Shown here: in pieces, positions 1-64,000 of the stretch
Numbering within the stretch: the first letter of the stretch is position 1
Layout: each line of letters opens with the position of its first letter
NCBI RefSeq assembly: GCF_019599045.1
Contig: NZ_CP080623.1
Location: forward strand, 1,386,501-1,450,500
Reading direction: 5' to 3'
Origin: Roseovarius sp. SCSIO 43702
GTDB lineage: Bacteria; Pseudomonadota; Alphaproteobacteria; Rhodobacterales; Rhodobacteraceae
Length of the DNA: 64,000 nt
Made by a program: the position numbers and the translations under genes
The notes under the pieces: model-generated
What the model was told of the DNA's origin: nothing
Database searches by the model: none
The model's input: the letters and a program-made list of their open reading frames with translations, nothing else

Positions 1-207
1 GGGTCGTTCCAGCGTGCCGCCGGAGATACCACCGTCGTCATACTGATCGCGGACCAGCACCCAGCCTTCTGACCGCTGGCTGGCGATGTAGGCTTCGCAG
101 GCCTCGCGCTGGGCGTGCAGCGAATTGAACTCCTGCTCCAGCCCTTCCTCGGAGGATTTGCGCGTGTAGATCCCGCAACGCAGTTTCCGGACAATAGGCT
201 TGGTCAT
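1..207 (-). CDS. Serine recombinase, N-terminal part (cut by window edge)
   Basis: The 69 visible codons match the first residues of the complete recombinase at 37849-39174 almost residue for residue. The shared text includes the resolvase start YTRKSSEEGLEQEFNSLHAQ, whose first serine after the arginine is the expected catalytic residue, and the DDGGISGGTLER segment. Start chosen at the ATG at 207, which overlaps the stop of the upstream DUF2924 gene by four bases. Family role: strand exchange between attachment sites for element integration and excision. It marks the left, integration side of element 1. The rest of the gene and the attachment site lie outside the window. Confidence 0.9.
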   Translation of the reverse strand, partial: MTKPIVRKLRCGIYTRKSSEEGLEQEFNSLHAQREACEAYIASQRSEGWVLVRDQYDDGGISGGTLERP

Positions 208-656
208 GCGCCCCTCCGATGGTTTTTCAGCCCGAAGAACACCCAGCCGTTCCAGCGTGTACCAGTGATGGCGCGGGCAATGGCGGAGAGCGACTTATAG
301 GGTCGCCCTTGCCAGTCGAAACCGTCCGCGGTGACGGTGATGACGTGCTCGACGCCCTGCCATTCGCGGACCAGCCGCGTGCCGGCGATGGGCATGGTGT
401 CGGCACGGATGCGGCTCTTTTTTCGGTCGCCGCCGTCAAGTTCCTCGCCCAGTCGCTCCAGCCGCCGGACGGTCTCAGGCTTCAGCCCGCCATAGGCCAG
501 TTCCTGGGTGCGGTAGGCCAGCCGGCTCTCCAGGTAGCGGCGGTTGAAGGGCGGTGGCTCGCTATCGAACAGCTCGCGCCACTGCGCCTTCAGCTCCGGC
601 GTCGTCGCGGTCTTCAGCGCGGCGAGGCGCGCGGGGATGGGATCGTGATTGGTCAT
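204..656 (-). CDS. DUF2924 family protein
   Basis: 150-aa protein. Recognised by the DUF2924 pattern: an N-terminal helical part with LKAQWRELFDSEPPPFNRR and LESRLAYRTQELAYGGL, then a C-terminal small beta domain with GTRLVREWQGVEHVITV and YKSLSAIARAITGTRWNGW. The family sits next to serine recombinases in many alphaproteobacterial mobile elements; its biochemical role is not known to me. Start set at the ATG at 656, giving four-base overlaps with both neighbours and hence tight translational coupling. A longer start at 692 exists but would overlap the upstream gene more. A close copy lies at 39171-39626. Confidence 0.88.
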   Translation of the reverse strand: MTNHDPIPARLAALKTATTPELKAQWRELFDSEPPPFNRRYLESRLAYRTQELAYGGLKPETVRRLERLGEELDGGDRKKSRIRADTMPIAGTRLVREWQGVEHVITVTADGFDWQGRPYKSLSAIARAITGTRWNGWVFFGLKNHRRGA

Positions 657-856
657 GCGGTTCTCCGGTGAGTTGGAGTTGCATGACGGCATTGGTCGGC
701 CGCGGAGTGTAGGAGAATTTCTCCAGTACCGTCAGAAGGTTCACCCCGTTCCCGCAGCCGTAACCGGACCAGCCCGAGCGCCAGCAGGCCGCACAGCTCG
801 GCGCGGCGTTCGGCGGGGGTCATCTGGTCGGAAGGGAATGGATTGGGGCGTTTCAC
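653..856 (-). CDS. Small conserved hypothetical protein (67 aa)
   Basis: 67 residues beginning MKRPNPFPSDQMTPAERRAE. The copy at 39623-39826 is also 67 aa and is identical over most of its length, including RRAELCGLLALGLVRLR and the C-terminal DQCRHATPTHRR. Conservation at protein level in two diverged elements supports a real gene. It overlaps the helicase upstream and DUF2924 downstream by four bases each, so the cluster reads as one transcript. The helical, arginine-rich middle could bind DNA or a partner, but I see no named domain. Confidence 0.8.
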   Translation of the reverse strand: MKRPNPFPSDQMTPAERRAELCGLLALGLVRLRLRERGEPSDGTGEILLHSAADQCRHATPTHRRTA

Positions 857-2535
857 GCGACGCTCCGCGTGACATCACGCAGGACCGCGGCACGGATGGC
901 CGAGCGTTGCCAGCGGAAGTTCAAGTGGCAGTTGGCTGCATATTTCGACAGGCCGAAATCCATACCGCTCATCTGGTGTCCAGCCCGCTGCAACAACTCG
1001 ATCTGCCGTAGGGTGGCGGGATCATTCAACCAGCGCTTGCTCTTTGCAGAGGCGCTGGAGGTTTCGGTCGCTCGCAGGAAGTCATCTGCGGCGGCAAGCG
1101 CCTGGACGCGCGTACCCACAGCCAGTGTGCGGAGCGCCTTGGCCTTCGGGTTGCCGAGCGCGTGCCACAATGTGCCGTCATGAAAAACGCCAGCCCAGCC
1201 CTGGAAACCGCTTGCCATCAATGCTTGCCCATCACCGTGCAGGTCGCACCACGAGAAGGGCGAGCGATCGAGCAGATCGATTTCGGTCATCTCGAACGAC
1301 GTGAGCAGCCGCTTCTCGTTGACCACACGGGTGAAGACATGACCGCAGAAATCACAGACGGATGCTCCAAGCGGTAGTTCCGCCTCGCAGGACGGGCAGG
1401 TTTTCCACGCGTGCTCGCTGGCCGGTTTCTCGTCGTCGTCGAGACCAATATCCTGCTCAAGCGTGCCATGACGCAGAGCGGCGCCCGCGAAATCCAGCAC
1501 GGTGCAATCGGTCTTGATAATGCCTGGGAAACGCTCCGGATCCACCCTGCGCAGGCCACGGCCGACTGCCTGGATGAAGGTTCCCTTGTGCAGCATGGGG
1601 CGCAGGATGCCGATACAACCGACAGGCTGGCTGTCGAACCCCTCGGTGAGCACCATGCAGTTGGTCAGCACCTGAACTTCGCCACTGTCGAACCGTGCGA
1701 TGAGATCTGCACGCGCTCGAGTGGGCATCTCGCCGGTGATCGGCTCAGCCGTGACACCCTCCGCCCGGAACGCGTCGGCTACCGCTTCAGCATGGTCGAC
1801 CGTCGAGCAGAATAAAATCGTGCGCCGGTCAGCGGCCTTGTCCTTCCAATGCTCGACCACGGTCTCGTTCAGGACCGAGCGATTGAGCACCTTGCCGGCC
1901 TGACGCATGTTGAAATCGCCAGCAGTGCTGTCGATGCCAGACAACTCGTCCTCGATCCCGAGATCGATGGTGAAGGTCCGGGGCGGCACCAGCAGCCCGC
2001 GCGCAATCAGGGTGCCGATCTGCAGGTGGTAGCCGACGTTGCTGAAAGTCTTGCGCAGGGATTGGCCGTCGCCGCGGCCCGGAGTGGCGGAAAGCCCGAG
2101 CAGCTTGGCCGTCGGATTCAGGCCGCGTACATGCTCGATCACGGACCGATAACTGGTAGCAGCGGCGCGGTGGCATTCATCGATGATCAGATGGGAAATG
2201 GCTGGCATGGTCTCGCGCCGATTGACGCGCGCCAGCGTCTGCACGCTGCCAAACACCACGCGGCCGTCCCAGCAGTCCTGCTCCGCCTTGACCACCGAAG
2301 TGTCCAGGCCCGAGATATTACCGATGGCGGAACGGTTCTGCTCGATAAGCTCGTCGGTATGTTGAAGGACCAGGACCTTTGCGTCGCGGTCCCGTTCCGC
2401 CTGTTCGCAGACGTAGAACCCGGCGATCGCCGTTTTGCCGGAACCGGTTGGAAGCACGAGCATTGTGTTGCCATGCTCGGCAGTGCGGTCGTGGGCGGCA
2501 TCGACTGCCGACCGTTGATAATCACGAGGAATCAT
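853..2535 (-). CDS. SF2 DEAD/DEAH-type DNA helicase with zinc ribbon
   Basis: 560 aa. Helicase motifs in order: Q-like start (IPRDYQRSAVDAA), Walker A LPTGSGKT near residues 28-35, DECH box (LIIDECHRAAA) near residue 118, motif III SATPGRGDG, then the second RecA domain with ILFCSTVDHAEAVADAF, TEGFDSQPV and arginine-finger motif QAVGRGLRR. After the helicase core comes a four-cysteine ribbon, CPSC...CDFC, near residues 385-402. Likely unwinds DNA during element replication or recombination. First gene upstream of the recombinase cluster and last of the early block. No counterpart is seen in element 2, which has a RecD-like helicase instead. Confidence 0.93.
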   Translation of the reverse strand: MIPRDYQRSAVDAAHDRTAEHGNTMLVLPTGSGKTAIAGFYVCEQAERDRDAKVLVLQHTDELIEQNRSAIGNISGLDTSVVKAEQDCWDGRVVFGSVQTLARVNRRETMPAISHLIIDECHRAAATSYRSVIEHVRGLNPTAKLLGLSATPGRGDGQSLRKTFSNVGYHLQIGTLIARGLLVPPRTFTIDLGIEDELSGIDSTAGDFNMRQAGKVLNRSVLNETVVEHWKDKAADRRTILFCSTVDHAEAVADAFRAEGVTAEPITGEMPTRARADLIARFDSGEVQVLTNCMVLTEGFDSQPVGCIGILRPMLHKGTFIQAVGRGLRRVDPERFPGIIKTDCTVLDFAGAALRHGTLEQDIGLDDDEKPASEHAWKTCPSCEAELPLGASVCDFCGHVFTRVVNEKRLLTSFEMTEIDLLDRSPFSWCDLHGDGQALMASGFQGWAGVFHDGTLWHALGNPKAKALRTLAVGTRVQALAAADDFLRATETSSASAKSKRWLNDPATLRQIELLQRAGHQMSGMDFGLSKYAANCHLNFRWQRSAIRAAVLRDVTRSVA

Positions 2536-2546
2536 GGTGGTCTCCC

Positions 2547-3173
2547 TCAGCGTGCCCAGAACGGCGCGGCACCCGAGGCAGGTGCCGACGAGCCGGGCTG
2601 TGAGGCGGTGCTCGCGGAGTTGGGAGGCGATGCAGAAGCTGCGGTCTTGGGCGTGGGCGCGGGGCCCATCACGGTCAGATACTGCTCATGACCGGGCCCG
2701 ATGGCCGCCTTGATCACGTTGCGCCCGGCGTCGTCGGGATTGCTGCGGTCCTTCTCGATACCGATCTTGGCGACGAAATCGATGCCGCTCAGATCCCCGA
2801 GGCTGCGGATCATGCGCGCTGCCCGTGCAGGCTCGGACTGATCGCCGGGTTTAACCCCGTGTGCGGACTCGAGGATCCCGCGGATCAGGGCGCGCCCGCG
2901 GTTTGCATATGTGTCCTCGCCGCGTTCGTTTACGCTCTTGCCCTTGAAACCGATGCGCGTGTAAATCCGCCGCCGCGCATAAGGGCCTTCGAGAACCACG
3001 GCTTCGGTGTTGAGATAGAGCGCCGAACTGCTGCGGCTCTGTGTCAACCAGCCTTCGGGGCCAGCGCCACCGGGGCGAATCGTCAGCGTCACCTTGACCA
3101 GCGTGTTTGCCGGAATGAGATCGAATGCGGCGTCCTGGCTGTCAGCGCCGTTAAAATCCATGTTGTCAGCCAT
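2547..3173 (-). CDS. DUF669-like phage protein, probable ssDNA-binding accessory
   Basis: 208 aa. N-terminal two thirds form a compact beta-rich domain (LIPANTLVKVTLTIRPGG, YARRRIYTRIGFKGKS, GIDFVAKIGIEKD). The last ~35 residues are a Pro/Ala/Ser-rich tail ending AAPFWAR, the architecture of phage DUF669 or single-strand-binding proteins. The homologue at 46390-47115 has the same fold order and an Ala/Pro tail ending in W. An AAAGGAG lies 8 nt before the ATG at 3173. It directly follows the RecA-like ATPase gene, overlapping it by eight bases; an annealase/SSB pair is the likely reading. The family name is my tentative assignment. Confidence 0.72.
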   Translation of the reverse strand: MADNMDFNGADSQDAAFDLIPANTLVKVTLTIRPGGAGPEGWLTQSRSSSALYLNTEAVVLEGPYARRRIYTRIGFKGKSVNERGEDTYANRGRALIRGILESAHGVKPGDQSEPARAARMIRSLGDLSGIDFVAKIGIEKDRSNPDDAGRNVIKAAIGPGHEQYLTVMGPAPTPKTAASASPPNSASTASQPGSSAPASGAAPFWAR

Positions 3174-4074
3174 GGGTTAGGGCTCCTTTCGTCATGGGGT
3201 CGGATTGGGGTTCGGTCTCAGGCAGTTCGAAATCGAGGGGCGATTTGGCGGTTGTTCCCTGACCGGCGCGGATCTTGGCCATCAGTCGGCCCAAATGCGC
3301 CTGCTCAATCATCGAGAGCCGACCGCTACGGTCTTTCGCAGGGAAGCCGAAATCGTTGATCGTGGTGCAGACGAACGCCCGGAACGGCTCGCCCTCCTTC
3401 GGGCGGATTTCGGCGAGGGTGATGACCTCGTCGACGATGCCGGGCAGTTCGAGGCCGGTTTTGGACCCCTCGATCTGCATCGCGAAATACGGTTTGCCGA
3501 AATCATCAATCTTCCGGTCGAGCAGGCCGACCAGCCAGATATTCTTGCGCGGCGTGTGCTGCAGGTGCGTGAGCCAGCCGATCATCTCCTGGCCGAGCAG
3601 ACCGTAGGCGCCGCGCAGGTCCGGCTTGCCGCTGCGATCCGCCTGTGCCTGCGGCTGGCCCTTGCACCACTGCATGCAGATGCGGGAGGCCACCGAGATG
3701 CTGTCGACGAAGACCGTATCGTATTTGTCCAGGACCGCAGGGTCTCCAAACGCGGCGCAGACGCGGTCGTAGTCGCGCTGGCTGTAGGGTTGATCTTCGC
3801 GCATTGCGGGATTGGGGCCGCCGATCCAGCAGGCGAGATCGCGGGCGCGCTCCCAGTCCCGGATCCGGACTTCGTCGCCCGACCAGCCCTGCACAGCCAG
3901 TTCCCCGGCCTCGAGATTTAGAAACAGGGTGCGTTCGGGCTCCAACGTCCAAAGCTGGCTGGTTTTGCCGATGCCGGAAATGCCGGTCAGGACGCCCTTG
4001 ATGCCCCGCGTTTCTTTCAAACGCTCGTCGGCGGTGATGATCTTCAGCGGGGTGGGTTCGAAAGGCGCGCTCAT
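3166..4074 (-). CDS. RecA-like AAA ATPase (phage nucleotide-binding protein, Sak4-like)
   Basis: 302 aa. Walker A is GISGIGKTS near residues 32-40, the adjoining LFLNLEAGE is typical of this group, and Walker B is DTVFVDSIS near residue 120. The overall match to 45531-46385 (GPSGAGKTT, IIFVDSIT) is clear. This is the AAA_24 type of phage ATPase, which includes Sak4 single-strand annealing proteins. With the SSB-like gene beside it, a role in recombination-dependent replication is likely. It overlaps the upstream 96-aa gene by four bases. Confidence 0.85.
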   Translation of the reverse strand: MSAPFEPTPLKIITADERLKETRGIKGVLTGISGIGKTSQLWTLEPERTLFLNLEAGELAVQGWSGDEVRIRDWERARDLACWIGGPNPAMREDQPYSQRDYDRVCAAFGDPAVLDKYDTVFVDSISVASRICMQWCKGQPQAQADRSGKPDLRGAYGLLGQEMIGWLTHLQHTPRKNIWLVGLLDRKIDDFGKPYFAMQIEGSKTGLELPGIVDEVITLAEIRPKEGEPFRAFVCTTINDFGFPAKDRSGRLSMIEQAHLGRLMAKIRAGQGTTAKSPLDFELPETEPQSDPMTKGALTHG

Positions 4075-4361
4075 TTGCGTGCCTCCAGTTTGCGGGCCGC
4101 TGCCGAAACCGCGATTTCGGTGCCCGTGGCACCCTGTGTGCGGGCCATCAAAACGATTTCTTCCAGTTCAACGATGGTTTGCGTGAGAGCTGACCGCTGT
4201 CGGTTCAGGTGCAGCAGCGCGAACGCGATCTCGTCGATGGTCGCGCGTTCGATGGAGACCGAGCGCGCCGGTCGGTTACCGATGGCGGGCACCGACACCG
4301 TGTCGGGGATCGCGCTCAGCCATGTGGCCTGGCGCAGCCTTTTCAGAGGACTGGTGAACAT
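4071..4361 (-). CDS. Hypothetical protein (96 aa), early block
   Basis: 96 aa starting MFTSPLKRLRQATWLSA. The internal ATG at 4361 is preferred because an AAGGAG sits 7 nt upstream; the ATG two codons earlier would leave only one base between the Shine-Dalgarno and the start. The C-terminal half (IERATIDEIAFALLHLNRQRSALTQ onward) is predicted to be largely helical and possibly coiled-coil. It lies between the sigma-like gene and the RecA-like ATPase. In element 2 this position holds unrelated genes. Function not recognised. Confidence 0.6.
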   Translation of the reverse strand: MFTSPLKRLRQATWLSAIPDTVSVPAIGNRPARSVSIERATIDEIAFALLHLNRQRSALTQTIVELEEIVLMARTQGATGTEIAVSAAARKLEARK

Positions 4362-4515
4362 TTCCATGCTCCTTTTCGTCTTGCCCAGGGGTCGTCGTTT
4401 GGATGACAACTGCCGGGCCCGACGCCGCCCTGGAGCTTGCGGTCGGGGTGTTTCCGTGAGGGTTTTGTATTCCCCCGAAGGCCCGGCATGAATTCGATTG
4501 AGTGCTCGCCATCAT

Positions 4516-5127
4516 TTACCGGCGTGGGGCTGCAACTGTCGGGACGGTATTGAAATACTCGTCCAGACCGAGATTCAGGGCGGTCGCGCGGATAACGGAA
4601 AGACGCTCGTAGATCGTGCTGCGATGCAGTCCCAGCGCCCGCGCTGCCTCGGAAATGCTGAGATGGCTGATAGCGATCGCGACCTGCCGCGTCGCCGGGC
4701 AGAGGGCGGCCAGCAGCTTGCCCACGTCACTCCGGAGACCAGGGCCGTGCGCCAGCAAGAAATTGTCGATGGGATCCAGCGACGCGGCTTCGGGGAGTAC
4801 ATCCGTCAGGGTCAATGCGCCCTCGCCATTCTCGTCACCGACTGGCGCGTGGATGGACTGAATGGTCCGTTCGGCGTGCATGGCCTTCGTGGTGCTGGCC
4901 AGCGTGGCGATGCGGTTGGCAACGACACGATCCGCGAAGGTGTCGAAGGAGGCTTTCGCCGGATCATAGTTGCTGGTGCGCCTGATCAGGTCGAGGCGCA
5001 GTTCTTGTTCGATGTCGTCGGCGTCGAGACCGGGTACGGCACCAGATCGCGCGAGACGTGCTGCTCGAATGCGGATGTTGCGGGAAATACGAGTGTTGGG
5101 ATCGGTAAGCTGTTGAAGCTGCTCCAT
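4516..5127 (-). CDS. Sigma-70-like (ECF-type) transcription factor
   Basis: 203 aa. The N-terminal half has region 2 character: AGLDADDIEQELRLDLIRRTSNYDPAKASFDTFADRVVANRIA closely follows the DLxQExxL...YDPxxxxFxTF pattern (shown in part, not contiguous). The C-terminal half has a region 4 helix-turn-helix, SISEAARALGLHRSTIYERLSVIR. Likely directs RNA polymerase to element promoters, or acts as an early regulator. A distant counterpart is at 43996-44589, on the other strand. About 150 bases separate it from the 96-aa gene downstream. Confidence 0.78.
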   Translation of the reverse strand: MEQLQQLTDPNTRISRNIRIRAARLARSGAVPGLDADDIEQELRLDLIRRTSNYDPAKASFDTFADRVVANRIATLASTTKAMHAERTIQSIHAPVGDENGEGALTLTDVLPEAASLDPIDNFLLAHGPGLRSDVGKLLAALCPATRQVAIAISHLSISEAARALGLHRSTIYERLSVIRATALNLGLDEYFNTVPTVAAPRR

Positions 5128-5180
5128 GGTTTTCGCCTTCGTCCAGGTGGACGGGCACGCGGCCCGAATACCCGGCTCCG

Positions 5181-5312
5181 GCGAAATTTCGCTGGGTCAG
5201 CGATTGGAGCGGCTTCAGCGCAAAGAAAAACCGCCGAGGACTCAGCGTCTTCGGCGGTTTGGTGTTACGGTTTTTCTTGAAGTTTTTTCAGCGAGTGCCG
5301 ACGAAATTTCGT
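5181..5312. repeat. Pair of 12-bp palindromes with shared flank
   Basis: GCGAAATTTCGC at 5181-5192 and ACGAAATTTCGT at 5301-5312 are perfect palindromes sharing the core CGAAATTTCG. Both are followed by TGGGTC and preceded by CCGG/CCGA. They bracket the terminator hairpin. The second copy overlaps the last codons of the downstream module gene (TQRNFVGTR) and the first would encode the same peptide, so this may be a partial duplication of the gene end or a pair of protein-binding sites. Confidence 0.5.
5226..5263 (-). terminator. Rho-independent terminator for the two-gene module
   Basis: A hairpin with arms AAACCGCCGA and TCGGCGGTTT (about 5229-5260) encloses a short loop. On the minus strand it is followed by a T-run (TTTTTCTTTG). 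It lies about 25 bases beyond the stop of the gene ending at 5288, so it closes the minus-strand two-gene operon and separates it from the sigma-like gene. Confidence 0.7.
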
Positions 5313-6394
5313 TGGGTCTGCCCCTGTTTGCCTTGCTGGAGATCGTCGCCGCTGATCACGAAGCGAGCCGTGTATTCGGCGTTCATGGTCGGAATTGGTT
5401 CGTCGGCGATCCCGAACGCTGCCCGCAGCGTCTTCGATAGCGCCTGCTTTTGTTTCTGGTATCTCGAAGTTTCCTTGGCATTGGCATGGTGGACAGGGAG
5501 ACGTCCTCCGGTGAGCGCAAAGGTACGCAAGTATGTCCAGGCCGCCCTCGGCTTGCCATTCTTGGCGCTTTTCAGGCCGAACGCATCCGGTTCAAACCTG
5601 CGGGTCTCGCCGCGAAAGGTGACATTGACGACTTCGCCGGCGATGAAACGAATGCTGATCTCCTCCCACCGTGCATCCGGCGGAAGCGGCCATATCGGGT
5701 CGTCAGGTCCGCCGTCGGCTCGGGTTCCGACCTGAGCGCGCAGATCGGCAAACAGGCCCTCCGTCGGCCGGGATGGCCGTAGTCGTCCCTGACCGTCGAT
5801 GACGAGGATGTCGTGCAGCGCAAGCCGCGCGATGCCGACGCGATCAAGGACGGTCGCCAACGGTGACGGGATGGACGCGGATGTCGGCGCAAGCAGTAGC
5901 TTCGGACCCGGCAGCGCGACCAGTTCGTCGAAGGGCGCCGTAGCCTCGCTCGCCGTCGGTCCCGGGATCGTCAGGAAGATCGGGAATCCGAGGCCTGCGA
6001 AGACGTCGTGCGACCCGATCCTGAAAACCAGGCTTTGCTCGAAACTTGACGGAACGTTGGAGATGTCGAGGGCTTCGGCCAGCCCACGTGCAAGCCGAAC
6101 ACGATCCAGTGCCAAGATGGTAATGTCATCCCGGTCCAGATCGAGGTTTTGGCAGGCCTTCGGGCTGTCGCCGCAAATCGCGCGGATGTTGCCATCGTCG
6201 TGATGCACTATCCGGCGGGGGCATCCCTCTCCGCCCGGGGACGGACAGGCGATGCTCGTTGCCCGCATTCCCGTCGATCGCAGGAACGGGGCTGCATGGA
6301 CGAACTCGTCACCCAGTCGATGGGTCCATTCACGCCGGTCGGTGGCTGCACCTGTCAGCGTGTCAAGCGCGTTCCAGAACCTCGAAATCCGCAT
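5288..6394 (-). CDS. Module protein B (368 aa), unknown; probable C-terminal winged helix
   Basis: Function not recognised. The N-terminal part contains a cysteine cluster (CPSPGGEGCPRR ... CGDSPKAC), then ITILALDRVRLARGLAEAL and a long alpha/beta part with LFADLRAQVG. The C-terminal third (RRFEPDAFGLKSAKNGKPRA onward) has the helix-strand rhythm of a regulator-type winged helix. The protein at 41164-42114 shares the layout: Cys-rich segment, charged acidic-aspartate stretch before a xLxxxRxxxxxLAxxx helix, C-terminal DNA-binding-like domain. Its gene overlaps the upstream partner by 32 bases (41 in element 2), so co-translation is likely. Start taken as the ATG at 6394; a GTG at 6409 is possible. 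Confidence 0.65.
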   Translation of the reverse strand: MRISRFWNALDTLTGAATDRREWTHRLGDEFVHAAPFLRSTGMRATSIACPSPGGEGCPRRIVHHDDGNIRAICGDSPKACQNLDLDRDDITILALDRVRLARGLAEALDISNVPSSFEQSLVFRIGSHDVFAGLGFPIFLTIPGPTASEATAPFDELVALPGPKLLLAPTSASIPSPLATVLDRVGIARLALHDILVIDGQGRLRPSRPTEGLFADLRAQVGTRADGGPDDPIWPLPPDARWEEISIRFIAGEVVNVTFRGETRRFEPDAFGLKSAKNGKPRAAWTYLRTFALTGGRLPVHHANAKETSRYQKQKQALSKTLRAAFGIADEPIPTMNAEYTARFVISGDDLQQGKQGQTQRNFVGTR

Positions 6395-7562
6395 CCCCGT
6401 CCGCCTCACCTGAAATGGTCCAGAAGCCGCGCGCCTTCAGCCAGGCTTCGATTACCTCTTCATCCGCGTCTCGCTCATAGCGCGCGATGTTCGCCGGACG
6501 GATTGTCACCGCCCGCTCCCGCTTCGATCCCTCGAAGGCGAACTTGAACTTGGCGTGCGTGAGAAACCCACCCCGAAGCCGTTTCTGCCATTGATCGCCA
6601 TAGACCTCGAACAAGTCGTCTGACTTACGGATCTCCGTTTCCGGCACCTTGCCTGCCCATCGGCGACCGAATTCCACGAAGCGCACATCAGCAATTCCCT
6701 CGATATCTTCGTGCGCCATTGCGTCGGGGCCGTGCTCCCGCAGTGGATCGAGCGAATAACGCTCGGAAAGATCGAAGTATGTCTCGCTCCCGAACAACAC
6801 ATCGCCGAATGTCTTGAGATAAAGATCGCGTTCGCCTTTGGTGCCCGCATTCACGCCGATCTCGTCGGTCTTGCTGTCGTAGATCAGGACGTCGTGCAAT
6901 TGCGGTCGATAAAACGCGATGCCGGTCTCGCCGTCCTCCTGATGCTTGCCTTCCCGGCGGTGAGGCATGCCGTGCCGCACGAGAAGCCAGACCTTGTCGC
7001 CTCGGGGAAACTCGAAGATCGCACATTTTCGTCCCCGACGCTTGGTCTCGAACCAGTCATCCATAAGATCCTGCATCATCTTCCGAGCCGTCTCGGTAAG
7101 TGTAGGCAGCGATACCTCGGCTTTCTTCGAGGCCGATCCGGAAAAATACATGAAATTCGATCTCTGGAATGCAACGGTTTCGGCATGCTGGCGTTCCAGC
7201 AGGGTGGGTTCCGCCATCCAGATCTGGACGCAGACATCCGCAACCGAGACCTTGTCGTCTTTGTCGATCGTAATTCCCACCGCCTCGGCGCGCTCGAGTA
7301 ATTCATCCATGCCTTCGTGGCTCGCGGTCTCATGGACGTAATAGAGCGCATCCACCATTTCGTCAGGTACGGAAGCGTCGGGATTCATCAGCACATGCGC
7401 GATGTCGTCCAGTGGCATGTCGTCGATGGGCGCATTCGACAGATCGACGCCGCGCCCATTGAAGTAGACCTTCCACCTTTCGAGAAAGGTCTTTAACCGT
7501 GCCGGCGCGATCTGCTTGAGGCGGTCCGGGTTGCTGAAAATCCTTGGGTTGAATGCTGCCAT
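6363..7562 (-). CDS. Module protein A (399 aa), unknown function
   Basis: Function not recognised. No signal peptide, membrane segment or familiar nucleotide-binding loop is visible. The N-terminal half is helical and acidic. The middle has a beta-rich core, VWLLVRHGMPHRREG, with FYRPQLHDVLIYDSKTDEIG following. The end reads KRERAVTIRPANIARYERD...WLKARGF. The protein at 39963-41204 aligns weakly but in order: INLVVSHGSM, then RQISHAVLRYSENTGML, then VTVKLRPPGVVQFRR...LIERNGL. The shared HG motif, HxVLxY strand and C-terminus support common descent. First gene of the two-gene operon; divergent from the replication block at 7707. Confidence 0.65.
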   Translation of the reverse strand: MAAFNPRIFSNPDRLKQIAPARLKTFLERWKVYFNGRGVDLSNAPIDDMPLDDIAHVLMNPDASVPDEMVDALYYVHETASHEGMDELLERAEAVGITIDKDDKVSVADVCVQIWMAEPTLLERQHAETVAFQRSNFMYFSGSASKKAEVSLPTLTETARKMMQDLMDDWFETKRRGRKCAIFEFPRGDKVWLLVRHGMPHRREGKHQEDGETGIAFYRPQLHDVLIYDSKTDEIGVNAGTKGERDLYLKTFGDVLFGSETYFDLSERYSLDPLREHGPDAMAHEDIEGIADVRFVEFGRRWAGKVPETEIRKSDDLFEVYGDQWQKRLRGGFLTHAKFKFAFEGSKRERAVTIRPANIARYERDADEEVIEAWLKARGFWTISGEADGDADFEVLERA

Positions 7563-7706
7563 TGGGGTCGCTCCAAATACTCGTTCGATTATCAGGCTAG
7601 GCGGTCAACTCACTCTCCGCAAGATTGTGTTCACGAAGGGTTCTTCCCGGCCCCGACAATCGGCGCGGTGCGCCGGTATGTGAGGGTGGCAGCTGGAGCT
7701 TTTCCC
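7563..7706. promoter_or_regulatory. Divergent intergenic region of element 1
   Basis: This 144-bp gap separates the minus-strand module operon from the plus-strand replication operon, so it should hold both promoters. A hairpin CGGCGC-GGT-GCGCCG lies at 7661-7675. I cannot pick out convincing -35/-10 boxes, so the promoter assignment rests on gene orientation only. Confidence 0.45.
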
Positions 7707-7790
7707 ATGATCAACATCTTCGATCGCGCTCGGCGCGACACATTCGGCTTTGATTTCACCACCGGCGCCTCTCCGGGAGGTGCGTGGTGA
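7707..7790 (+). CDS. Possible 27-aa leader ORF
   Basis: MINIFDRARRDTFGFDFTTG... then 7 residues, ending at a TGA that overlaps the GTG start of the next gene. GGAG lies 8 nt before the ATG. The four-base overlap and Shine-Dalgarno suggest real translation and coupling to the 68-aa gene, but there is no homologue in element 2 to confirm it. Confidence 0.4.
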   Translation: MINIFDRARRDTFGFDFTTGASPGGAW

Positions 7791-7993
7791 TCGATCCCGA
7801 TGAACGCGAACAGGCGGCATTGACCGTCGCCCTGAAATTCATGAGCGAACTGATGGCCGAGATCGGCTGGTCGGTCCGCTTCAACGATCTTTCGGCAGAA
7901 CAGGCCGCGAAACTCGCTGAGGCTGCTGTGGACGGTTTCCAGGAAGGCATGTTGGCCACAACGCCCCGCGAAACACAGGAGGTGCCGTTTTGA
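7787..7993 (+). CDS. Small conserved phage protein (68 aa, DUF6511-like)
   Basis: GTG start at 7787 with GGGAGG six bases upstream. The helical sequence ALTVALKFMSELMAEIGWS... LAEAAVDGFQEGM ends in QEVPF. The last ~60 residues of the 142-aa protein at 47342-47770 (RRMLAEALTEMGLMEPF ... VDGFQASM ... GDVPF) are clearly related, but that protein has an extra N-terminal zinc ribbon absent here. It precedes the RecB/Cas4-like nuclease in both elements. The DUF name is from memory and tentative; role unknown. Confidence 0.7.
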   Translation: MIDPDEREQAALTVALKFMSELMAEIGWSVRFNDLSAEQAAKLAEAAVDGFQEGMLATTPRETQEVPF

Positions 7994-8739
7994 CGAATGC
8001 CTTTCTCGACTTCAATCACCGGGAAAAGCAGGCAGGCTTTGCCAATGAAGTAAACACGCTGATCGACCGGGCGCTTGTTGCTGAAAATGCTCAGCGCCCC
8101 CAGCGTGATTACCTCGGCGGCAGTCGCCTCGGCGATGCCTGCGCGCGGCGCCTCCAATACGAGTATCTCAAGACACCCAAGGATGAGGGGGCCGGTTTCT
8201 CCGGTCGGTCGCTTCGCATCTTTGCGCTCGGGCATGTCCTCGAGGACCTCGTGATCGACTGGCTTCGCAAGGCGGGTTTCGATCTCAGGACGCGCAACCG
8301 TCATGGAAACCAGTTCGGGTTTTCGGCCGCGGGCGGGCGGGTCCGGGGACATGCGGATGGTGTGGTCGTGGCCGCGCCAAACGGCATGGCAGTGCCCGCG
8401 CTCTGGGAGTGCAAATCGGCCAACGCCAAGAACTGGCGAGCCATGTCCAAGAACGGCGTCGCAAAAGCCAAGCCAATCTATGCAACCCAGATTGCGCTCT
8501 ATCAGGCCTATCTCGGTCTGACCGAGACGCCGGCACTTTTTACCGCCGTGAACAAGGACACCTGCGAGGTCTGGCACGAGCTCGTGCCGTTCAACGGTGC
8601 GCTCGCTCAAGCTGTCAGCGACAAAGCGGTGCAAATCCTGCGCGCTTGCGATGCCGGTGAACAGCTTCCCCGACATACGACGGATCCAGAGCATTTCGAA
8701 TGCAGGTTCTGCGCCTGGAAGGAGAGGTGCTGGGTATGA
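7990..8739 (+). CDS. PD-(D/E)XK nuclease, RecB/Cas4-like with four-cysteine cluster
   Basis: 249 aa. Nuclease motifs: GHADGVVV supplies the aspartate and LWECKSAN the E-x-K pair. An N-terminal cysteine (RLGDACARRL) plus C-terminal Cys238, Cys241 and Cys247 (CRFCAWKERC) make the four-cysteine pattern that holds an iron-sulfur cluster in Cas4/AddB-type nucleases. Expected activity is exonuclease on DNA ends, feeding single strands to the annealase system. The start is TTG at 7990, overlapping the previous stop, with AGGAGGT six bases before it. The homologue in element 2 is 47781-48554. Confidence 0.85.
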   Translation: MTNAFLDFNHREKQAGFANEVNTLIDRALVAENAQRPQRDYLGGSRLGDACARRLQYEYLKTPKDEGAGFSGRSLRIFALGHVLEDLVIDWLRKAGFDLRTRNRHGNQFGFSAAGGRVRGHADGVVVAAPNGMAVPALWECKSANAKNWRAMSKNGVAKAKPIYATQIALYQAYLGLTETPALFTAVNKDTCEVWHELVPFNGALAQAVSDKAVQILRACDAGEQLPRHTTDPEHFECRFCAWKERCWV

Positions 8740-11084
8740 CGGAGCAACAGATGTCCGCCTTCTCCGCAGATCCCAGTCCGAACGACGAGATGATCGCGAT
8801 CTATGCCGACGTAGTGTTCGGCTACTGCGATTATCTGGTGCCGGTAAGATCTCTTGCTGAGAAGGGTGCGGGAGATGCGCCGCCACACACGCCATTTCTC
8901 CCGGCTGATGCCGAGCTTGCAGCGAAGCTCGCGCATCAGGCGGACTGGGCGGCACAGAGCGGCATGGCGCTCTTTGTCGTGCCGGGAACCGTCGCGGAAG
9001 CAGGGGCTGCTCGCGCCGAGCATGTGGTCCAGACGCAGGTGGTTTTAGTTGATCTCGATCACGGCGATATCGCGGCCAAACGCGCCCATCTTGTCCATAA
9101 TCTTGGCACACCCACCCTCGAGGTGGCCTCTGGCGGGATCACACCACAGGGGCAGGACAAGCTGCATCTCTATTGGCGGCTGACGGAACCTGCCGAGGAC
9201 GAGGACGTTGCACGGGTCTGCCGCGCCCGACAGCTGATTGCGGCCAAGGTTGGCGGCGATCCGGCGTTCAAATCGGCCCACCAGCCAATTCGCGTGGCCG
9301 GGTCGGTACATGCCAAGACGGGCGTCAAGCGGCTGGTCGCGATCCGCGATCACAAACCTGTTGACTATGACCTCGCCGAACTGACGGAAGCCATCTTCGC
9401 CATGCCGCCCATGGACGGTGCGGAGCCGAACGGGCTCGACTTCAACACGGCATCGATGGATGGGGGGACGGTTCCGGAGCTTTTCGCCAAACCCATCCGT
9501 GAGGGTGGCGTTGATGGGACCACACGCTTTGACGCGCTGTCCCGCGTGATCGGATACTGGATCCGTCGTTGCCGTGAAGGCCATGTTACGCCCGCAGAGG
9601 CCTGGGATGAAATCGTCTCCTACAACGATGCCCGTATTGATCCGCCCTGGCCAGAAGCGCGGCTTCAACAGGAGGCTGAGCGCCTCTGGCGTCGCGACCA
9701 GGCCCGTAACGGTGAGATCGAGGGTGAAGGTGAGGGTGATACTGGCAGCGGGGATGGCGGTACCAGCCCTGTTCGGTTTTCCGAAGACGCCTTGGCGGCC
9801 AACTTCGCGGATCAGCATAGTGAATCCTGGCGCTTTGTCGCCGCATGGGGACAATGGCTGACTTGGACGACACGGGTCTGGAAACGCGAAGATACACTGC
9901 AGGCGTTTGATCTAGCGCGTCAGGTTTGCCGTGCGGCAGCCATCCGTTCGCCCTCAGCGCGGGTCAGAACGAAGCTGTCGACGGCCTCGACCGTGGCGGC
10001 TGTAGAAAGGCTTGCCCGCAGCGATCGGCGGCATGCCACCACCACAGAGGTCTGGGACCGCGATCCGTGGTTGCTGAATACGCCAGACGGCGTGCTGAAC
10101 CTCCGCAGCGGGCAGTCGCAGCCTCATGATCCGGCACTTTACATGACAAAAGTCGCGGCTGCTGTGGCCAAGGGTGACTGCCCTGTCTGGCTCGGTTTTC
10201 TCGACACGGTGACCGGCGGTGATGCCGAATTGCAGTCTTATCTGAAACGGATGGCCGGGTATTGTCTGACCGGCGTCACCAGCGAGCATGCATTGTTTTT
10301 CCTCTACGGCACTGGCGCCAACGGCAAATCCGTTTTCGCCAACACGCTGGTCGAGATCCTCGGAGATTACGCCACCGTGGCGCCGATGGACATGTTCATG
10401 GCCAGCCATGGAGATCGTCACCCGACCGATATGGCAGGCCTGAGAGGCGCACGCATCGTCACCTCCATCGAGACCGAGCAAGGCAGCCGTTGGGCTGAAA
10501 GCAAACTCAAGGCGCTGACCGGCGGAGACAAGATTACTGCTCGTTTCATGCGCCAGGATTTCTTCGAGTTCATCCCGCAATTCAAACTGCTGATCGTCGG
10601 CAATCACAAGCCCTCCATCCGTAATGTGGACGAAGCCATGAAACGCCGCCTGCATATGGTGCCGTTTACCGTAACCATCCCCGCGGAGAAACGCGACAAG
10701 CGCTTACCTGACCGGCTGTTGGCCGAGCGGGATGGCATCCTCGCCTGGGCGCTGCAGGGCTGCCTCGAATGGCAAAAGCATGGGCTCCGCCCCCCGCCGG
10801 CCGTCATGGCGGCGACGGAGGATTACTTCGAGGCCGAAGACGCCATCGGTCGCTGGATCGATGAACGCTGCTCCATGGGACCAAGTCAGAACGCCAGCAC
10901 CGCCACGATGTTTGCGGACTGGAAGGCGTGGGCCGAGGCGAATGGCGAGTTCGCCGGCTCGGTCAAGCGGTTCTCGGAATCCCTGATCGTCCGGGGGTTC
11001 GAGCGTCACAATACCCGCGCGGCCAAGGGATTTCAGGGCATCGCCCTCGACGACAACAATTCTGACCTTTTTCCGGGAGAGTAG
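8736..11084 (+). CDS. P4/D5-type primase-helicase (phage/plasmid primase)
   Basis: 782 aa. The N-terminal ~300 residues are a primase-like part (VVLVDLDHGD, LEVASGG, HLYWRLTEP, FKSAHQPIRVAGSVH). An acidic Gly-rich linker (EGEGEGDTGSGDGG) follows, then the D5_N and SF3 helicase domain: LFFLYGTGANGKSVFANTL is Walker A, IVTSIETEQGSRW is the B region, and FKLLIVGNHKPSIRN is motif C with sensor asparagine. Start at the ATG at 8736 (ATGA overlap with the nuclease stop, GGAGAGG nine bases upstream). Initiates element DNA replication, probably at the adjacent repeat array. Element 2 uses an unrelated Toprim-type protein here. Confidence 0.93.
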   Translation: MTEQQMSAFSADPSPNDEMIAIYADVVFGYCDYLVPVRSLAEKGAGDAPPHTPFLPADAELAAKLAHQADWAAQSGMALFVVPGTVAEAGAARAEHVVQTQVVLVDLDHGDIAAKRAHLVHNLGTPTLEVASGGITPQGQDKLHLYWRLTEPAEDEDVARVCRARQLIAAKVGGDPAFKSAHQPIRVAGSVHAKTGVKRLVAIRDHKPVDYDLAELTEAIFAMPPMDGAEPNGLDFNTASMDGGTVPELFAKPIREGGVDGTTRFDALSRVIGYWIRRCREGHVTPAEAWDEIVSYNDARIDPPWPEARLQQEAERLWRRDQARNGEIEGEGEGDTGSGDGGTSPVRFSEDALAANFADQHSESWRFVAAWGQWLTWTTRVWKREDTLQAFDLARQVCRAAAIRSPSARVRTKLSTASTVAAVERLARSDRRHATTTEVWDRDPWLLNTPDGVLNLRSGQSQPHDPALYMTKVAAAVAKGDCPVWLGFLDTVTGGDAELQSYLKRMAGYCLTGVTSEHALFFLYGTGANGKSVFANTLVEILGDYATVAPMDMFMASHGDRHPTDMAGLRGARIVTSIETEQGSRWAESKLKALTGGDKITARFMRQDFFEFIPQFKLLIVGNHKPSIRNVDEAMKRRLHMVPFTVTIPAEKRDKRLPDRLLAERDGILAWALQGCLEWQKHGLRPPPAVMAATEDYFEAEDAIGRWIDERCSMGPSQNASTATMFADWKAWAEANGEFAGSVKRFSESLIVRGFERHNTRAAKGFQGIALDDNNSDLFPGE

Positions 11085-11088
11085 AAAA

Positions 11089-11718
11089 ATGCCAATGAAT
11101 TCAGACAGTGTGACGGATGTGACGGATCATACCTATATGACCGTTACGCGCGCGCACATGCGCGCCTGTGGAGCGGATAAGGAACTATCCGTCACACCCG
11201 TCACACCCGTCACTGACCCTCTGGTGCCGATGCAGGAGGGTGGTGGATTGCGCCAGTGCATCCTCGCGCTCGATCTCGGCACCTCGACCGGCTGGGCGGT
11301 GCATGGCCATGACGGTCTGATCACCAGCGGCACCGTGTCCTTCCGTCCCGGCCGTTTCGACGGCGGCGGCATGCGCTTCCTGCGGTTCACCAACTGGATG
11401 ACCGAATTGGACCGGCTGTCCGGGCCCATCGCCGCCATCTGGTTCGAAGAAGTCCGGCGGCATGCAGGCACCGACGCGGCCCATGTCTATGGAGGCCTCA
11501 TGGCCACGCTCACCGCATGGGCCGAGATGCGCGGCGTTCCCTACGAGGGCGTGCCCGTCGGCACCATCAAGCGGTTTGCCACCGGAAAAGGCAACGCGCC
11601 GAAGCAGGCAATGATCGACGCTGCGCGCGCCCGGGGTTTCAGCCCCGCCGACGACAACGAGGCCGACGCCATCGCCATTCTGCTCTGGGCTCTGGAAACC
11701 CGGGGAGGTGTCGCATGA
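11089..11718 (+). CDS. RuvC-like Holliday junction resolvase (phage type)
   Basis: RNase H-fold resolvase. First acidic motif ILALDLGTSTGWAV, middle acidic residue in IWFEEVRRHAGTDAAHVYGG, then VPVGTIKRFATGKGNA and the C-terminal acidic motif DDNEADAIAILLWA. It resolves branched DNA made during replication or packaging. Two starts are possible: ATG at 11089, making 209 aa with a repeat-encoded N-terminus (VTDVTD...VTPVTP), or TTG at 11248 with an excellent AGGAGGG seven bases upstream, making 156 aa. The second would leave the repeat array outside the protein, and element 2's homologue lacks that N-terminus. Confidence 0.85.
   Translation: MPMNSDSVTDVTDHTYMTVTRAHMRACGADKELSVTPVTPVTDPLVPMQEGGGLRQCILALDLGTSTGWAVHGHDGLITSGTVSFRPGRFDGGGMRFLRFTNWMTELDRLSGPIAAIWFEEVRRHAGTDAAHVYGGLMATLTAWAEMRGVPYEGVPVGTIKRFATGKGNAPKQAMIDAARARGFSPADDNEADAIAILLWALETRGGVA
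11109..11214. repeat. Origin-like array: 9-mers around an alternating Pu/Py tract (element 1)
   Basis: Two tandem copies of TGTGACGGA lie at 11109-11117 and 11118-11126. A 21-base perfect purine-pyrimidine alternation is at 11145-11165 and includes arms GCGCGCA and TGCGCGC around CA. Three tandem inverted copies follow: TCCGTCACA (11188), CCCGTCACA (11197) and CCCGTCACT (11206). It sits directly after the primase gene. The same geometry recurs at 52461-52720 with a different 9-mer. Best reading: replication origin or initiator-binding iterons. I infer this from position and architecture. Confidence 0.65.
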
Positions 11719-11912
11719 AGTGGCATCCGCACGGCTACGGCGGCCAGCGCCGGGACCCCGAGCACGTCAAGCGGGATGGCTGGCATGAACAGGGTGTGCT
11801 GGCGGTCAGCATCGACGATGACCGGTTGACCTGGCCCGAGCGCGAACTGATCGAACAGCTGGGCCGCAAACTTTACGGGCCACGCCCGGAACAGGAGGTG
11901 CGCCATGGCTGA
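11715..11912 (+). CDS. Hypothetical protein (65 aa)
   Basis: Starts MKWHPHGYGGQRRDPEHVKR at an ATG overlapping the resolvase stop by four bases and ends eight bases into the DUF6362-like gene. Tight packing on both sides supports translation. Composition is basic with a C-terminal helix (LTWPERELIEQLGRKLYG). Element 2 has no counterpart: there the resolvase stop overlaps the next gene directly. Function unknown. Confidence 0.6.
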   Translation: MKWHPHGYGGQRRDPEHVKRDGWHEQGVLAVSIDDDRLTWPERELIEQLGRKLYGPRPEQEVRHG

Positions 11913-12288
11913 TCCCAAAACATGGACCGCTGGTCATGTGGCCGACCATTTCGAGGAGGCGTTCCGCACCCTGCGCAAGCTGCCGCCGGTGAAGGTGCAG
12001 GGCTACTTCAGCGCCTGGCCCAATATCGTGCGGACCAGCCGCGAAATCGCCGCAATGGAGCCGCAGCCCATGCGGGTCAGGCCATCACCCTCTGCCATCA
12101 CGCGGCTCGAGCGAACCTTCGATTGGGTGCTCTGGATCGAGGAGGCCGAGCGCAAGCTGATTTGGTCTCGCGCGGCCCGCGTGCCGTGGAAACAGATCAG
12201 CGGTGAGCTGGGATGCGATCGCACAACAGCGTGGCGGCGCTGGCAGCTGGCGCTCACCAAGATCGCGGCGCGGCTGAATGCGGCGTGA
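11905..12288 (+). CDS. DUF6362-like helix-turn-helix protein
   Basis: 127 aa, nearly identical to 53326-53709 except for the first ~12 residues. The core reads HFEEAFRTLRKLPPVKVQGY, then SAITRLERTFDWVLWIEE and a C-terminal helix-turn-helix (PWKQISGELGCDRTTAWRRW). The C-terminal helices resemble sigma region 4 or terminase-small-subunit DNA-binding helices. Just downstream lies a dyad-rich promoter region that it could bind; that link is inference. The family label is from memory. Confidence 0.75.
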   Translation: MADPKTWTAGHVADHFEEAFRTLRKLPPVKVQGYFSAWPNIVRTSREIAAMEPQPMRVRPSPSAITRLERTFDWVLWIEEAERKLIWSRAARVPWKQISGELGCDRTTAWRRWQLALTKIAARLNAA

Positions 12289-12292
12289 TTCC

Positions 12293-12345
12293 AAAGTGTT
12301 GCAACACTTTTGTGTTCGACACATGCAACAGATCGGTGCTATAAA
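12293..12345 (+). promoter_or_regulatory. Late-operon promoter/operator with 18-bp palindrome (element 1)
   Basis: AAAGTGTTGCAACACTTT (12293-12310) is a perfect palindrome. It is followed at once by TGTGT-TCG-ACACA (12311-12323) and a TGCAACA half-site, then TATAAA at 12340-12345. TCGACA at 12316-12321, 18 bases before TATAAA, could serve as the -35. The ~130-bp gap from 12289 to 12418 is almost unchanged at 53710-53839. No gene fits inside. It stands ahead of HNH and all packaging genes, so a repressed late promoter is the simplest reading. Confidence 0.6.
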
Positions 12346-12418
12346 CAGGATATGATCGGGAGACGAGCGTCAAGAACGCCCCGGTCGTTTTCCATCCCTT
12401 TCGTTCCCGCGAGGCACC

Positions 12419-12757
12419 ATGGCTGTTCGCACGCCCATCCATCGCCCGGTGGGGCGACGCGACAAACGTGAGACCGACCGGGACTACGCCCGCAAGCGCG
12501 ATCCGGCTGTGCTTGCGCTTTACGCATCCACCCGCTGGAAGCGTGCCCGGAAACTCTTCCTGGCCCAGCATCCGCTCTGCGCCGAATGCCAGCGCCAGGG
12601 GCGCGTGAGTGCGGCCAACACCGTCGATCACATCATCCCGCACCGCGGCGACACCGAGCGGTTCTGGGATCAGGACGGCTGGCAGGCGCTCTGTGCCAGC
12701 TGTCACAGCCGCAAGACCGCCGCCGAGGATGGCGGCTTCGGCAACAAGCGGCGCTGA
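12419..12757 (+). CDS. Phage HNH endonuclease
   Basis: 112 aa. HNH architecture: two zinc-binding CxxC pairs (CAECQRQG and CASCHSRK) flanking TVDHIIPHRGD, where the histidine pair is catalytic, and a WQALCASC strand. N-terminal basic segment RKRDPAVLALYASTRWKRAR. Such HNH proteins act with terminase at cos sites in HK97-type phages. Here it is the first gene of the late operon, separated from TerS by the methyltransferase and the moron cassette. The homologue at 53840-54178 differs by only a few residues. Confidence 0.9.
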   Translation: MAVRTPIHRPVGRRDKRETDRDYARKRDPAVLALYASTRWKRARKLFLAQHPLCAECQRQGRVSAANTVDHIIPHRGDTERFWDQDGWQALCASCHSRKTAAEDGGFGNKRR

Positions 12758-12863
12758 CGCGCGCCGCCCCCCCCGGGGGGCAAATCTCTGGGCGGTTTGA
12801 TTACAAAACCGGGCGCCAAGCTTTCTTTATCCGTGGCCAAAATGGCGATGGGGGGGTGCAGCC
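12758..12863. other. Conserved non-coding spacer with hairpins
   Basis: A C8G6 run includes the palindrome CCCCCCGGGGGG at 12769-12780. A CGGTTT-GATTACA-AAACCG hairpin lies at 12793-12811. The same elements recur at 54179-54286. There is no T-run for a terminator. Possibilities include an mRNA processing structure or a packaging-related site next to HNH; the sequence alone does not decide. Confidence 0.4.
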
Positions 12864-14192
12864 ATGAAACAAAGGAAATCATCCGTGTCCGATCGCGAAC
12901 TTGCCATTGAGTACCGTGCGCTCGATAGTCTCGTGCCCTATGCGCGCAATGCTCGCACCCACTCCGAGGCACAGATTGCCGAGATCGCCGGCTCGATCCG
13001 CGAATTCGGGTTCACCAACCCGGTGTTGATTTCTGAGGATGACACGTTGATTGCGGGCCACGGCCGGGTGCTGGCCGCGCGACTGCTCGGGATGGAGACC
13101 GTGCCGAGCATTGTGCTGACCGGCCTGACGGAGAGCCAGCGCCGGGCGCTGGTGCTGGCTGACAACCGCATCGCGCTGAATGCCGGGTGGGACGAAAGCC
13201 TGTTGGCGCTGGAAATCAGCGATCTGAAAGAGGCAGGGTATGATCTTGGGATCATGGGGTTCGAGGACGGTGAGCTCGACCGGCTTTTGTTGGGGGCGGA
13301 GGACGAAGAAGGATCAACCGCGCCGAGCGTGATCCCGGAGCCGCCGCGCAATCCAGTGTCACAATTGGGCGACCTTTGGGTGCTTGGGGAGCATCGGCTG
13401 CTCTGTGGTGACAGCACAAGCTCCGATGACGTGCGGCGTCTGATGAATGGCGAGCGGGCCATCCTGTTCGCAACCGATCCGCCGTATCTGGTGGATTACG
13501 ACGGCTCCAACCACCCGACACGCAACAAAGACTGGTCGCAGTCTTACGGCACCACATGGGACGACAGCAGCCAGGGCGCGGAGCTTTACGACGGGTTCAT
13601 TGCCGCCGCGGTGGCCGAGGCGATCACCGAGGATGCCGCCTGGTATTGCTGGCACGCCTCGCGCCGCCAGGCGATGCTGGAGGAATGCTGGGAGAAAGCC
13701 GGTGCCTTCGTGCATCAGCAGATCATCTGGGTGAAAGACCGCGGCGTGCTGACCCGCTCGCATTACCTGTGGAAGCACGAGCCTTGTCTGATGGGCTGGC
13801 GTCGCCCGAACCGACCACCAAAGGTCGCAGACGAAACGCTGGCCTCGACCTGGGAGATGCCGAGCTTCACCAAGGAGGAGCGCCCGGACCATCCGACGCC
13901 GAAACCGCTCGACGCATTCGGGATCCCAATGCGCCAGCATGTGGCGCGTGGTGGGCTCTGCTATGAGCCCTTCGCAGGCTCCGGCTCGCAGATCATGGCG
14001 GGCGAGGCCAATGGCCGACGCGTCTTCGCGATGGAGATCAGCCCCGCCTATGTCGACGTCGCCGTGGAACGCTGGCAGGCGGAGACGGGGCGCGAGGCGA
14101 TCCTCGACGGGGACGGTCGGAACTTTGCCGACGTGAAGGCCGAGCGGCTGAGCGAGACCCCGGCCGCGGCCGAGAGTGTCGCCGCGGCATGA
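12864..14192 (+). CDS. ParB-domain DNA methyltransferase (N4/N6 type)
   Basis: 442 aa. Residues ~10-100 are a ParB/Srx-like domain (LVPYARNARTHSEAQIAEIA, IAGHGRVLAARLLG, RRALVLADNRIALNAGW). Then comes a beta-class methyltransferase: TDPPYLVDYDG is the catalytic DPPY motif, followed by the target region and HPTPKPLDAF, and FAGSGSQIMAGE is the SAM-binding motif. Probably modifies element DNA against host restriction or tunes late transcription. The homologue at 54287-55657 is very close. The moron cassette is inserted immediately after its stop. Confidence 0.93.
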   Translation: MKQRKSSVSDRELAIEYRALDSLVPYARNARTHSEAQIAEIAGSIREFGFTNPVLISEDDTLIAGHGRVLAARLLGMETVPSIVLTGLTESQRRALVLADNRIALNAGWDESLLALEISDLKEAGYDLGIMGFEDGELDRLLLGAEDEEGSTAPSVIPEPPRNPVSQLGDLWVLGEHRLLCGDSTSSDDVRRLMNGERAILFATDPPYLVDYDGSNHPTRNKDWSQSYGTTWDDSSQGAELYDGFIAAAVAEAITEDAAWYCWHASRRQAMLEECWEKAGAFVHQQIIWVKDRGVLTRSHYLWKHEPCLMGWRRPNRPPKVADETLASTWEMPSFTKEERPDHPTPKPLDAFGIPMRQHVARGGLCYEPFAGSGSQIMAGEANGRRVFAMEISPAYVDVAVERWQAETGREAILDGDGRNFADVKAERLSETPAAAESVAAA

Positions 14193-14327
14193 CGATGCCA
14201 ATAAGCGTGGCCCAATCTGGTCCTAGCTCGCTGCCGGAGCCCGAGATGCGCGGCTGTTTGGGCTCTCGCTCTGCTCTGGCGCCGCCGGCTCCCTTCGTCG
14301 CGCGAGGACTGGCGCCGGAACGCGAGG

Positions 14328-14507
14328 CTATTCTGGCGGCAGATCTTCCTCTCGCCTCAGGCCAATGCCGTGCCACCGCGCGTAGCGGCCGTCGGGCTGG
14401 CGCCACCAGCGCTTTCCGCCACGTATGATCGGGGTGCCCATATCCTTGTACCGTCGCCAGGCGCTGATCCAAAGGGCGACGACCGTGAGTGCTTTCAGCC
14501 ACGCCAT
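14328..14507 (-). CDS. Small W-rich protein (59 aa), second gene of moron cassette
   Basis: Minus-strand ORF, too short for usual cut-offs, starting four bases beyond the stop of the secreted-protein gene. It has a hydrophobic N-terminal helix (MAWLKALTVVALWISAW) followed by a basic, tryptophan- and glycine-rich part (GGKRWWRQPDGRYARWHG). The residue pattern looks protein-like and the spacing suggests an operon. Possibly a membrane-anchored partner of the 405-aa protein. Shine-Dalgarno is weak. The rest of the gap (14193-14327) shows nothing. Confidence 0.5.
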   Translation of the reverse strand: MAWLKALTVVALWISAWRRYKDMGTPIIRGGKRWWRQPDGRYARWHGIGLRREEDLPPE

Positions 14508-14511
14508 CGCG

Positions 14512-15729
14512 TCACTCGGCCATCAGGAAGCAATCGATCGTCAGCCGGCCGCTCTCGTCCGTCATCCGGATGATATGCTCGTCATTGGCATGTCCCGCGC
14601 CCGCGGGAGAAAACTCGTACTTCGCGGGCCAGCCGGCATAGGCGCCACCGTTCCACGTGATGTAGCCGCTCCCCTGCTCCAGGTCGTAGGTGCCGTTCAC
14701 ACCGTTCACAGCGTAGCTGCCCGAGCCCAGATCTATATAGCCGATGGTCGTCATGTACTGGCGGCAGACGTAGCGGCCGAATGGAGGCTGTCCGCTTGCC
14801 TGCGCGAGGTTCGACGTTGGCGCGGGGCTCGCCGCGTTCACGGCCAGCACCCGGCAACTCTTCAACTGGAAGGTTCCCCATCCCCAGGAGCTGTCCTCGC
14901 CTCGCACGGTCAGTCGAGCGCCGGGCTCAAGGGTAGCCAGCTCTGCGCGCTGCCCTTCGTCGAACGTGCAGGCGGCGTCCCCGTGCGGGCCGTCCGTTAG
15001 CCGGATGTAGTCCGAGCCGACGCTTCGCAGCGTCGCGTCCAGTATTACGGTCTTGTTCTCGAACTGCGCGCGAGCCGACGGCGTGTTGTTCCGGTAAGCC
15101 TCGCCGATCTCCGCCAGGCCGGCCGTGATCGCGGGGGCGGATGTGTCCCCCGGTTGTGGCGTGGAGGGCACGGCATCGACAGGCGCCGAGTGGCGCGGCG
15201 CGCGCATCCGCTCGGGGGCCATGGTAAAGTGCATGTCCCGGCCGCTGTAACTGGTGTTGAGCACGCCGCAATAGGCTTCCCCGAACTCGTCGGGGCCGAT
15301 CACCACCCCCTTATACCATGCGCTGCCGACAAGAATTTCGACCTCGCCGCCGGGAACGCACAGTGCTCGCCACGTCTTCTGCAATGGAGCGCCGGCAGGG
15401 GGCGCCGGGCCGACCGGCGGACTCGCCACCCCGGGCGCCTGGATCGCCCGTATCCGCTCCGGGGCCATGGCGAAGCGCAATTCTCGGCCTGTGTAGCTTG
15501 TGTTCAGGACACCGCATTCTTCTTCTCCGGCCTCGTTCGGCCCGACGACGGTTGACCGATACCAGGAGCTTCCGACCAGGATTTCGACTTCATTCCCAGG
15601 AACACAAAGGGCGCGCCAACCCTGAGGGCCCTGCTGCGCCAAGAGCGGCGCAGCGATCAGCGAGCCGAACCCTGCCATTAGGGCCACCGCGGCGGTCCGG
15701 TGCCGCTTAGCCCGAAGAACCATTTTCAT
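14512..15729 (-). CDS. Secreted protein with duplicated domain (lysogenic cargo, moron)
   Basis: 405 aa from the ATG at 15729. A signal peptide is clear (MKMVLRAKRHRTAAVALMAG then a hydrophobic run ending LLAQ). Two copies of a ~75-residue unit follow, each with WRALCVPG(N/G)EVEILVGS, CGVLNTSY(T/S)GR and MAPER. Then an OB-fold-like section (NKTVILDATLRSVGSDYIRL...ARLTVRGEDSS) and a C-terminal beta domain with RYVCRQYMTTIGY. Likely periplasmic or surface-exposed. It faces against the late operon, so it is probably expressed during lysogeny from its own promoter. Absent at the same junction in element 2. Function unknown. Confidence 0.8.
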   Translation of the reverse strand: MKMVLRAKRHRTAAVALMAGFGSLIAAPLLAQQGPQGWRALCVPGNEVEILVGSSWYRSTVVGPNEAGEEECGVLNTSYTGRELRFAMAPERIRAIQAPGVASPPVGPAPPAGAPLQKTWRALCVPGGEVEILVGSAWYKGVVIGPDEFGEAYCGVLNTSYSGRDMHFTMAPERMRAPRHSAPVDAVPSTPQPGDTSAPAITAGLAEIGEAYRNNTPSARAQFENKTVILDATLRSVGSDYIRLTDGPHGDAACTFDEGQRAELATLEPGARLTVRGEDSSWGWGTFQLKSCRVLAVNAASPAPTSNLAQASGQPPFGRYVCRQYMTTIGYIDLGSGSYAVNGVNGTYDLEQGSGYITWNGGAYAGWPAKYEFSPAGAGHANDEHIIRMTDESGRLTIDCFLMAE

Positions 15730-15731
15730 AC

Positions 15732-15741
15732 GGAACGTTCC
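15732..15741. promoter_or_regulatory. GGAACGTTCC palindrome upstream of secreted-protein gene
   Basis: A perfect 10-bp palindrome three bases before the chosen ATG of the 405-aa gene. It could be an operator in the 5' leader or chance. No equally clear promoter boxes were found in the divergent 15742-15885 gap, which otherwise looks non-coding. Confidence 0.3.
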
Positions 15742-15885
15742 ACTGTGAGTTTGCGCAATCGGCTTACCGTTATGCGGATGTCGAAACAAGAATATTGCGA
15801 AGAACCGATGGTAGCTCCGTCAGTTCTCGAGACGTCCCACACATCCAGCGGACCTAGCCCCCTCTCCCACGGACAAGTGAACGGC

Positions 15886-16116
15886 ATGAAGCAGTCCCGC
15901 CTCATGTCGCTGGTCGAGTCCGTCGCCAACGTGATCGTCGGCTACGGCGTCGCGGTCTTGACGCAGATCCTGATCTTTCCGCTCTTCGGGCTGCACACGA
16001 CACTGGCGCAGAACCTGCAGATGGGCGGTGTGTTCACGCTGGTCAGCATCGCGCGCTCCTTCGCTCTGCGACGGGTGTTTGAGGCGGTCCGGGTCCATGG
16101 TGGCGGGAAGCGTTAA
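15886..16116 (+). CDS. Small membrane protein (76 aa, DUF7220-like)
   Basis: Starts MKQSRLMSLVESVANVIVGY, chosen because the copy at 55654-55881 begins at the same residue there by a four-base overlap with the methyltransferase stop. Two hydrophobic segments, VANVIVGYGVAVLTQILIF and MGGVFTLVSIARSFAL, suggest a membrane protein. It sits before TerS in both elements. The role is unknown to me and the DUF name is tentative. Confidence 0.75.
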   Translation: MKQSRLMSLVESVANVIVGYGVAVLTQILIFPLFGLHTTLAQNLQMGGVFTLVSIARSFALRRVFEAVRVHGGGKR

Positions 16117-16131
16117 TTATGGAGACCTGAC

Positions 16132-16602
16132 ATGGCGGGCCGCAAACCGCTGCCCACGCAGCTGAAACTGGTAAAGGGAACGGCGCGGCCGCACCGGATG
16201 AACCCGGATGAGCCAAGGCCGCAGGTAGCCACGCCGCCGCCACCCGATCATCTCGAGGAGGCGGCAGCCGCAAAGTTCACAGAGATGGCGACGCTTCTGG
16301 CCCGGCATGGTGTGATGACCGAACTCGATGTGAGCGCACTGGCCCGCTACGTGGTGATCTGGCACCGCTGGCTCGAGGCCGAGGAGGAGGTCAAACGCCG
16401 CGGTCCGGTGGTCAAGACCGCTGCAGGCAATATCATCCAGAACCCGTTCCTGGCGGTGGCCAATAAATGCCTCGCGCAGATGGGCCAGATCGAGAGCGAG
16501 TTCGGCCTTACGCCCTCGAGCCGCACTCGCATCCGCATGGCCGAGCCCGCCGAAACCCGCGACCCATTCGAGGATTATCTGAACCGTGGCAAGAAAGGCT
16601 AA
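16132..16602 (+). CDS. terS: Terminase small subunit, P27 family
   Basis: 156 aa. Start MAGRKPLPTQLKLVKGTARP is the signature opening of P27-type small terminases; the central helical part is LARHGVMTELDVSALARYV and the C-terminal is NPFLAVANKCLAQM...FGLTPSSRTRI. It recognises the packaging site and recruits TerL. It overlaps the TerL start by 17 bases, a spacing repeated in element 2 (55900-56370, nearly identical). Confidence 0.95.
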   Translation: MAGRKPLPTQLKLVKGTARPHRMNPDEPRPQVATPPPPDHLEEAAAAKFTEMATLLARHGVMTELDVSALARYVVIWHRWLEAEEEVKRRGPVVKTAAGNIIQNPFLAVANKCLAQMGQIESEFGLTPSSRTRIRMAEPAETRDPFEDYLNRGKKG

Positions 16603-18346
16603 AGCAAAACGCCCTGCATGCCCGGTCAAGGCCTATGCGTGCGGGGTGAGCAGCGGCAAGATCGTCGCGGGACGGTTGGTGCAGCTGTCCTGCACCCGTC
16701 ATCTTGCGGACCTCAAATCTGGCGCGGCGCGTGGCCTTGTCTGGGATGGCGCAGCTGCGTTGCACGCGATCGAGTTCTTCAGCCATCTGCGCCACTCGAC
16801 CGGGGAATGGGCGGGGGAACCCTTCGTGCTGCAGCCCTGGCAGGAGTTTGTGGTGGGATCGATGTTCGGCTGGAAGCGCAAGTCTGGCCTACGCCGGTTC
16901 CGCACCGCCTATGTCGAGGTGGCGCGCAAGAACGGCAAATCGGCCTTGCTGGCCGGAATCGCGCTCTATGCGCTGGTGGCCGACGGCGAGGCCGGGGCGC
17001 ATGTCTACGCGGCCGCGACCACCCGCGATCAGGCGCGGATCGTCTTTGGCGAGGCCGAGCGCATGGTTGCGGCCAGTCCGGCGCTCTCGAGCCGGGTCAC
17101 AAAGACGGTCAACAATCTTGCGGTGCTGCCGACCGCGTCGTGGTTCCGGCCGCTCTCGGCCGATGCCAGCAAGATGGACGGGCTCAACGTGCATCTGGCC
17201 GCGGTGGATGAGGTGCATGAGCATCCCGGCCCGGAGATCATCCAGAAGCTCAACACCGCCACCGGCGCGCGCCGCCAGCCGCTGATCGTCGAGATCACCA
17301 CCGCCGGTTATGACCGCCACTCGGTCTGCCGCCAGCATCACGAGTTCTCGGTCAAGGCGCTGGAGGGCACGGTGCCGCATGAGACGGCTGATAGCTGGTT
17401 TGCTTATGTCGCCACCATCGATGAGGGCGATGACTGGACCGATGAGAGGGTCTGGGTGAAGGCCAACCCGAGCCTTGGCGTGACGGTAAAGATGGAGGAT
17501 CTGAAACGCCAGATCGACGAGGCGCGGGAGATGCCGGCCCAGCAAAACGCCATCCGGCGGCTGCGGCTGAATGAATGGACCGAACAGGTCACCCGCTGGC
17601 TCGATATGGATGTCTGGGCCGAGGGTGGTCCGCCCGCTGCGACGGACTGGCAGGTAGTCCGCGATGAGATCGCCGAACTGGAGCAGAAGCTCGTGGGCCG
17701 CGAATGCTATGGCGGGCTGGATCTGGCCCGTGTCAATGATCTCTCGGCCTTTGTTCTGCTCTTTCCACCCACCAAGGATCCGGATCTCGGGACGCTGGCG
17801 GATAAATGGATCACCCTGTGCCGCTTCTGGGTGCCGGAGGAGGATATCCTGCGCCGGGGTAAGCGCGATCGCGTGCCTTACGCCACATGGCGCGACCAAG
17901 GCTTCCTGACCGCCACCCCTGGCAATGCCACGGATTTTGCCTTTGTCGAGGCAGAGATCATCGATCTGGCGGCCCGCTTCGATCTGCGCGAACTCGCCTA
18001 TGATCGCACCTTCGCGGGCGAGATCGTCCAGCATCTACAGGATGAGGGGCTGAACCTGGTGCAATTTGGGCAGGGCTTTTTGAGCATGGCGGCACCGACG
18101 GCGGAACTGGAGCGGCTGTCGGTCTCGCGCATGCTTTGGCATGGCGGCCATCCGGTGCTGCGCTGGAACGCCTCGAATGTCGCCGTGCGGCACGATCCGG
18201 CGGGCAATATCAAGCCCGACAAGGAACGCTCCAGCGAGCGCATCGATGGGGTGGTCGCCATCTGCAACGCACTTGGACGGGCGCTGCTGCGTGACGTCAA
18301 TGCAGACCGCTCGATCTACGACACGCGCGGGCTGCTCACTGTTTAG
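16586..18346 (+). CDS. terL: Terminase large subunit
   Basis: 586 aa. ATPase: the degenerate Walker A region is VEVARKNGKSALLAG and Walker B is VHLAAVDEVHEHPG. The nuclease domain has acidic residues in CYGGLDLARVNDLSAFVLLF, ELAYDRTFAGEIV and the C-terminal NIKPDKERSSERIDGVVA. This is the Terminase_1 (HK97/P27-associated) type. It cuts and pumps DNA into proheads. Nearly identical to 56354-58114, which implies recent exchange between the two elements or a shared recent ancestor for this block. Confidence 0.96.
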   Translation: MARKAKAKRPACPVKAYACGVSSGKIVAGRLVQLSCTRHLADLKSGAARGLVWDGAAALHAIEFFSHLRHSTGEWAGEPFVLQPWQEFVVGSMFGWKRKSGLRRFRTAYVEVARKNGKSALLAGIALYALVADGEAGAHVYAAATTRDQARIVFGEAERMVAASPALSSRVTKTVNNLAVLPTASWFRPLSADASKMDGLNVHLAAVDEVHEHPGPEIIQKLNTATGARRQPLIVEITTAGYDRHSVCRQHHEFSVKALEGTVPHETADSWFAYVATIDEGDDWTDERVWVKANPSLGVTVKMEDLKRQIDEAREMPAQQNAIRRLRLNEWTEQVTRWLDMDVWAEGGPPAATDWQVVRDEIAELEQKLVGRECYGGLDLARVNDLSAFVLLFPPTKDPDLGTLADKWITLCRFWVPEEDILRRGKRDRVPYATWRDQGFLTATPGNATDFAFVEAEIIDLAARFDLRELAYDRTFAGEIVQHLQDEGLNLVQFGQGFLSMAAPTAELERLSVSRMLWHGGHPVLRWNASNVAVRHDPAGNIKPDKERSSERIDGVVAICNALGRALLRDVNADRSIYDTRGLLTV

Positions 18347-18349
18347 GGA

Positions 18350-19615
18350 ATGCGCATGGGTATTTTGGACATCTTCCGCCGCAGCGATGCAGCGGACCAG
18401 ACAGATGTGCGCGCTATGGCCGGCGATGCTGCAATCTTCACCGGCTTTGATGATCCGGCCTTCTATGAGTTCCTGCGCAGCGGTGGCAGCGCGCTGACGG
18501 CCTCGGGCGCAACGATCACGGTCAGGGAGGCAATGCGCAACACCACCGTTCTGCGCTGCGTCTCCCTGATTGCCTTCTCGATCGGCATGCTGCCGCTGCA
18601 TCTGCAACGGAAAGCCGACAAGGCCAAAGCCGATGACCACCCGCTGTTTCGGGTGCTGCACCGCAAGCCGAATGCCTGGCAGACCGCCTTCGAGTTCCGC
18701 AGCCTGATGCAGCAGCGGGCACTGACGGATGGCGATGCCTTCGCGCTGATCGTGCGCAGCGGCAACAAGGTGACCCAACTTGTCCCGCTGGGCGGCGACC
18801 GGGTGCAGGTCCGCCAGCGCGATGATTGGGCATTGGAATATCCCGTGGACCGGGGAAAGAACGGCACCCGCGTTGTGCCGCAGGGGGACATGTTCCATCT
18901 GCGCTACGGGCTCTCGGCGGATGGCATCACCGGGCTGTCGCTGGTGCGCCAGGCGGCGGAAGCCATCGGGCTGGCGCAGCAGGCCGAGCGGGCGGCGGCC
19001 CGGATGTTCCGCAACGGGATGATCATCGGCGGCGCGCTCAAGCATCCCGGCAAGCTGTCGCCGGAAGCCTACGCGCGTCTCAAGGCGGGGATGAATGAGG
19101 ATGCCGGGGCAGAGAATGCCCATAAATGGAAAATCCTCGAGGAAGGCATGGAATTGCAGCCTTTCTCGCAGACAGGGCAGCAGGGTCAGGCGATCGAGCA
19201 GCGCAAACACCAGATCGAGGAAGCGGCACGGCCCTTCGGCGTCCCGCGCCCGCTCTTGGGCGTCGATGACACGTCCTGGGGCAGCGGCATCGACGTTCTG
19301 GGCCAGTTCTTCGTGCGCTACAGCCTCAACCCGTGGTTCGAGGCCTGGCAGCAGGCGATCGAGCGTTCGCTGCTGACGGATGCGGAAGCCGACTTCTATG
19401 AGGCGAAGTTCAACGCGGGTGCGCTGCTGCGTGGCTCGATGAAGGATCAGGCGGAGTTCTTCGCGAAAGGCCTTGGCTCGGGCGGCCACACGCCATGGCT
19501 GCACCCGGACGAGCCGCGCGAGTGGATGGACATGCCTGCGCGGGACGATCTGCCGCCCGCGCCGGGACAACAGACAGGAGGGCTGAATGATCCTGACAAT
19601 TACGTATCCGTTTGA
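18350..19615 (+). CDS. Phage portal protein, HK97 type
   Basis: 421 aa, start at 18350 or two codons later. Portal hallmarks: TVLRCVSLIAFSIGMLPLHL, the PNAWQTAFEFRSLMQQRALTDGDAF region, LVRQAAEAIGLAQQAERAAARMFRNG, and FGVPRPLLGVDDTSWGSGI with LNPWFEAWQQAIERSLL. It forms the DNA-entry ring and binds TerL. Related to but clearly diverged from the portal at 58127-59413, so the near-identity of the packaging block ends exactly here. Confidence 0.93.
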   Translation: MRMGILDIFRRSDAADQTDVRAMAGDAAIFTGFDDPAFYEFLRSGGSALTASGATITVREAMRNTTVLRCVSLIAFSIGMLPLHLQRKADKAKADDHPLFRVLHRKPNAWQTAFEFRSLMQQRALTDGDAFALIVRSGNKVTQLVPLGGDRVQVRQRDDWALEYPVDRGKNGTRVVPQGDMFHLRYGLSADGITGLSLVRQAAEAIGLAQQAERAAARMFRNGMIIGGALKHPGKLSPEAYARLKAGMNEDAGAENAHKWKILEEGMELQPFSQTGQQGQAIEQRKHQIEEAARPFGVPRPLLGVDDTSWGSGIDVLGQFFVRYSLNPWFEAWQQAIERSLLTDAEADFYEAKFNAGALLRGSMKDQAEFFAKGLGSGGHTPWLHPDEPREWMDMPARDDLPPAPGQQTGGLNDPDNYVSV

Positions 19616-19706
19616 TCGGATCATCTTTCGCTGCTTCCGGCGCTATGTCCGGCGCGCTCAGGTGGGCCCGGTTCAAACTCGTTTCACATTTGGGAGGCAA
19701 AAATGA
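19587..19706 (+). CDS. Small basic protein (39 aa) between portal and protease
   Basis: MILTITYPFDRIIFRCFRRY and 19 more residues, rich in Arg. AGGAGGG lies four bases before the ATG. It overlaps the end of the portal gene and its TGA overlaps the ATG of the protease gene, giving coupling on both sides. There is no counterpart in element 2, where a moron gene fills this junction. Could be a real small structural or regulatory peptide, or only a coupling leader. Confidence 0.55.
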   Translation: MILTITYPFDRIIFRCFRRYVRRAQVGPVQTRFTFGRQK

Positions 19707-20548
19707 GCCTGCGTAAACTTCCCGAAATTCAGGCCGTGCGCCTGCCGAGTGTCTGCGCGTTCGAGCCGGACCCGGATGCGCTGGAGCGTTGGAACGCGGC
19801 GATCGTGGCGCAGGACAGCGGCGCGGCGACGATCTCGATCCTCGACATGATCGGAGAGGATGACTGGATTGGCGGCGGCGTGACCGCCAAGCGGGTTTCG
19901 GCGGCGCTGCGGAGCATCGGTGCGCGCGACGTGCGCGTGGATATCAACAGCCCCGGCGGCGATTTCTTCGAGGGCGTGGCGATCTACAATGCTCTACGCG
20001 CGCATCCGCACAAGGTTTCGGTGCGCATTCTCGGTGTCGCGGCCTCGGCGGCATCGGTGATCGCGATGGCCGGGGATGATGTCCAGATCGGCAAGGCCGG
20101 GTTCCTGATGCTCCACAACGCTTGGGCCATGACCATCGGCAACCGGCACGACATGGCAGAGGCCGCGCGCATCCTTGAGCCGTTCGATGCGGCAATGGCG
20201 GCGGTCTATGCGGAGCGATCCGGGCAGGATGTGGCGAAGGCCGCAGAGTGGATGGACGCCGAGACATGGTTCGGCGGCGATGCGGCGGTCGAGGCCGGGC
20301 TGGCCGATAGCCTGCTGCCGGCCGATGCCGTGACAGAGGACAAGACGAAGGCTGAGGCTTTGCTGGGGGTGAATGCCACCCGCCGCATCGATGCCCGCCT
20401 TGCGAAGACAGGAATGCCGAGGTCGGAACGCCGTGCGCTTCTGGCCGATGCAAAAAGGGGCATGTCTGGCGCTGCCCTGACTGCCACGCAGGACGCTGGT
20501 GACATCGCGGCCCTGATCCAGGGGCTGCGCAAGACCATCTCAACATAG
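19703..20548 (+). CDS. ClpP-like head maturation protease
   Basis: 281 aa. Serine protease of the ClpP/crotonase fold: VDINSPGGDFFEGVAIYNAL, catalytic serine in AASAASVIAMAGD, catalytic histidine in FLMLHNAWAMTIGNRHDMAEA. The C-terminal ~80 residues are likely scaffold-like. It cleaves scaffold and capsid precursors during prohead maturation. Homologue at 60013-60852 with the same motifs. The ATG overlaps the stop of the 39-aa ORF. Confidence 0.93.
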   Translation: MSLRKLPEIQAVRLPSVCAFEPDPDALERWNAAIVAQDSGAATISILDMIGEDDWIGGGVTAKRVSAALRSIGARDVRVDINSPGGDFFEGVAIYNALRAHPHKVSVRILGVAASAASVIAMAGDDVQIGKAGFLMLHNAWAMTIGNRHDMAEAARILEPFDAAMAAVYAERSGQDVAKAAEWMDAETWFGGDAAVEAGLADSLLPADAVTEDKTKAEALLGVNATRRIDARLAKTGMPRSERRALLADAKRGMSGAALTATQDAGDIAALIQGLRKTIST

Positions 20549-20559
20549 AGGAAACAATC

Positions 20560-21792
20560 ATGACCAAGTTCATGACACCCGCGAAAGCTCGCGGGATCGT
20601 CGCCGTGCGTGCGGAAGCTCCCGCCGATATCAAGGTGCTGCTGGACGGCCTGCAAAAGGACTGGAAGGCATTCAAGGACGCGCAGGCGGAGAAGGACTGC
20701 GAGGTCAAAGCCAGGTTCGACGATGTGGTGACGACCGAGAAGTTCGAGCGGATCAATGCCAGTGTTGGCGAGCTTCAGGCGGCGGTCGATCAGGCCAATG
20801 CGCAGATCGCGGCAATGTCGATCAGCGGCACCGGTTCGGACGGCGTGAGGGATCAGGAATATTCCGACGCTTTTCGCGCGCACTTCCGCAAGGGCGAAGT
20901 GCAGGCCAGCCTGAACAAGGGCACCGATTCCGAGGGCGGCTATCTGGCGCCGGTGGAATGGGACCGCACCATCACCGACAAGCTGGTGGAAGTGTCGCCC
21001 ATGCGCTCGATTGCGTCGGTGCAGTCGATCTCGACGGCTGGCTTCAAGAAGCTGTTCAACCTGCGTGGCACCGGTTCCGGCTGGGTTGGCGAGACGGCAG
21101 CGCGGCCCGAAACGACCACTCCGACCTTCGGGGAAATGTCGTTCGCGCCGGGCGAAATCTATGCCAACCCTGCGGCCACGCAGGCGATGCTGGATGATGC
21201 CGAGGTCGATCTGGAGGCGTGGATCGCCGGCGAGGTGCAGACCGAGTTCGCCAAACAGGAAGGCCTGGCATTCGTGTCCGGCAACGGAACGAACAAGCCC
21301 GCCGGTTTCCTGACCTTTGCGGCCGGCGCGGGCAATGCGGCAACCAACCCGCTCGGGGCGATCGCGGTGAAGACCGCCGCGTCCGCAACGGCGCTGGATG
21401 AGGACGAACTTCTCGACCTGATCTATGGCGTGCCGAGCAGCTACACCGATGGCGCGCGGTTCGTCATGAACCGCACCACCATGGGCGTGGCGCGCAAGCT
21501 GCGGGACAATGACGGGCGTCAACTTTGGCAGCCGTCGATGCAGGCAGGGCAACCGTCGCAACTGCTGGGCTATCCGGTGACGGAGATGGCGGACATGCCT
21601 GACATTGCAACCGGCACCACGCCGATTGCGTTCGGCAACTTCGCCCGCGCCTATCTGATCGTGGATCGCACCGGCGTGCGCGTCCAGCGCGACCCGTTCA
21701 CGCAGAAGCCGTATGTCTTGTTTTACACGACAAAGCGTGTCGGCGGCGGCGTGGTCGATCCGCAGGGCCTGCACATCCTCAAGATGCTGTAA
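20560..21792 (+). CDS. Major capsid protein, HK97 fold
   Basis: 410 aa. The N-terminal ~110 residues are a charged helical scaffold (delta-like) domain. The mature shell starts around DQEYSDAFRAHFRKGE, with GTDSEGGYLAPVEW, ASVQSISTAGFKKLFN, WVGETAARPETTTPTFGE and the C-terminal GNFARAYLIVDRTGVRVQRD...YTTKRVGGGV. Family-typical length. Homologue at 60862-62142, moderately diverged. Confidence 0.96.
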   Translation: MTKFMTPAKARGIVAVRAEAPADIKVLLDGLQKDWKAFKDAQAEKDCEVKARFDDVVTTEKFERINASVGELQAAVDQANAQIAAMSISGTGSDGVRDQEYSDAFRAHFRKGEVQASLNKGTDSEGGYLAPVEWDRTITDKLVEVSPMRSIASVQSISTAGFKKLFNLRGTGSGWVGETAARPETTTPTFGEMSFAPGEIYANPAATQAMLDDAEVDLEAWIAGEVQTEFAKQEGLAFVSGNGTNKPAGFLTFAAGAGNAATNPLGAIAVKTAASATALDEDELLDLIYGVPSSYTDGARFVMNRTTMGVARKLRDNDGRQLWQPSMQAGQPSQLLGYPVTEMADMPDIATGTTPIAFGNFARAYLIVDRTGVRVQRDPFTQKPYVLFYTTKRVGGGVVDPQGLHILKML

Positions 21793-21849
21793 TGGCAACC
21801 GCCCCGGCTGTGATGGCCGGGACGTTCTCTCATCATAGGAGGTATTTTC

Positions 21850-21978
21850 ATGGCTGATGAAAAGCAAACGGAGAAGAAGCCCACGGAAAAGAAGGCAGAC
21901 GACAAGAAAAAGCCCGGCATGACTCCTGAACGGGCGAAGGAACTAGGCCTCGACCCGTTCCCCTATGGCGGCAACTGA
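21850..21978 (+). CDS. Small Lys-rich protein (42 aa)
   Basis: MADEKQTEKKPTEKKADDKK then KPGMTPERAKELGLDPFPYG. AGGAGGT lies six bases before the ATG and the stop is three bases before the connector gene. The N-terminal half is almost all Lys/Glu/Asp; the C-terminal part looks folded. Position after the capsid gene suggests a head accessory or decoration role; in element 2 this slot holds an unrelated 146-aa protein. Confidence 0.6.
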   Translation: MADEKQTEKKPTEKKADDKKKPGMTPERAKELGLDPFPYGGN

Positions 21979-21981
21979 CCC

Positions 21982-22545
21982 ATGCGTCCGGTCCGCATAA
22001 CCGCGCCGTCTGCGCTGCCCGTGACCCTGCAGGAGGCGAAAGAGCATACGATTATCGACTTCGCCGATGATGATGCGCTGGTGGAGCGCCTTATCATGGC
22101 CGCGACGGATCACCTGGACGGCTACGGCGGCATCCTCGGGCGGTGCATCATCAGCCAAGAGTGGCGGCAGGACTACACGGGCTGGGCGTCCTGCCTGCGT
22201 CTGCCGTTTCCGAATGTATCGGCAGCGGCGGTCGAATACACGGACGAGGGCGGAAATCCGCAGACTGTGCCGCCGTCCGAGTTCGAAGTGATCGAGGACG
22301 CACGCGGGGCGCGGCTGCAGTTTGCGGACGGGTTCACGCAGACTGCGCATGACGGTCGCGTAAGCGTCGTTTTCACAGCGGGCTACGGCACGGCGGCGGA
22401 TGTGCCTGCCGATATCAAGGCGGCGATCTGCATGCTGGTGGCGCATTGGTATGATGAACGTCACGCGGCATCTGACAAGACCATGCGCCCGGTTCCGTTC
22501 GCCGTGGACGCGCTGTTGGCCAAACATCGCTGGGTGATCCCGTGA
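21982..22545 (+). CDS. Head-tail connector (gp6/phiE125 gp8-like)
   Basis: 187 aa. The opening ITAPSALPVTLQEAKEH, then DALVERLIMAATDHLDGYGGILGRCII and YGTAADVPADIKAAICMLVAHWYDERHA follow the pattern of gp6-like connectors that extend the portal ring. Counterpart at 62697-63236. The stop overlaps the next start by four bases (GTGA). Confidence 0.88.
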   Translation: MRPVRITAPSALPVTLQEAKEHTIIDFADDDALVERLIMAATDHLDGYGGILGRCIISQEWRQDYTGWASCLRLPFPNVSAAAVEYTDEGGNPQTVPPSEFEVIEDARGARLQFADGFTQTAHDGRVSVVFTAGYGTAADVPADIKAAICMLVAHWYDERHAASDKTMRPVPFAVDALLAKHRWVIP

Positions 22546-22856
22546 ACCTGTTCGATTACCTCGCCTTTGATGAGCCCTTCAGCGAAGCCGACCCCTTCGG
22601 CGGAACAACCGAGGGCTGGGCAGAGGTTTTCCAGGCGCGCGCGACCATCATCTACCAGCGCGGCGGCGAAAGCGTCGAGGCTGCGCGGCTGGCGGGACGG
22701 TCGATCTACAAGGTGAGGATCCGGCAATCGGCCGATGCGCGCCGTGTTACGACGGAACATCACCGAGGTCGATGCGATCACCGATCGGAAATGGGTGTGG
22801 ATCGTGATCGAGGCGTAACGGTCTTGATCGCCAGCACCCGTGCCAACCAGACCTGA
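22542..22856 (+). pseudogene. Head-tail adaptor, frame-disrupted
   Basis: The reading frame from the GTG at 22542 encodes an adaptor-like protein up to IYKVRIRQSADARRV. The expected ending is then found in another frame (NITEVDAITDRKWVWIVIEA, stop at 22818). The original frame continues through unrelated residues to ASTRANQT, matching the end of the intact adaptor at 63240-63572 (ASARADQS). I infer a short internal deletion that shifts the frame. The open frame survives but the C-terminal domain is scrambled, so head completion is probably impaired. Confidence 0.6.
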
Positions 22857-22871
22857 CAAGCGAGGCAGCCA

Positions 22872-23162
22872 ATGCCGCCTAATCAAAACGCGAGAAATCC
22901 AAATGAGTTGTCGAGGCAGGACTTCGAGGCGATGCTCGCGCGCGCCGCTGAGGAAGGCGCGAAGCGGGCCCTCGCGGACGTCGGCCTGGACGGCCACGAG
23001 GCAGCGCTCGATATCCGTGACCTGCGCTCCCTGGTGGATTGCCTTCGTCTGGTCCGCCGCACCGCCATGCAGACCGCCGTTCGCATGATCACCACCGGCG
23101 TTATGCTGGCGCTGCTCGCGGGCATAGCCATCAAGCTCAAGATTTTCGGCGGCGGCCCTTAG
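22872..23162 (+). CDS. DUF6127 family small membrane protein
   Basis: 96 aa. The soluble N-terminal helix region (DFEAMLARAAEEGAKRALAD, then GLDGHEAALDIRDL) is followed by one C-terminal membrane segment (MITTGVMLALLAGIAIKLKI). Nearly identical to 63588-63878. Placed just before the endolysin in both elements, so a holin-like or lysis-related role is possible, but the family function is not known to me. Confidence 0.8.
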   Translation: MPPNQNARNPNELSRQDFEAMLARAAEEGAKRALADVGLDGHEAALDIRDLRSLVDCLRLVRRTAMQTAVRMITTGVMLALLAGIAIKLKIFGGGP

Positions 23163-23197
23163 CCGGGCCTAATCCCCAATCCATCAGCCTAAACTCA

Positions 23198-23218
23198 CCC
23201 GCCCATGTGGCGGGTTTT
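23198..23218 (+). terminator. Rho-independent terminator before endolysin (element 1)
   Basis: CCCGCC-CATGT-GGCGGG followed by TTTT, in the 73-bp gap between the DUF6127 gene and the endolysin. A matching hairpin with a longer T-run is at 63911-63933. The stem is conserved although the loop differs, which supports function. Confidence 0.7.
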
Positions 23219-23235
23219 CGTTTCTGGAGGCCCCC

Positions 23236-23910
23236 ATGAGCACGACGTTTTACGACCATTGGCAAGATGTGCCGGATGGCAGTTGGCGCTGGCCGAACTT
23301 TTCGCCCGCCGAGATCGCCTGCCGAGGCACTGGCAAGCTGCTGGTCAACGAGCCTGCGCTCGACAAGCTGCAGGCCCTCCGCGACCGGCTGGGCAAGCCG
23401 CTGATCGTGCGTTCCGCCTATCGCAGCCCCGAGCACAACCGCGCGGTCGGTGGCGCGACCCGCTCCAAGCACCTCGACGGCGCTGCATTCGACATCGCCA
23501 TGGCGAACCACGATCCCGTGGCGTTCGAGGCGGCGGCGCGCGAGGTGGGGTTCCTAGGCTTCGGCTTCTACCCGCGATCGGGGTTCATGCATATCGACCT
23601 CGGGCCCGCACGCCAGTGGGGCGAGCGGTTCCCCACACGATCGGTTCCGTTCGCGGCCGAGACCCCGCCGGCGCGCGAGGCTCTGGCGCAGAGCCGCACC
23701 ATGAAGGGCGGTGGCGCTGCGGGAGTCGCGACGCTCGGGGCGGCCGGCGTCGAGGTGGCGCAACAGGTTCTGACCGAGACGCAGACCGCAATCCTGCCGC
23801 TGGTCCCGTACCTCGATACGCTCCGCTGGGTGTTCATCGCCGTGGCGCTCGGTGGGATCGCGATCACGATCTACGCCCGCCTCGACGACTGGAAACGGCG
23901 GCGGCGATGA
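23236..23910 (+). CDS. M15-family peptidase (endolysin) with C-terminal membrane helix
   Basis: 224 aa. Peptidase_M15_3 zinc site: SKHLDGAAFDI gives the H-x6-D pair and GFMHIDLG the second histidine; VRSAYRSPEHNRAVGGA supports the fold. After ~140 residues there is a linker and a hydrophobic segment (WVFIAVALGGIAITIYARL). It cleaves peptidoglycan cross-links for lysis. The membrane tail suggests a tethered or pinholin-released enzyme. GGAGG lies upstream of the ATG at 23236. Element 2's copy begins at 63951. Confidence 0.88.
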   Translation: MSTTFYDHWQDVPDGSWRWPNFSPAEIACRGTGKLLVNEPALDKLQALRDRLGKPLIVRSAYRSPEHNRAVGGATRSKHLDGAAFDIAMANHDPVAFEAAAREVGFLGFGFYPRSGFMHIDLGPARQWGERFPTRSVPFAAETPPAREALAQSRTMKGGGAAGVATLGAAGVEVAQQVLTETQTAILPLVPYLDTLRWVFIAVALGGIAITIYARLDDWKRRRR

Positions 23911-24164
23911 TCGGCGGGCTCTTCGCCGCTGTCGCCGGATCGCCATGGGCACGCACGGTGCTCCGCTACGGCCTCACCGCCCTCGCGATCCTTCTGTTCC
24001 TGCTGACCCTGCGCCGCTCCGGCGAGCGCGCAGGCCGGCTGGCCGAGCGGCTCGAGACCATGGAGAAGACCCATGACGCACAGAGAAGGATGCTCCAGGC
24101 GGCGGCGCGTCGCCCTCACTCTCGCGACGATCTGGCTGAGCGGCTGCGCCACGGGCAGTTCTGA
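23907..24164 (+). CDS. Inner-membrane spanin-like protein (Rz type)
   Basis: 85 aa. One N-terminal membrane segment (YGLTALAILLFLLTL), then a charged helical stretch (SGERAGRLAERLETMEKTHDA) suited to a coiled coil. It starts four bases inside the endolysin stop and contains the start of the lipoprotein gene in a second frame, the nested arrangement of Rz/Rz1 pairs. No enzyme motif. Confidence 0.7.
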   Translation: MIGGLFAAVAGSPWARTVLRYGLTALAILLFLLTLRRSGERAGRLAERLETMEKTHDAQRRMLQAAARRPHSRDDLAERLRHGQF

Positions 24165-24324
24165 CGTCGGCAGACTCGGTGCCTGCCCGCCGGTCCTCGA
24201 ATACAGCCGGGGATTCCAGGCACGGGCTGCCGAGGAGCTGGCCCTGCTGCCGGAGGGATCGGCGATCACAGAGATGCTGAGCGACTATGCCGTGATGCGG
24301 GAGCAGGCGCGCGCATGTCGCTAG
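24073..24324 (+). CDS. Outer-membrane lipoprotein spanin-like (Rz1 type)
   Basis: 83 aa. Signal sequence with lipobox WLSGC (RRRRVALTLATIWLSGC), then a short periplasmic part. It overlaps the Rz-like gene by 92 bases in another frame. With its partner it would bridge the envelope to disrupt the outer membrane at lysis. It is the last phage gene on this side: the next genes, from 24343, are not phage-like, and no tail gene precedes them. Confidence 0.7.
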   Translation: MTHREGCSRRRRVALTLATIWLSGCATGSSDVGRLGACPPVLEYSRGFQARAAEELALLPEGSAITEMLSDYAVMREQARACR

Positions 24325-24342
24325 TCGACGGATTTCCTTCAG

Positions 24343-24642
24343 TCAGGTCAGGCTCAACGCCGCCATCAGCAGAACCGTCGCGCCGCGGGCGAGATCTGCG
24401 TGGATGGCCGGACCGTCGTAACGGACCGCAGCGCGCCATACCCCAACGGTCGCTACGACATTGTAGGGAAGTGACACTCCATAGCCGATGAGCAGTGCCG
24501 CCCATGCCAGATTCTGCATGATGAATATCAGAAAAAGCACGCTCGTCACAACGTTGACAAGGAGGCCTATGGTGACCGCCCAGGTCCAGAAGGCGTCGGC
24601 AAGGGCGTAATCGCCCCGCCAGAGGGTGCTAAGCTTCGACAT
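24343..24642 (-). CDS. Small integral membrane protein (99 aa)
   Basis: Three predicted membrane segments (FWTWAVTIGLLVNVVTSVLF, LAWAALLIGYGVSLPYNVVA, ATVLLMAALSL). No family recognised. First non-phage gene right of element 1, convergent with the spanin genes. The 144-bp gap to the HtrA gene (24643-24786) should hold divergent promoters; none is obvious. Confidence 0.65.
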   Translation of the reverse strand: MSKLSTLWRGDYALADAFWTWAVTIGLLVNVVTSVLFLIFIMQNLAWAALLIGYGVSLPYNVVATVGVWRAAVRYDGPAIHADLARGATVLLMAALSLT

Positions 24643-24786
24643 GCTTGAGACATAAGGTCTTCGCCGAAAGACTGCGAGTGCGGGTGGGCGCCAGTCTCCA
24701 CACCGCGCGTCCCGTGATCGGCGTCGGGAGTTGAGACCGGTTGAAATCTCGTCAAGAACACCTTTGTCCCAATAGGGTCATCGACC

Positions 24787-25923
24787 TTGCTGGAAAGAAC
24801 ACTCGAGACGATCCGCATGTTCAGTAATGCTGGGAAATGGCGCGCCTTCCTGATCGGGGCCGTTTTGGCGGGCACGGGTGCAATCCTCGTCCTTGAAGAA
24901 CCATGGCGCTCGTCAGCGCCTCGTGAAATCGCTCCCCGCGGCGACCTCGCGCCGCAGGAAGAGACGACCATCGCGCTCTTCGAAGTCGCTCGGAATTCTG
25001 TCGTGTCGATCACGACAGAGGAGCGCGTTCTTGATCCCTGGTCGCGGCGCGCGGTCGATGTGCCGCGTGGTACGGGCTCGGGCTTCGTCTGGGACGACCG
25101 GGGCCATATCGTGACCAACAATCATGTGGTCAGTGGCGCATCCGGAGCCCGGGTCCGCCTCGCTGACGGTCGCATATTGGAGGCAGAGCTTGTCGGGACC
25201 GCACCGCAGCACGATCTCGCCGTCCTCCGCATCGATGCGGGGACGGACGCACCGCCACCCTTGCCCATAGGCGAGAGCGAAACGCTCCGCGTCGGGCAGT
25301 CGGTCCTGGCGATCGGCAATCCCTTCGGCCTCGACTGGACGCTGACCACAGGCATCGTCTCGGCGCTCGACCGCGAGATTCCGACGCGGGGCGGTGCGAC
25401 CATCGAGGGTCTGATCCAGACCGATGCCGCGATCAACCCCGGCAATTCGGGCGGGCCCATCATCGACAGCGCCGGCCGCCTCATCGGAGTGAACACCGCG
25501 ATCTTCAGCCCATCGGGGTCCAGCGCCGGAATCGGGTTCGCCGTGCCGGTCGACACGGTGAACAGGGTCGTGCCGCAACTGATCGAAACAGGCACCTATC
25601 GTCCGCCTGTTCTGGGCATCCGGCATTCCGACCGCATCAATCGGCTGGCGGCGATGCAGGGGCTCGAGGGCGTCCTGGTCCTCGGCGTCGAACCGGGATC
25701 GCCGGCAGCAAGCGCCGGCCTGCGCGCGGCGCGTCAGGATGCGTCGGGACGACTTGTGCCTGGCGACATCGTCGTCGGGATTGGCGACCGGGACATCGCG
25801 GGCTCGGCCGACCTGAGCGATGCGCTCGACGCCTATGCGCCCGGCGAGACCATCACGATCCGTGTGCTTCGAGATGGCACCACAGTCGATGTCCCGGCGA
25901 CCCTCGCAGATCCGCGTTTGTGA
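24787..25923 (+). CDS. HtrA/DegP-type trypsin-like serine protease with PDZ domain
   Basis: Up to 378 aa. N-terminal membrane anchor (AFLIGAVLAGTGAILVL). Trypsin-like domain with catalytic His in GHIVTNNHVVSG, Asp in APQHDLAVLRID and Ser in INPGNSGGPIID. One C-terminal PDZ domain (GVLVLGVEPGSPAASAGLRA...LVPGDIVVGIGDRDIAGSADL). A periplasmic quality-control protease. Start uncertain: TTG at 24787 or ATG at 24817, neither with a strong ribosome site. It begins a run of envelope/stress genes between the two elements. Confidence 0.9.
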   Translation: MLERTLETIRMFSNAGKWRAFLIGAVLAGTGAILVLEEPWRSSAPREIAPRGDLAPQEETTIALFEVARNSVVSITTEERVLDPWSRRAVDVPRGTGSGFVWDDRGHIVTNNHVVSGASGARVRLADGRILEAELVGTAPQHDLAVLRIDAGTDAPPPLPIGESETLRVGQSVLAIGNPFGLDWTLTTGIVSALDREIPTRGGATIEGLIQTDAAINPGNSGGPIIDSAGRLIGVNTAIFSPSGSSAGIGFAVPVDTVNRVVPQLIETGTYRPPVLGIRHSDRINRLAAMQGLEGVLVLGVEPGSPAASAGLRAARQDASGRLVPGDIVVGIGDRDIAGSADLSDALDAYAPGETITIRVLRDGTTVDVPATLADPRL

Positions 25924-26035
25924 CCGGTTTGCGCACCCGTTGACGCGCCTTTTGGCCGCTGCCGGTTGCAAGCGGCCGGCAAGTGCTTATCTCTGCACGG
26001 AGAAACAACCGGAATGATCAGGAAAGGTTGACCAC

Positions 26036-26284
26036 ATGCAGTGTCCCGTGGACGGAGAAACGCTCGTGATCGCCGAGCGCAGCGGTGTCGAGATCGATTA
26101 TTGCCCGAAGTGCCGGGGTGTCTGGCTCGACCGAGGCGAACTCGACAAGATCATCGAACGGGCGGCGCCGTCGGCACCCGAACCCGTCCCGTCGCGAGAG
26201 AGCTACGGTTCGCGCCCGCACACCTCGCACAGTCCACACAAGAAGAAAAAGGAATCCTTCCTCGGCGACCTGTTCGATTTCTGA
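26036..26284 (+). CDS. TFIIB-type zinc-ribbon protein
   Basis: 82 aa. QCPVDGETLVIAERSGVEI then YCPKCRGVWLDRGELDKIIE is the zf-TFIIB pattern; as is common in this subgroup, the second Cys of the first pair is Asp. The C-terminal half is a Ser/Pro-rich, then His/Lys-rich linker (HTSHSPHKKKKESF) and ends FLGDLFDF. GGAAAGG lies upstream. Such proteins are often near stress and protein-quality genes; specific role unknown. Confidence 0.85.
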   Translation: MQCPVDGETLVIAERSGVEIDYCPKCRGVWLDRGELDKIIERAAPSAPEPVPSRESYGSRPHTSHSPHKKKKESFLGDLFDF

Positions 26285-26289
26285 GCCTG

Positions 26290-26778
26290 ATGATCGTTCG
26301 AACAACGCGTAGTCATCGCTTGCCGAGATTCAGCCCTGACGCGGCTTTGGGCTTGCTGCTTGGAGGCCTTCTGGCATTGCCGATGATGGCAAGCGCTCAG
26401 AATGCCAGCGACCGAAGTGAGTTGCGCTCGCTTGGCCGCTGTGAGGGGTGCAGTTTCGAAGAACTCGACCTGTCGGGCCGACGCATGACGAGCGTGGACC
26501 TCAGCGAGTCGAGCTTCACGAATGTCGATTTCTCGGACGCGGAGTTGAATATCGCGATCTTCGACAATGCGCGGCTCGAAGACGTGTCATTCGACTCCGC
26601 CGATCTTGGTGGCGCGAGCTTCACGGGCGCCACTCTGATCAACGTCTCGTTTGAGGGGGCGGATCTGACGGCGGCGGTATTCGAAGGTGCCATCCTCGAA
26701 GCCACCGATCTTCAAGCCGGAGAGCTTTGCTTCACCCAGATGCCGAACGAGCTGACCAACAGCAGAGATTGCAGTTGA
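26290..26778 (+). CDS. Secreted pentapeptide-repeat protein
   Basis: 162 aa. Signal peptide (LGLLLGGLLALPMMASAQ), a CxxC pair (GRCEGCSF), then about 16 pentapeptide units of A(D/N)LxX type (LDLSGRRMTSVDLSESSFTN...FEGADLTAAVFEGAILEATDL) forming a quadrilateral helix. Two cysteines near the end (ELCFTQ, RDCS). The ATG at 26290 is six bases after the zinc-ribbon stop, so they are probably cotranscribed. Function unknown. Confidence 0.85.
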   Translation: MIVRTTRSHRLPRFSPDAALGLLLGGLLALPMMASAQNASDRSELRSLGRCEGCSFEELDLSGRRMTSVDLSESSFTNVDFSDAELNIAIFDNARLEDVSFDSADLGGASFTGATLINVSFEGADLTAAVFEGAILEATDLQAGELCFTQMPNELTNSRDCS

Positions 26779-26818
26779 CACCCCCCAGCATAACGCTGGG
26801 AAGCACCTCAAAGCGCAC

Positions 26819-27439
26819 TCAATGGATCATTGCCTCTGCTCCCGCAGCTAGGGAGGAAAGGATCGCAGCGGTCAGGAGCACCGACGCGCCGCCGAAGATG
26901 AGGCCAAGCGCCGCAACCAGCCCGTCGCGCTCCACGAGCCCGACGCCGAACACGAAGAGCGAGATCGCCGGGAACCAGCCACTCAAGGGAACCGGCAGAA
27001 ACAGCGCGAAGGCGATCACGAAGAGGGCGAGGCCGAGCACCCGCTCGTTGCGCCGGGCGAAGAGCAGCATGTAGCGCGGCGCAAGAATGCGCTCGAGCCT
27101 ACGCGTGACTGGCCTCAGGCGCAGCACCGTCCGTCGCAGCTTGACCGGATCCAGCCTCAGGCGTGCAAGTGGCCCCGGCAGTTTCACATGGGGATAGCCG
27201 AGCACCATCTGGGCAGTCGTCACGAGGAGCGGTAAAGCGGTGATCAGCGACGATCCGGGCGGAAGCGGGAGCAGCGTGAGCAGCGAGAAGACCACGATGG
27301 CCCATCCGAAGGACGTCTCGCCAAGCTCCGTCAGCAGGTTGCCGAGGGTCAGCGTGCCGGCCCTGTGCTGGCTCCGGGACGTTCGCAGAATCGGCAGCGA
27401 AAGAGACGGCCGTCGTCGTGTTCCCTCCTCGCGCTGCAT
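26819..27439 (-). CDS. ExoD family membrane protein
   Basis: 206 aa. Follows the ExoD layout: LTLGNLLTELGETSFGWAIV, a hydrophobic segment with LLPLPPGSSLITALPLLVTTAQM, a central cytoplasmic basic part (LRLRPVTRRLERIL), then FLPVPLSGWFPAISLFVFGVGLVERDG and a last membrane segment. In rhizobia ExoD is linked to exopolysaccharide synthesis; here only family membership is claimed. Convergent with the pentapeptide gene. Confidence 0.85.
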   Translation of the reverse strand: MQREEGTRRRPSLSLPILRTSRSQHRAGTLTLGNLLTELGETSFGWAIVVFSLLTLLPLPPGSSLITALPLLVTTAQMVLGYPHVKLPGPLARLRLDPVKLRRTVLRLRPVTRRLERILAPRYMLLFARRNERVLGLALFVIAFALFLPVPLSGWFPAISLFVFGVGLVERDGLVAALGLIFGGASVLLTAAILSSLAAGAEAMIH

Positions 27440-27642
27440 CGGATTCCTTTCAGATGGATGTCACGGATATCAGGTCGCGGGCGGGCATTTGCAATCGTTG
27501 GGCCGACTCTTGCCAAGAGCAAAGACTAGGAATTTCAACGTAATTCACTGCCAGCCGTTCCTTTTCTTGAACGAACACCCTAATTCGGGGGCGGCCACGC
27601 CCACGCCGAGTCGCAGGCCGAGAATGCAAAACGACAGGATCC

Positions 27643-28611
27643 TTGATGCTTCACGACCTTATCCTCGTGGCCGCCGGCCTTGTTCTTCTGTTTGTTGGCG
27701 GCGAAGGGCTCGTGCGCGGCTCGGTTGCGCTCGCTGAGCGCCTGGGCATTTCGAAGCTTCTGATCGGTCTTGTCATTGTTGGATTCGGGACATCGACACC
27801 GGAACTGCTCGTTTCGGTGAACGCAGCCATCGACGGCGCGCCGGAAATCGCGCTCGGCAACGTCGTTGGCTCCAACATCGCCAATGTCCTGCTGATTATC
27901 GGCGTGGCGGCCATCATCGCGCCGATCGTCAGCTGGAATCGGACAGCGGTGCGCGAGGCGCTGGTGGCAACCCTCGTCTCGCTGGCGACCTTTGCGCTGG
28001 TGCAGGGCGAGGTCATCACCCGCATCGAGGGTATTGCCATGCTGGTGGTCCTCGCCGGCTATCTCTTCTCCAGCTATTGGCTGGAAAAGCGGGACCGCGA
28101 GGCGAAGACGTTTCAGCATGAGGCGGAGGAGTTCGAAGACATTCCCCTGCCTCGGCCGTGGCTCGCGCCGGTTCTGGCCATCGGCGGCATCGCTGCCCTC
28201 GTGTTTGGAGCCGACATGTTGGTGGAGGGAGCGGTGAACATCGCCCGCGATTTCGGCGTGCCGGATGCCGTCATCGGCCTGTCGCTTGTGGCCATTGGCA
28301 CCTCGCTGCCCGAGCTTGCCACCGCCATCGTCGCCGCGATCCGGCGCCATTCCGACGTCGTGCTGGGCAACGTGATCGGTTCGAACATCTTCAACATCCT
28401 CGCGATCCTCGGCGTCACCGTCGTGATCCAGCCCATCGAGGTCAGCGCGCGGTTCCGCGAGATCGACACGCCCGTGATGTTGGGGGCCGCCCTGTTGCTT
28501 CTTGCGTTGCTCTTTGCCACGAAGTCGATCGGCCGGCTCTGGGGTGCGCTCATGCTCGCCGCCTACGCCGCCTATATGGTGTTCCTGTTCTCGAACGGCG
28601 CAGGGGCGTGA
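27643..28611 (+). CDS. Calcium/sodium antiporter, CaCA family (YrbG-like)
   Basis: 322 aa with two internally repeated five-helix halves. The alpha-1 repeat is VGFGTSTPELLVSVNAAIDG with LGNVVGSNIANVLLIIG. The alpha-2 repeat is VAIGTSLPELATAIVAAIRR with LGNVIGSNIFNILAILG. The paired GTSxPE and GNxxGSN motifs, with their conserved glutamates and asparagines, are the ion-binding signature. Inner-membrane cation exchanger. No partner in the immediate surroundings. Confidence 0.93.
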   Translation: MMLHDLILVAAGLVLLFVGGEGLVRGSVALAERLGISKLLIGLVIVGFGTSTPELLVSVNAAIDGAPEIALGNVVGSNIANVLLIIGVAAIIAPIVSWNRTAVREALVATLVSLATFALVQGEVITRIEGIAMLVVLAGYLFSSYWLEKRDREAKTFQHEAEEFEDIPLPRPWLAPVLAIGGIAALVFGADMLVEGAVNIARDFGVPDAVIGLSLVAIGTSLPELATAIVAAIRRHSDVVLGNVIGSNIFNILAILGVTVVIQPIEVSARFREIDTPVMLGAALLLLALLFATKSIGRLWGALMLAAYAAYMVFLFSNGAGA

Positions 28612-29388
28612 CGCCCCCGTGAGCCGTCGGTTGCAATTTATCGACCAAGGCGCGGCGCATGCGGGAGTGCCCTTTCGGATAACATCGCCCATCGGCCCCG
28701 TTCTTTTCCTCGACGATGTCGCAGGCAGCCAACTGCTGCTGTCCGCACTGTTCATCACGGCGCGAGACGATGCGCCGCCGCCGATCGTAACCGCAGCGGG
28801 CGAGTCGCGCGTCGAACTGCTGGCTGGCTATGCCAATGCCTGCGTCTGGCGCGCGCGGTTCAGGGCCGTAGGGTTCATTGGCGTGATGACGGTTGGCATG
28901 CATCACCAAGCCCATCATCTCGCGCTGGCGGTCGGGCAGAATCCACACGCGCATTGAGTCCGACAAGGGCACCAAGGGTTCGGGGCTCGCTTTATCGGAC
29001 GCGACTTCATCGCGCGCGCGATCACAGACGGACGAAGCGCGACGTGTGATCCTAGGCTAAATGAAAACAAGGACTTAGAGTGGAGAAGGTTGGATATCAG
29101 TCCCGTCCCCTCCGCCACTTGCCCTCGCGAAAGCTTTCTCTCCGTCGGGCTGCGGCCGGATTTTTCCGTTGTTTTCGAGGGTTGTGCGGGTGGAGCACTT
29201 AACCGCCAGAATCCAAGAGCTTCGGGGCGGGCGTCTCTATGTTCCCGGTTTCTCCCGACCTCTTAACCGCGTTCCAGCGGTTAAGAGCCTCAAGCATCTG
29301 TTTTTACGTCGTATTCCCGTAGCCCTGGGATCAACTCGTTCGAATGAACGTTCTCTCTGCGTTCGCGACCGAGAACGAACCCGTGGGC
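28612..29388. other. 777-bp gap without a convincing gene
   Basis: Long open frames exist on both strands over 28620-28975, but neither has a clear ribosome site, known motifs or a homologue in the window. From 28976 to 29388 the reading frames are short. The only clear structure is the inverted repeat listed separately. This may be a scar of an earlier insertion next to the restriction operon. Confidence 0.4.
29260..29287. repeat. Perfect 11-bp inverted repeat downstream of res
   Basis: CTCTTAACCGC-GTTCCA-GCGGTTAAGAG. The word CTTAACCGC occurs once more about 60 bases to the left (29198). There is no T-run on either side, so it is not a classical terminator. It lies ~100 bases beyond the stop of the res gene and could be a recombination-site remnant or an RNA-stability hairpin. 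Confidence 0.45.
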
Positions 29389-31983
29389 TCACACGGCGTA
29401 GTCATCCGCGACGGCACTCTCGTATAGCGCCTTGACGGACGTCGCGCTTTCGACCGCGGCTCGCACCGCCTCTTCCTTAAGATCCAGAACGCGAAAGCCT
29501 TCGCCCACCTTCGCGATCGCATCTATTCGGCGGAAGGTCTCGCCGTAAGTCGCAGCATACTTCGCAAGGCCCTTCAGCTTTGGGATCGAGTCACCGAACT
29601 GCGTCCCGTGCGGGTCGACGATGTCGGCTGCGATTGACCCATCTGCCAGCTTCGCGAAGAAGATAAAGTCGGGCCGCACAATCTTGACGTCCCCGCCGTC
29701 CTCGTAGGTCACGCCGAGAGAGTCCTGGCTGGCGCGAGACGGATTTCGATACCACGCGATCGTTCCCGCGCGCTTCAGCTCTGCGGACAGAACGTCTCCC
29801 TCCCACGAATTGAAGTCCTCTGGGAACATGCCATCCTCGGCGCACAACAGGTGCCTTTCGAAGCGTGGCAGCGGGGTCTCCGACCCATCCGCTTCTCGCA
29901 CGGTCGTGGGCTGCATCCACGAAGCTGGCTTGGCCAGGTCGACATCCAGAGGATGAGCGCTCATCTCTCGGATCTGGCGATAGACCTCCTGGCGCTCGTC
30001 CGAGAGGCTCTTGATCTCGATCCGGTGGTTCGTGAGCCACTTGTTCGCGAGGCTCTCTGCCTCTGTCTCGAGGTACTCCTTCACTTCCGGCACCAGCCCG
30101 AGCGCAGCGACCGTGACACGCGCCTCGATCAACGCGGCTTCAAGGTCGCCATCGTCGCCCTCAGCTTTCGCTAGAGATTCACTGTAGGACGTTGCAAGAT
30201 CCGGGCTGATGGTACGCCCTGCACGGCGGTATGCATCATCGATCACCGCGAAATCTGCAGCCTCGAGGAAGTCATCGAACGACATCTCTCGTGTCTCCAG
30301 ATCGGTCTTGAGGCTCTTGCCTTCGACCGTCATCACCGTCTTGCGAGCCTTCGCGATCTCCGACTTGTAGCGCTCTCGCGCGGCGTTCAGCACCTTGTGC
30401 ATCTCTGCATGGGCCTTCTTGCCGGCCTCCGGCAGGAGCCCGTCAGCAGCAAGTTCGTGGGCCAGCGACGTCAGGCGCTTCACGGGCTTGGCCTGGCGCT
30501 TCGGCAGCGACTGCGACGGAAGAGAGAGCAGCTTGTCCCAGACCGCCTCCGGAATCGCCGGGTTCGGCTTCATCTCGTCAGGGTTGACCAGCACGCGCCG
30601 GCCGGGGAGCTCTTCGCCCCCGTCGCCGCCAGACATCAGCGCCTTGGCGACATCCTTCACGGACTGCGCGTCGAAGAATGGCAACAGGCAGTCAACGGCG
30701 TTGAGCCGCTCGTTGCCCGGGATCCTCCTGGCAAGCGGCGTACGGACCATGCGGCCGAGAAGCTGCGTGATATGCGTTCTGTCCTTCGCGGGACGGAACG
30801 ACACCATCACCTCGGCCCTCGGACAGTCCCAGCCAGTGCTGATCGCGTCCTTGGCGATCAGAACGCGGACCCACGTCGACTCCTGCACGCGCTCCGGCGA
30901 GATGTAGGGGATCGAGTGGCTGCCGAAGGTCTGGGTCGTGTGGTCACCGAAAACATGGGCCACCGCGTCGTCGCCGAGCTCGGGCCAGCGCTCGTAGATC
31001 GTATCAAGAGCACGTCCGATCTCGTCGTGATCTGGTGAGTTCGGCACCTGCAGAACCATCAGCGGCGCCACGGTATCGGCATCGTCCTGCTGCTTGGCGT
31101 ACTCCTCCCAGGCGGCCGTGATCTCCTTCAGCTTGTCGGTTCCGCGTCGGACCAGCACGGTATCGAACTGGCCGACCTCGTTGGGCACGTCGAGAATGAT
31201 GGTGTCCTTCAGCAGGCCCGAGGCCTGCACCTTGCCGGAGTCGACGACAACGTTGGGAAGCGTGGCTCGGCCCTGCATGTCGGCCATGGCGGCGTTGAAG
31301 CGCTCAACCGTTGCCGAGATGCCGAGGACGATCGGGATACCGGGCACCGAGCCGGACCCGTTGATCAGCCGCTTCACGATGGTTGGCTTCTCGCCGCCGC
31401 CATTCCCGCCCGAGGCCTTCATGCCGCGGTGTGCCTCGTCGAGGACGAGGTAGAGGGTCAGGTCCGGGTCCTCGATGGTGTTCTGGATCGTGTCCCAGAT
31501 CGTGAAGGCGCGCATGTCGGGCATAACAGTCTGGCGGCCGTCCGTTTCGACACCCGGATCGTCAGGGTCGTGGCCGCGCACCAGCAGGCTCGACTTGCTC
31601 AGCTTCTGCGTGTTCAGGAAATAGACCTTCCCCGCCTCGAGCTTCTCCCGATTGAAGGTGTTCTGCACGATCACAAGATCCGAAAGCGTCAGACGATCGG
31701 AGGCCTCACGCAAACGGAAATGCGACTGAGCGTTCAGCGCAGGGTCATCGCTGAACCAGATCACGACCGCGCCCGGATCCGGCTCGAAGTCGAAATTGTC
31801 ATCGCCATGGAACAGCGCCTCGAATACGGCCGCGGCCATGACGGTCTTGCCGGCGCCGGTTGTCGCGGTGAGCGAGAAGGCGTGCCGGTCCCCATCCTCG
31901 TGCCAGCGCTTCGCGGCCTTGCGGAGGTTGGTGAGCACGTCCTTGACGGCATCTTCCTGGTAATCTTTCAGCGTGAACTTCAT
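29389..31983 (-). CDS. res: Type III restriction enzyme, Res subunit
   Basis: 864 aa. SF2 translocase: KDYQEDAVKDVL, Walker A TATTGAGKTVMAAA, LYLVLDEAHRGMK as DEAH box, IVLGISATVERF as motif III, and IAKDAISTGWDCPRAEVMVSFR with THITQLLGRMVRTPLARR as motifs V-VI. C-terminal nuclease-like region: IVRPDFIFF ... AADIVDPHGTQFGDSIPKLKG. Needs a Mod partner for site recognition. Its mod gene, three bases upstream in the operon, is broken by an insertion sequence, so this Res is probably idle. The frame is intact throughout. Confidence 0.92.
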   Translation of the reverse strand: MKFTLKDYQEDAVKDVLTNLRKAAKRWHEDGDRHAFSLTATTGAGKTVMAAAVFEALFHGDDNFDFEPDPGAVVIWFSDDPALNAQSHFRLREASDRLTLSDLVIVQNTFNREKLEAGKVYFLNTQKLSKSSLLVRGHDPDDPGVETDGRQTVMPDMRAFTIWDTIQNTIEDPDLTLYLVLDEAHRGMKASGGNGGGEKPTIVKRLINGSGSVPGIPIVLGISATVERFNAAMADMQGRATLPNVVVDSGKVQASGLLKDTIILDVPNEVGQFDTVLVRRGTDKLKEITAAWEEYAKQQDDADTVAPLMVLQVPNSPDHDEIGRALDTIYERWPELGDDAVAHVFGDHTTQTFGSHSIPYISPERVQESTWVRVLIAKDAISTGWDCPRAEVMVSFRPAKDRTHITQLLGRMVRTPLARRIPGNERLNAVDCLLPFFDAQSVKDVAKALMSGGDGGEELPGRRVLVNPDEMKPNPAIPEAVWDKLLSLPSQSLPKRQAKPVKRLTSLAHELAADGLLPEAGKKAHAEMHKVLNAARERYKSEIAKARKTVMTVEGKSLKTDLETREMSFDDFLEAADFAVIDDAYRRAGRTISPDLATSYSESLAKAEGDDGDLEAALIEARVTVAALGLVPEVKEYLETEAESLANKWLTNHRIEIKSLSDERQEVYRQIREMSAHPLDVDLAKPASWMQPTTVREADGSETPLPRFERHLLCAEDGMFPEDFNSWEGDVLSAELKRAGTIAWYRNPSRASQDSLGVTYEDGGDVKIVRPDFIFFAKLADGSIAADIVDPHGTQFGDSIPKLKGLAKYAATYGETFRRIDAIAKVGEGFRVLDLKEEAVRAAVESATSVKALYESAVADDYAV

Positions 31984-31986
31984 GGG

Positions 31987-33320
31987 TTAGCGGCCCATCG
32001 AAAAGCGAAAATTGGAAAGATACGACTCGTAGAGCCGGATCGGCTCGACAGAGTCAGGCAGCCTGCGCGCGACGGATTGAAAGCGTCGGTCGTCGTCGGT
32101 GACGATAAATGCGATGCGCAGCCCGTCGCAGGCATCGACCGCGTCGCAGAACTCCGCCGAGCGGTCCAGGTCGACCAGCAGCCCATACGTCTCGGCGACG
32201 GCCCAGCCCTGATCCGGCAGCGCATCAATCCGGCTTCCCTCCGCGCCCGCACGCATCCAGAGGAGCGGCGCTATGCGCTGAAAGGCGAGGTTGTGATGTA
32301 CCGCGACCGGCGTCTCGTAGGTCAGCGTGAAGAACTCGGCGTTCTCTTCGAAGCCCTCGGCCATCGGGAACTCGTCGGTGAACTTGTAGTCGCCGTTGAT
32401 GTCTTCGCCCTCGGGTGTCTTGCCTGTGATCGCGGCTCTGATCCGGGGCTTCGTGATGTAGTCGCAGATGCCCCACTTCTCCCAATCGGGATCGCCAGGA
32501 CGAAGGCCCGACTTCCGGAGCGCCGCCTGCTCGTCAGCAGCGACCTCGTTGTTGGTGACCGAGATGCACTGGCGTCTGCCACCATCCTGGCGGTTGAGGC
32601 GCATGACGGCATGGGCCGTGGTGCCGGAGCCGCTGAAGAAATCTAGGACAATGGCATCGGGCCTATCGCTGATGAAGAAGCGGAGACTATCTTCGACTGC
32701 GAACAACGATTTTGCGAATGGGAATTTTCTTTTTGGTAGAATGCGATTTAGCAGACCTGCGCCACCAGTGCTGGCATCATGCGATTTCTTCGTCCAAACG
32801 GTTCGCGGCGTCGGCAGCGATTCCAATGAGCCACCATCGAGATCAAGGATTACTACCCCATTTTCGTCCTTGCCTAACGTTGGAATGAGGCCGTCGACCA
32901 CTGCTTTGGCCTTTTTTGCCTTCATATACTGAATTCGCCACTGATCCGTCTTACTGTTGAAAGATCCTACCCGCACGGTGCCTTGTTGCCGTGCCTTCTT
33001 TAGGCCAGCGGGCGATAGCTGCCAGAAGCCTTCCGTCAGATCATCCTTGATCGGCCATACAGCAACCAGGCCATCTGGTGGGACAACGAGACTTCTATCC
33101 TCTTCTAGAGCCAGCGGCTTGCCAATCTCTACGATTGCCTGCCGTTCCGGATCGATAAATATCGGATAGAACTGATTCGGCCTTTGGGAGCGCACCACGC
33201 CAATTCCGCGTCGAACCATTCCTTCCCACAAGTCAGATTCAGACAGGCCTTTGCTTGGCTTGACAGTAGAATTCTCAAGCATGCTGTCAGAGTTACGCTT
33301 TACTTCTGCATTCCCGATGA
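31987..33320 (-). pseudogene. mod: Type III methyltransferase Mod, 3' part (split by IS)
   Basis: Encodes the C-terminal ~444 residues of Mod: AIVLDFFSGSGTTAHAVMRL is the SAM-binding motif, then the domain ending LSNFRFSMGR. The missing N-terminal part is at 35012-35825. Joining base 35012 (after one copy of the 8-bp duplication) to 33320 gives YIYFVFIGNAEVKR in a continuous frame and a 715-aa protein, a usual Mod length. So the gene was intact before insertion. Confidence 0.92.
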
Positions 33321-33373
33321 AAACAAAAGGGGGTGTCCACAAACCGTGTTGGTGCGCTTCGTGATCTTTTGAA

Positions 33374-34405
33374 ATGGCTTATATCTCTCCGCTTTGCCCG
33401 CGGAGGATGCCCTTGCTACACCACGACTTTCGCCGTTTTCTCAACGCCCTCGACCGCCTGAACCCGGCCCAGATCGAAGATGCCCAAACGAAGATCCGGG
33501 ATCTCCGGAGAAAGACGGAAGCAATCTCAGAGATCGAAGCACGGACAAACCGAGAACACAAGTGCCCATTCTGCGCCGACGAGCGGCGCCAGAAGTGGGG
33601 CCGCACACGAACCAAGATCCAGCGCTACCGATGCTCCGGCTGCAAGAAGACCTATTCCGGCCGCACCGGCAGCGCACTTGGCCGCATTCATCGCCCGGAC
33701 CTGTTCATGGTGGCGCTGCGGGATATGCTGGGCACCTCCGCACCGAAGTCGGTGCGCAAGCTCGCCAAGCAGCTCGACGTCAACAAATACACGGTCTGGC
33801 GCTGGCGGATGCTCGTATTCTCGATCATCGGGAACAACAGCGTAGCGGCGAGTTTCTCGGGAATCATCGAGGCGGACGAGACCTACCAGCGGGAGTCGCG
33901 CAAGGGTTCGCGTGAATGGGTTCGTCACTTCGCAGATCCGAAGAATGTCGCGGCGCCACCCCGTCCCAGGTGGGAGGATTACACGACGAAAGGGCTGAAG
34001 ATGATGCGGGGACTCTCAAGATGGCAGCTCCCCATTCTCACGGTCGCTGACCGAGGCGGCGCGCGCCTCTTCCGGCGCCTTCCTAACCGCAAGGGCGTGA
34101 CGCTCGAGCGCGCAATGAAGCCGCTGGTGCCCGGCGATGCGGTGCTCTGCTCGGATGGTGCCAATGGCTATATGAACCTGGCGGCTGCATTCGGCTTGGA
34201 ACACTTCGTGGTCGGCAGCAAGCCAGGCACGCGCGTGGCCGCAGGATGCTATCACATCCAGAACGTGAACTCGCTCCATGCTCGCTACAAGAGGTTCATC
34301 AAGCCCTTCTGCGGACCGGCTACGAAGAACCTGTCCGGCTACATCCGTTGGCTGGAGGTGCGGTTAGCGGGGATACGACCCGCGGACGTGATCAGGGTGT
34401 CGTAG
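33374..34405 (+). CDS. IS1595-family transposase
   Basis: 343 aa. N-terminal zinc ribbon (CPFCADERRQKW ... YRCSGCKKTYS), a helix-turn-helix (SVRKLAKQLDVNKYTVWRWR), then the ISXO2-like DDE/DDN domain: GIIEADETYQRES carries the first acidic residue, VLCSDGANGYMNL the second, and HIQNVNSLHARYKRFI the third-position asparagine/histidine region. Start inside the element 45 bases from the left end. Catalyses transposition; appears intact. Confidence 0.93.
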   Translation: MAYISPLCPRRMPLLHHDFRRFLNALDRLNPAQIEDAQTKIRDLRRKTEAISEIEARTNREHKCPFCADERRQKWGRTRTKIQRYRCSGCKKTYSGRTGSALGRIHRPDLFMVALRDMLGTSAPKSVRKLAKQLDVNKYTVWRWRMLVFSIIGNNSVAASFSGIIEADETYQRESRKGSREWVRHFADPKNVAAPPRPRWEDYTTKGLKMMRGLSRWQLPILTVADRGGARLFRRLPNRKGVTLERAMKPLVPGDAVLCSDGANGYMNLAAAFGLEHFVVGSKPGTRVAAGCYHIQNVNSLHARYKRFIKPFCGPATKNLSGYIRWLEVRLAGIRPADVIRVS

Positions 34406-34481
34406 AAGAATCCGACCTGACGCAACCGAAAAGTCGACCATGGCATTTTTGCGTTGGCCTGTCGGTGCCCATTTCCAACCA

Positions 34482-34973
34482 ATGTCAGATGATCGAAATC
34501 TGTGGACGAAGCTTCGCTGGCTGTTCGTGCTTACGCTCGGAGCCCTCTGTGTCGTGGTTGTCTCCGGCGGAGTCTTTATCGCCGTGGCGCACGCGCGCTA
34601 CGCTCTCGTCCAGGCCACATCGCTCGCGATAGAAGCACCCGAGCAGGTCTCCGCCGGCGAGACCTTTACGGTCAGCATCCGAGCGACCGGCTTCCCGTTC
34701 GGAGCAGGGATAGACCTGTATGTCGGAAGCGTTCGAGACCGCGAGGGTATTCATCCCATCGGCCGCGGATGGAACGATTTCCGCCTGGTCGCTCCAGCCG
34801 AGCCGGGGCACTACGATCTGAGGGCAAGCCTCTATGCAGAGGCAGAGGGAAACCCCGAGGTCTGCGCTATCATAACCGCAACCCAGACCATATGGATGCC
34901 TCCTGCAAAAATCTGCCTTTCCGGAGCTCTCGATGTGGCCCGTGGACGGATCGAGGTAGTAAGCGATACCTGA
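34482..34973 (+). CDS. IS passenger protein: membrane anchor plus beta-sandwich domain
   Basis: 163 aa from the ATG at 34482 (an ATG at 34440 would add 14). One N-terminal membrane segment (WLFVLTLGALCVVVVSGGVF), then an extracytoplasmic Ig-like domain (SLAIEAPEQVSAGETFTVSI ... GHYDLRASLYAEAEGNPEVC). It lies between the transposase and the right repeat, so it travels with the element. IS1595-family elements are known to carry passengers; this one has no recognisable enzyme or resistance motif. Function unknown. Confidence 0.75.
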   Translation: MSDDRNLWTKLRWLFVLTLGALCVVVVSGGVFIAVAHARYALVQATSLAIEAPEQVSAGETFTVSIRATGFPFGAGIDLYVGSVRDREGIHPIGRGWNDFRLVAPAEPGHYDLRASLYAEAEGNPEVCAIITATQTIWMPPAKICLSGALDVARGRIEVVSDT

Positions 34974-35011
34974 GTTCCGAGTTCCACCCAACACGGTTTG
35001 CGGACACCCCC

Positions 35012-35825
35012 AAACAAAATAGATGTACTCATCAACCCTTGAAAACTCTTTGGTCCTAGATGTTCCGCCAGGCTTGATGACGGTCGTGATCATTTGGATC
35101 TTTGCGTCCGGAAATGTCTGCTCCAAGAGAAGGCCCAGTCGTAAAACCTCCTTCTCGTCGATTGTCACAATCAGAATGCTTGATTCTGGATTGAGGAGGA
35201 TAGAAGCAATCCTCAACCGCCTCTCCATAAATGCAAGCCATTTAGAGTGACGATAAAGATCTTCGTTTTCAACGTAATCGTTGTTGTATTTCCAGTCGCG
35301 GGCACCTGTGTTGTAGGGTGGGTCGATGTAGATTGCATCGACCTTTCCGCGGTGCGTATAGGTCAGCGCCTCAAGGACATGGAAGTTCTCGCCATTGATC
35401 ACGGTGTGGTAGGGCTTGTCGCCGCCGCGCTCCACCTTCCCGGTGCTGACCAGCCCCGGATAGATGTAGTCGCGAAACTCCGCGACCACGACCAGGTCAT
35501 CGGTTGCGACATCGGCCGTCTCGGGCTCTGCGGCGTCGATCAGCGAGACATGCGCGGTGCGCTTGCCGTCGGTTTCGTCGATGCGGAGCACCTTCCACAA
35601 CCGCGGGTCGCCCTTGGCCGTGGACCCGCGCGGCGGCAGGATGCGCACCTTGTCCCCCCGGCGGATCGGCCGACCTGGCAGTTCCACGCTCTCGGGCCGG
35701 TGCCGTTCGAAGTTGAGACCGAAAGCGCGCCGTGACGCCAGCGCCTTGAATTCACGCTCCAATTCGTCTCCGAGAGCTCGATCCTTCGCCTTCGCCCGTG
35801 CGATCAGATCCGTCAGTCGCGACAC
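35012..35825 (-). pseudogene. mod: Type III methyltransferase Mod, 5' part (split by IS)
   Basis: Encodes the N-terminal 271 residues: LTDLIARAKAKDRALGDELE, a small domain, then HTVINGENFHVLEAL and the catalytic motif VDAIYIDPPYNTGARDW, which places it in the beta-class N6-adenine enzymes where DPPY precedes the SAM motif. The frame runs into the insertion sequence just after VDEYIYFV and continues with foreign residues. The DPPY and FSGSG motifs are now on separate fragments, so methylation should be lost. Confidence 0.92.
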
Positions 35826-36163
35826 GCTGAAACCTCTTCTATCTCAATACTTGCTGAACAGGATGCCCAACTCGCGCCCGAACGCCACCCGGTCCGTGGC
35901 GCCCCGACGCGCGGCGACACTTGGGCGGGCTGGCCCAAGATCGGACAAGGCTGGAGGGGTCGCGCGCATGGCGGTCATCGTGGTCGCTCTCATTTCACAG
36001 CAGGCGGCGGCATTGCCGGACGCCCCGGATTTGAGCTGACATTCCCGCCGTTTACGCCTGTAGACTAAGCTGCGCCGCCCTCCTTCCGCAAGTCGAATGG
36101 CCAGACGAAGCCGCTCCGGAACCGATGAGGTCGCGCATTTTGGCTTCCCTTGGGTTTTCACGG
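35826..36163. other. Intergenic region upstream of mod
   Basis: 338 bp between the mod start and the end of the next gene. A minus-strand frame ends here (...DRVAFGRELGILFSKY) but lacks a good start and overlaps the neighbour extensively, so I do not call it. The mod promoter should be here; no strong boxes were identified. Confidence 0.4.
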
Positions 36164-36931
36164 CTACAGGGGAAGCGCATCCTGGCGCGTGTCGTCCACC
36201 CTCAGGACGCCCAGCAGCTGCCAGGTCTGCGGGCGTTTCGCCATGTTCCCCACGCAAAAGAGCATGCCCTTCTTCGGGTACTCGTCGTTGAACGTTGTGC
36301 TCATCCACTCGAGCGCTGCACGCTCTGTCCCCTCGCGACGTTTTCCAAAGAAGAACATGGCATGGGCCTCCCAGTCGCCGTTCGCATAATCGTGCGGACC
36401 AGTGCCGTCCTCGAACTTGAAGCGGAACTCGTAGGGGCTTGGCTCCAACGCCTTCAGTTCTTCGTCGAAGAAATCGCCCTGGCTTGCGGCCTGCCGATAA
36501 GTCTCGCGCTCTGCCTCAATCTGCTCAGACGATTTTGCCTTGTAGTAGAAGCGCGTGTTTCTCGGCCGGATCAAAGCCAGGGATCTACCAGCTTCAGCGG
36601 CTTCCGACACAGACTTCGACACGAGTGGATCAAGGAAGGCGGCTCGATCTTTGCGCGGCATGCAACCGTCCCGCTTGATCGATTCTTCGGCGACATGGCA
36701 GCTTTCGCTACGATTGTCGCGTGTCGGTCTGCGATACTTGAAATTCACCCAATTCCAACGCTTGAAGGCAGACTCATCGGAAAGCTGGCGGAATCGCACT
36801 GGATAAAGCCGCTTGAACTCGCCGCGGGCAGTCACCCCGGCGCAGCAGACCGTTTCCCCGTGAGAGGTACTACGCTGCGGTAGCGCCTTCACCAGAATGG
36901 AAACGCGGCAGTTTTGCAGCGTTACGGACAT
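36164..36931 (-). CDS. Uncharacterised protein (255 aa) paired with DUF488
   Basis: Starts MSVTLQNCRVSILVKALPQR at the ATG at 36931, 62 bases inside the end of the DUF488 gene. The first ~90 residues are beta-rich (GETVCCAGVTARGEFKRLYP, FKRWNWVNFKYRRPTRDNRS), OB-fold-like. The middle is helical (IRPRNTRFYYKAKSSEQIEA) and the C-terminal part is beta-rich again with FRFKFEDGTGPHD...AMFFFGKRREG. No catalytic motif recognised. The deep overlap with DUF488 implies co-translation and joint function. It lies next to the restriction operon, so a defence link is possible but unproven. Confidence 0.65.
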   Translation of the reverse strand: MSVTLQNCRVSILVKALPQRSTSHGETVCCAGVTARGEFKRLYPVRFRQLSDESAFKRWNWVNFKYRRPTRDNRSESCHVAEESIKRDGCMPRKDRAAFLDPLVSKSVSEAAEAGRSLALIRPRNTRFYYKAKSSEQIEAERETYRQAASQGDFFDEELKALEPSPYEFRFKFEDGTGPHDYANGDWEAHAMFFFGKRREGTERAALEWMSTTFNDEYPKKGMLFCVGNMAKRPQTWQLLGVLRVDDTRQDALPL

Positions 36932-37385
36932 AGCGATCAGGATCGTCAGCGAACAGATTGAAAATGTCGAATCCGACGCCTTCCGAAATCTCGTGCGCGA
37001 CAATCGTCCTGTGACACGTTTCCGGATCGCGCTCGAAACAGAGGAGGCAGGTCGGCGCCGCCTGCACCGTGTCGGCGAGGTCGCGCAATGCGTCTTGTGC
37101 TGGCTCGGTCTGGATGTGGGCACCATAGATCGACCGGAACAGGTCGAACTCGCCGGCACGCGCTGCATCCCGGCCTGGCTTGGGGTCTCCGAGGGAGACG
37201 AAATGGAAATACTCGATGCCCTCTTCGGCGAGGCGCGCCGCGAGCTTCTTTTTCGAGAACCCCGCCTTGCGGGAGACGGGGACCGCACGGACGTCAGCCA
37301 ACTGCCGCACACCGGCCGCCTTCAGCGTTCTGACGAACCGATTAATGTCGGTGCCCTCGTAGCCAACTGTGAAGAGTACGCTCAT
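36870..37385 (-). CDS. DUF488 domain protein
   Basis: 171 aa from MSVLFTVGYEGTDINRFVRT. Family markers: TVGYEG start, LADVRAVPVSRKAGFSKKKL, FVSLGDPKPGRDAARAG, and the C-terminal LLCFERDPETCHRTIVA with its two cysteines and histidine. The family's chemistry is not established; some members sit with restriction or repair genes. The last gene before element 2's recombinase cluster; only 56 bases separate them, so an attachment site may lie in 37386-37441. Confidence 0.85.
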   Translation of the reverse strand: MSVLFTVGYEGTDINRFVRTLKAAGVRQLADVRAVPVSRKAGFSKKKLAARLAEEGIEYFHFVSLGDPKPGRDAARAGEFDLFRSIYGAHIQTEPAQDALRDLADTVQAAPTCLLCFERDPETCHRTIVAHEISEGVGFDIFNLFADDPDRYVRNAAKLPRFHSGEGATAA

Positions 37386-37441
37386 GCCTGCCTCGTTTTT
37401 CGCACCGTAACACGGGGACTCCGGCGCGTGAATCCCTTGAT

Positions 37442-37852
37442 TCACTTGGGATTGTCGCAGTGACCATCGGATGACAACACCTTCCTCTGCTCTGACCAAC
37501 CAGTCGGCAATGGCTTGCGCAGCATCTCGAGCGACAAGTTGCCGGGCTGGCGCCCGTCGAGGATCGCTTCCACCAGGTCCGGGGCGAGAGACGCCAGCCG
37601 GAGCGTGCGGGTCAGGTACGGCGCAGCGATGCGCTCATGTTCTGCGAGATCGGCTATAGTGGCGAACTCGCCCGTCTCCAGCATCCGCTTCCAGCGGAAC
37701 GCGCGGGCCAGCGCCTTGACGAGCGTGTTGTCGGTCCGCCGCGATTGCGTGGCGCCTTCTGGCAACTGCATCTCCTTCCGCCCGCCGCGCTTCATGATAC
37801 GGAACGGGACATGGAGCGTCACAGTCTCCGGGATCGGCGTGCTGCGGTTCAT
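37442..37852 (-). CDS. Recombinase-associated helix-turn-helix protein (136 aa)
   Basis: Start overlaps the recombinase stop by four bases (ATGA). The basic N-terminus VPFRIMKRGGRKEMQLPEGA is followed by ALARAFRWKRMLETGEFATI. A ParB-like helix-turn-helix then follows (ADLAEHERIAAPYLTRTLRL) with LAPDLVEAILDGRQPGNLSL. Proteins of this kind commonly follow serine recombinases in alphaproteobacterial elements. Likely a directionality or DNA-binding accessory; inference. Confidence 0.75.
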   Translation of the reverse strand: MNRSTPIPETVTLHVPFRIMKRGGRKEMQLPEGATQSRRTDNTLVKALARAFRWKRMLETGEFATIADLAEHERIAAPYLTRTLRLASLAPDLVEAILDGRQPGNLSLEMLRKPLPTGWSEQRKVLSSDGHCDNPK

Positions 37853-39174
37853 GCGGCCGCCTCGATGCCGTTGGCCAGCATCTCGCGCGCGAGGCCGCCG
37901 AGGCCGTCGACGCGCAGGCGCACGTTGAGCCCGTCCACGCCGATGTCGACCCGCTCCACCAACAGCGCCACGATGCGGGCCTGCTCTGCCGGGAAGAGTT
38001 CGTCCCACAGCGGGTCAAGCCGCTGCAGGGCCGTGCGCGCATCGGCCTCGGTGATATCGTCGGCATGGGCGCGTGCCGCCTTCCACGTGCCCGCCACGAT
38101 CTCGGGCTGGCGGAACACGGGCCGGAGCTGGTTGATAACGGCCGCTTCGATCTCGCCCGCGGGCACTCGTCCGACCGGACAGGCTCCCGCGCCATGCTTC
38201 AGCACCGTCTGGCTGACATAGTAGCGGTAGAGCCTGTCGCCCTTTCGGGTATGCGTCGGCGAGAAGGCCGCTCCATCCGGCCCGAACAGCAGCCCTTTCA
38301 GGAGCGCCGGCGTCTCGGCTCGGGTCCGCATCGCCCGCTTGCGGGGACTTTCTTGCAGGATAGCGTGGACGCGGTCCCACGTTTCGCGATCGATGATCGC
38401 GTCATGCTCTCCGGGATAGCTCTCGCCCTTGTGGACCGCTTCGCCGATATAGGCGCGGTTGTTCAGCATCCGGTAGAGGTACTTCTTGTCGATCCGGTTG
38501 CCCCGCGGCGTGCGAATGCCGCGTTTTGCGACCTCGCGCGCCAGCTCCGTTCCCGAGCCGATCTCGAGGAAGCGGGCGAAGATCCAGCGGACGTGTTCGG
38601 CGGCTTCGTCATCGACCACCAGTTTGCGGTTTTCCACCCGGTATCCGTAGGGCGGCACCCCGCCCATCCAAATTCCCTTCTTGCGGCTGGCGGCGACCTT
38701 GTCGCGGATGCGTTCAGCCGTGACCTCGCGTTCGAACTGGGCGAACGAGAGCAGGATGTTCAGTGTCAGCCGCCCCATGGACGTGGTGGTGTTGAACGAT
38801 TGCGTAACCGAGACGAATGTCACGCCGTTCCGGTCGAAGACCTCGACCAGCTTGGCGAAGTCGGCGAGCGAGCGGCTCAGCCGGTCGATCTTGTAGACCA
38901 CGACCACGTCGACGAGGCCGTCCTCGATGTCCTCCAGCAGCCGCTGCAGGCCGGGACGCTCCAGCGTGCCGCCGGAGATGCCGCCGTCGTCATACTGATC
39001 GCGGACGAGCACCCAGCCCTCCGAGCGCTGGCTGGCGATGTAGGCCTCGCAGGCCTCGCGCTGGGCGTGGAGCGAGTTGAACTCCTGTTCCAGCCCTTCC
39101 TCGGAGGATTTCCGGGTGTAGACCGCGCAGCGCAGCTTGCGGACGACCTTCGATTTATCCGGCGGCTTCGTCAT
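37849..39174 (-). CDS. Serine recombinase (element 2 integrase)
   Basis: 441 aa. The N-terminal resolvase domain has the catalytic serine in YTRKSSEEGLEQE, then DGLVDVVVVYKIDRLSRSLADF and LTLNILLSFAQFEREVTAER. The recombinase domain has PPYGYRVENRKLVVDDEAAE and NRIDKKYLYRMLNNRAYIGE; a further ~150 helical residues follow. Start at the ATG at 39174 inside the DUF2924 stop. Presumed to integrate and excise element 2; the partner site is not identified. The N-terminus is nearly identical to the partial gene at 1-207. Confidence 0.95.
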   Translation of the reverse strand: MTKPPDKSKVVRKLRCAVYTRKSSEEGLEQEFNSLHAQREACEAYIASQRSEGWVLVRDQYDDGGISGGTLERPGLQRLLEDIEDGLVDVVVVYKIDRLSRSLADFAKLVEVFDRNGVTFVSVTQSFNTTTSMGRLTLNILLSFAQFEREVTAERIRDKVAASRKKGIWMGGVPPYGYRVENRKLVVDDEAAEHVRWIFARFLEIGSGTELAREVAKRGIRTPRGNRIDKKYLYRMLNNRAYIGEAVHKGESYPGEHDAIIDRETWDRVHAILQESPRKRAMRTRAETPALLKGLLFGPDGAAFSPTHTRKGDRLYRYYVSQTVLKHGAGACPVGRVPAGEIEAAVINQLRPVFRQPEIVAGTWKAARAHADDITEADARTALQRLDPLWDELFPAEQARIVALLVERVDIGVDGLNVRLRVDGLGGLAREMLANGIEAAA

Positions 39175-39626
39175 GTCCGCCCCCTGTGGTTCTTCAGCCC
39201 GAAGAAGGTCCACCCGTTCCAACGCGTGCCGGTGATCGCGCGCGCGATTGCCGACAGCGACTTGTAGGGCCGCCCCTGCCATTCGAAGCCGTCGGTGGTG
39301 ACGGTGACGACCTGTTCGACGCCCTGCCACTCGCGCAGCAGCCGCGTGCCGGTGATCGGGCGGTCACGGTCGGCGCGCATGCCGCGCTTCTTCCTGTCGC
39401 CGCCGTCCAGTTCCTCGCCGAGCCGTTCCAGCCGCCGGATCGTCTCGGGTTTCAGCCCGCCATAGGCGAGTTCCTGGATGCGGTAGGCCAAGCGGCTTTC
39501 CAGGTAGCGGCGATTGAACGGCGGCGGCTCGCTGTCGAACAGGTCGCGCCACTGCGCCTTCAATTCCGGCGTGGTCGCGGTCTTCAGCGCGGCCAGGCGC
39601 GCGGGGATGGGATCGGGCTTGTTCAT
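39171..39626 (-). CDS. DUF2924 family protein (element 2)
   Basis: 151 aa, almost identical to 204-656 (KAQWRDLFDSEPPPFNRRYL, AYGGLKPETIRRLERLGEEL, SLSAIARAITGTRWNGW). Starts MNKPDPIPARLAALKT at 39626, overlapping the small gene upstream by four bases and the recombinase downstream by four. The retention of this gene trio in both elements suggests it works with the recombinase. Confidence 0.88.
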   Translation of the reverse strand: MNKPDPIPARLAALKTATTPELKAQWRDLFDSEPPPFNRRYLESRLAYRIQELAYGGLKPETIRRLERLGEELDGGDRKKRGMRADRDRPITGTRLLREWQGVEQVVTVTTDGFEWQGRPYKSLSAIARAITGTRWNGWTFFGLKNHRGRT

Positions 39627-39826
39627 GCATTTCTCCGGTGCGTTGGAGTTGCATGACGGCATTGGTCGAGCGGATAGTGTAGGCAACGTTCTCCACTATC
39701 GTCAAATACTTTGCCCATTTCCCGCATCCGCAACCGAACCAGCCCGAGCGCCAGCAGGCCGCACAGCTCAGCGCGGCGTTCTGCGGGCGTCATCTGGTCG
39801 GGCGGGAGGGGATTGGGGCGTTTCAT
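39623..39826 (-). CDS. Small conserved hypothetical protein (67 aa, element 2)
   Basis: MKRPNPLPPDQMTPAERRAE to DQCRHATPTHRRNA, same length as the copy at 653-856 and mostly identical. First gene of the minus-strand recombinase operon here; in element 1 a helicase gene precedes it. The 136-bp gap to the right (39827-39962) is the divergent promoter region with the two-gene module. Confidence 0.8.
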   Translation of the reverse strand: MKRPNPLPPDQMTPAERRAELCGLLALGLVRLRMREMGKVFDDSGERCLHYPLDQCRHATPTHRRNA

Positions 39827-39962
39827 GCGGGCCTCGGAGCAGTCGTCTCCTCTGGCCTCTACTCGTCGATGTCGGAAAGCGTCCCAGCCGATCCCGCAAT
39901 GGTTGAAGAATCGGACGAAAGAACGTAGCAAGAACACTGGTTTTGCAGGAAAGGGATTCGTC

Positions 39963-41204
39963 GTGGCCGGCAATTTGAAGAAGTTCGTGAATCCCCGGTT
40001 CCTCAAGACCATTGATCTCGCCCTGATGAAGCCGCTGCTGGCGCGACACGAGGGCAAGTACAAGACCTTCTCTGTCGACCAGCTGGACCAGGAGGAGGAA
40101 GCGGCCCGCGAGGCGCTGGAGAAGCTGCTGACCGGCGCCGAGGACAGCTACCCCGAGGGGCTGCGCGGCGATCTGCACCGCATCGCGGAACTTGGCGATG
40201 CCCGCGGCCTCGAGATCATCCAGGCGCAGGCTGCCCGTCAGGGCGTCGATCTGTTCCCCGACATGAAGACCGGCGACGAGGACGCGCCGAACAAGGCGCA
40301 TGATCCCAAGCACATCGCCGTCCGGGTCTTTCTGGAGCATCCCGACCTGTTCGACGCGGCCGCCGACCACATGGCGATGCTCACCGCCGACCGCCTGCAT
40401 GAATATGCCGGGCGGGAACGTGGCGTTGCGATCGATCTGACGGAGGAGAAGGTCGAAGCGTTTCGGACTGCCGTTGCCGCGCTCTTTCGTGACGCCTTTC
40501 TTGGGGATTTCTGCCGGGTGGGCGACTACGACGACGATGACGAGATCAACCTCGTGGTCAGCCACGGCTCCATGGTCTCGACCATGCCGGTCGTCGAGGG
40601 CCAGGTCGAGCGGGTCATCAGCGTTCGCCAGATTTCCCACGCCGTGCTGCGATACTCCGAGAACACCGGGATGTTGCGGCTGGCCCGCATCAGGAAGGCG
40701 CATCAGCCTGAGATCGCGGAACTCTTCGCCTCGATCATCCTCGACAGGCCCGGCTTCTTCGACGGCGACGATGCGCAGGACCTCTATACCCTGCGCCCGG
40801 TCGAACTGGCCGGACCGGGCTTTGCCTTTGATGCAGCCTACGATCCACTGATCGACAAGGTGCTGATCATCGAGGCGGCGGCCGACCTGATGGCGCCCGG
40901 CAAGAAGGGGTATCCCCGCGTGGTGCGCACGCTGCGGTCGCGGGATCTCGGCGGTGACGCGCTCCAGCATTTCGGCAGCACACCGGTCTCTTTCGGCGGC
41001 GCTTGGCGGCTGGGCGAGCTCGTGTTCCGGATCCTGTTCAAGGGCGACGGCAAGCGCCAGCCGCAGGTCACAGTCAAGCTGCGGCCCCCGGGCGTCGTGC
41101 AGTTCCGCCGCACCCAGCATGAGGCGCGGGTGATGAAGCTGATCGAACGGAACGGGCTGATGAATGACCGAGACGATTTTGAGGTTGTTGACGCGGCTGA
41201 GTGA
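39963..41204 (+). CDS. Module protein A' (413 aa), unknown function
   Basis: GTG start at 39963 with AGGAAAGG seven bases upstream. The N-terminal part is helical and acidic (VDQLDQEEEAAREALEKLL). The middle is beta-rich (EINLVVSHGSMVSTMPVVEG, ISVRQISHAVLRYSENTGML), with a LAGPGFAFD segment and DKVLIIEAAADLM. The end is PQVTVKLRPPGVVQFRR ... DDFEVVDAAE. Ordered weak similarity to 6363-7562 (VRHGM, HDVLIYDSKTD, VTIRPAN, DADFEVLERA). No known enzyme motif. First gene of the module operon. Confidence 0.65.
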   Translation: MAGNLKKFVNPRFLKTIDLALMKPLLARHEGKYKTFSVDQLDQEEEAAREALEKLLTGAEDSYPEGLRGDLHRIAELGDARGLEIIQAQAARQGVDLFPDMKTGDEDAPNKAHDPKHIAVRVFLEHPDLFDAAADHMAMLTADRLHEYAGRERGVAIDLTEEKVEAFRTAVAALFRDAFLGDFCRVGDYDDDDEINLVVSHGSMVSTMPVVEGQVERVISVRQISHAVLRYSENTGMLRLARIRKAHQPEIAELFASIILDRPGFFDGDDAQDLYTLRPVELAGPGFAFDAAYDPLIDKVLIIEAAADLMAPGKKGYPRVVRTLRSRDLGGDALQHFGSTPVSFGGAWRLGELVFRILFKGDGKRQPQVTVKLRPPGVVQFRRTQHEARVMKLIERNGLMNDRDDFEVVDAAE

Positions 41205-42114
41205 GGCTGGCGACGACGCAATCCTGTCCGGCGAGCTTGCCGTGCCCTTCTTCGGTCCGGTCTTCGACCGGCTGCTGGCGAAACGTGTCCTCGTCGAACA
41301 GGCGCCGCTGGCCGATTGGGATGTCTGCGACGCCTGCGAATGCGGGCTCCCCTGTCGGCCGATCCGGAAAGCGGGCGATGGATATCGTGCTGAGTGCCCG
41401 CTCGACCGCCGGCAGGACATCGATCTCACCAAGGACGATTTGCGCGTGTTTCGCATCGGCGCTGACGCGCTGGCATCCGTGATCGGTGCTGCGGCAGGGT
41501 TCGCCGCAGCACCGAAACGCGCCGCGGAGAACGTCTGGCGGCTCGGCGATACGCCATCGGGAAGGGCGGTGTTTCTTGCGCTTCAGCCTGCAGCGCTGAC
41601 CGGCGACGGCATGGCCACAATGTTGCGCCTGGCCGCGCAGGACTCGGACATTACAATCCTCGCACCGGAGTTGCCAGCGGGGGCTGTTCGGCGACATCAC
41701 GATGCTGGCTTCCATCTGATCGAAACCCTCGCGGTGCTGGCGCCTGCCTCGAATGGCCACGGCGCCGCAATCGACGTCGCCGCGCTAGATCCCATTCCGC
41801 TGGCTCCCGTTCTACGGGTGCGAACGGCAACGGCCGAGGTTCAATGGGACGGTCGCTCCGTCATTCTGTCGCGTCAGATCTTCCCCGTGTTCGAGCGTCT
41901 GCTCGAGAAGGCGCTGTCGCGCGATCAGGTCGCCTCCGGATCCCATGTCGAAGGCACGACGGCGCGCGAGGCCAAGGATCTGATCCGTGAGCTGCGCGAC
42001 GCGTTCAAGGCTGCCGGGTTCACCGATGCCGAGAGCAAGACCCTGATCATGACCGTGCGCAACCGGGGCTACCGGCTCGGCGTCCCCGCTCCGGATATCG
42101 TGGTTGACGGCTGA
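41164..42114 (+). CDS. Module protein B' (316 aa) with C-terminal OmpR-like winged helix
   Basis: N-terminal part with a cysteine group (WDVCDACECGLPCRPIRK ... AECPLDRR) that could bind metal. Then TKDDLRVFRIGADALASVIG and an alpha/beta middle domain (VWRLGDTPSGRAVFLALQPA). The last ~100 residues read as an OmpR/PhoB winged helix: VQWDGRSVILSRQIFPVFER, REAKDLIRELRDAFKAAG and the wing IMTVRNRGYRLGV, whose GYRL is the family's classic ending. Overlaps module gene A' by 41 bases. Suggests a DNA-binding or regulatory half of the module. Confidence 0.7.
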   Translation: MTETILRLLTRLSEAGDDAILSGELAVPFFGPVFDRLLAKRVLVEQAPLADWDVCDACECGLPCRPIRKAGDGYRAECPLDRRQDIDLTKDDLRVFRIGADALASVIGAAAGFAAAPKRAAENVWRLGDTPSGRAVFLALQPAALTGDGMATMLRLAAQDSDITILAPELPAGAVRRHHDAGFHLIETLAVLAPASNGHGAAIDVAALDPIPLAPVLRVRTATAEVQWDGRSVILSRQIFPVFERLLEKALSRDQVASGSHVEGTTAREAKDLIRELRDAFKAAGFTDAESKTLIMTVRNRGYRLGVPAPDIVVDG

Positions 42115-42128
42115 GACGCCAGCCCACT

Positions 42129-43730
42129 TCACTCTTCGAGTGGCAAAGATACCCCAATCTCAGCCAGCTTTAGCATCAGCGCTTTTCTCGATATCGGTGC
42201 ATCATATCGCCACTCAAGGAGGCGGACGCTGTTCGCCTCCAGTAGCAGCCGCTTTCGCTCATCCCGAACCTGTGCGTTCTTGAAGCCTTCCTCGCCGCCA
42301 AACAGTGCGACCGGCTCGTAATGCTGCTGGCCTTGATACTCTACTGCCAAGTTTATGTCGGGAATGTATATGTCGATCGACTGACGGCCAAGAAACCAAG
42401 GACGCCATTGGTGCTTGGCGTTGGGCCAAATCGCACGGAAAAGGTCAAGAAGTGCGAGTTCGGAAATCCACCCGCTCGCACCGATCCCCGGTATAGATCG
42501 ATCTCGGCGGAACGCGTCCTCTGCCAGCGCCATATGCCCTGCGAGCAGGCTCTCAACATTGGCGAAGCCAACGTCGATGTTTACTGAGAAGATGCGGCCG
42601 CGAGGCGCCGTAGAGTTGATGAACTGAGCCTGATATGCACGGTATGCTGGCCAGTCCGACGCGGGAGGCGGCACCGGGATCATCCCCCGGCCAAAGTCAG
42701 GGTCAAATCGAAGCAGTTTGGAAAGCACGGGCGGATCGTCCTGCAACTCCTGGTCAAAGTAGGCCACAAATGCCTCAAACTCGTCATGCAGGCGACCCGC
42801 GATGAGCGACGTCGTTGCATACTTGCGAGCGATCAGCCTCACATCATCAGCTCGAATTTCGCGATCTGTCAGGAATTTCAGATATATGACCTCGTCCAAA
42901 AGCGCCTCACGATCACGCCCTGGGATGGCCTCCACCAGATCCATGGCGTCAGAGAGTCGGTTCGCTTCCGTCAAGTTCAGAATTTGTTGCCACTTGGGGT
43001 CCGGATCCCACGGGGGCGCGTCCTTCACGTCCGGAAGGTCTTGTGGAAGCCCCTTGCCGTCGATGCCACGGAACTGATCGCCCAAAGCACGCGCCTGCCA
43101 GCTATATCCGCGCGCCTGGTTGTTGTCCTGCCAGACCCTTTCCAGCGGGGTTACCGCATTGCTGGCGCACTGGGGGTTTTTGCGCTCCGCATCAAAACCG
43201 GACTTCGCCGGATCACCAAACAGACCCGCTCCAATTGCCTCGACCAGCCGCTCGAACAGTCTGGTATCATCTTGCCGGGTTCCAACCGAGACGAGAACGC
43301 GACCGGTGCCGGAGGTTTGTCGAAAAACGAAGGCTGCGTGCGACGCGAGGTCATTGGCGCGCTGGCGTCGCGCCCCAGGCCCTTCCAGAAAATGGAGCCT
43401 GTGAGTTACTTCATCCGGAAAATCGGGATACACCAGCCGGATCGACGTAGTCGTCTTTGGTGCTCGCTTCTTTGGAGGTGGCTCGGGCCCATATTGATCC
43501 AACAGATCGCCGCAAAGAGATGACAGCGATGCGAAGTGAATCGCAGCGTTGCTTCCCGGCTCTCGTTTTGCAGCCAAGGTCGCGTAGAGCTTTTTCCACT
43601 TCGATAGATCCGCTCGATAGAACTCTCGGCTCATCCGGTTGGTGATCGAGAGCTCGTATAGTTTCGCATTCCTGCGGAATTCGTCGAGGCCGGGTTGTCC
43701 CTTGTCGACCGGCGGAGGCTTAAAGTTCAT
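42129..43730 (-). CDS. Large protein with C-terminal PD-(D/E)XK/VSR-like nuclease domain
   Basis: 533 aa from MNFKPPPVDKGQPGLDEFRR. The first ~400 residues are not recognised and mostly helical. The last ~100 resemble small endonuclease domains: SELALLDLFRAIWPNAKHQW, then QSIDIYIPDINLAVEYQGQQ-H-Y, then ALFGGEEGFKNAQVRDERKR and SVRLLEWRYD. The D...E-Y-Q-G series and the following GG...D...K match the EDxHD/VSR-like fold seen in mobile-element nucleases. It faces the opposite way to neighbours and has no partner, so a stand-alone cargo such as a defence nuclease is plausible. Absent from element 1. Confidence 0.65.
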   Translation of the reverse strand: MNFKPPPVDKGQPGLDEFRRNAKLYELSITNRMSREFYRADLSKWKKLYATLAAKREPGSNAAIHFASLSSLCGDLLDQYGPEPPPKKRAPKTTTSIRLVYPDFPDEVTHRLHFLEGPGARRQRANDLASHAAFVFRQTSGTGRVLVSVGTRQDDTRLFERLVEAIGAGLFGDPAKSGFDAERKNPQCASNAVTPLERVWQDNNQARGYSWQARALGDQFRGIDGKGLPQDLPDVKDAPPWDPDPKWQQILNLTEANRLSDAMDLVEAIPGRDREALLDEVIYLKFLTDREIRADDVRLIARKYATTSLIAGRLHDEFEAFVAYFDQELQDDPPVLSKLLRFDPDFGRGMIPVPPPASDWPAYRAYQAQFINSTAPRGRIFSVNIDVGFANVESLLAGHMALAEDAFRRDRSIPGIGASGWISELALLDLFRAIWPNAKHQWRPWFLGRQSIDIYIPDINLAVEYQGQQHYEPVALFGGEEGFKNAQVRDERKRLLLEANSVRLLEWRYDAPISRKALMLKLAEIGVSLPLEE

Positions 43731-43995
43731 GCGTTCGATTTCCAGTTCAGCGCAAGCCGATGTTGCATCACCTGCGTGGCACTGTCGACAGGTAGGCCCC
43801 GAAGGCACATGCGCTCCAAGCGTGCTGCCCTTCGGCTGACGGCTGTGGGCTTTTACGGAGACCTGCACGAGAAATTGACGCTCAGGTCCGCAAGCCCCAC
43901 CAAACCCCCACCTTTTTCCCACCCCGTTCCCACCTGCGCGGCGACCGCATCCGGCACCTTGGGCTCATCAGAAACGATGACCGAGGCGCACAGCG
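43731..43995. promoter_or_regulatory. Divergent intergenic region of element 2
   Basis: 265 bp between the nuclease-like gene (left) and the sigma-like gene (right). The segment around 43894-43940 is strongly C/A-rich on the plus strand. Open codons continue upstream of the nuclease gene with a CxxC (CRQCHAGD), so its start may be earlier. Promoters for both directions are expected; no clear boxes seen. Confidence 0.4.
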
Positions 43996-44589
43996 ATGCA
44001 GATCGAACTTTCCCCCGACGACATTGAAACCATCATCCACGATGCCGATGCGGCGGCACAACGGCTCCGGCGCAAGCTGTGCATGCCGATCTGCGAGCGC
44101 GAGGATCTGGGTCAGGATCTCCTGGTCGATCTGCTGCGCCGCTTGCCCGCCTACGACCCCGCGCGTGGCAGCATCGGCGCCTTCGCCAACATCGTCCTGC
44201 GCAACCAGTCCTCGCGGATCGCGATGCGCCATCACCGCCAGCGCCATGCGCAGGGTGGGTCGCTGCTCTCGCTCGAGGTTCCGCTGGCCGGTACCCGCGA
44301 GCCGGTCGGCGACACGCTGACCGAGGACGACGGGCTTGCCGCCTGGCACGGCCAGACCTGCTGCGCCGCGGCCGTCACCGAACTGCACCACACCCTGCAG
44401 GCAGCTCTCGCGCGGCTTCCGGCCGAGGATCGCCGGTTCTGCGCGGCGTTGGCGCATCGCCCCGTGACCGCCCTCGTGGCCGAGGGTTTCGGCAGCCGGT
44501 CCGCGCTCTACCGCCGCCTCGCCGATCTCCGTCACGTCCTCACCGTCCACGGTCTCGGTCCCGCCTGGGACGATCTCGCGGCGGCCTGA
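43996..44589 (+). CDS. Sigma-70-like (ECF-type) transcription factor
   Basis: 197 aa. Region 2-like: REDLGQDLLVDLLRRLPAYD and RGSIGAFANIVLRNQSSRIA. Region 4-like: LAALPAEDRRF-type helix followed by PVTALVAEGFGSRSALYRRL. Counterpart of 4516-5127 by position and layout though sequence identity is low. First gene of the plus-strand early block here. Confidence 0.72.
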   Translation: MQIELSPDDIETIIHDADAAAQRLRRKLCMPICEREDLGQDLLVDLLRRLPAYDPARGSIGAFANIVLRNQSSRIAMRHHRQRHAQGGSLLSLEVPLAGTREPVGDTLTEDDGLAAWHGQTCCAAAVTELHHTLQAALARLPAEDRRFCAALAHRPVTALVAEGFGSRSALYRRLADLRHVLTVHGLGPAWDDLAAA

Positions 44590-44611
44590 GTAGAGGCGAA
44601 AGGAGGAGATC

Positions 44612-45001
44612 ATGTTCATGGGCACCACCCCCTTCATCACGGTCCGCGCCCGCCGACCGCTCACCGAGATCAAGTTCTGCGCCTGGGTGGCGCAGGCCGT
44701 GCCGGGCGATCGGCTCGAATACCATCGCGGATTTCTGGTTCTCGACATCTTCCCGATGTTCGCCCGTTTGCCGGATCAGCAGCGCGCGGAACTGGCACGG
44801 CTCGGGTCGCGCGCCTTCTGGGCGGCCGAACAGGGCCTCGTGCACCTGGTGCAGGAGCGCACGGGCCCCGACCAGTTCGCCTACATCGCCGTCGCCCGCC
44901 CCAAACCGAAGGCCGCAGCCGTCTCGCTGTCCGCGCTCCTGCTCGCCGAGCAGGGGCAGCCCGACCACGCCACCGGTTCGAGTGGTCGGGCTGCCGCGTG
45001 A
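44612..45001 (+). CDS. Hypothetical protein (129 aa), early block
   Basis: Compact alpha/beta sequence (TEIKFCAWVAQAVPGDRLEY, GFLVLDIFPMFARLPDQQRA, GLVHLVQERTGPDQFAYIAV) and an Ala/Ser-rich tail. AAAGGAG upstream of the ATG at 44612. It lies 22 bases after the sigma gene and overlaps the next frame at its stop. No family recognised; no counterpart in element 1. Confidence 0.7.
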   Translation: MFMGTTPFITVRARRPLTEIKFCAWVAQAVPGDRLEYHRGFLVLDIFPMFARLPDQQRAELARLGSRAFWAAEQGLVHLVQERTGPDQFAYIAVARPKPKAAAVSLSALLLAEQGQPDHATGSSGRAAA

Positions 45002-45045
45002 TGACCGCCTTCCAATCCCTTTTTGCCGATCATGGAGACCCTTAC

Positions 45046-45534
45046 ATGCCGTTCCCCGCGAACACCCCCACCGTCGATGACCTGCCGGGCCTCGGCTTGC
45101 AGGACATCGCCCAGCTGCCCGTCGAACTGCTGGCCATCCTGCAGCGCGACGTCGATGAGCGCATCAAGCGTGACAAGGCCGCGAAGGCTCGCCTCGATGG
45201 CGCGCTGATCGTCCGCTACGCCACCCGCGCCGCCGAGGAGCGGCAGGCGGCGGGCAAGGACACCGGCACGATCCGCTTCGACGATGGTGATTTCACCGTG
45301 GTCGCCGATCTGCCGAAGCGGGTCGACTGGGATCAGGATCGCCTCGCCGCCATGGTCGAGCGCATCCGCGCCGCCGGGGACGACCCCGCGCAGTATGTCG
45401 ACATCGCCTTCAAGGTGCCCGAGCGCAAATACGCCGCCTGGCCCGATGCGATCCGCGCCGGTTTCGAGCCCGCGCGCACCGTCCGGCCCGGGACGCTGAA
45501 GATCGAGATCGTCCCGCAGGGAGGCGATCAATGA
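45046..45534 (+). CDS. Hypothetical protein (162 aa), early block
   Basis: Start chosen at MPFPANTPTVDDLPGLGLQD because GGAG precedes it by eight bases; the frame is open from 44998 (GTG/ATG). Helical middle (ELLAILQRDVDERIKRDKAA) and a C-terminal part with DRLAAMVERIRAAGDDPAQY and YAAWPDAIRAGFEPAR. Overlaps the RecA-like ATPase start by four bases. Role unknown; position suggests the recombination module. Confidence 0.7.
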   Translation: MPFPANTPTVDDLPGLGLQDIAQLPVELLAILQRDVDERIKRDKAAKARLDGALIVRYATRAAEERQAAGKDTGTIRFDDGDFTVVADLPKRVDWDQDRLAAMVERIRAAGDDPAQYVDIAFKVPERKYAAWPDAIRAGFEPARTVRPGTLKIEIVPQGGDQ

Positions 45535-46385
45535 GCCTGCGCATCATTTCCGCTGACGACCGGCTGCGCGAGGCGCAGGGCAAGACCACGATGGCGCTCT
45601 TCGGGCCGAGCGGCGCGGGCAAGACCACGCTGCTGAAGACCCTGCCACCCGCCGAGACGCTCTGCATCGACTTGGAGGCGGGCCTCAAGTCCGTCCAGGA
45701 CTGGCCTGGCGACAGCATCCCGATCCGCCGCTTTGCCGACGCGGTCGACATCGCCTGCGTGATCGGCGGCGCGAACCCGGCCGCCCAGCCCGAGGAGCAT
45801 TTCTCGGAGGCGCATCATGCGCATCTGCGGGCGCAGCATCCCGAGCTGGCCGAGAAGATCGACACGAAGCGCATCATCTTCGTCGACAGCATCACCGACC
45901 TGACACGCCAAGCCATGGCATGGGCCAAGACCCGGCCCGAGGCGCTGTCGGAACGCACCGGCAAACCGGACACGCGCGGCGCTTACGGGCTCTTGGCGCG
46001 CGAGGTCATCGGGCTCTTGAAGCACCTCCAGCATGCGCCCGGCCGCACCGTGATCTTCGTCGGCATCCTCGAGAAGGTCGTCGACGACATGAACCGGGTG
46101 ACCTGGCAGCCGCAGATGGACGGCGGAAAGGTCGCCCGCGAGCTCCCCGGCATCGTCGATCAGGTGCTGACGATGAGCCTGTTCACACAGGATCCCGGTG
46201 CGGGCCCCGATGCGCCCCCGACCTGGCGGCACGATCCCGACAAGGGCAATGCGCGCCGCCTCGTCTGCCAGTCCGGCAATCCGTTCGGCCTGCCGGCCAA
46301 GGACCGCAGCGGCCGGCTCGACATGACCGAGCCGCCCGACCTCGGCGCGCTCCTCACCAAGATCAACCAACCCCGGAAAGGATGA
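45531..46385 (+). CDS. RecA-like AAA ATPase (Sak4-like), element 2
   Basis: 284 aa. Walker A GPSGAGKTTLLKTL near residues 24-37, then LCIDLEAGLKSVQDW. Walker B RIIFVDSITDL, and GAYGLLAREVIGLLKHLQHA. Clear homologue of 3166-4074, with the same C-terminal KDRSGRLDMTE segment (KDRSGRLSMIE there). Followed four bases later by the DUF669-like gene, as in element 1 but on the other strand. Confidence 0.86.
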   Translation: MSLRIISADDRLREAQGKTTMALFGPSGAGKTTLLKTLPPAETLCIDLEAGLKSVQDWPGDSIPIRRFADAVDIACVIGGANPAAQPEEHFSEAHHAHLRAQHPELAEKIDTKRIIFVDSITDLTRQAMAWAKTRPEALSERTGKPDTRGAYGLLAREVIGLLKHLQHAPGRTVIFVGILEKVVDDMNRVTWQPQMDGGKVARELPGIVDQVLTMSLFTQDPGAGPDAPPTWRHDPDKGNARRLVCQSGNPFGLPAKDRSGRLDMTEPPDLGALLTKINQPRKG

Positions 46386-46389
46386 CGAC

Positions 46390-47115
46390 ATGACCTTCGA
46401 CATGAACGACGTGGAGCCGCAGCAGTCCGGCGACCTGATCCCCGACGGCACCTTCGCCAAGGTGGTGATGACGCTGCGCAAGGGCGGTACCGACGGATCG
46501 AGCGACGCGGATCGCGGGCTGCTCAAGCCCTCGAACCAGCCCGGCAGCGACGTGCTGATGCTCGATGCCGAGTTCACAGTCGCCGAGGGCCCGCATGCCC
46601 GGCGCAAGTTCTGGCAGAACTTCACCGTGCAGGGCGGGAAGCTCGACGAGCAGGGCCAGTCGATTGGCTGGAAGATCTCGAAATCGACCTTCCGCGCCAT
46701 GATCGACAGCGCGCTTGGACTGAACCCCGAGGACATGAGCGAGGCAGCGAAGGCCAAGCGGGTGCTGCGCGGGCTCGCCGATCTCGACGGGATCAGCTTC
46801 GTGGCCAAGATCCAGATCGAGCCGAGCCGCAACCCCGCCTACAAGGACGCCAACAAGCTCGACCATGTCGTGCTGCCCACTGCGCCCGAATGGCAGAAGG
46901 TGATGGCGGGCGAGCCCGTGCCCGCGCAGCCGTCAAACAAGCCCCGGCCCGCCGCAGCAGCCACGCAGCCGGCGACCCCGGCATGGGGCCAGCCGCAGGC
47001 GGCCTCCGCGCCGGCGGCGCCTGCCTGGGGCGCGCCGTCGGCTCCCGACCAGCCCGCCACCCAGACCCCGCCCGCCGCCAAACCCGGCAACGGCCCGGCC
47101 TGGCTGAACCCGTGA
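46390..47115 (+). CDS. DUF669-like phage protein, probable ssDNA-binding accessory
   Basis: 241 aa. Same domain order as 2547-3173: DLIPDGTFAKVVMTLRKGG, EFTVAEGPHARRKFWQNFTV, FRAMIDSALGLNPEDMSEAA and ISFVAKIQIEP. A long Ala/Pro/Gln tail with repeated PAWG units (TPAWGQPQAA, APAWGAPSAP) ends GPAWLNP. Acidic or hydrophobic SSB tails recruit partners; this tail is neutral and repetitive. Tentative family name. Confidence 0.72.
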   Translation: MTFDMNDVEPQQSGDLIPDGTFAKVVMTLRKGGTDGSSDADRGLLKPSNQPGSDVLMLDAEFTVAEGPHARRKFWQNFTVQGGKLDEQGQSIGWKISKSTFRAMIDSALGLNPEDMSEAAKAKRVLRGLADLDGISFVAKIQIEPSRNPAYKDANKLDHVVLPTAPEWQKVMAGEPVPAQPSNKPRPAAAATQPATPAWGQPQAASAPAAPAWGAPSAPDQPATQTPPAAKPGNGPAWLNP

Positions 47116-47345
47116 GCCCGGACGAATGGCAGGCGCATGTCACCACGGAGGCGGCACGGGCGATGGGACGCTGGCTCGAGGCGCGCGGGCGTCTCGACCG
47201 CCCCATCGCCAGCCTGACCCGGCGCGATCTGGAATGCATGGCTTCGAACGCCATCAGCCGGTTCATCGTGCTGTCCTCCGAGCGCCGGACCGCCGCACCG
47301 GACAAGGAGGAGCGCGACACGCTGGACCTGCTGCTCATGGGGTGA
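47112..47345 (+). CDS. Small hypothetical protein (77 aa)
   Basis: GTG start overlapping the DUF669-like stop (GTGA): SPDEWQAHVTTEAARAMGRW, then LTRRDLECMASNAISRFIVL and a charged end. Helical. Overlaps on both sides with GTGA junctions, the same coupling style as its neighbours. Function unknown. Confidence 0.7.
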   Translation: MSPDEWQAHVTTEAARAMGRWLEARGRLDRPIASLTRRDLECMASNAISRFIVLSSERRTAAPDKEERDTLDLLLMG

Positions 47346-47770
47346 GCGGCGTCTCGGAAAGGCGGCGGGGGAGCGTTTCAGCCGCGAACGGGCGGAGCCA
47401 TCCTTCGCGCGCCGATCTCGCCCGGCGCGTGCCCTGCGCTCACTGCGGCCGCGAGGCCCGGGGCTTCGGCTACTGCCACGGCCTGCGCTGGGACCGTCAC
47501 CCTCATTACCGCTTCTGCTCGATGGCTTGCCTGATGGCGGGCTCGGCCAACGCCAAAAGGAACCACGGCATGATCGACAAGACCGACATGGAGACGCGCG
47601 CCATCGTGGAGGCCCGCCGGATGCTCGCCGAGGCGCTGACGGAGATGGGCCTGATGGAGCCCTTCTTCGACCGCCCGGCCGCGGACATCGACCGCGTGAT
47701 CGAGGCCTGCGTCGACGGCTTTCAGGCCTCGATGCAGCGCCAGTCCGACAACGGCGATGTGCCGTTCTGA
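47342..47770 (+). CDS. Zinc-ribbon plus DUF6511-like protein (142 aa)
   Basis: GTG start at 47342 overlapping the previous stop. Residues ~30-60 form a four-cysteine ribbon (CAHCGREARGFGYCHG ... FCSMACLMAG). The C-terminal ~60 residues (RRMLAEALTEMGLMEPFFDR, VIEACVDGFQASM, GDVPF) match the stand-alone 68-aa protein at 7787-7993. So element 1 has lost, or element 2 has gained, the ribbon. The C-terminal part could also start internally at 47570. Confidence 0.7.
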   Translation: MSGVSERRRGSVSAANGRSHPSRADLARRVPCAHCGREARGFGYCHGLRWDRHPHYRFCSMACLMAGSANAKRNHGMIDKTDMETRAIVEARRMLAEALTEMGLMEPFFDRPAADIDRVIEACVDGFQASMQRQSDNGDVPF

Positions 47771-47780
47771 GGGGGTGCGG

Positions 47781-48554
47781 ATGCTGGTCGATTTCAACCA
47801 CGGATCGGGCTTCGTCTATGGCCGCGACGCCTCTGAACCGGAACCCCTCGGCGCGCGGATCAACGGCCGCATCGATGCCGCGCTGGAGGCCGAACGCGAG
47901 GGGCAGCGCCCGCGCGACTATCTGGGCGCCAGCCGCATCGGCGAACCCTGCGCGCGGCGGCTGGTCTACGAGGTCACCCACACGCCGCCCGATCCCGGCA
48001 AGGATTTCGAGGGGCGCGTTCTTCGCATCTTCGCGGCCGGGCATGTCTTCGAGGATCTGGCGATCCGCTGGCTCCGGCAGGCCGGGTTCGATCTGCGCAC
48101 GCAGACGCAAGCTGGCGGCCAGTTCGGTTTCGAGACGGCGGGTGGGCGCATTCGTGGCCATGTGGACGGCGTGATCGTCGGCGGCCCGGAGATCGGCCTC
48201 GAATGGCCTTTGCTCTGGGAGCACAAGGCGCTGAAAGCCTCGTCCTGGTCGGACACGGCGAAGAAAGGCGTGCAGCTCTCGAAGCCCGTCTACTTCGGCC
48301 AGATGCAGATCTACATGGCCTATATGGGCCTCGGGTCCGCGCTTTTCACCGCGCTGAACAAGGACACCTGCGAGCTCTACCACGAGCATGTGCCGTTCGA
48401 TCCGGCCGCCGCGCAGGCGCTGTCGGACAAGGCGGTCGACGTGCTGCGCGCCGCGGACGCAGGCGATCTGCTGCCCCGCATCGCGACCAGCCCCGACTTC
48501 TTCCTCTGCCGGTTCTGCCCCTTCGCAACCCGCTGCTGGGAGGACCGGGCATGA
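47781..48554 (+). CDS. PD-(D/E)XK nuclease, RecB/Cas4-like (element 2)
   Basis: 257 aa from MLVDFNHGSGFVYGRDASEP at 47781. N-terminal cysteine in IGEPCARRLV, GHVDGVIVGG and LLWEHKALKAS carry the acidic and lysine residues (E-x-K is EHK here), and Cys243, Cys246 and Cys252 (CRFCPFATRC) complete the probable iron-sulfur ligand set. Homologue of 7990-8739. Coupled by ATGA to the RecD-like helicase. Confidence 0.85.
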   Translation: MLVDFNHGSGFVYGRDASEPEPLGARINGRIDAALEAEREGQRPRDYLGASRIGEPCARRLVYEVTHTPPDPGKDFEGRVLRIFAAGHVFEDLAIRWLRQAGFDLRTQTQAGGQFGFETAGGRIRGHVDGVIVGGPEIGLEWPLLWEHKALKASSWSDTAKKGVQLSKPVYFGQMQIYMAYMGLGSALFTALNKDTCELYHEHVPFDPAAAQALSDKAVDVLRAADAGDLLPRIATSPDFFLCRFCPFATRCWEDRA

Positions 48555-49834
48555 CCGTCATCCTTTCTGATACCCAAGGCCGCGCCATCGCCGCGATCCG
48601 CGACTGGTACGAGACGCGGCGGCACGACCAGCAGATCTTTCGACTGTTCGGCTATGCCGGGACCGGCAAGACCACGATCACCGCCATGGCGATCGAGGCT
48701 TTGGGGCTTGAGCCGATGACCCCCGGCGCGCCGGGCGGCGTGCTCTTCGGCGCCTTCACCGGCAAGGCCGCGCTCGTCATGACGCGAAAGGGCACGCCCG
48801 CGCAGACCATCCACAGTCTGATCTACCGCGTCTCCGAGGCGACGCCGGAGGAGATCGAGCGGGTGACCGAGGATCTGGCGGCGCTCCGGCGCGAGCTGCC
48901 GCGCATGGGGCCGGCCGAGCGAGACTTCGCCATGACGCGGATCGCCCAGCTCGAGATGCGGCTCGAGGACATCCACCAGCCCAAGTTCCTGATCAACGAG
49001 CAGTCGATCCTGCGCGACGCGGAACTGCTGGTCCTCGACGAGGTGTCGATGGTGGGCGAGGACCTAGGGCGCGACCTGCTCGCCTTCGGCAAGCCGATCC
49101 TGGTGCTGGGCGATCCGGGGCAGTTGCCACCCGTCAAGAGTGCCGGCTTCTTCACCGAGGCCGAGCCGGACGTGATGCTGACCGAGGTGCACCGGCAGGC
49201 CGAGGACAGCGCCATCCTGCGGCTTGCTACGCTGGCGCGGCAGGGCGCGCCGATCCCCAAGGGCGCGCATGACGACCATGTCTGGAAGATGTCGCGCTTT
49301 GATGTCGGCCCGGCGCAGATGCTGCGCGGCGGCCAGGTGCTTTGCGGCACCAACGCGACGCGGCGCTGGCTGAACACCGCCATGAAGCGCGCGGCCGGGT
49401 TCGACGCCGACTATCCGACAGGCCACGGCGAGAAGATCATCTGCCTCAAGAACCGCCATGATCTCGGGCTGATCAACGGCATGTTCCTGACGCTGAGCGA
49501 TGTGCGCCAGGACCCTGACGACGCCTTCGCCTTCAGCGCCATGGTCGAGACCGAGGACGGCGAGACCATCGCCGGGCGGCAGAGCTTCTGGCGCGGCGAA
49601 TACGCCGACCACATCGCCTACGACCCCGAGCGCGGGCGCCGCGAATGGCAGATCAAGCGCGGCCTGATCGAGAGCAGCTGGGGCTACGCCATCACCTGCC
49701 ACAAGGCGCAGGGCTCGCAATGGGAGAACGTGGTCGTCTTCGACGATGGCTTCGGCCGCTCGGCGGCCGACAGGAACCGCTGGCTCTACACCGCGATCAC
49801 GCGGGCCGAGCGGGGGCTGGTGATCCTTGCTTGA
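48551..49834 (+). CDS. RecD-like SF1 DNA helicase
   Basis: 427 aa. Walker A FGYAGTGKTTITAMAIEAL near residue 36, FTGKAALVM as motif Ia, LVLDEVSMVGEDLG as Walker B, VLGDPGQLPPVKSAGFF as motif III, and C-terminal YAITCHKAQGSQWENVVVFD with LYTAITRAERGLVI as motifs V-VI. UvrD_C_2-type RecD/Dda-like helicase. It probably replaces the SF2 helicase of element 1 in replication or recombination. Start at the ATGA overlap. Confidence 0.93.
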   Translation: MTVILSDTQGRAIAAIRDWYETRRHDQQIFRLFGYAGTGKTTITAMAIEALGLEPMTPGAPGGVLFGAFTGKAALVMTRKGTPAQTIHSLIYRVSEATPEEIERVTEDLAALRRELPRMGPAERDFAMTRIAQLEMRLEDIHQPKFLINEQSILRDAELLVLDEVSMVGEDLGRDLLAFGKPILVLGDPGQLPPVKSAGFFTEAEPDVMLTEVHRQAEDSAILRLATLARQGAPIPKGAHDDHVWKMSRFDVGPAQMLRGGQVLCGTNATRRWLNTAMKRAAGFDADYPTGHGEKIICLKNRHDLGLINGMFLTLSDVRQDPDDAFAFSAMVETEDGETIAGRQSFWRGEYADHIAYDPERGRREWQIKRGLIESSWGYAITCHKAQGSQWENVVVFDDGFGRSAADRNRWLYTAITRAERGLVILA

Positions 49835-52754
49835 CCTCAACGACACCCTCCCGCCTGGCCTTGAGGCGCCGCGTTACGATCTCGACCTGATCGTCGAGCG
49901 CCTGCGCGAGACTGCCGCGCACTGGGTGCCCGACCTCTTCCCGCGCGGCCGCCGCTCCGGCGACGAGTGGCGCCTCGCCAATATCCGGGGCGACGCGCCC
50001 CGGAACACCGGTTCCTGCGTCATCACGCTGCGCGGCGCGCATGCCGGCGACTGGATCGATTTCGACGGCAACCAGGGCGGCGGGCCTATCAGCGCAATCA
50101 AGGAGGCGACCGGGCTCGACGGCCGTGCGTTGATCGCGCGGGCCGCCGAGATCGCCGGCGTCACGCCCGGCGCGCCCGAGCGGCGCGCACCAGCGACACC
50201 GCCGACGCCGAAGCGCGACGCCAGACAGGATATCGCGCATATTCTGTCCAGAGCCGAGCCGATCGCGGGCACGCCCGCCGCGGCCTATCTCGCAGGTCGT
50301 GCCCTTACGGCGCCTGCCGAAGCCGATCTGCTGTTTCATCCCGATCTGGCGCATTGGGCGACGAAGACGGGCTATGCCGCGCTGCTCGGGCAGGTGCGCG
50401 ATCGCAGCGGCGAGGTGATCGGGCTGCACCGCACCTACATCGTTGAAGACGACAACGAAGTGCGCAAGGCGCCGGTCTCGAACCCCAAGATGATGCTCGG
50501 GCGCATCGCCGGCGGTGCCGTGCGGCTCGCACCGCTCGGGACCGGTGACCGGCTGGCGCTGTCAGAAGGTATCGAGACCGGGCTCGCGGTCATGACCGCC
50601 TGTCCCGATCTGCCGGTCTGGGCGACGCTTTCCACCTCCGGCCTCGAACAGATCGATCTCCCGCCCGCGGCGCAGCGGGTGCTGATCCTAGCCGATCATG
50701 ATGCATCCGGGGCAGGACTGCGGGCCGCCGAAGCCTGCGCCCGCCGCCTGCGCGCGCAAGGGCTTGATGTCGCCATCGCCATACCGCCCGAAGAAGGCCA
50801 GGACTTTAATGACCTGCTGCTCAGCGACGGTCCCGCTGCCGTCGCGGCGCTGATCGCCGATGCGGAGGCCAGCACCGAGGCCGATACCGTCCTTCAGACC
50901 GGCCAGCATCGTCCGCTCAACTATCAGGGCTCAGGCGAGACCGTTCCGACCTTGCGGGCCGACGAGGGTGATCTGGGGCGCGCGGTGGCACAGGTCTGGA
51001 GCGTACTCATGGCCTCGAACCGCACGCCATGGGTGTTTCGCTTCGCCGGGCTGCCTACATGGGTCGTCCCGGACGATGAGGGCCGCCCGGTGGCTACCAT
51101 GCTCAATGAGGAACGCCTGCGCCACATGCTGGCGCGGCTCGCCCACTGGGTCCGCGAGAATGCCAAGGGTGAACTGCTGCCGGCGCCGCCCCCCTTGCCG
51201 GTGGTCAAGTCGGTCCTCGCGACGCCCGACCCGGCACTGCCGGTGCTGACAGGCATCGTCAACACGCCGGTCTTCGGCCGCTCCGGCACGCTGATCACGA
51301 CGCCCGGCTACCACCCTGATGCTCGGCTGCTCTACATTCCGGCACCGGGGTTCAGCGTTCCGAACATCCCGGCCAAGCCCTCACAGGCGGAGATCGACGC
51401 GGCGCGCACCCTGATCTGCGAGGACCTCTTTGGCGATTTCCCGTTCACCAGCGAGGCCGAGCGCGCCCATGTGGTGGCGCTCCTGCTGCTCGGCTTCCTG
51501 CGCGGCATGATCGACGGGCCGACACCGCTGCACCTCATCGAAAAGCCGACGCCCGGCACCGGAGCCACGCTGATGGTCGATGCCGTGGCCACGATACTCA
51601 CCGGCACGGGTGCCAGCGTGATGACCGAGGGGCGCGATGACGAGGAATGGCGCAAGCGCGTCACCGCCAAGCTGCGCCAGATCCCTTCGATCATCCTGAT
51701 CGACAACCTGCGCGCCAAGCTTGACAGCTCGGCCGTCGCGGCCGCGCTGACGGCTCCCTTCTGGGAGGATCGTGTTCTGGGCGCCTCGGAAATGACCCGG
51801 CTGCCGATCCGCTGTCTCTGGATCGCGACCGGCAACAATCCCGAGTTCTCCAATGAGATGGCTCGCCGACTGGTGCGCATTCGGCTCGATCCTCACGAGG
51901 AGCGCCCCTGGCAGCGTACCGGCTTCCGCCATCCCGATCTGATGACATGGGTGCGTGCTAACCGCCCCCGGCTGGTCGTCGCCTGCCTGACGCTCTGTCA
52001 GGCCTGGGTCGCCGCAGGAAAGCCGCGGGGCAGCAAGACCATCGGCTCCTATGAGAACTGGGCCCAAGTGATCGGCGGCGTGCTCGAGACCGCCGGCATT
52101 CCCGGCTTCCTCGGCAATCTCGAGGACATGATGGAAGCCTCCGACAGCGAGGGCGCGGGCTGGAGCGCCTTCATCGCCGCCTGGTGGGACCGGTTCGGGA
52201 CCGCCGAGGTGGGCGCGGCCGACCTCTTCGACGTGGCCCTGTTCTGCGATCCTGCGCCCCCCATTACCGGCCACACGGACCGCGCGCAGAAGACCAGCTT
52301 CGGGATCGCCATCAAGAAGATGCGGGATCGCGTGTTCAAGGTGAGCGATCTGACGCTCAGGCTGGCGCAGGCGGGCACGTTTCGGAGGGCGGTCAAATGG
52401 CAGCTGAAGGTCTCGGAGCAACCGTCGCGTCCGCAATCGGGCTCGCGAGGGTCTGATACGTGTGAACCTCCGAGCGCGGGTGTGAACCTCCAAAACCGAG
52501 GTTCACACGATCAAACCTTTGATCGGACTGGCAAATGTGAACCTTGTGAACCTTGTGAACCTCTCCCAACCCTTACGCACGCGCGCGCACACGCACATGC
52601 GAAGGATGATGCCGGAAAAGGTTCACAAGGTTCGCGAGGTTCACAAAGCCCTGCGAATTCAGAGCCTTGTCAGTGTGAACCTCCTTGTGAACCTCCTGCG
52701 GCAGGTTCCCGAGGTTCACCCGTCCCCGATTGGCTGAGGGAGCTCGATCCATGA
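49827..52754 (+). CDS. Toprim-type primase fused to ATPase-like domain (replication protein)
   Basis: 975 aa. Starts at TTG 49827, overlapping the helicase stop. Residues ~1-110 are an N-terminal DNA-binding/zinc-free part (GDWIDFDGNQGGGPISAIKE). Toprim is near 245-330, with LSEGIETGLAV and LILADHDASGAGLRAA as its catalytic acidic residues. From ~570 an ATPase-like section follows (GTGATLMVDAVATILTGTGA, IILIDNLRAKLDSSAVAAAL, LWIATGNNPEFSNEMARR) with a weak Walker A. The last ~100 codons are made of the 9-mer repeat array and encode repetitive CEPCEPCEP and GSQGSRGSQ runs. Takes the place of the P4-type primase of element 1. Confidence 0.88.
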   Translation: MLDLNDTLPPGLEAPRYDLDLIVERLRETAAHWVPDLFPRGRRSGDEWRLANIRGDAPRNTGSCVITLRGAHAGDWIDFDGNQGGGPISAIKEATGLDGRALIARAAEIAGVTPGAPERRAPATPPTPKRDARQDIAHILSRAEPIAGTPAAAYLAGRALTAPAEADLLFHPDLAHWATKTGYAALLGQVRDRSGEVIGLHRTYIVEDDNEVRKAPVSNPKMMLGRIAGGAVRLAPLGTGDRLALSEGIETGLAVMTACPDLPVWATLSTSGLEQIDLPPAAQRVLILADHDASGAGLRAAEACARRLRAQGLDVAIAIPPEEGQDFNDLLLSDGPAAVAALIADAEASTEADTVLQTGQHRPLNYQGSGETVPTLRADEGDLGRAVAQVWSVLMASNRTPWVFRFAGLPTWVVPDDEGRPVATMLNEERLRHMLARLAHWVRENAKGELLPAPPPLPVVKSVLATPDPALPVLTGIVNTPVFGRSGTLITTPGYHPDARLLYIPAPGFSVPNIPAKPSQAEIDAARTLICEDLFGDFPFTSEAERAHVVALLLLGFLRGMIDGPTPLHLIEKPTPGTGATLMVDAVATILTGTGASVMTEGRDDEEWRKRVTAKLRQIPSIILIDNLRAKLDSSAVAAALTAPFWEDRVLGASEMTRLPIRCLWIATGNNPEFSNEMARRLVRIRLDPHEERPWQRTGFRHPDLMTWVRANRPRLVVACLTLCQAWVAAGKPRGSKTIGSYENWAQVIGGVLETAGIPGFLGNLEDMMEASDSEGAGWSAFIAAWWDRFGTAEVGAADLFDVALFCDPAPPITGHTDRAQKTSFGIAIKKMRDRVFKVSDLTLRLAQAGTFRRAVKWQLKVSEQPSRPQSGSRGSDTCEPPSAGVNLQNRGSHDQTFDRTGKCEPCEPCEPLPTLTHARAHAHAKDDAGKGSQGSRGSQSPANSEPCQCEPPCEPPAAGSRGSPVPDWLRELDP
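52461..52720. repeat. Origin-like array: TGTGAACCT 9-mers around an alternating Pu/Py tract (element 2)
   Basis: Direct TGTGAACCT copies lie at 52461, 52481, 52536, 52545 and 52554 (the last three tandem), and at 52674 and 52686. Inverted AGGTTCACA copies lie at 52499, 52619 and 52637, with a degenerate one between the last two (52628) and two weaker ones at 52703 and 52712. Between the tandem blocks is a 28-base perfect purine-pyrimidine alternation (52574-52601). Lies within the 3' end of the primase gene. Same plan as 11109-11214 with a different word; a replication origin or initiator-binding array is inferred. Confidence 0.72.
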
Positions 52755-52810
52755 GCCCCGCACGCCCCGCCCATCACCCCATCGAGCACCAACCCGGAAA
52801 GGAGCCCATC

Positions 52811-53329
52811 ATGGCCCACGCATCTCTCAACCCGACCCCCATGAGCGCCCCGTTCCCTGGCGTGCCTGTCATCCTCGCCCTCGACCTCGGCACCACCACC
52901 GGGTGGGCGCTGCATGGCCATGACGGTCTGATCACGAGCGGCACCGTGTCGTTCCGCCCTGGTCGCTTCGACGGCGGTGGCATGCGGTATCTGAGGCTCA
53001 CAAACTGGCTGAGCGAGATTGACCGACTGTCCGGGCCGATCGAGGCCATCTGGTTTGAGGAAGTGCGCCGCCATGCCGGGACCGACGCGGCCCACGTCTA
53101 TGGCGGTCTGATGGCCACGCTGACCGCGTGGGCCGAGTTGCGTGGCGTGCCCTACGAGGGCGTGCCGGTCGGCACCATCAAGCGGTTCGCCACCGGAAAG
53201 GGCAACGCCAACAAGGACGCCATGATCGCCGCCACCCGGGACCGAGGGTTTAACCCCGTCGACGATAATGAGGCTGACGCGATCGCCATCCTGCTCTGGG
53301 CGATTGAAACCCGGGGAGGTGTCGCATGA
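52811..53329 (+). CDS. RuvC-like Holliday junction resolvase (element 2)
   Basis: 172 aa from the ATG at 52811, preferred for its AAAGGAG seven bases upstream; an ATG at 52751 overlaps the primase stop and would add 20 residues. Motifs: VILALDLGTTTGWALHGHDG, IWFEEVRRHAGTDAAHVYGG, VGTIKRFATGKGNANKDA and DDNEADAIAILLWAIE. Nearly identical core to the resolvase at 11089-11718, although the primases beside them are unrelated. Confidence 0.88.
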   Translation: MAHASLNPTPMSAPFPGVPVILALDLGTTTGWALHGHDGLITSGTVSFRPGRFDGGGMRYLRLTNWLSEIDRLSGPIEAIWFEEVRRHAGTDAAHVYGGLMATLTAWAELRGVPYEGVPVGTIKRFATGKGNANKDAMIAATRDRGFNPVDDNEADAIAILLWAIETRGGVA

Positions 53330-53709
53330 GACGGCAGGAGTCCTGGACCGCTGATGACGTCGCTGATCATTTCGAGGAGGCGTTCCGCACCCTGCGCAAG
53401 CTGCCGCCGGTGAAGGTGCAGGGCTACTTCAGCGCCTGGCCCAATATCGTGCGGACCAGCCGCGAAATCGCGGCAATGGAGCCGCAGCCCATGCGGGTCA
53501 GGCCATCACCCTCTGCCATCACGCGGCTCGAGCGAACCTTCGATTGGGTGCTCTGGATCGAGGAGGCCGAGCGCAAGCTGATTTGGTCTCGCGCGGCCCG
53601 CGTGCCGTGGAAACAGATCAGCGGCGAGCTGGGATGCGATCGCACCACCGCGTGGCGGCGCTGGCAGCTGGCGCTCACCAAGATCGCGGCGCGGCTGAAT
53701 GCAGCGTGA
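53326..53709 (+). CDS. DUF6362-like helix-turn-helix protein (element 2)
   Basis: 127 aa, differing from 11905-12288 only in the first residues (RRQESWTADDVADHFEEAF against ADPKTWTAGHVADHFEEAF). The ATG overlaps the resolvase stop by four bases; element 1 has a 65-aa gene inserted there. C-terminal helix-turn-helix as in the copy. Followed by the same operator-like region. Confidence 0.75.
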   Translation: MRRQESWTADDVADHFEEAFRTLRKLPPVKVQGYFSAWPNIVRTSREIAAMEPQPMRVRPSPSAITRLERTFDWVLWIEEAERKLIWSRAARVPWKQISGELGCDRTTAWRRWQLALTKIAARLNAA

Positions 53710-53713
53710 TTCC

Positions 53714-53766
53714 AAAGTGTTGCAACACTTTTGTGTTCGACACATGCAACAGATTGGTGCTATAAA
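53714..53766 (+). promoter_or_regulatory. Late-operon promoter/operator with 18-bp palindrome (element 2)
   Basis: AAAGTGTTGCAACACTTT at 53714-53731, TGTGT-TCG-ACACA at 53732-53744 and TATAAA at 53761-53766, base for base as in element 1 at 12293-12345 except one or two changes in the spacer. No gene in 53710-53839. Such non-coding conservation supports function. Confidence 0.6.
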
Positions 53767-53839
53767 CAGGATATGATCGGGAGACGAGCGTCAAGAACGC
53801 CCCGGTCGTTTTCCATCCCTTTCGTTCCCGCGAGGCACC

Positions 53840-54178
53840 ATGGCTGTTCGCACGCCCATCCATCGCCCGGCGGGGCGACGCGACAAACGTGAGGCCGACC
53901 GGGATTACGCCCGCAAGCGCGATCCGGCTGTGCTTGCGCTTTACGCATCCACCCGCTGGAAGCGTGCCCGGAAACTCTTCCTGGCCCAGCATCCGCTCTG
54001 CGCCGAATGCCGGCGCCAGGGGCGCGTGAGCGCCGCCAACACCGTCGATCATGTCATCCCGCACCGCGGTGATCTGGATCGGTTCTGGGACCAGGACGGA
54101 TGGCAGCCGCTCTGTGCCAGCTGTCACAGTCGCAAGACCGCCGCCGAGGATGGCGGCTTCGGCAACAAGCGGCGCTGA
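53840..54178 (+). CDS. Phage HNH endonuclease (element 2)
   Basis: 112 aa, near-identical to 12419-12757 (CAECRRQGRVSAANTVDHVI, PLCASCHSRKTAAEDGGFGN). The first gene of the late operon, 131 bases after the DUF6362-like gene. The spacer after it (54179-54286) repeats the CCCCCGGGGG palindrome and the CGGTTT-GATTACA-AAACCG hairpin. Confidence 0.9.
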   Translation: MAVRTPIHRPAGRRDKREADRDYARKRDPAVLALYASTRWKRARKLFLAQHPLCAECRRQGRVSAANTVDHVIPHRGDLDRFWDQDGWQPLCASCHSRKTAAEDGGFGNKRR

Positions 54179-54286
54179 CGCCGGCCACCTCCCCCGGGGG
54201 GCAAATCTCTGGGCGGTTTGATTACAAAACCGGGCGCCAAGCTTTCTGTATCCGTGGCCAAAATGGCGAGGGGGGGGTAGCGGCCC

Positions 54287-55657
54287 ATGAAACAAGGAAA
54301 CACAGCCGTGTCCGATTGCGAACTGGCCATTGAATACCGCGCGCTCGATGATCTCGTGCCCTATGCGCGCAACGCCCGCACGCATTCCGAGGCACAGCTT
54401 GCCGAGATCGCGGGCTCGATCCGGGAGTTCGGGTTCACCAACCCGGTGCTGATTGCGGAGGACGGCACGCTGATCGCGGGCCATGGCCGGGTGCTGGCGG
54501 CGCGCTTGCTTGGGATGGAGACCGTGCCGAGCATTGTGTTGATCGGCTTGTCCGAGAGCCAGCGCCGGGCGCTGGTGCTGGCGGATAACCGCATCGCGCT
54601 GAATGCCGGCTGGGATGAAAGCCTGCTGGCGCTGGAACTCAGCGATCTGAAAGAGGCCGGGTTCGATCTCGGGATCATGGGGTTCGAGGACGGCGAACTC
54701 GACCGGCTTCTGTCGGGGACGGACGAGGACGACGCCTCAACCGCGCCGAGCGTGATCCCGGAGCCGCCGCGCAATCCGGTCTCGCGCACGGGCGATCTCT
54801 GGGTGCTTGGGGACCATCGGCTGCTTTGCGGCGACAGCACAAGCGAGACGGATGTGCGCCGCCTTATGAACGGCGAACGGGCCATCCTGTTCGCGACAGA
54901 TCCGCCCTATCTGGTGGATTACGACGGCTCGAACCACCCGACACGCAACAAGGATTGGTCGCAGTCTTACGGCACCACATGGGACGATAGCAGCCAAGGC
55001 GCCGATCTCTATGACGGTTTCATCGCAGCGGCCGTGACCGAGGCCGTCACCGAGGACGCCGCCTGGTATTGCTGGCACGCCTCGCGCCGCCAAGCGATGC
55101 TCGAGGAATGCTGGGAGAAAGCCGGGGCCTTTGTCCATCAGCAGATCATCTGGGTAAAAGAGCGCGGGGTGCTGACCCGCTCGCACTATCTCTGGAGGCA
55201 CGAGCCCTGCCTGATGGGCTGGCGCCGCCCGAACCGACCGCCCAAGGTGGCCGATGAAACGCTGGCCTCGACCTGGGAGATGCCCAGCTTCACCAAGGAG
55301 GAGCGGCCGGACCATCCGACGCCGAAACCGCTGGATGCGTTCGGGATCCCGATGCGCCAGCATGTGGCGCGGGGCGGCCTCTGCTATGAGCCCTTCGCAG
55401 GCTCCGGCTCGCAGATCATGGCGGGCGAGGCCAACAACCGACGCGTGAATGCGATGGAGATCAGCCCGGCCTATATCGATGTCTGCATTGAGCGTTGGCA
55501 GGCTGAGACTGGGCGCGAGGCAATCCTCGAAGGCGATGGCCGGACCTTTGTCGAGGTGCAGGCGGAGCGGCTGGGGGACAGAAACGCGCCCGCCAAAATA
55601 ACGCAGGACAAGCCAGCCGCGCAGAAGCCCAGCCGCAAGCGGAAGGCCGCGGTATGA
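54287..55657 (+). CDS. ParB-domain DNA methyltransferase (element 2)
   Basis: 456 aa. Same layout as 12864-14192: ParB-like domain (LVPYARNARTHSEAQLAEIA, GHGRVLAARLLGMETVPSIV), catalytic TDPPYLVDYDGSNH, SAM motif CYEPFAGSGSQIMAGEAN. The C-terminal tail is different and longer (DKPAAQKPSRKRKAAV, basic). Its stop overlaps the next gene by four bases, which is the original junction before the cassette entered element 1. Confidence 0.93.
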   Translation: MKQGNTAVSDCELAIEYRALDDLVPYARNARTHSEAQLAEIAGSIREFGFTNPVLIAEDGTLIAGHGRVLAARLLGMETVPSIVLIGLSESQRRALVLADNRIALNAGWDESLLALELSDLKEAGFDLGIMGFEDGELDRLLSGTDEDDASTAPSVIPEPPRNPVSRTGDLWVLGDHRLLCGDSTSETDVRRLMNGERAILFATDPPYLVDYDGSNHPTRNKDWSQSYGTTWDDSSQGADLYDGFIAAAVTEAVTEDAAWYCWHASRRQAMLEECWEKAGAFVHQQIIWVKERGVLTRSHYLWRHEPCLMGWRRPNRPPKVADETLASTWEMPSFTKEERPDHPTPKPLDAFGIPMRQHVARGGLCYEPFAGSGSQIMAGEANNRRVNAMEISPAYIDVCIERWQAETGREAILEGDGRTFVEVQAERLGDRNAPAKITQDKPAAQKPSRKRKAAV

Positions 55658-55881
55658 AGCAATCGCGCGCCATGTCCTTGGTCGAGGCCATCGCCAATGT
55701 CATCGTCGGCTACGGCTTCGCGGTCGTGACGCAGATCCTGATCTTCCCGATCTTCGGGTTGCACACGACGCTGGCGCAGAACCTGCAGATGGGCGGAGTG
55801 TTCACGCTGGTGAGCATTGCCCGGTCCTTTGCGCTCCGGCGTGTATTCGAGACAATCCGGATCCACAGCGAAAGGATCTGA
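55654..55881 (+). CDS. Small membrane protein (75 aa, DUF7220-like, element 2)
   Basis: MKQSRAMSLVEAIANVIVGY, hydrophobic VVTQILIFPIFGL and a second hydrophobic stretch (GGVFTLVSIARSFAL). Near-identical to 15886-16116. ATGA overlap with the methyltransferase fixes the start in both copies. Role unknown. Confidence 0.78.
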   Translation: MKQSRAMSLVEAIANVIVGYGFAVVTQILIFPIFGLHTTLAQNLQMGGVFTLVSIARSFALRRVFETIRIHSERI

Positions 55882-55899
55882 TACCTATGGAGACCTGAC

Positions 55900-56370
55900 A
55901 TGGCGGGCCGTAAACCGCTGCCGACACAGCTGAAACTGGTCAAGGGAACGGCGCGACCGCATCGGATGAACCCTGACGAGCCAAGGCCAGAGGTAGCAAC
56001 ACCGCCACCGCCCGATCATCTTGATGAAGCGGCTGCGGCAAAGTTCACCGAAATGGCCGCGCTGCTGGCCCGGCATGGGGTAATGAGCGAACTCGATGTG
56101 AGCGCGCTGGCCCGCTACGTCGTGGTTTGGCGGCGCTGGCTTGAGGCCGAAGAGGAGGTAAAACGCCGCGGTCCGGTGGTCAAGACCGTTGCGGGCAACA
56201 TCATCCAGAACCCGTTTCTGGCTGTGGCCAACCGATGCATGGCGCAAATGGGCCAGATCGAGAGCGAATTCGGGCTTACGCCGTCCAGTCGGACGCGGGT
56301 GCGCATGGCGGAACCTGCCGAGACGCGTGATCCGTTTGAGGATTATCTGAACCGTGGCCAAAAATCCTAA
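55900..56370 (+). CDS. terS: Terminase small subunit, P27 family (element 2)
   Basis: 156 aa. MAGRKPLPTQLKLVKGTARP opening and the same helical core as 16132-16602, with a handful of substitutions. The preceding bases (TATGGAGACCTGAC) are also shared. Overlaps TerL by 17 bases. Confidence 0.95.
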   Translation: MAGRKPLPTQLKLVKGTARPHRMNPDEPRPEVATPPPPDHLDEAAAAKFTEMAALLARHGVMSELDVSALARYVVVWRRWLEAEEEVKRRGPVVKTVAGNIIQNPFLAVANRCMAQMGQIESEFGLTPSSRTRVRMAEPAETRDPFEDYLNRGQKS

Positions 56371-58114
56371 AGCAAAGCGCCCGGTCTGCCCGGTTAACGC
56401 GTATGCGCGCGGTGTGGTTGGCGGCAAGATCATCGCGGGGCGGCTGGTACAGCTCTCCTGCGCACGCCACTTGGCCGATCTCAAATCTGGCGCGGCGCGT
56501 GGTCTCCTCTGGGACAGCGCGGCCGCGTTACACGCGATCGAGTTCTTCAGCCATCTGCGCCACTCGACCGGGGAATGGGCGGGCGAGCCCTTCGTGCTGC
56601 AGCCCTGGCAGGAGTTTGTGGTGGGATCGATGTTCGGCTGGAAGCGCAAGTCTGGCCTGCGCCGGTTCCGCACCGCCTATGTCGAGGTCGCCCGCAAGAA
56701 CGGTAAATCGGCCCTGTTGGCGGGTATCGCGCTCTATGCGCTGGTGGCCGATGGGGAGCCGGGCGCCCATGTCTATGCCGCTGCCACCACCCGCGATCAG
56801 GCGCGGATCGTGTTCGGTGAGGCCGAGCGCATGGTTGCGGCTAGCCCGGCGCTCTCAAGCCGGGTGACAAGGACGGTCAACAATCTCGCGGTGCTGCCGA
56901 CCGCGTCCTGGTTCCGGCCGCTCTCGGCGGATGCCAGCAAGATGGACGGGCTCAACGTGCATCTGGCCGCGGTGGACGAGGTGCATGAGCATCCCGGGCC
57001 GGAGATCATCCAGAAGCTCAACACCGCCACCGGTGCACGGCGTCAGCCGCTGATCGTCGAGATCACCACGGCGGGCTACGACCGCCACTCGGTCTGCCGC
57101 CAGCATCACGAGTTCTCGGTCAAGGCGCTGGAGGGCACGGTGCCGCATGAGACGGCCGACAGCTGGTTTGCCTATATCGCCACCATCGATGAGGGCGATA
57201 ACTGGACCGATGAGAGAGTCTGGGTGAAGGCCAACCCGAGCCTCGGCGTGACGGTGAAGATGGAGGATCTGAAGCGCCAGATCGACGAGGCGCGCGAAAT
57301 GCCCGCCCAGCAGAACGCGATCCGGCGTCTGCGGCTGAATGAATGGACCGAACAGGTCACCCGCTGGCTCGACATGGATGTCTGGGCCGAGGGCGGCCCA
57401 CCCACCGTGACCGATTGGCAGGTGGTGCGCGATGACCTTGCAGACTTGGAGCAAAAGCTGGCGGGGCGCGAATGCTATGGTGGGTTGGATCTGGCGCGGG
57501 TCAATGATCTCTCGGCCTTTGTGCTGTTGTTCCCGCCCACCGGGGATCCGGCCCTCGGGGCCTTGGCGGATAAATGGATCACTCTCTGCCGGTTCTGGGT
57601 GCCGGAGGAGGATATTCTGCGCCGGGGTAAGCGCGATCGGGTGCCTTACGCCACATGGCGCGACCAAGGCTTCCTGACCGCCACCCCTGGCAATGCCACT
57701 GATTTCGCCTTCGTCGAGGCAGAGATCATCGATCTCTCTGCGCGCTTTGATCTGCGCGAGCTGGCCTATGACCGCACCTTCGCAGGCGAGATCGTCCAGC
57801 ATCTACAAGATGAGGGGCTGAACCTGGTGCAGTTTGGACAGGGCTTTTTGAGCATGGCCGCACCGACGGCAGAACTGGAGCGGCTGTCGGTGTCGCGCAT
57901 GCTCTGGCATGGCGGCCATCCGGTGCTGCGCTGGAATGCCTCCAATGTTGCCGTGCGCCACGATCCGGCGGGCAATATCAAGCCGGATAAGGAGCGCTCC
58001 AGCGAGCGTATCGATGGCATCGTCGCCACCTGCAACGCCCTGGGGCGCGCGCTGCTGCGCGACATCAATGCCGGCCGCTCGGTCTATGACAATCGCGGCA
58101 TCCTGATCCTTTAG
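56354..58114 (+). CDS. terL: Terminase large subunit (element 2)
   Basis: 586 aa, nearly identical to 16586-18346: VEVARKNGKSALLAG, VHLAAVDEVHEHPG, CYGGLDLARVNDLSAFVLLF and the C-terminal NIKPDKERSSERIDGIVA. The same packaging motor in both elements implies they could package by the same site rule. Confidence 0.96.
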   Translation: MAKNPKAKRPVCPVNAYARGVVGGKIIAGRLVQLSCARHLADLKSGAARGLLWDSAAALHAIEFFSHLRHSTGEWAGEPFVLQPWQEFVVGSMFGWKRKSGLRRFRTAYVEVARKNGKSALLAGIALYALVADGEPGAHVYAAATTRDQARIVFGEAERMVAASPALSSRVTRTVNNLAVLPTASWFRPLSADASKMDGLNVHLAAVDEVHEHPGPEIIQKLNTATGARRQPLIVEITTAGYDRHSVCRQHHEFSVKALEGTVPHETADSWFAYIATIDEGDNWTDERVWVKANPSLGVTVKMEDLKRQIDEAREMPAQQNAIRRLRLNEWTEQVTRWLDMDVWAEGGPPTVTDWQVVRDDLADLEQKLAGRECYGGLDLARVNDLSAFVLLFPPTGDPALGALADKWITLCRFWVPEEDILRRGKRDRVPYATWRDQGFLTATPGNATDFAFVEAEIIDLSARFDLRELAYDRTFAGEIVQHLQDEGLNLVQFGQGFLSMAAPTAELERLSVSRMLWHGGHPVLRWNASNVAVRHDPAGNIKPDKERSSERIDGIVATCNALGRALLRDINAGRSVYDNRGILIL

Positions 58115-58126
58115 GAGCAACGCCCC

Positions 58127-59413
58127 ATGTCTTTCTGGTCCCGCTTGTTTGCAGGCAAATCGCCTGCGGCCGCGTCGCCGCGTGCCTCTGTCCAGGACGC
58201 AGCTAGTGGTCTGGCCATCACGACCGCAAGCGAGCTGGACGCGGCGCTGCGCGCCGGGGCACTGAGCGCCTCTGGCGCGTCGGTAACGCCGGACAGTGCC
58301 ATGCGGGTGGCGGCCGTCTATGCCTGCGTGCGCATCATTTCCGGCGCGGTGGCAACGCTGCCCTTGCATATCAAGCGCCGGGTCGATGCCCGGACCCGCG
58401 AGGATGCCTCGGATGCCCCGATCTGGCAGCTGCTGCGGCGAAGGCCCAATCGCTGGCAAACACCATCGCAGTTTCGCCGCATGATGCAGGCGCATCTGCT
58501 GCTGCGCGGCAATGGCTATGCGATGATCGTGCGTTCACGCGGCGAGGTTCGTGCATTGATCCCGCTGCATCCAGACCGGGTCGCGGTCACGCAGGGCGAC
58601 GACTTGGCGCTGGCCTATGTCTATACGCGGGCGGACGGGCGCCTTGTGTCGCTGGGGCAGGCCGAGGTGCTGCACCTGGTGGGGCTGACGCTGGACGGGG
58701 TGCACGGGGTCTCGGCCATTGCCTATGCGCGCGAGACGATCGGTCTGGCGCTGGCGATGGAGGATCATGGGGCCACCACGTTCCGCAACGGTGCGCGAGT
58801 CAGCGGTGTGCTGAAACACCCGCAAAAGCTTGGCCCCGAGGCGGTGGCCAATCTCAAGGCCGGGCTCGAGGCGTTCCGCGCCGGTGGCGAGCAGGACGGC
58901 AAGAACCTGATCCTCGAGGAAGGCATGGAGTATGACCGCATCGCCATGACGGCCGAAGACGCGCAATGGATCGAGAGCCGCAAGTTCAGCCGCACCGACA
59001 TCGCCATGTTCTTCGGGGTGCCGCCGCATATGATCGGCGACACCGAGAAGTCCACCAGCTGGGGCACCGGCATCGAGCAGCAGTCGATCGGCTTTGTCGC
59101 CTATACGCTCGAGGATCACCTGACGATGTGGGAGGAGGCGATCGATCGCGACCTGATTGGCGCTGACGATACGCTCTATGCCCGGTTCAACCGCGCGGCG
59201 CTGGTCAAGGGCGACATCAAGGCTCGCTGGGAGGCTTATGTCAAAGGCCTGCAATGGGGCGTTTACAGCCCCAACGAGATCCGGGCGCTGGAAGATCAAA
59301 ACCCGCGTGATGGTGGGGATGTTTACTATCCGCCGCCTAACATGACCGCGAATGCCGAGGAAGTGGAAGACGAAGCCACTGCACCCGCCGAGCAGGATGA
59401 GGCCGACTCCTGA
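58127..59413 (+). CDS. Phage portal protein, HK97 type (element 2)
   Basis: 428 aa. Markers: AVYACVRIISGAVATLPLHI, RRRPNRWQTPSQFRRMMQAH, YARETIGLALAMEDHGATTF, FFGVPPHMIGDTEKSTSWGT and IDRDLIGADDTLYARFN. An acidic C-terminal tail (EEVEDEATAPAEQDEADS). Only distantly like the portal of element 1, so a different head-gene lineage begins after TerL. Confidence 0.94.
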   Translation: MSFWSRLFAGKSPAAASPRASVQDAASGLAITTASELDAALRAGALSASGASVTPDSAMRVAAVYACVRIISGAVATLPLHIKRRVDARTREDASDAPIWQLLRRRPNRWQTPSQFRRMMQAHLLLRGNGYAMIVRSRGEVRALIPLHPDRVAVTQGDDLALAYVYTRADGRLVSLGQAEVLHLVGLTLDGVHGVSAIAYARETIGLALAMEDHGATTFRNGARVSGVLKHPQKLGPEAVANLKAGLEAFRAGGEQDGKNLILEEGMEYDRIAMTAEDAQWIESRKFSRTDIAMFFGVPPHMIGDTEKSTSWGTGIEQQSIGFVAYTLEDHLTMWEEAIDRDLIGADDTLYARFNRAALVKGDIKARWEAYVKGLQWGVYSPNEIRALEDQNPRDGGDVYYPPPNMTANAEEVEDEATAPAEQDEADS

Positions 59414-59456
59414 CATTCATTTCACAGGGGCTCGCCCAATGGCCGGGGGGACCGTT

Positions 59457-59852
59457 TCAGTTCGTGAAGGCGTCGATCAGGTTGATGACGGAGAGGATCT
59501 TTCTGGTATCGCGATCAACCCGGTAGACGCGATCGCCATCGCGATAATACCGCCAATCGTCGCGCGGCTCGAGATTGAGTCTGCGGAGGTCGCGAATAAC
59601 CACATAATCACCAATTCGAAGGATGTCCCCGATCCTGGAGCCGTAATGATGATCATAAGACTTGCGTGCTTGGCCAGGGGGTACGCAAGGCGGGTTCTTC
59701 TTTGCAAGGCCTGGCGGACAATGTCCTGCAAATCCGCGGTGGTGGTTGCCGCGCGCCTTGCCCTTGCCGTGACCCGGATCTGCCAAAGCAGGCATGGCGG
59801 CCACCGATGTGGCTGCAATCGCCATTACGGCCAGTGTTCGGGAAAGTCTCAT
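59457..59852 (-). CDS. Secreted RcnB-like protein (lysogenic cargo, moron)
   Basis: 131 aa. Signal peptide (MRLSRTLAVMAIAATSVAAM-PALA), a His/Gly-rich mature start (DPGHGKGKARGNHH), then a small beta domain with GDILRIGDYVVIRDLRRLNL and WRYYRDGDRVYRVDRDTRKI, the RcnB-type ending. Family members are periplasmic and some affect metal homeostasis; the His-rich stretch fits metal binding. GGAG lies seven bases before the ATG. Sits backwards between portal and protease, absent at that point in element 1. Likely expressed in the lysogen. Confidence 0.75.
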   Translation of the reverse strand: MRLSRTLAVMAIAATSVAAMPALADPGHGKGKARGNHHRGFAGHCPPGLAKKNPPCVPPGQARKSYDHHYGSRIGDILRIGDYVVIRDLRRLNLEPRDDWRYYRDGDRVYRVDRDTRKILSVINLIDAFTN

Positions 59853-60012
59853 AGTTCACTCCGCTCAAGCGTTTTCGAATAGATAGTGCCGAGGGGGGTA
59901 GGAGTCAGCCCGGCCGAACATCACTAGGCTATAAATGCGGCGAAAATGGCGGGCTTCCGCCTGTCTAACTGTCGTCCAGCCTGAATTTTGCTAGCAACCG
60001 AAAGGCATACCG

Positions 60013-60852
60013 ATGAGTCTGCGTGACCTCCCGGCTGGACCGGACTTTCAACGCCCCGCCACCTATCAGTTTGATACGCCGTCCGATGCGCTGGCAAAAT
60101 GGGCTGACATGCCGAGCCCAACGACGGCCAGCGACAACACCACGATCATGATGCTCGATATCATCGGCGACGACGGCATTGGCGGTGGCGTGAGCGCGAA
60201 ACGGATCGCGGCGGCGCTGCGCGCGATCGGCAATCGCGACGTCACCGTGCAGATCAACTCGCCGGGTGGGGACATGTTTGAAGGCATCGCCATTTACAAC
60301 CTGCTGCGCGCGCATCCGGCCGAGGTGAGCATCGAGGTACTGGGCATTGCCGCCTCGGCGGCCTCGATCATTGCTATGGCAGGCGATCATATCCGCATGG
60401 CGCCGAGCAGCTTTTTAATGCTGCACAATGCGTGGGGCGTGGTGATCGGCAATCGCCACGACATGGCCGAGGCTGCGACGCTGTTCGAGCGTTTCGATGG
60501 CGCGCTGGCGGATATTTATGCGGCGCGCAGCGGCAAGACGCGCGCCGAGATCGCGGCACTTTTGGATGCCGAAACCTTCCTGACGGCGCAAGAAGCGGTG
60601 GCTGCGGGGCTGGCGGATATCATCGCGGGCGAAACCGACGCAGCCTCGGATGTTTCTGCGCAGGTGCGTCCCGACATCCTCGCCAAGCGCCGCATTGACG
60701 CGGCACTGGCACAACAAGGCATCCCCCGCAGCGAGCGGCGTATGATGCTGAAACAGATTACCGGCACGCGCAACGCTGCCGAACCTGCCACGCATGACGC
60801 TGGCTTTGACCCTGCTGCCCTGCGGCAGCTTCTCGACACACTTCAAGCCTAG
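60013..60852 (+). CDS. ClpP-like head maturation protease (element 2)
   Basis: 279 aa. VQINSPGGDMFEGIAIYNLL, catalytic serine in AASAASIIAMAGD, histidine in FLMLHNAWGVVIGNRHDMAE. Homologue of 19703-20548. The 160-bp upstream gap (59853-60012) carries the moron promoter on the minus strand and a possible start of separate plus-strand transcription; no Shine-Dalgarno as strong as in element 1. Confidence 0.93.
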   Translation: MSLRDLPAGPDFQRPATYQFDTPSDALAKWADMPSPTTASDNTTIMMLDIIGDDGIGGGVSAKRIAAALRAIGNRDVTVQINSPGGDMFEGIAIYNLLRAHPAEVSIEVLGIAASAASIIAMAGDHIRMAPSSFLMLHNAWGVVIGNRHDMAEAATLFERFDGALADIYAARSGKTRAEIAALLDAETFLTAQEAVAAGLADIIAGETDAASDVSAQVRPDILAKRRIDAALAQQGIPRSERRMMLKQITGTRNAAEPATHDAGFDPAALRQLLDTLQA

Positions 60853-60861
60853 GAGGCTGTC

Positions 60862-62142
60862 ATGACCGACATGACCAAACCCCGCATCCGCGGGGCCGTG
60901 CGCGTGCGCGCAGAGAGCGGCGATGCGAAATCCATCGTCACCGAGTTGAACAAGGCCTTTGCCGCGTTCAAGACTGAACACCAAGAAGAACTGGAAGGCA
61001 TCAACGCCAAATTCGCCGACGTTGTGCAGGCCGAGAAGGTCGAGCGCATCAATGCCGAGATCGGCAAGCTGCAGACGGCGCTGGATGACACCAATGCCCA
61101 GCTGGCGGCGGCCAGGCTCGGCGGCGCTGGTGACGGCCCGGCGGTCTCGACCGAGGCGCGCGACCATGCCCGCGCCTTCAACCAGTTCTTCCGGCGTGGC
61201 ACCGAGGAGGGCTTGCGCGAGCTTGAGATGAAGGCCGCGCTGCGCACCGACAGCGACCCGGACGGTGGCTATGTCGTGCCTGATCAGATGGAGCAGACCA
61301 TCGATCGGGTGCTGGGCACGGTTTCGGCCATGCGCTCCATTGCCAGCGTCATGTCGGTCTCGGCGGCCAGTTACAAGAAACTGGTGAACCAGGGCGGTGC
61401 CGGAGCAGGCTGGGTCGGGGAGCGCCAGGCGCGCCCGGACACCGCAACTCCGACGTTGGCGGAACTGTCGTTTCCTGCCATGGAGATCTATGCCAATCCG
61501 GCGGCAACCCAGACATTGCTTGATGATGCCCGGGTCGATATCGCGGCCTGGCTGGCTGAGGAGGTCTCGACCGCTTTTGCCGAAGCCGAGGGTGCGGCCT
61601 TCATCAGCGGCGACGGGGTCAACCAGCCCCGCGGTCTGCTCTCCTATGACACGGTGGCCAACGCCTCCCAGTCCTGGGGCAAGATCGGCTATACTGCCTC
61701 CGGTGTGGCCGCGGCCTTGACCGACAGTAGCCACAATGGCGTCGATGCGTTGATCGATCTGATTTACTCGATCAAGCAGGGGTATCGGCAAAACGCCCGT
61801 TTCCTCATGAACAAGTCGCTGCAGGCGACGGTGCGCAAGCTGAAATCCAAGACCGAGGAGCTCTATCTGTGGCAGCCCCCGGTGCAGGCGGGCCAGCCCG
61901 CGACGCTGCTGGGCTATCCGATCACCGACGACGACAACATGCCGGATGTGGCGGCGGGGGCGTTCCCGGTGGCTTTTGGCGACTTCCGCCGTGGCTATCT
62001 GATCGTTGATCGCTTCGGCGTTCGAGTGCTGCGCGATCCCTATACCAACAAGCCTTACGTGCATTTCTACACCACCAAGCGGGTCGGCGGCGGGGTGCAG
62101 AACTTCGAGGCGATCAAGCTGCTGAAGATCGCGGCCTCCTGA
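60862..62142 (+). CDS. Major capsid protein, HK97 fold (element 2)
   Basis: 426 aa. N-terminal helical scaffold domain (NKAFAAFKTEHQEELEGINA), then DSDPDGGYVVPDQMEQTIDR, ASVMSVSAASYKKLVNQGGA, WVGERQARPDTATPTLAELS and the C-terminal GYLIVDRFGVRVLRDPYTNK with FYTTKRVGGGV. AGGAGG precedes the ATG. Homologue of 20560-21792. Confidence 0.96.
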   Translation: MTDMTKPRIRGAVRVRAESGDAKSIVTELNKAFAAFKTEHQEELEGINAKFADVVQAEKVERINAEIGKLQTALDDTNAQLAAARLGGAGDGPAVSTEARDHARAFNQFFRRGTEEGLRELEMKAALRTDSDPDGGYVVPDQMEQTIDRVLGTVSAMRSIASVMSVSAASYKKLVNQGGAGAGWVGERQARPDTATPTLAELSFPAMEIYANPAATQTLLDDARVDIAAWLAEEVSTAFAEAEGAAFISGDGVNQPRGLLSYDTVANASQSWGKIGYTASGVAAALTDSSHNGVDALIDLIYSIKQGYRQNARFLMNKSLQATVRKLKSKTEELYLWQPPVQAGQPATLLGYPITDDDNMPDVAAGAFPVAFGDFRRGYLIVDRFGVRVLRDPYTNKPYVHFYTTKRVGGGVQNFEAIKLLKIAAS

Positions 62143-62203
62143 GCCCTTGCGGGCGGGGATCCACTCGCCCGCACCATCCCTCCATTCCTGAAAGGACACT
62201 CCG

Positions 62204-62644
62204 ATGAAGGACATGCATTCTGATCTCTCGGTGGCTTCGGCCATTGATGCGGCCACGCTCGCGGCCGACAACACGCCCGCTGCAATCGACCTACGCGGGT
62301 TTGATGCCGCTGAAATCGTACTCGCGATCGGCGCGGGCGGCATCACGTTCACGTCCAGCAACAAGATCGAGTTCAAGCTGACGCACTCCGAAGAGGACGC
62401 AAGCTATGAACCGGTCACCGAGGTTGATGTACTCGGTGTCGAGGAAATCGGCAGCGGCGGGGTGATCAAGGCGCTGGTGGCGGCGCATGCCCAAGCTGGC
62501 GTCTATCGCTTCGGCTATGTCGGCGGCAAACGCTACCTGAAACTCTTGGCCGCATTCTCGGGCACCCATGGCACGGGCACGCCGATTGCAGGCGTCGTGA
62601 TCCGGGGTCACGGCCAGATCAACCCACAGACGGCGCAGGCCTGA
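62204..62644 (+). CDS. Putative head accessory protein (146 aa)
   Basis: Sequence with DLSVASAIDAATLAADNTPA and a beta-rich body (AAEIVLAIGAGGITFTSSNK, VLGVEEIGSGGVIKALVAAH, YLKLLAAFSGTHGTGTPIAG). Beta-rich, no cysteines, 61 bases after the capsid gene: suits a decoration or head-fibre protein. Element 1 has a Lys-rich 42-aa protein in this slot. Function inferred from position only. Confidence 0.7.
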   Translation: MKDMHSDLSVASAIDAATLAADNTPAAIDLRGFDAAEIVLAIGAGGITFTSSNKIEFKLTHSEEDASYEPVTEVDVLGVEEIGSGGVIKALVAAHAQAGVYRFGYVGGKRYLKLLAAFSGTHGTGTPIAGVVIRGHGQINPQTAQA

Positions 62645-62696
62645 TGCTGACGCGCGGGCGGCGATGGTCGCCCGCGTTCTTTTGCGGAGGTTGCTG

Positions 62697-63236
62697 ATGA
62701 CCACCCTTGTTCGCACCACAGCCCCAGCGGAGGCCCCGATTACGCTGAGTGAGGCAAGGGCGCAAATCCGCGTCGATCACAATGAGGAGGATGTGCTGAT
62801 CCAGCACTATATCGATGCGGCCACCTCGCTGCTCGATGGGCCGGCGGGTCTGCTTGGGCGGTGCCTGGTGACCCAAAGCTGGCAGATGAATGTCGACGCT
62901 TTGGCCGGACCAGTGCATTTGCCGTTTCCGGACACGGTGATCGATGAGGCGAAATTTGCGGATGGTGACGCTGAGGACGTGCCCTACCGGCGCGAGATGT
63001 GCGGGCAGCGTCCCGTCCTGATCCCGCTGCAGGGCTGGGGGCGGTCTGCGGTGATTTCCTTCACCGCGGGCTATGGTGCGCCGCAGGATGTGCCTGCCAC
63101 GCTGCGTCAGGCAATTCTGCTGCTCATCGCCCACTGGTATGACAATCGCGAGGCGGTCACGATCGGTGCGGCAGGCGCCGCTTTGCCCATGGCGGTCGAT
63201 GCGCTGATCGCGCCGTCGCGGCTGCAGCGGGTTTGA
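62697..63236 (+). CDS. Head-tail connector (gp6/phiE125 gp8-like, element 2)
   Basis: 179 aa. Start at the ATG at 62697 with GCGGAGG six bases upstream. ITLSEARAQIRVDHNEEDVL, AATSLLDGPAGLLGRCLVTQ and FTAGYGAPQDVPATLRQAIL with LIAHWYDNREAV. Same family as 21982-22545 though diverged. Confidence 0.88.
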   Translation: MTTLVRTTAPAEAPITLSEARAQIRVDHNEEDVLIQHYIDAATSLLDGPAGLLGRCLVTQSWQMNVDALAGPVHLPFPDTVIDEAKFADGDAEDVPYRREMCGQRPVLIPLQGWGRSAVISFTAGYGAPQDVPATLRQAILLLIAHWYDNREAVTIGAAGAALPMAVDALIAPSRLQRV

Positions 63237-63239
63237 GCC

Positions 63240-63572
63240 ATGATGGCCGGAAGGTATGATCGCCGGGCGCAGTTCCGCCGCTATGTCGAAATCGATGACG
63301 GGTTCGGAACGGTCCAGAGCTGGGAGGATCATGGCGATCCGGTCTGGGTCCAGCTCACCCATGTCAGCGACAGTGAGAAATGGCACGCCGCCCAGGTGCA
63401 GGCGACTGTGACATCCCGCCTGCGTCTGCGGTGGTCCAGCTTCGCCGCTGACATCAGCCCGCTCGATCGCGTCATCTGCGAGGGGCGCGATTACAACATC
63501 ACGGGGGTCAAGGAAATCGGGCGGCGAAAGGCCATCGAGATCACCGCGAGCGCCCGCGCCGACCAGAGCTGA
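63240..63572 (+). CDS. Head-tail adaptor (head closure protein), element 2
   Basis: 110 aa. AGRYDRRAQFRRYVEIDDGF, then GTVQSWEDHGDPVWVQLTHV, RLRLRWSSFAADISPLDRVI and EGRDYNITGVKEIGRRKAIE: a SPP1 gp16/HK97 gp7-type head closure pattern. Intact, unlike the copy at 22542-22856. Normally followed by tail genes, but here DUF6127 and the endolysin follow at once. Confidence 0.87.
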   Translation: MMAGRYDRRAQFRRYVEIDDGFGTVQSWEDHGDPVWVQLTHVSDSEKWHAAQVQATVTSRLRLRWSSFAADISPLDRVICEGRDYNITGVKEIGRRKAIEITASARADQS

Positions 63573-63587
63573 CAAGGGAGGCACCCC

Positions 63588-63878
63588 ATGCCGCCTGATC
63601 CAAACGCGAGAAATCGGTATGATTTGTCAGAGCACGAGTTCGAGGCGATGCTCGCGCGCGCCGCCGAGGAAGGCGCAAAGCGGGCCCTCGCGGACGTCGG
63701 CCTGGACGGCCACGAGGCAGCGCTCGATATCCGTGACCTGCGCTCCTTGCTCGACTGTATCCGGCTGGTGCGTCGCACCGCGATGCAAACCGCCGTGCGC
63801 ATGATCACCACCGGCGTCATGCTGGCGCTGTTGGCGGGCATCGCCATCAAGCTGAAGATCTTCGGCGGCGGTCCGTAG
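63588..63878 (+). CDS. DUF6127 family small membrane protein (element 2)
   Basis: 96 aa; from residue ~18 identical to 22872-23162 apart from a few changes (LLDCIRLVRRTAMQTAVRMI). One C-terminal membrane segment. AGGGAGG upstream of the ATG. Confidence 0.8.
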   Translation: MPPDPNARNRYDLSEHEFEAMLARAAEEGAKRALADVGLDGHEAALDIRDLRSLLDCIRLVRRTAMQTAVRMITTGVMLALLAGIAIKLKIFGGGP

Positions 63879-63910
63879 CCGCTCACCACCCATCGATCGC
63901 CCCAACCGTA

Positions 63911-63933
63911 CCCGCCCTCGAGGCGGGTTTTTT
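63911..63933 (+). terminator. Rho-independent terminator before endolysin (element 2)
   Basis: CCCGCC-CTCGA-GGCGGG followed by six T (63928-63933). Positionally equivalent to 23198-23218. Same stem, different loop. Confidence 0.8.
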
Positions 63934-63950
63934 CGTTTTGGAGGACCCCC

Positions 63951-64000
63951 ATGACCACGACCTTCCACCGCCATTGGCGCAACGTGCCCGAGCGCACCTG
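63951..64000 (+). CDS. M15-type endolysin, N-terminal end (cut by window edge)
   Basis: The visible codons MTTTFHRHWRNVPER match the start of the endolysin at 23236 (MSTTFYDHWQDVPDG). GGAGG lies nine bases upstream of the ATG at 63951. The zinc-binding part lies outside the window. Confidence 0.8.
   Translation, partial: MTTTFHRHWRNVPERT

What the first reader, a model, noticed from the sequence alone, without database searches (positions are those of the whole stretch)
11109..11214. Same origin architecture, different 9-mer word, in two neighbouring elements
Seen: element 1 has two TGTGACGGA direct copies, a 21-base perfect purine-pyrimidine alternation, then three inverted copies. Element 2 (52461-52720) has the same order built from TGTGAACCT. 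In element 1 the array falls in or before the 5' end of the resolvase gene; in element 2 it falls in the 3' end of the primase gene. It is therefore the DNA plan, not a protein, that is conserved. The primases beside them are unrelated (P4-type against Toprim-type). Inference: an initiator-binding origin whose word co-evolves with its primase, avoiding cross-talk between co-resident elements.
Basis: partly seen in the sequence, partly recalled or inferred. Interest (0 to 1): 0.8.

Follow-up and report, generated by a model that had tools for sequence, protein, structure and literature searches.

The report
Phage primase reads its own origin
Two neighbouring prophages carry, right behind their primase genes, a mirror-image array of one short DNA word; comparison with relatives indicates that the tail of the primase reads that word letter by letter, so the array is very probably the prophage's replication start site.

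Summary
Both prophages have a 9-mer array pointing inwards on a purine-pyrimidine alternation (21 and 28 nt, the two longest in the window), directly behind the predicted winged-helix C-terminus of the primase.

In relatives of element 2 (E2) the copies keep nearly fixed positions while the word changes in them together (GTGAACCT, GGGAACCT, GGGGACCT, GTGAGGGT, GTGAATGT and others). Each of five variable letters has its own best-associated residue among 646 columns, all in the winged helix: three at i, i+4, i+8 of the recognition helix, two in the wing. A code written down before genome loci were fetched named the top word of 48 in 29 of 35 new loci (shuffled mean 4.5). On a tree of the primase body 63 of 68 letter changes coincide with a class change at the assigned residue.

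So 'the word co-evolves with its primase' is strongly supported. Origin function is inferred from P4 and PICI precedents. 'Avoiding cross-talk' is not supported: 2 of 6 genomes with two E2 modules share one word. A new, unusually legible variant of initiator-iteron origins.

The parts
8700..11084 (+). Element 1 primase-helicase (E1; D5_N + DUF5906, SF3 type)
   Evidence: Pfam; profile matches to solved viral and other primases, best E 1.9e-5; helicase region aligns with P4 alpha, probability 94.6
10836..11063 (+). E1 C-terminal winged helix (probable reader)
   Evidence: AlphaFold pLDDT 66-91 by block in fragment residues 201-276; best Foldseek match RFX DNA-binding domain, E 0.016, none at E <= 0.001
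11109..11126 (+). Two forward copies TGTGACGGA, 9-bp spacing
11145..11165 (.). 21-nt perfect purine-pyrimidine alternation at the array centre
11188..11214 (-). Three inverted copies (exact, 1 mismatch, 2 mismatches)
11089..11718 (+). RuvC-like resolvase; its first ~45 codons overlap the array if the first ATG is used
   Evidence: PHROG phrog_159, E 1.4e-31
49827..52754 (+). Element 2 primase-helicase (E2; DUF7146 + Toprim_3, C-terminal half without Pfam match)
52161..52427 (+).
52278..52319 (+). Recognition helix; residues 820, 824, 828 (codons 52281, 52293, 52305) pair with letters w6, w7, w8
52377..52391 (+). Wing, residues 852-856; 854 (codon 52383) pairs with w3, 856 (codon 52389) with w5
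52461..52507 (.). Outer left group F, F, R of TGTGAACCT
52536..52562 (+). Core left: three tandem forward copies
52574..52601 (.). 28-nt perfect purine-pyrimidine alternation at the core centre
52619..52645 (-). Core right: three tandem inverted copies (the middle one CGCGAACCT)
52674..52720 (.). Outer right group F, F, then imperfect inverted copies
52730..53329 (+). RuvC-like resolvase of element 2
   Evidence: 88% identical over residues 56-209 to the element 1 protein

Best explanation
Shown by sequence, for E2: one dominant word per locus is written in most copies at nearly fixed positions; word letters covary one-to-one with residues of the winged helix; the word can usually be predicted from the protein. 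Inferred: winged helices bind the words of each core arm; the two arms point inwards across a spacer of mostly 54-62 bp holding an alternating tract, so that two helicase rings assemble head to head; the spacer absorbs supercoiling or opens; the fused primase primes. Because reader and array are adjacent they are inherited, and probably exchanged, as one cassette, which keeps the pair matched when the specificity switches.
For: (1) Nearly fixed positions, changing word in E2 relatives. (2) Of 646 columns in 113 loci, the best-associated column for each letter is w3-854 (T: R/Q 47 of 48; G: H 65 of 65), w5-856 (A: Ala 89 of 89; G: T/V/S 24 of 24), w6-820 (A: R/K 80 of 80; G: Q/H/N 32 of 33), w7-824 (C: Thr 84 of 84; other letters: Ile or Val 29 of 29), w8-828 (C: non-basic 63 of 63; G or A: K/R 48 of 50). 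(3) Pre-registered code: 29 of 35 new loci, shuffled mean 4.5, maximum 13 in 20,000 shuffles. (4) On a tree of the primase body, letter changes shared with the residue class: 15 of 16, 11 of 11, 11 of 11, 15 of 16, 11 of 14. (5) 32 unordered nearest-body pairs have different words, 16 of them at >=90% body identity; the pre-registered code gives both members right for 43 of 57 differing letters. (6) The model puts 820/824/828 on one helix and 854/856 at the wing. (7) A parallel rule in E1, read by eye from the list: Ala before the Arg/Lys of the wing goes with w5 = A, Val/Thr with w5 = G in 9 of 10 loci with a readable array (exception L424; L062 unreadable). (8) Precedents: P4 alpha binds origin repeats with a winged helix (PMC4234260, passages), and the P4 record annotates crr repeats just 3' of alpha, which read GGTGAACA; PICI pri-rep is followed by two iteron sets flanking an AT-rich region and drives plasmid replication (PMC6092414, passages and one section).
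Against: No binding or replication data exist for these phages. The six blind misses include real failures of the code (L266/L297, L288, L300). The code is not complete: Ile and Val at 824 do not separate the letters T, G and A (Val: T 6, G 8; Ile: T 10, G 1, A 4), 855 explains w3 almost as well as 854, and for w8 residues 830, 809 and 825 follow 828 closely. w6 is loose: several arrays mix A and G, and the third element of this genome (H820) has mostly A where the code says G. At the raw residue level w6-820 shares only 5 of 11 changes; the 11 of 11 uses residue classes chosen after seeing the data. In E1 the word varies less and strict detection finds the array in 34 of 79 windows. Cumulative GC skew has its minimum near the array in the element 2 segment (52899) but not in that of element 1. 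Distant relatives of the E2 helicase in three lytic phages looked at have no array (L438-L440). ATPase parts of both models are of low confidence.
Confidence: 0.86

Rival explanations
1. The array is read by the winged helix but is an operator or autoregulatory site, not an origin.
For: The residue-letter covariation shows reading only, not what follows.
Against: It lies at the 3' end of or behind the primase gene, with inward-pointing arms around a spacer of nearly fixed length (54, 56, 59 or 62 bp in 86 of 103). Helicase-linked initiators with comparable arrays (P4 alpha, PICI Pri-Rep) act at origins.
Confidence: 0.07
2. It is a structural element: a DNA cruciform or RNA stem-loop in which arms change together to keep base pairs, as proposed for the pRN1 origin.
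For: The arms are inverted repeats; pRN1 has a ~100-bp stem-loop 3' of its primase-helicase gene, conserved in structure but not in sequence (PMC4234260). Mirror partners share somewhat more changes than mismatched partners (32 of 283 against 18 of 299 and 7 of 308).
Against: 251 of 283 deviating mirror columns are not compensated; forward copies on one side agree with each other, which pairing does not require; letters track residues of a protein domain. No Rfam family reaches its gathering score in the window.
Confidence: 0.05
3. Selection acts on the repeated peptide coded by the array (CEPCEPCEP in E2, VTDVTD in E1).
For: The array is coding in E2 and perhaps in E1.
Against: In the window's E2 array one forward copy is in another frame than the other six, and the inverted copies code other peptides; in the E1 relative AcaML1 the array lies between annotated genes.
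Confidence: 0.02
4. The association of word and residues is common descent of a few cassettes, without residue-level reading.
For: Reader and array are adjacent and may move together; the effective number of loci is about 40 at 90% body identity.
Against: Letters occur in many combinations and each tracks its own residue; 63 of 68 changes on the tree coincide; blind predictions succeed for eight different words.
Confidence: 0.04

Closest known systems
Phage P4 alpha protein with crr/ori type 1 repeats
   Same: Primase-helicase with a winged helix that binds origin repeats (PMC4234260); crr just 3' of the alpha gene with pairs of direct and inverted 8-bp repeats; repeat GGTGAACA shares GTGAAC with the E2 word; the E1 helicase region aligns with alpha.
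   Different: P4 has a second, remote ori; its repeats around the 35-bp gap of crr point outwards, not inwards; longest alternation in crr 7 nt; no sequence relation found for the winged helix.
PICI / SaPI pri-rep-ori module
   Same: Primase and Rep, sometimes fused, followed by ori; two sets of iterons flanking a putative melting region; four allelic Pri-Rep variants in E. coli islands (PMC6092414).
   Different: PICIs are satellites; these are prophages with terminase, portal and head genes. The centre here holds a GC-rich alternation. No residue code is given in the passages read.
Vibrio PLE RepA-ori modules
   Same: RepA and origin covary and work only as cognate pairs; they have been swapped as modules; an origin-directed nuclease may drive the diversity (PMC8263062, passages).
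   Different: RepA_N initiator not predicted to have helicase or primase activity (PMC7145576, passages); ~30-bp semi-palindromic iterons.
Lambda O and Alphaproteobacterial RepC
   Same: Origin inside the initiator gene (PMC7466680, passages; PMC3155836, abstract); for RepC the last 39 residues are involved in incompatibility.
   Different: The RepC gene studied has no iterons; lambda has four iterons next to an AT-rich region (that they are longer and all on one side is recalled).
Geminivirus iterons and the Rep iteron-related domain
   Same: Comparative mapping of initiator residues to iteron bases (title of Arguello-Astorga 2001 seen in the reference list of PMC12548392).
   Different: Rolling-circle Rep of plant viruses, another protein family (recalled). 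Works alike, not a member.

Membership tests
P4 alpha/crr | SF3 primase-helicase homologous to alpha | tested here: met
   E1 only: hhalign probability 94.6, E 6.7e-8 over the helicase region. E2 was not compared with alpha.
P4 alpha/crr | Winged helix homologous to that of alpha | tested here: inconclusive
   The E1-alpha alignment stops before the C-terminus; E1 and E2 models show winged helices, homology not shown.
P4 alpha/crr | Two sites, ori and crr, both with type 1 repeats | tested here: not met
   No exact copy of either 9-mer elsewhere in the window; degenerate copies were not excluded.
[quoted passage not shown]
   Two inward sets behind the primase: yes. The centre is a GC-rich alternation preceded by a short CCCTTACG (E2) or CCTATA-like (E1) stretch.
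PICI/SaPI replicon | Element is a satellite without its own capsid genes | tested here: not met
   Terminase, portal and major head protein in both elements.
Iteron origins (general) | Initiator binds repeated words at the origin | not testable with these tools
   Reading inferred from covariation and blind prediction; no binding data.
Iteron origins (general) | Replication starts at the array | not testable with these tools
   No replication data.
Stem-loop origin of pRN1 type | Structure conserved through compensated changes | tested here: not met
   32 of 283 deviating mirror columns compensated, controls 18 of 299 and 7 of 308: a small excess, far from conservation of pairing.

The most novel reading that the evidence does not exclude
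These primases carry a readable recognition code: five residues of one winged helix spell a five-letter word that is rewritten at up to a dozen sites whenever the specificity changes. The same slot before the RuvC-like gene accepts at least five different replication proteins, each bringing its own reader and word, so that origin identity is an exchangeable cassette whose switching may be driven by origin-directed competitors rather than by incompatibility.
Probability: 0.45. Interest if true: 0.88.

Novelty: new variant of a known kind. Interest (0 to 1): 0.76.

Why it matters
How an initiator and its many binding sites change specificity together is a long-standing question. Here nature supplies 19 words on one layout among 142 E2 loci, closely related primases that differ in the word (16 of 32 unordered conflict pairs at 90% body identity or more), and arrays that mix two words and look like intermediates. 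The origin word could be predicted from the protein in 29 of 35 new loci with a full prediction, which would make such prophage origins findable from sequence. It also offers another reading of 'stem-loop without sequence conservation' origins such as pRN1: inverted words read by a winged helix (inference, not tested on pRN1).

Tried and rejected
Peptide-level selection, base-paired structure and a known RNA family were tested and set aside. Sequence search of solved structures with the E2 C-terminal profile gave one hit at E 1. Foldseek gave no match at E <= 0.001 for either model, probably because the ATPase parts are poorly modelled. A search for short proteins resembling the E2 reader gave 4, three on contigs of 553-1141 bases and one on 6355, probably fragments, not followed. 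GC skew was not decisive. A second E1 scan of viral contigs mostly returned contigs already held. For the other three replication proteins (E3, E4, E5) arrays were described but no model was made and no residue code derived; the strict criterion is met by 11 of 23, 5 of 19 and 10 of 12 unique loci, and by 10 of 10 unassigned ones, against 2 of 183 controls. Literature: ten searches; none of the titles and abstract starts listed describes these arrays or this residue code. Most subscription papers are not in that library, and two SaPI origin papers were not held.

Caps and rows dropped before counts: the locus searches kept the best 80 of 114, 156, 256, 87 and 435 relatives; of 80 E2 loci, the window included, 79 gave a core and 4 fitted no register, leaving 75, of which 64 unique; of 156 loci with key residues 14 had no clear word; 115 unique bodies; 2 more dropped for ambiguous register (GGGGAGGT); of 80 genome loci 9 had no C-terminus or no anchor, 22 had a residue outside the code, 14 were duplicates of viral loci (identical last 230 residues only; closer relatives were not removed), leaving 35. 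One of those duplicates, L285, contradicts the code.

Full report
What is there. Both elements are prophages with terminase, portal and major head protein genes. In each, a primase-helicase gene is followed by a RuvC-like resolvase gene, and between or across them lies a 9-mer array. Element 1: two forward TGTGACGGA, an alternating tract of 21 nt, three inverted copies. Element 2: F F R, F F F, tract of 28 nt, R R R, F F R of TGTGAACCT. The tracts are the two longest in 64 kb.

Conservation. I fetched the best 80 viral-contig loci each for the element 1 primase (E1), the element 2 primase (E2) and the resolvase. Arrays and tracts sit at the primase end far above control windows of the same loci. 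In E2 the core is three forward words, a spacer of 56 bp (50 of 103 loci), 62 (19), 54 (9) or 59 (8; 17 have other lengths), and three inverted words. In E1 the spacer is 61 bp in the TGTGACGGA register, so two primases without detectable sequence relation in these parts share nearly the same geometry.

The word is rewritten in concert. In E2 relatives the copies keep nearly fixed places while the word changes in them: 19 words among 142 loci with a clear word. In the window, copies lie in both orientations and one forward copy is in another reading frame than the rest, so DNA rather than peptide is what is kept.

Blind test. The code was written in the notebook before genome loci were fetched. 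Of 80 loci, 71 had the anchors and 49 a full prediction; 14 were duplicates. In 29 of the remaining 35 the predicted word was the sole most frequent of 48 candidates; shuffling predictions gave 4.5 on average and at most 13. The six misses: L247 (w8 mixed), L266 and L297 (same residues, another word), L288, L298 (Arg828 acts like Lys), L300.

Common descent. On a tree of the primase body, letter changes coincide with class changes of the assigned residue in 63 of 68 cases (classes chosen after seeing the data); with raw residues, 14 of 16, 11 of 11, 5 of 11, 15 of 16, 11 of 14. For w3, w5, w7 and w8 the assigned residue scores 0.58-1.00 and ranks first, the best body column 0.37-0.44; for w6 residue 820 is not among the raw top five. 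Thirty-two unordered nearest-body pairs differ in the word, 16 of them with bodies at least 90% identical; the pre-registered code is right for both members in 43 of 57 differing letters.

E1 and other families. In E1 the residue before the Arg/Lys of the wing is Ala where the word has w5 = A, and Val or Thr where it has w5 = G, in 9 of 10 Val/Thr loci with a readable array (exception L424; read by eye, first seen); this resembles E2, where Ala856 goes with A and Thr/Val/Ser856 with G. Whether the two wings are homologous is open: profiles do not match. Resolvase-anchored loci reveal three more replication proteins in the same slot: Prim-Pol + PriCT_2 + DUF3987, AAA_25, and DUF7146 + Toprim_3 + VapE-like, with other words and weaker statistics. 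Among named phages, 67 records match the E2 body and 1092 the E1 primase; of six looked at, AcaML1 has the full plan before its RuvC-like gene, Yuna and GMA4 have arrays without a long tract, and RpAliso, RcXuper and CcrRogue have none.

Cross-talk. The genome has a third slot at 1,320,175-1,323,671 with an E2 primase and word GGGAACCT: three elements, three words. But among six genomes with two E2 modules (this one and five recognised by accession prefix) the words differ in four and agree in two (Jannaschia seosinensis L244/L246; CAMFKI bin L266/L297) (for Elioraea L307 the de novo word was used), while the word frequencies would make random pairs differ about nine times in ten (my arithmetic). 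Avoidance is therefore not shown. Escape from origin-directed nucleases, documented for PLE satellites (PMC8263062, passages), is another possible driver.

Mechanism. Shown by sequence, for E2: one dominant word per locus that tracks the primase's winged helix residue by residue. Inferred from P4 (PMC4234260) and PICIs (PMC6092414): the array is the origin, inward arms load two helicase rings, the spacer opens. Not shown: binding, melting, start of replication. Confidence was lowered by 0.01 on re-checking because Ile and Val at 824 do not separate three of the letters.

Noticed in passing
G000:C1:1320175-1323671 (L351), outside the window: A third element of the same slot in this genome: E2-type primase, array of GGGAACCT with some GGGAGCCT copies, RuvC-like gene.
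   Followed up: partly
G000:C1:2104060-2105406 (-) (L358): A more distant E1-like primase (43% identity over residues 358-781) elsewhere in the genome; its array was not studied.
   Followed up: no
window 5071-5400: CGAAATTTC occurs twice in each orientation within 260 bp, perhaps an operator near the early region of element 1.
   Followed up: no
window 12864-14192 and 54287-55657: Both prophages carry a ParB-like + DNA methylase protein behind the replication module.
   Followed up: no
L258, L312, L319, L269: A subgroup of E2 with residues T/P-A-R..R-R-S; L258 and L319 carry the word GTGTGAGG and L269 and L312 similar ones, in another register not covered by the code.
   Followed up: no
L436 (Mycobacterium phage Yuna, +55 to +281 after the primase), L437 (Gordonia phage GMA4, +350 to +660): Arrays of TCTGTGCC and GGCACCCG in both orientations behind distantly related primases of actinobacteriophages, no origin annotated in the stretches shown.
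   Followed up: partly
L103, L104, L106, L107, L248-L250, L259, L260: Arrays that mix GTGAACCT and GTGAGCCT, perhaps intermediates of a word change or relaxed reading at w6.
   Followed up: no
P0003 (95 aa, contig of 6355 bases): A short protein resembling the E2 winged helix alone; could be a fragment or a stand-alone mimic.
   Followed up: no
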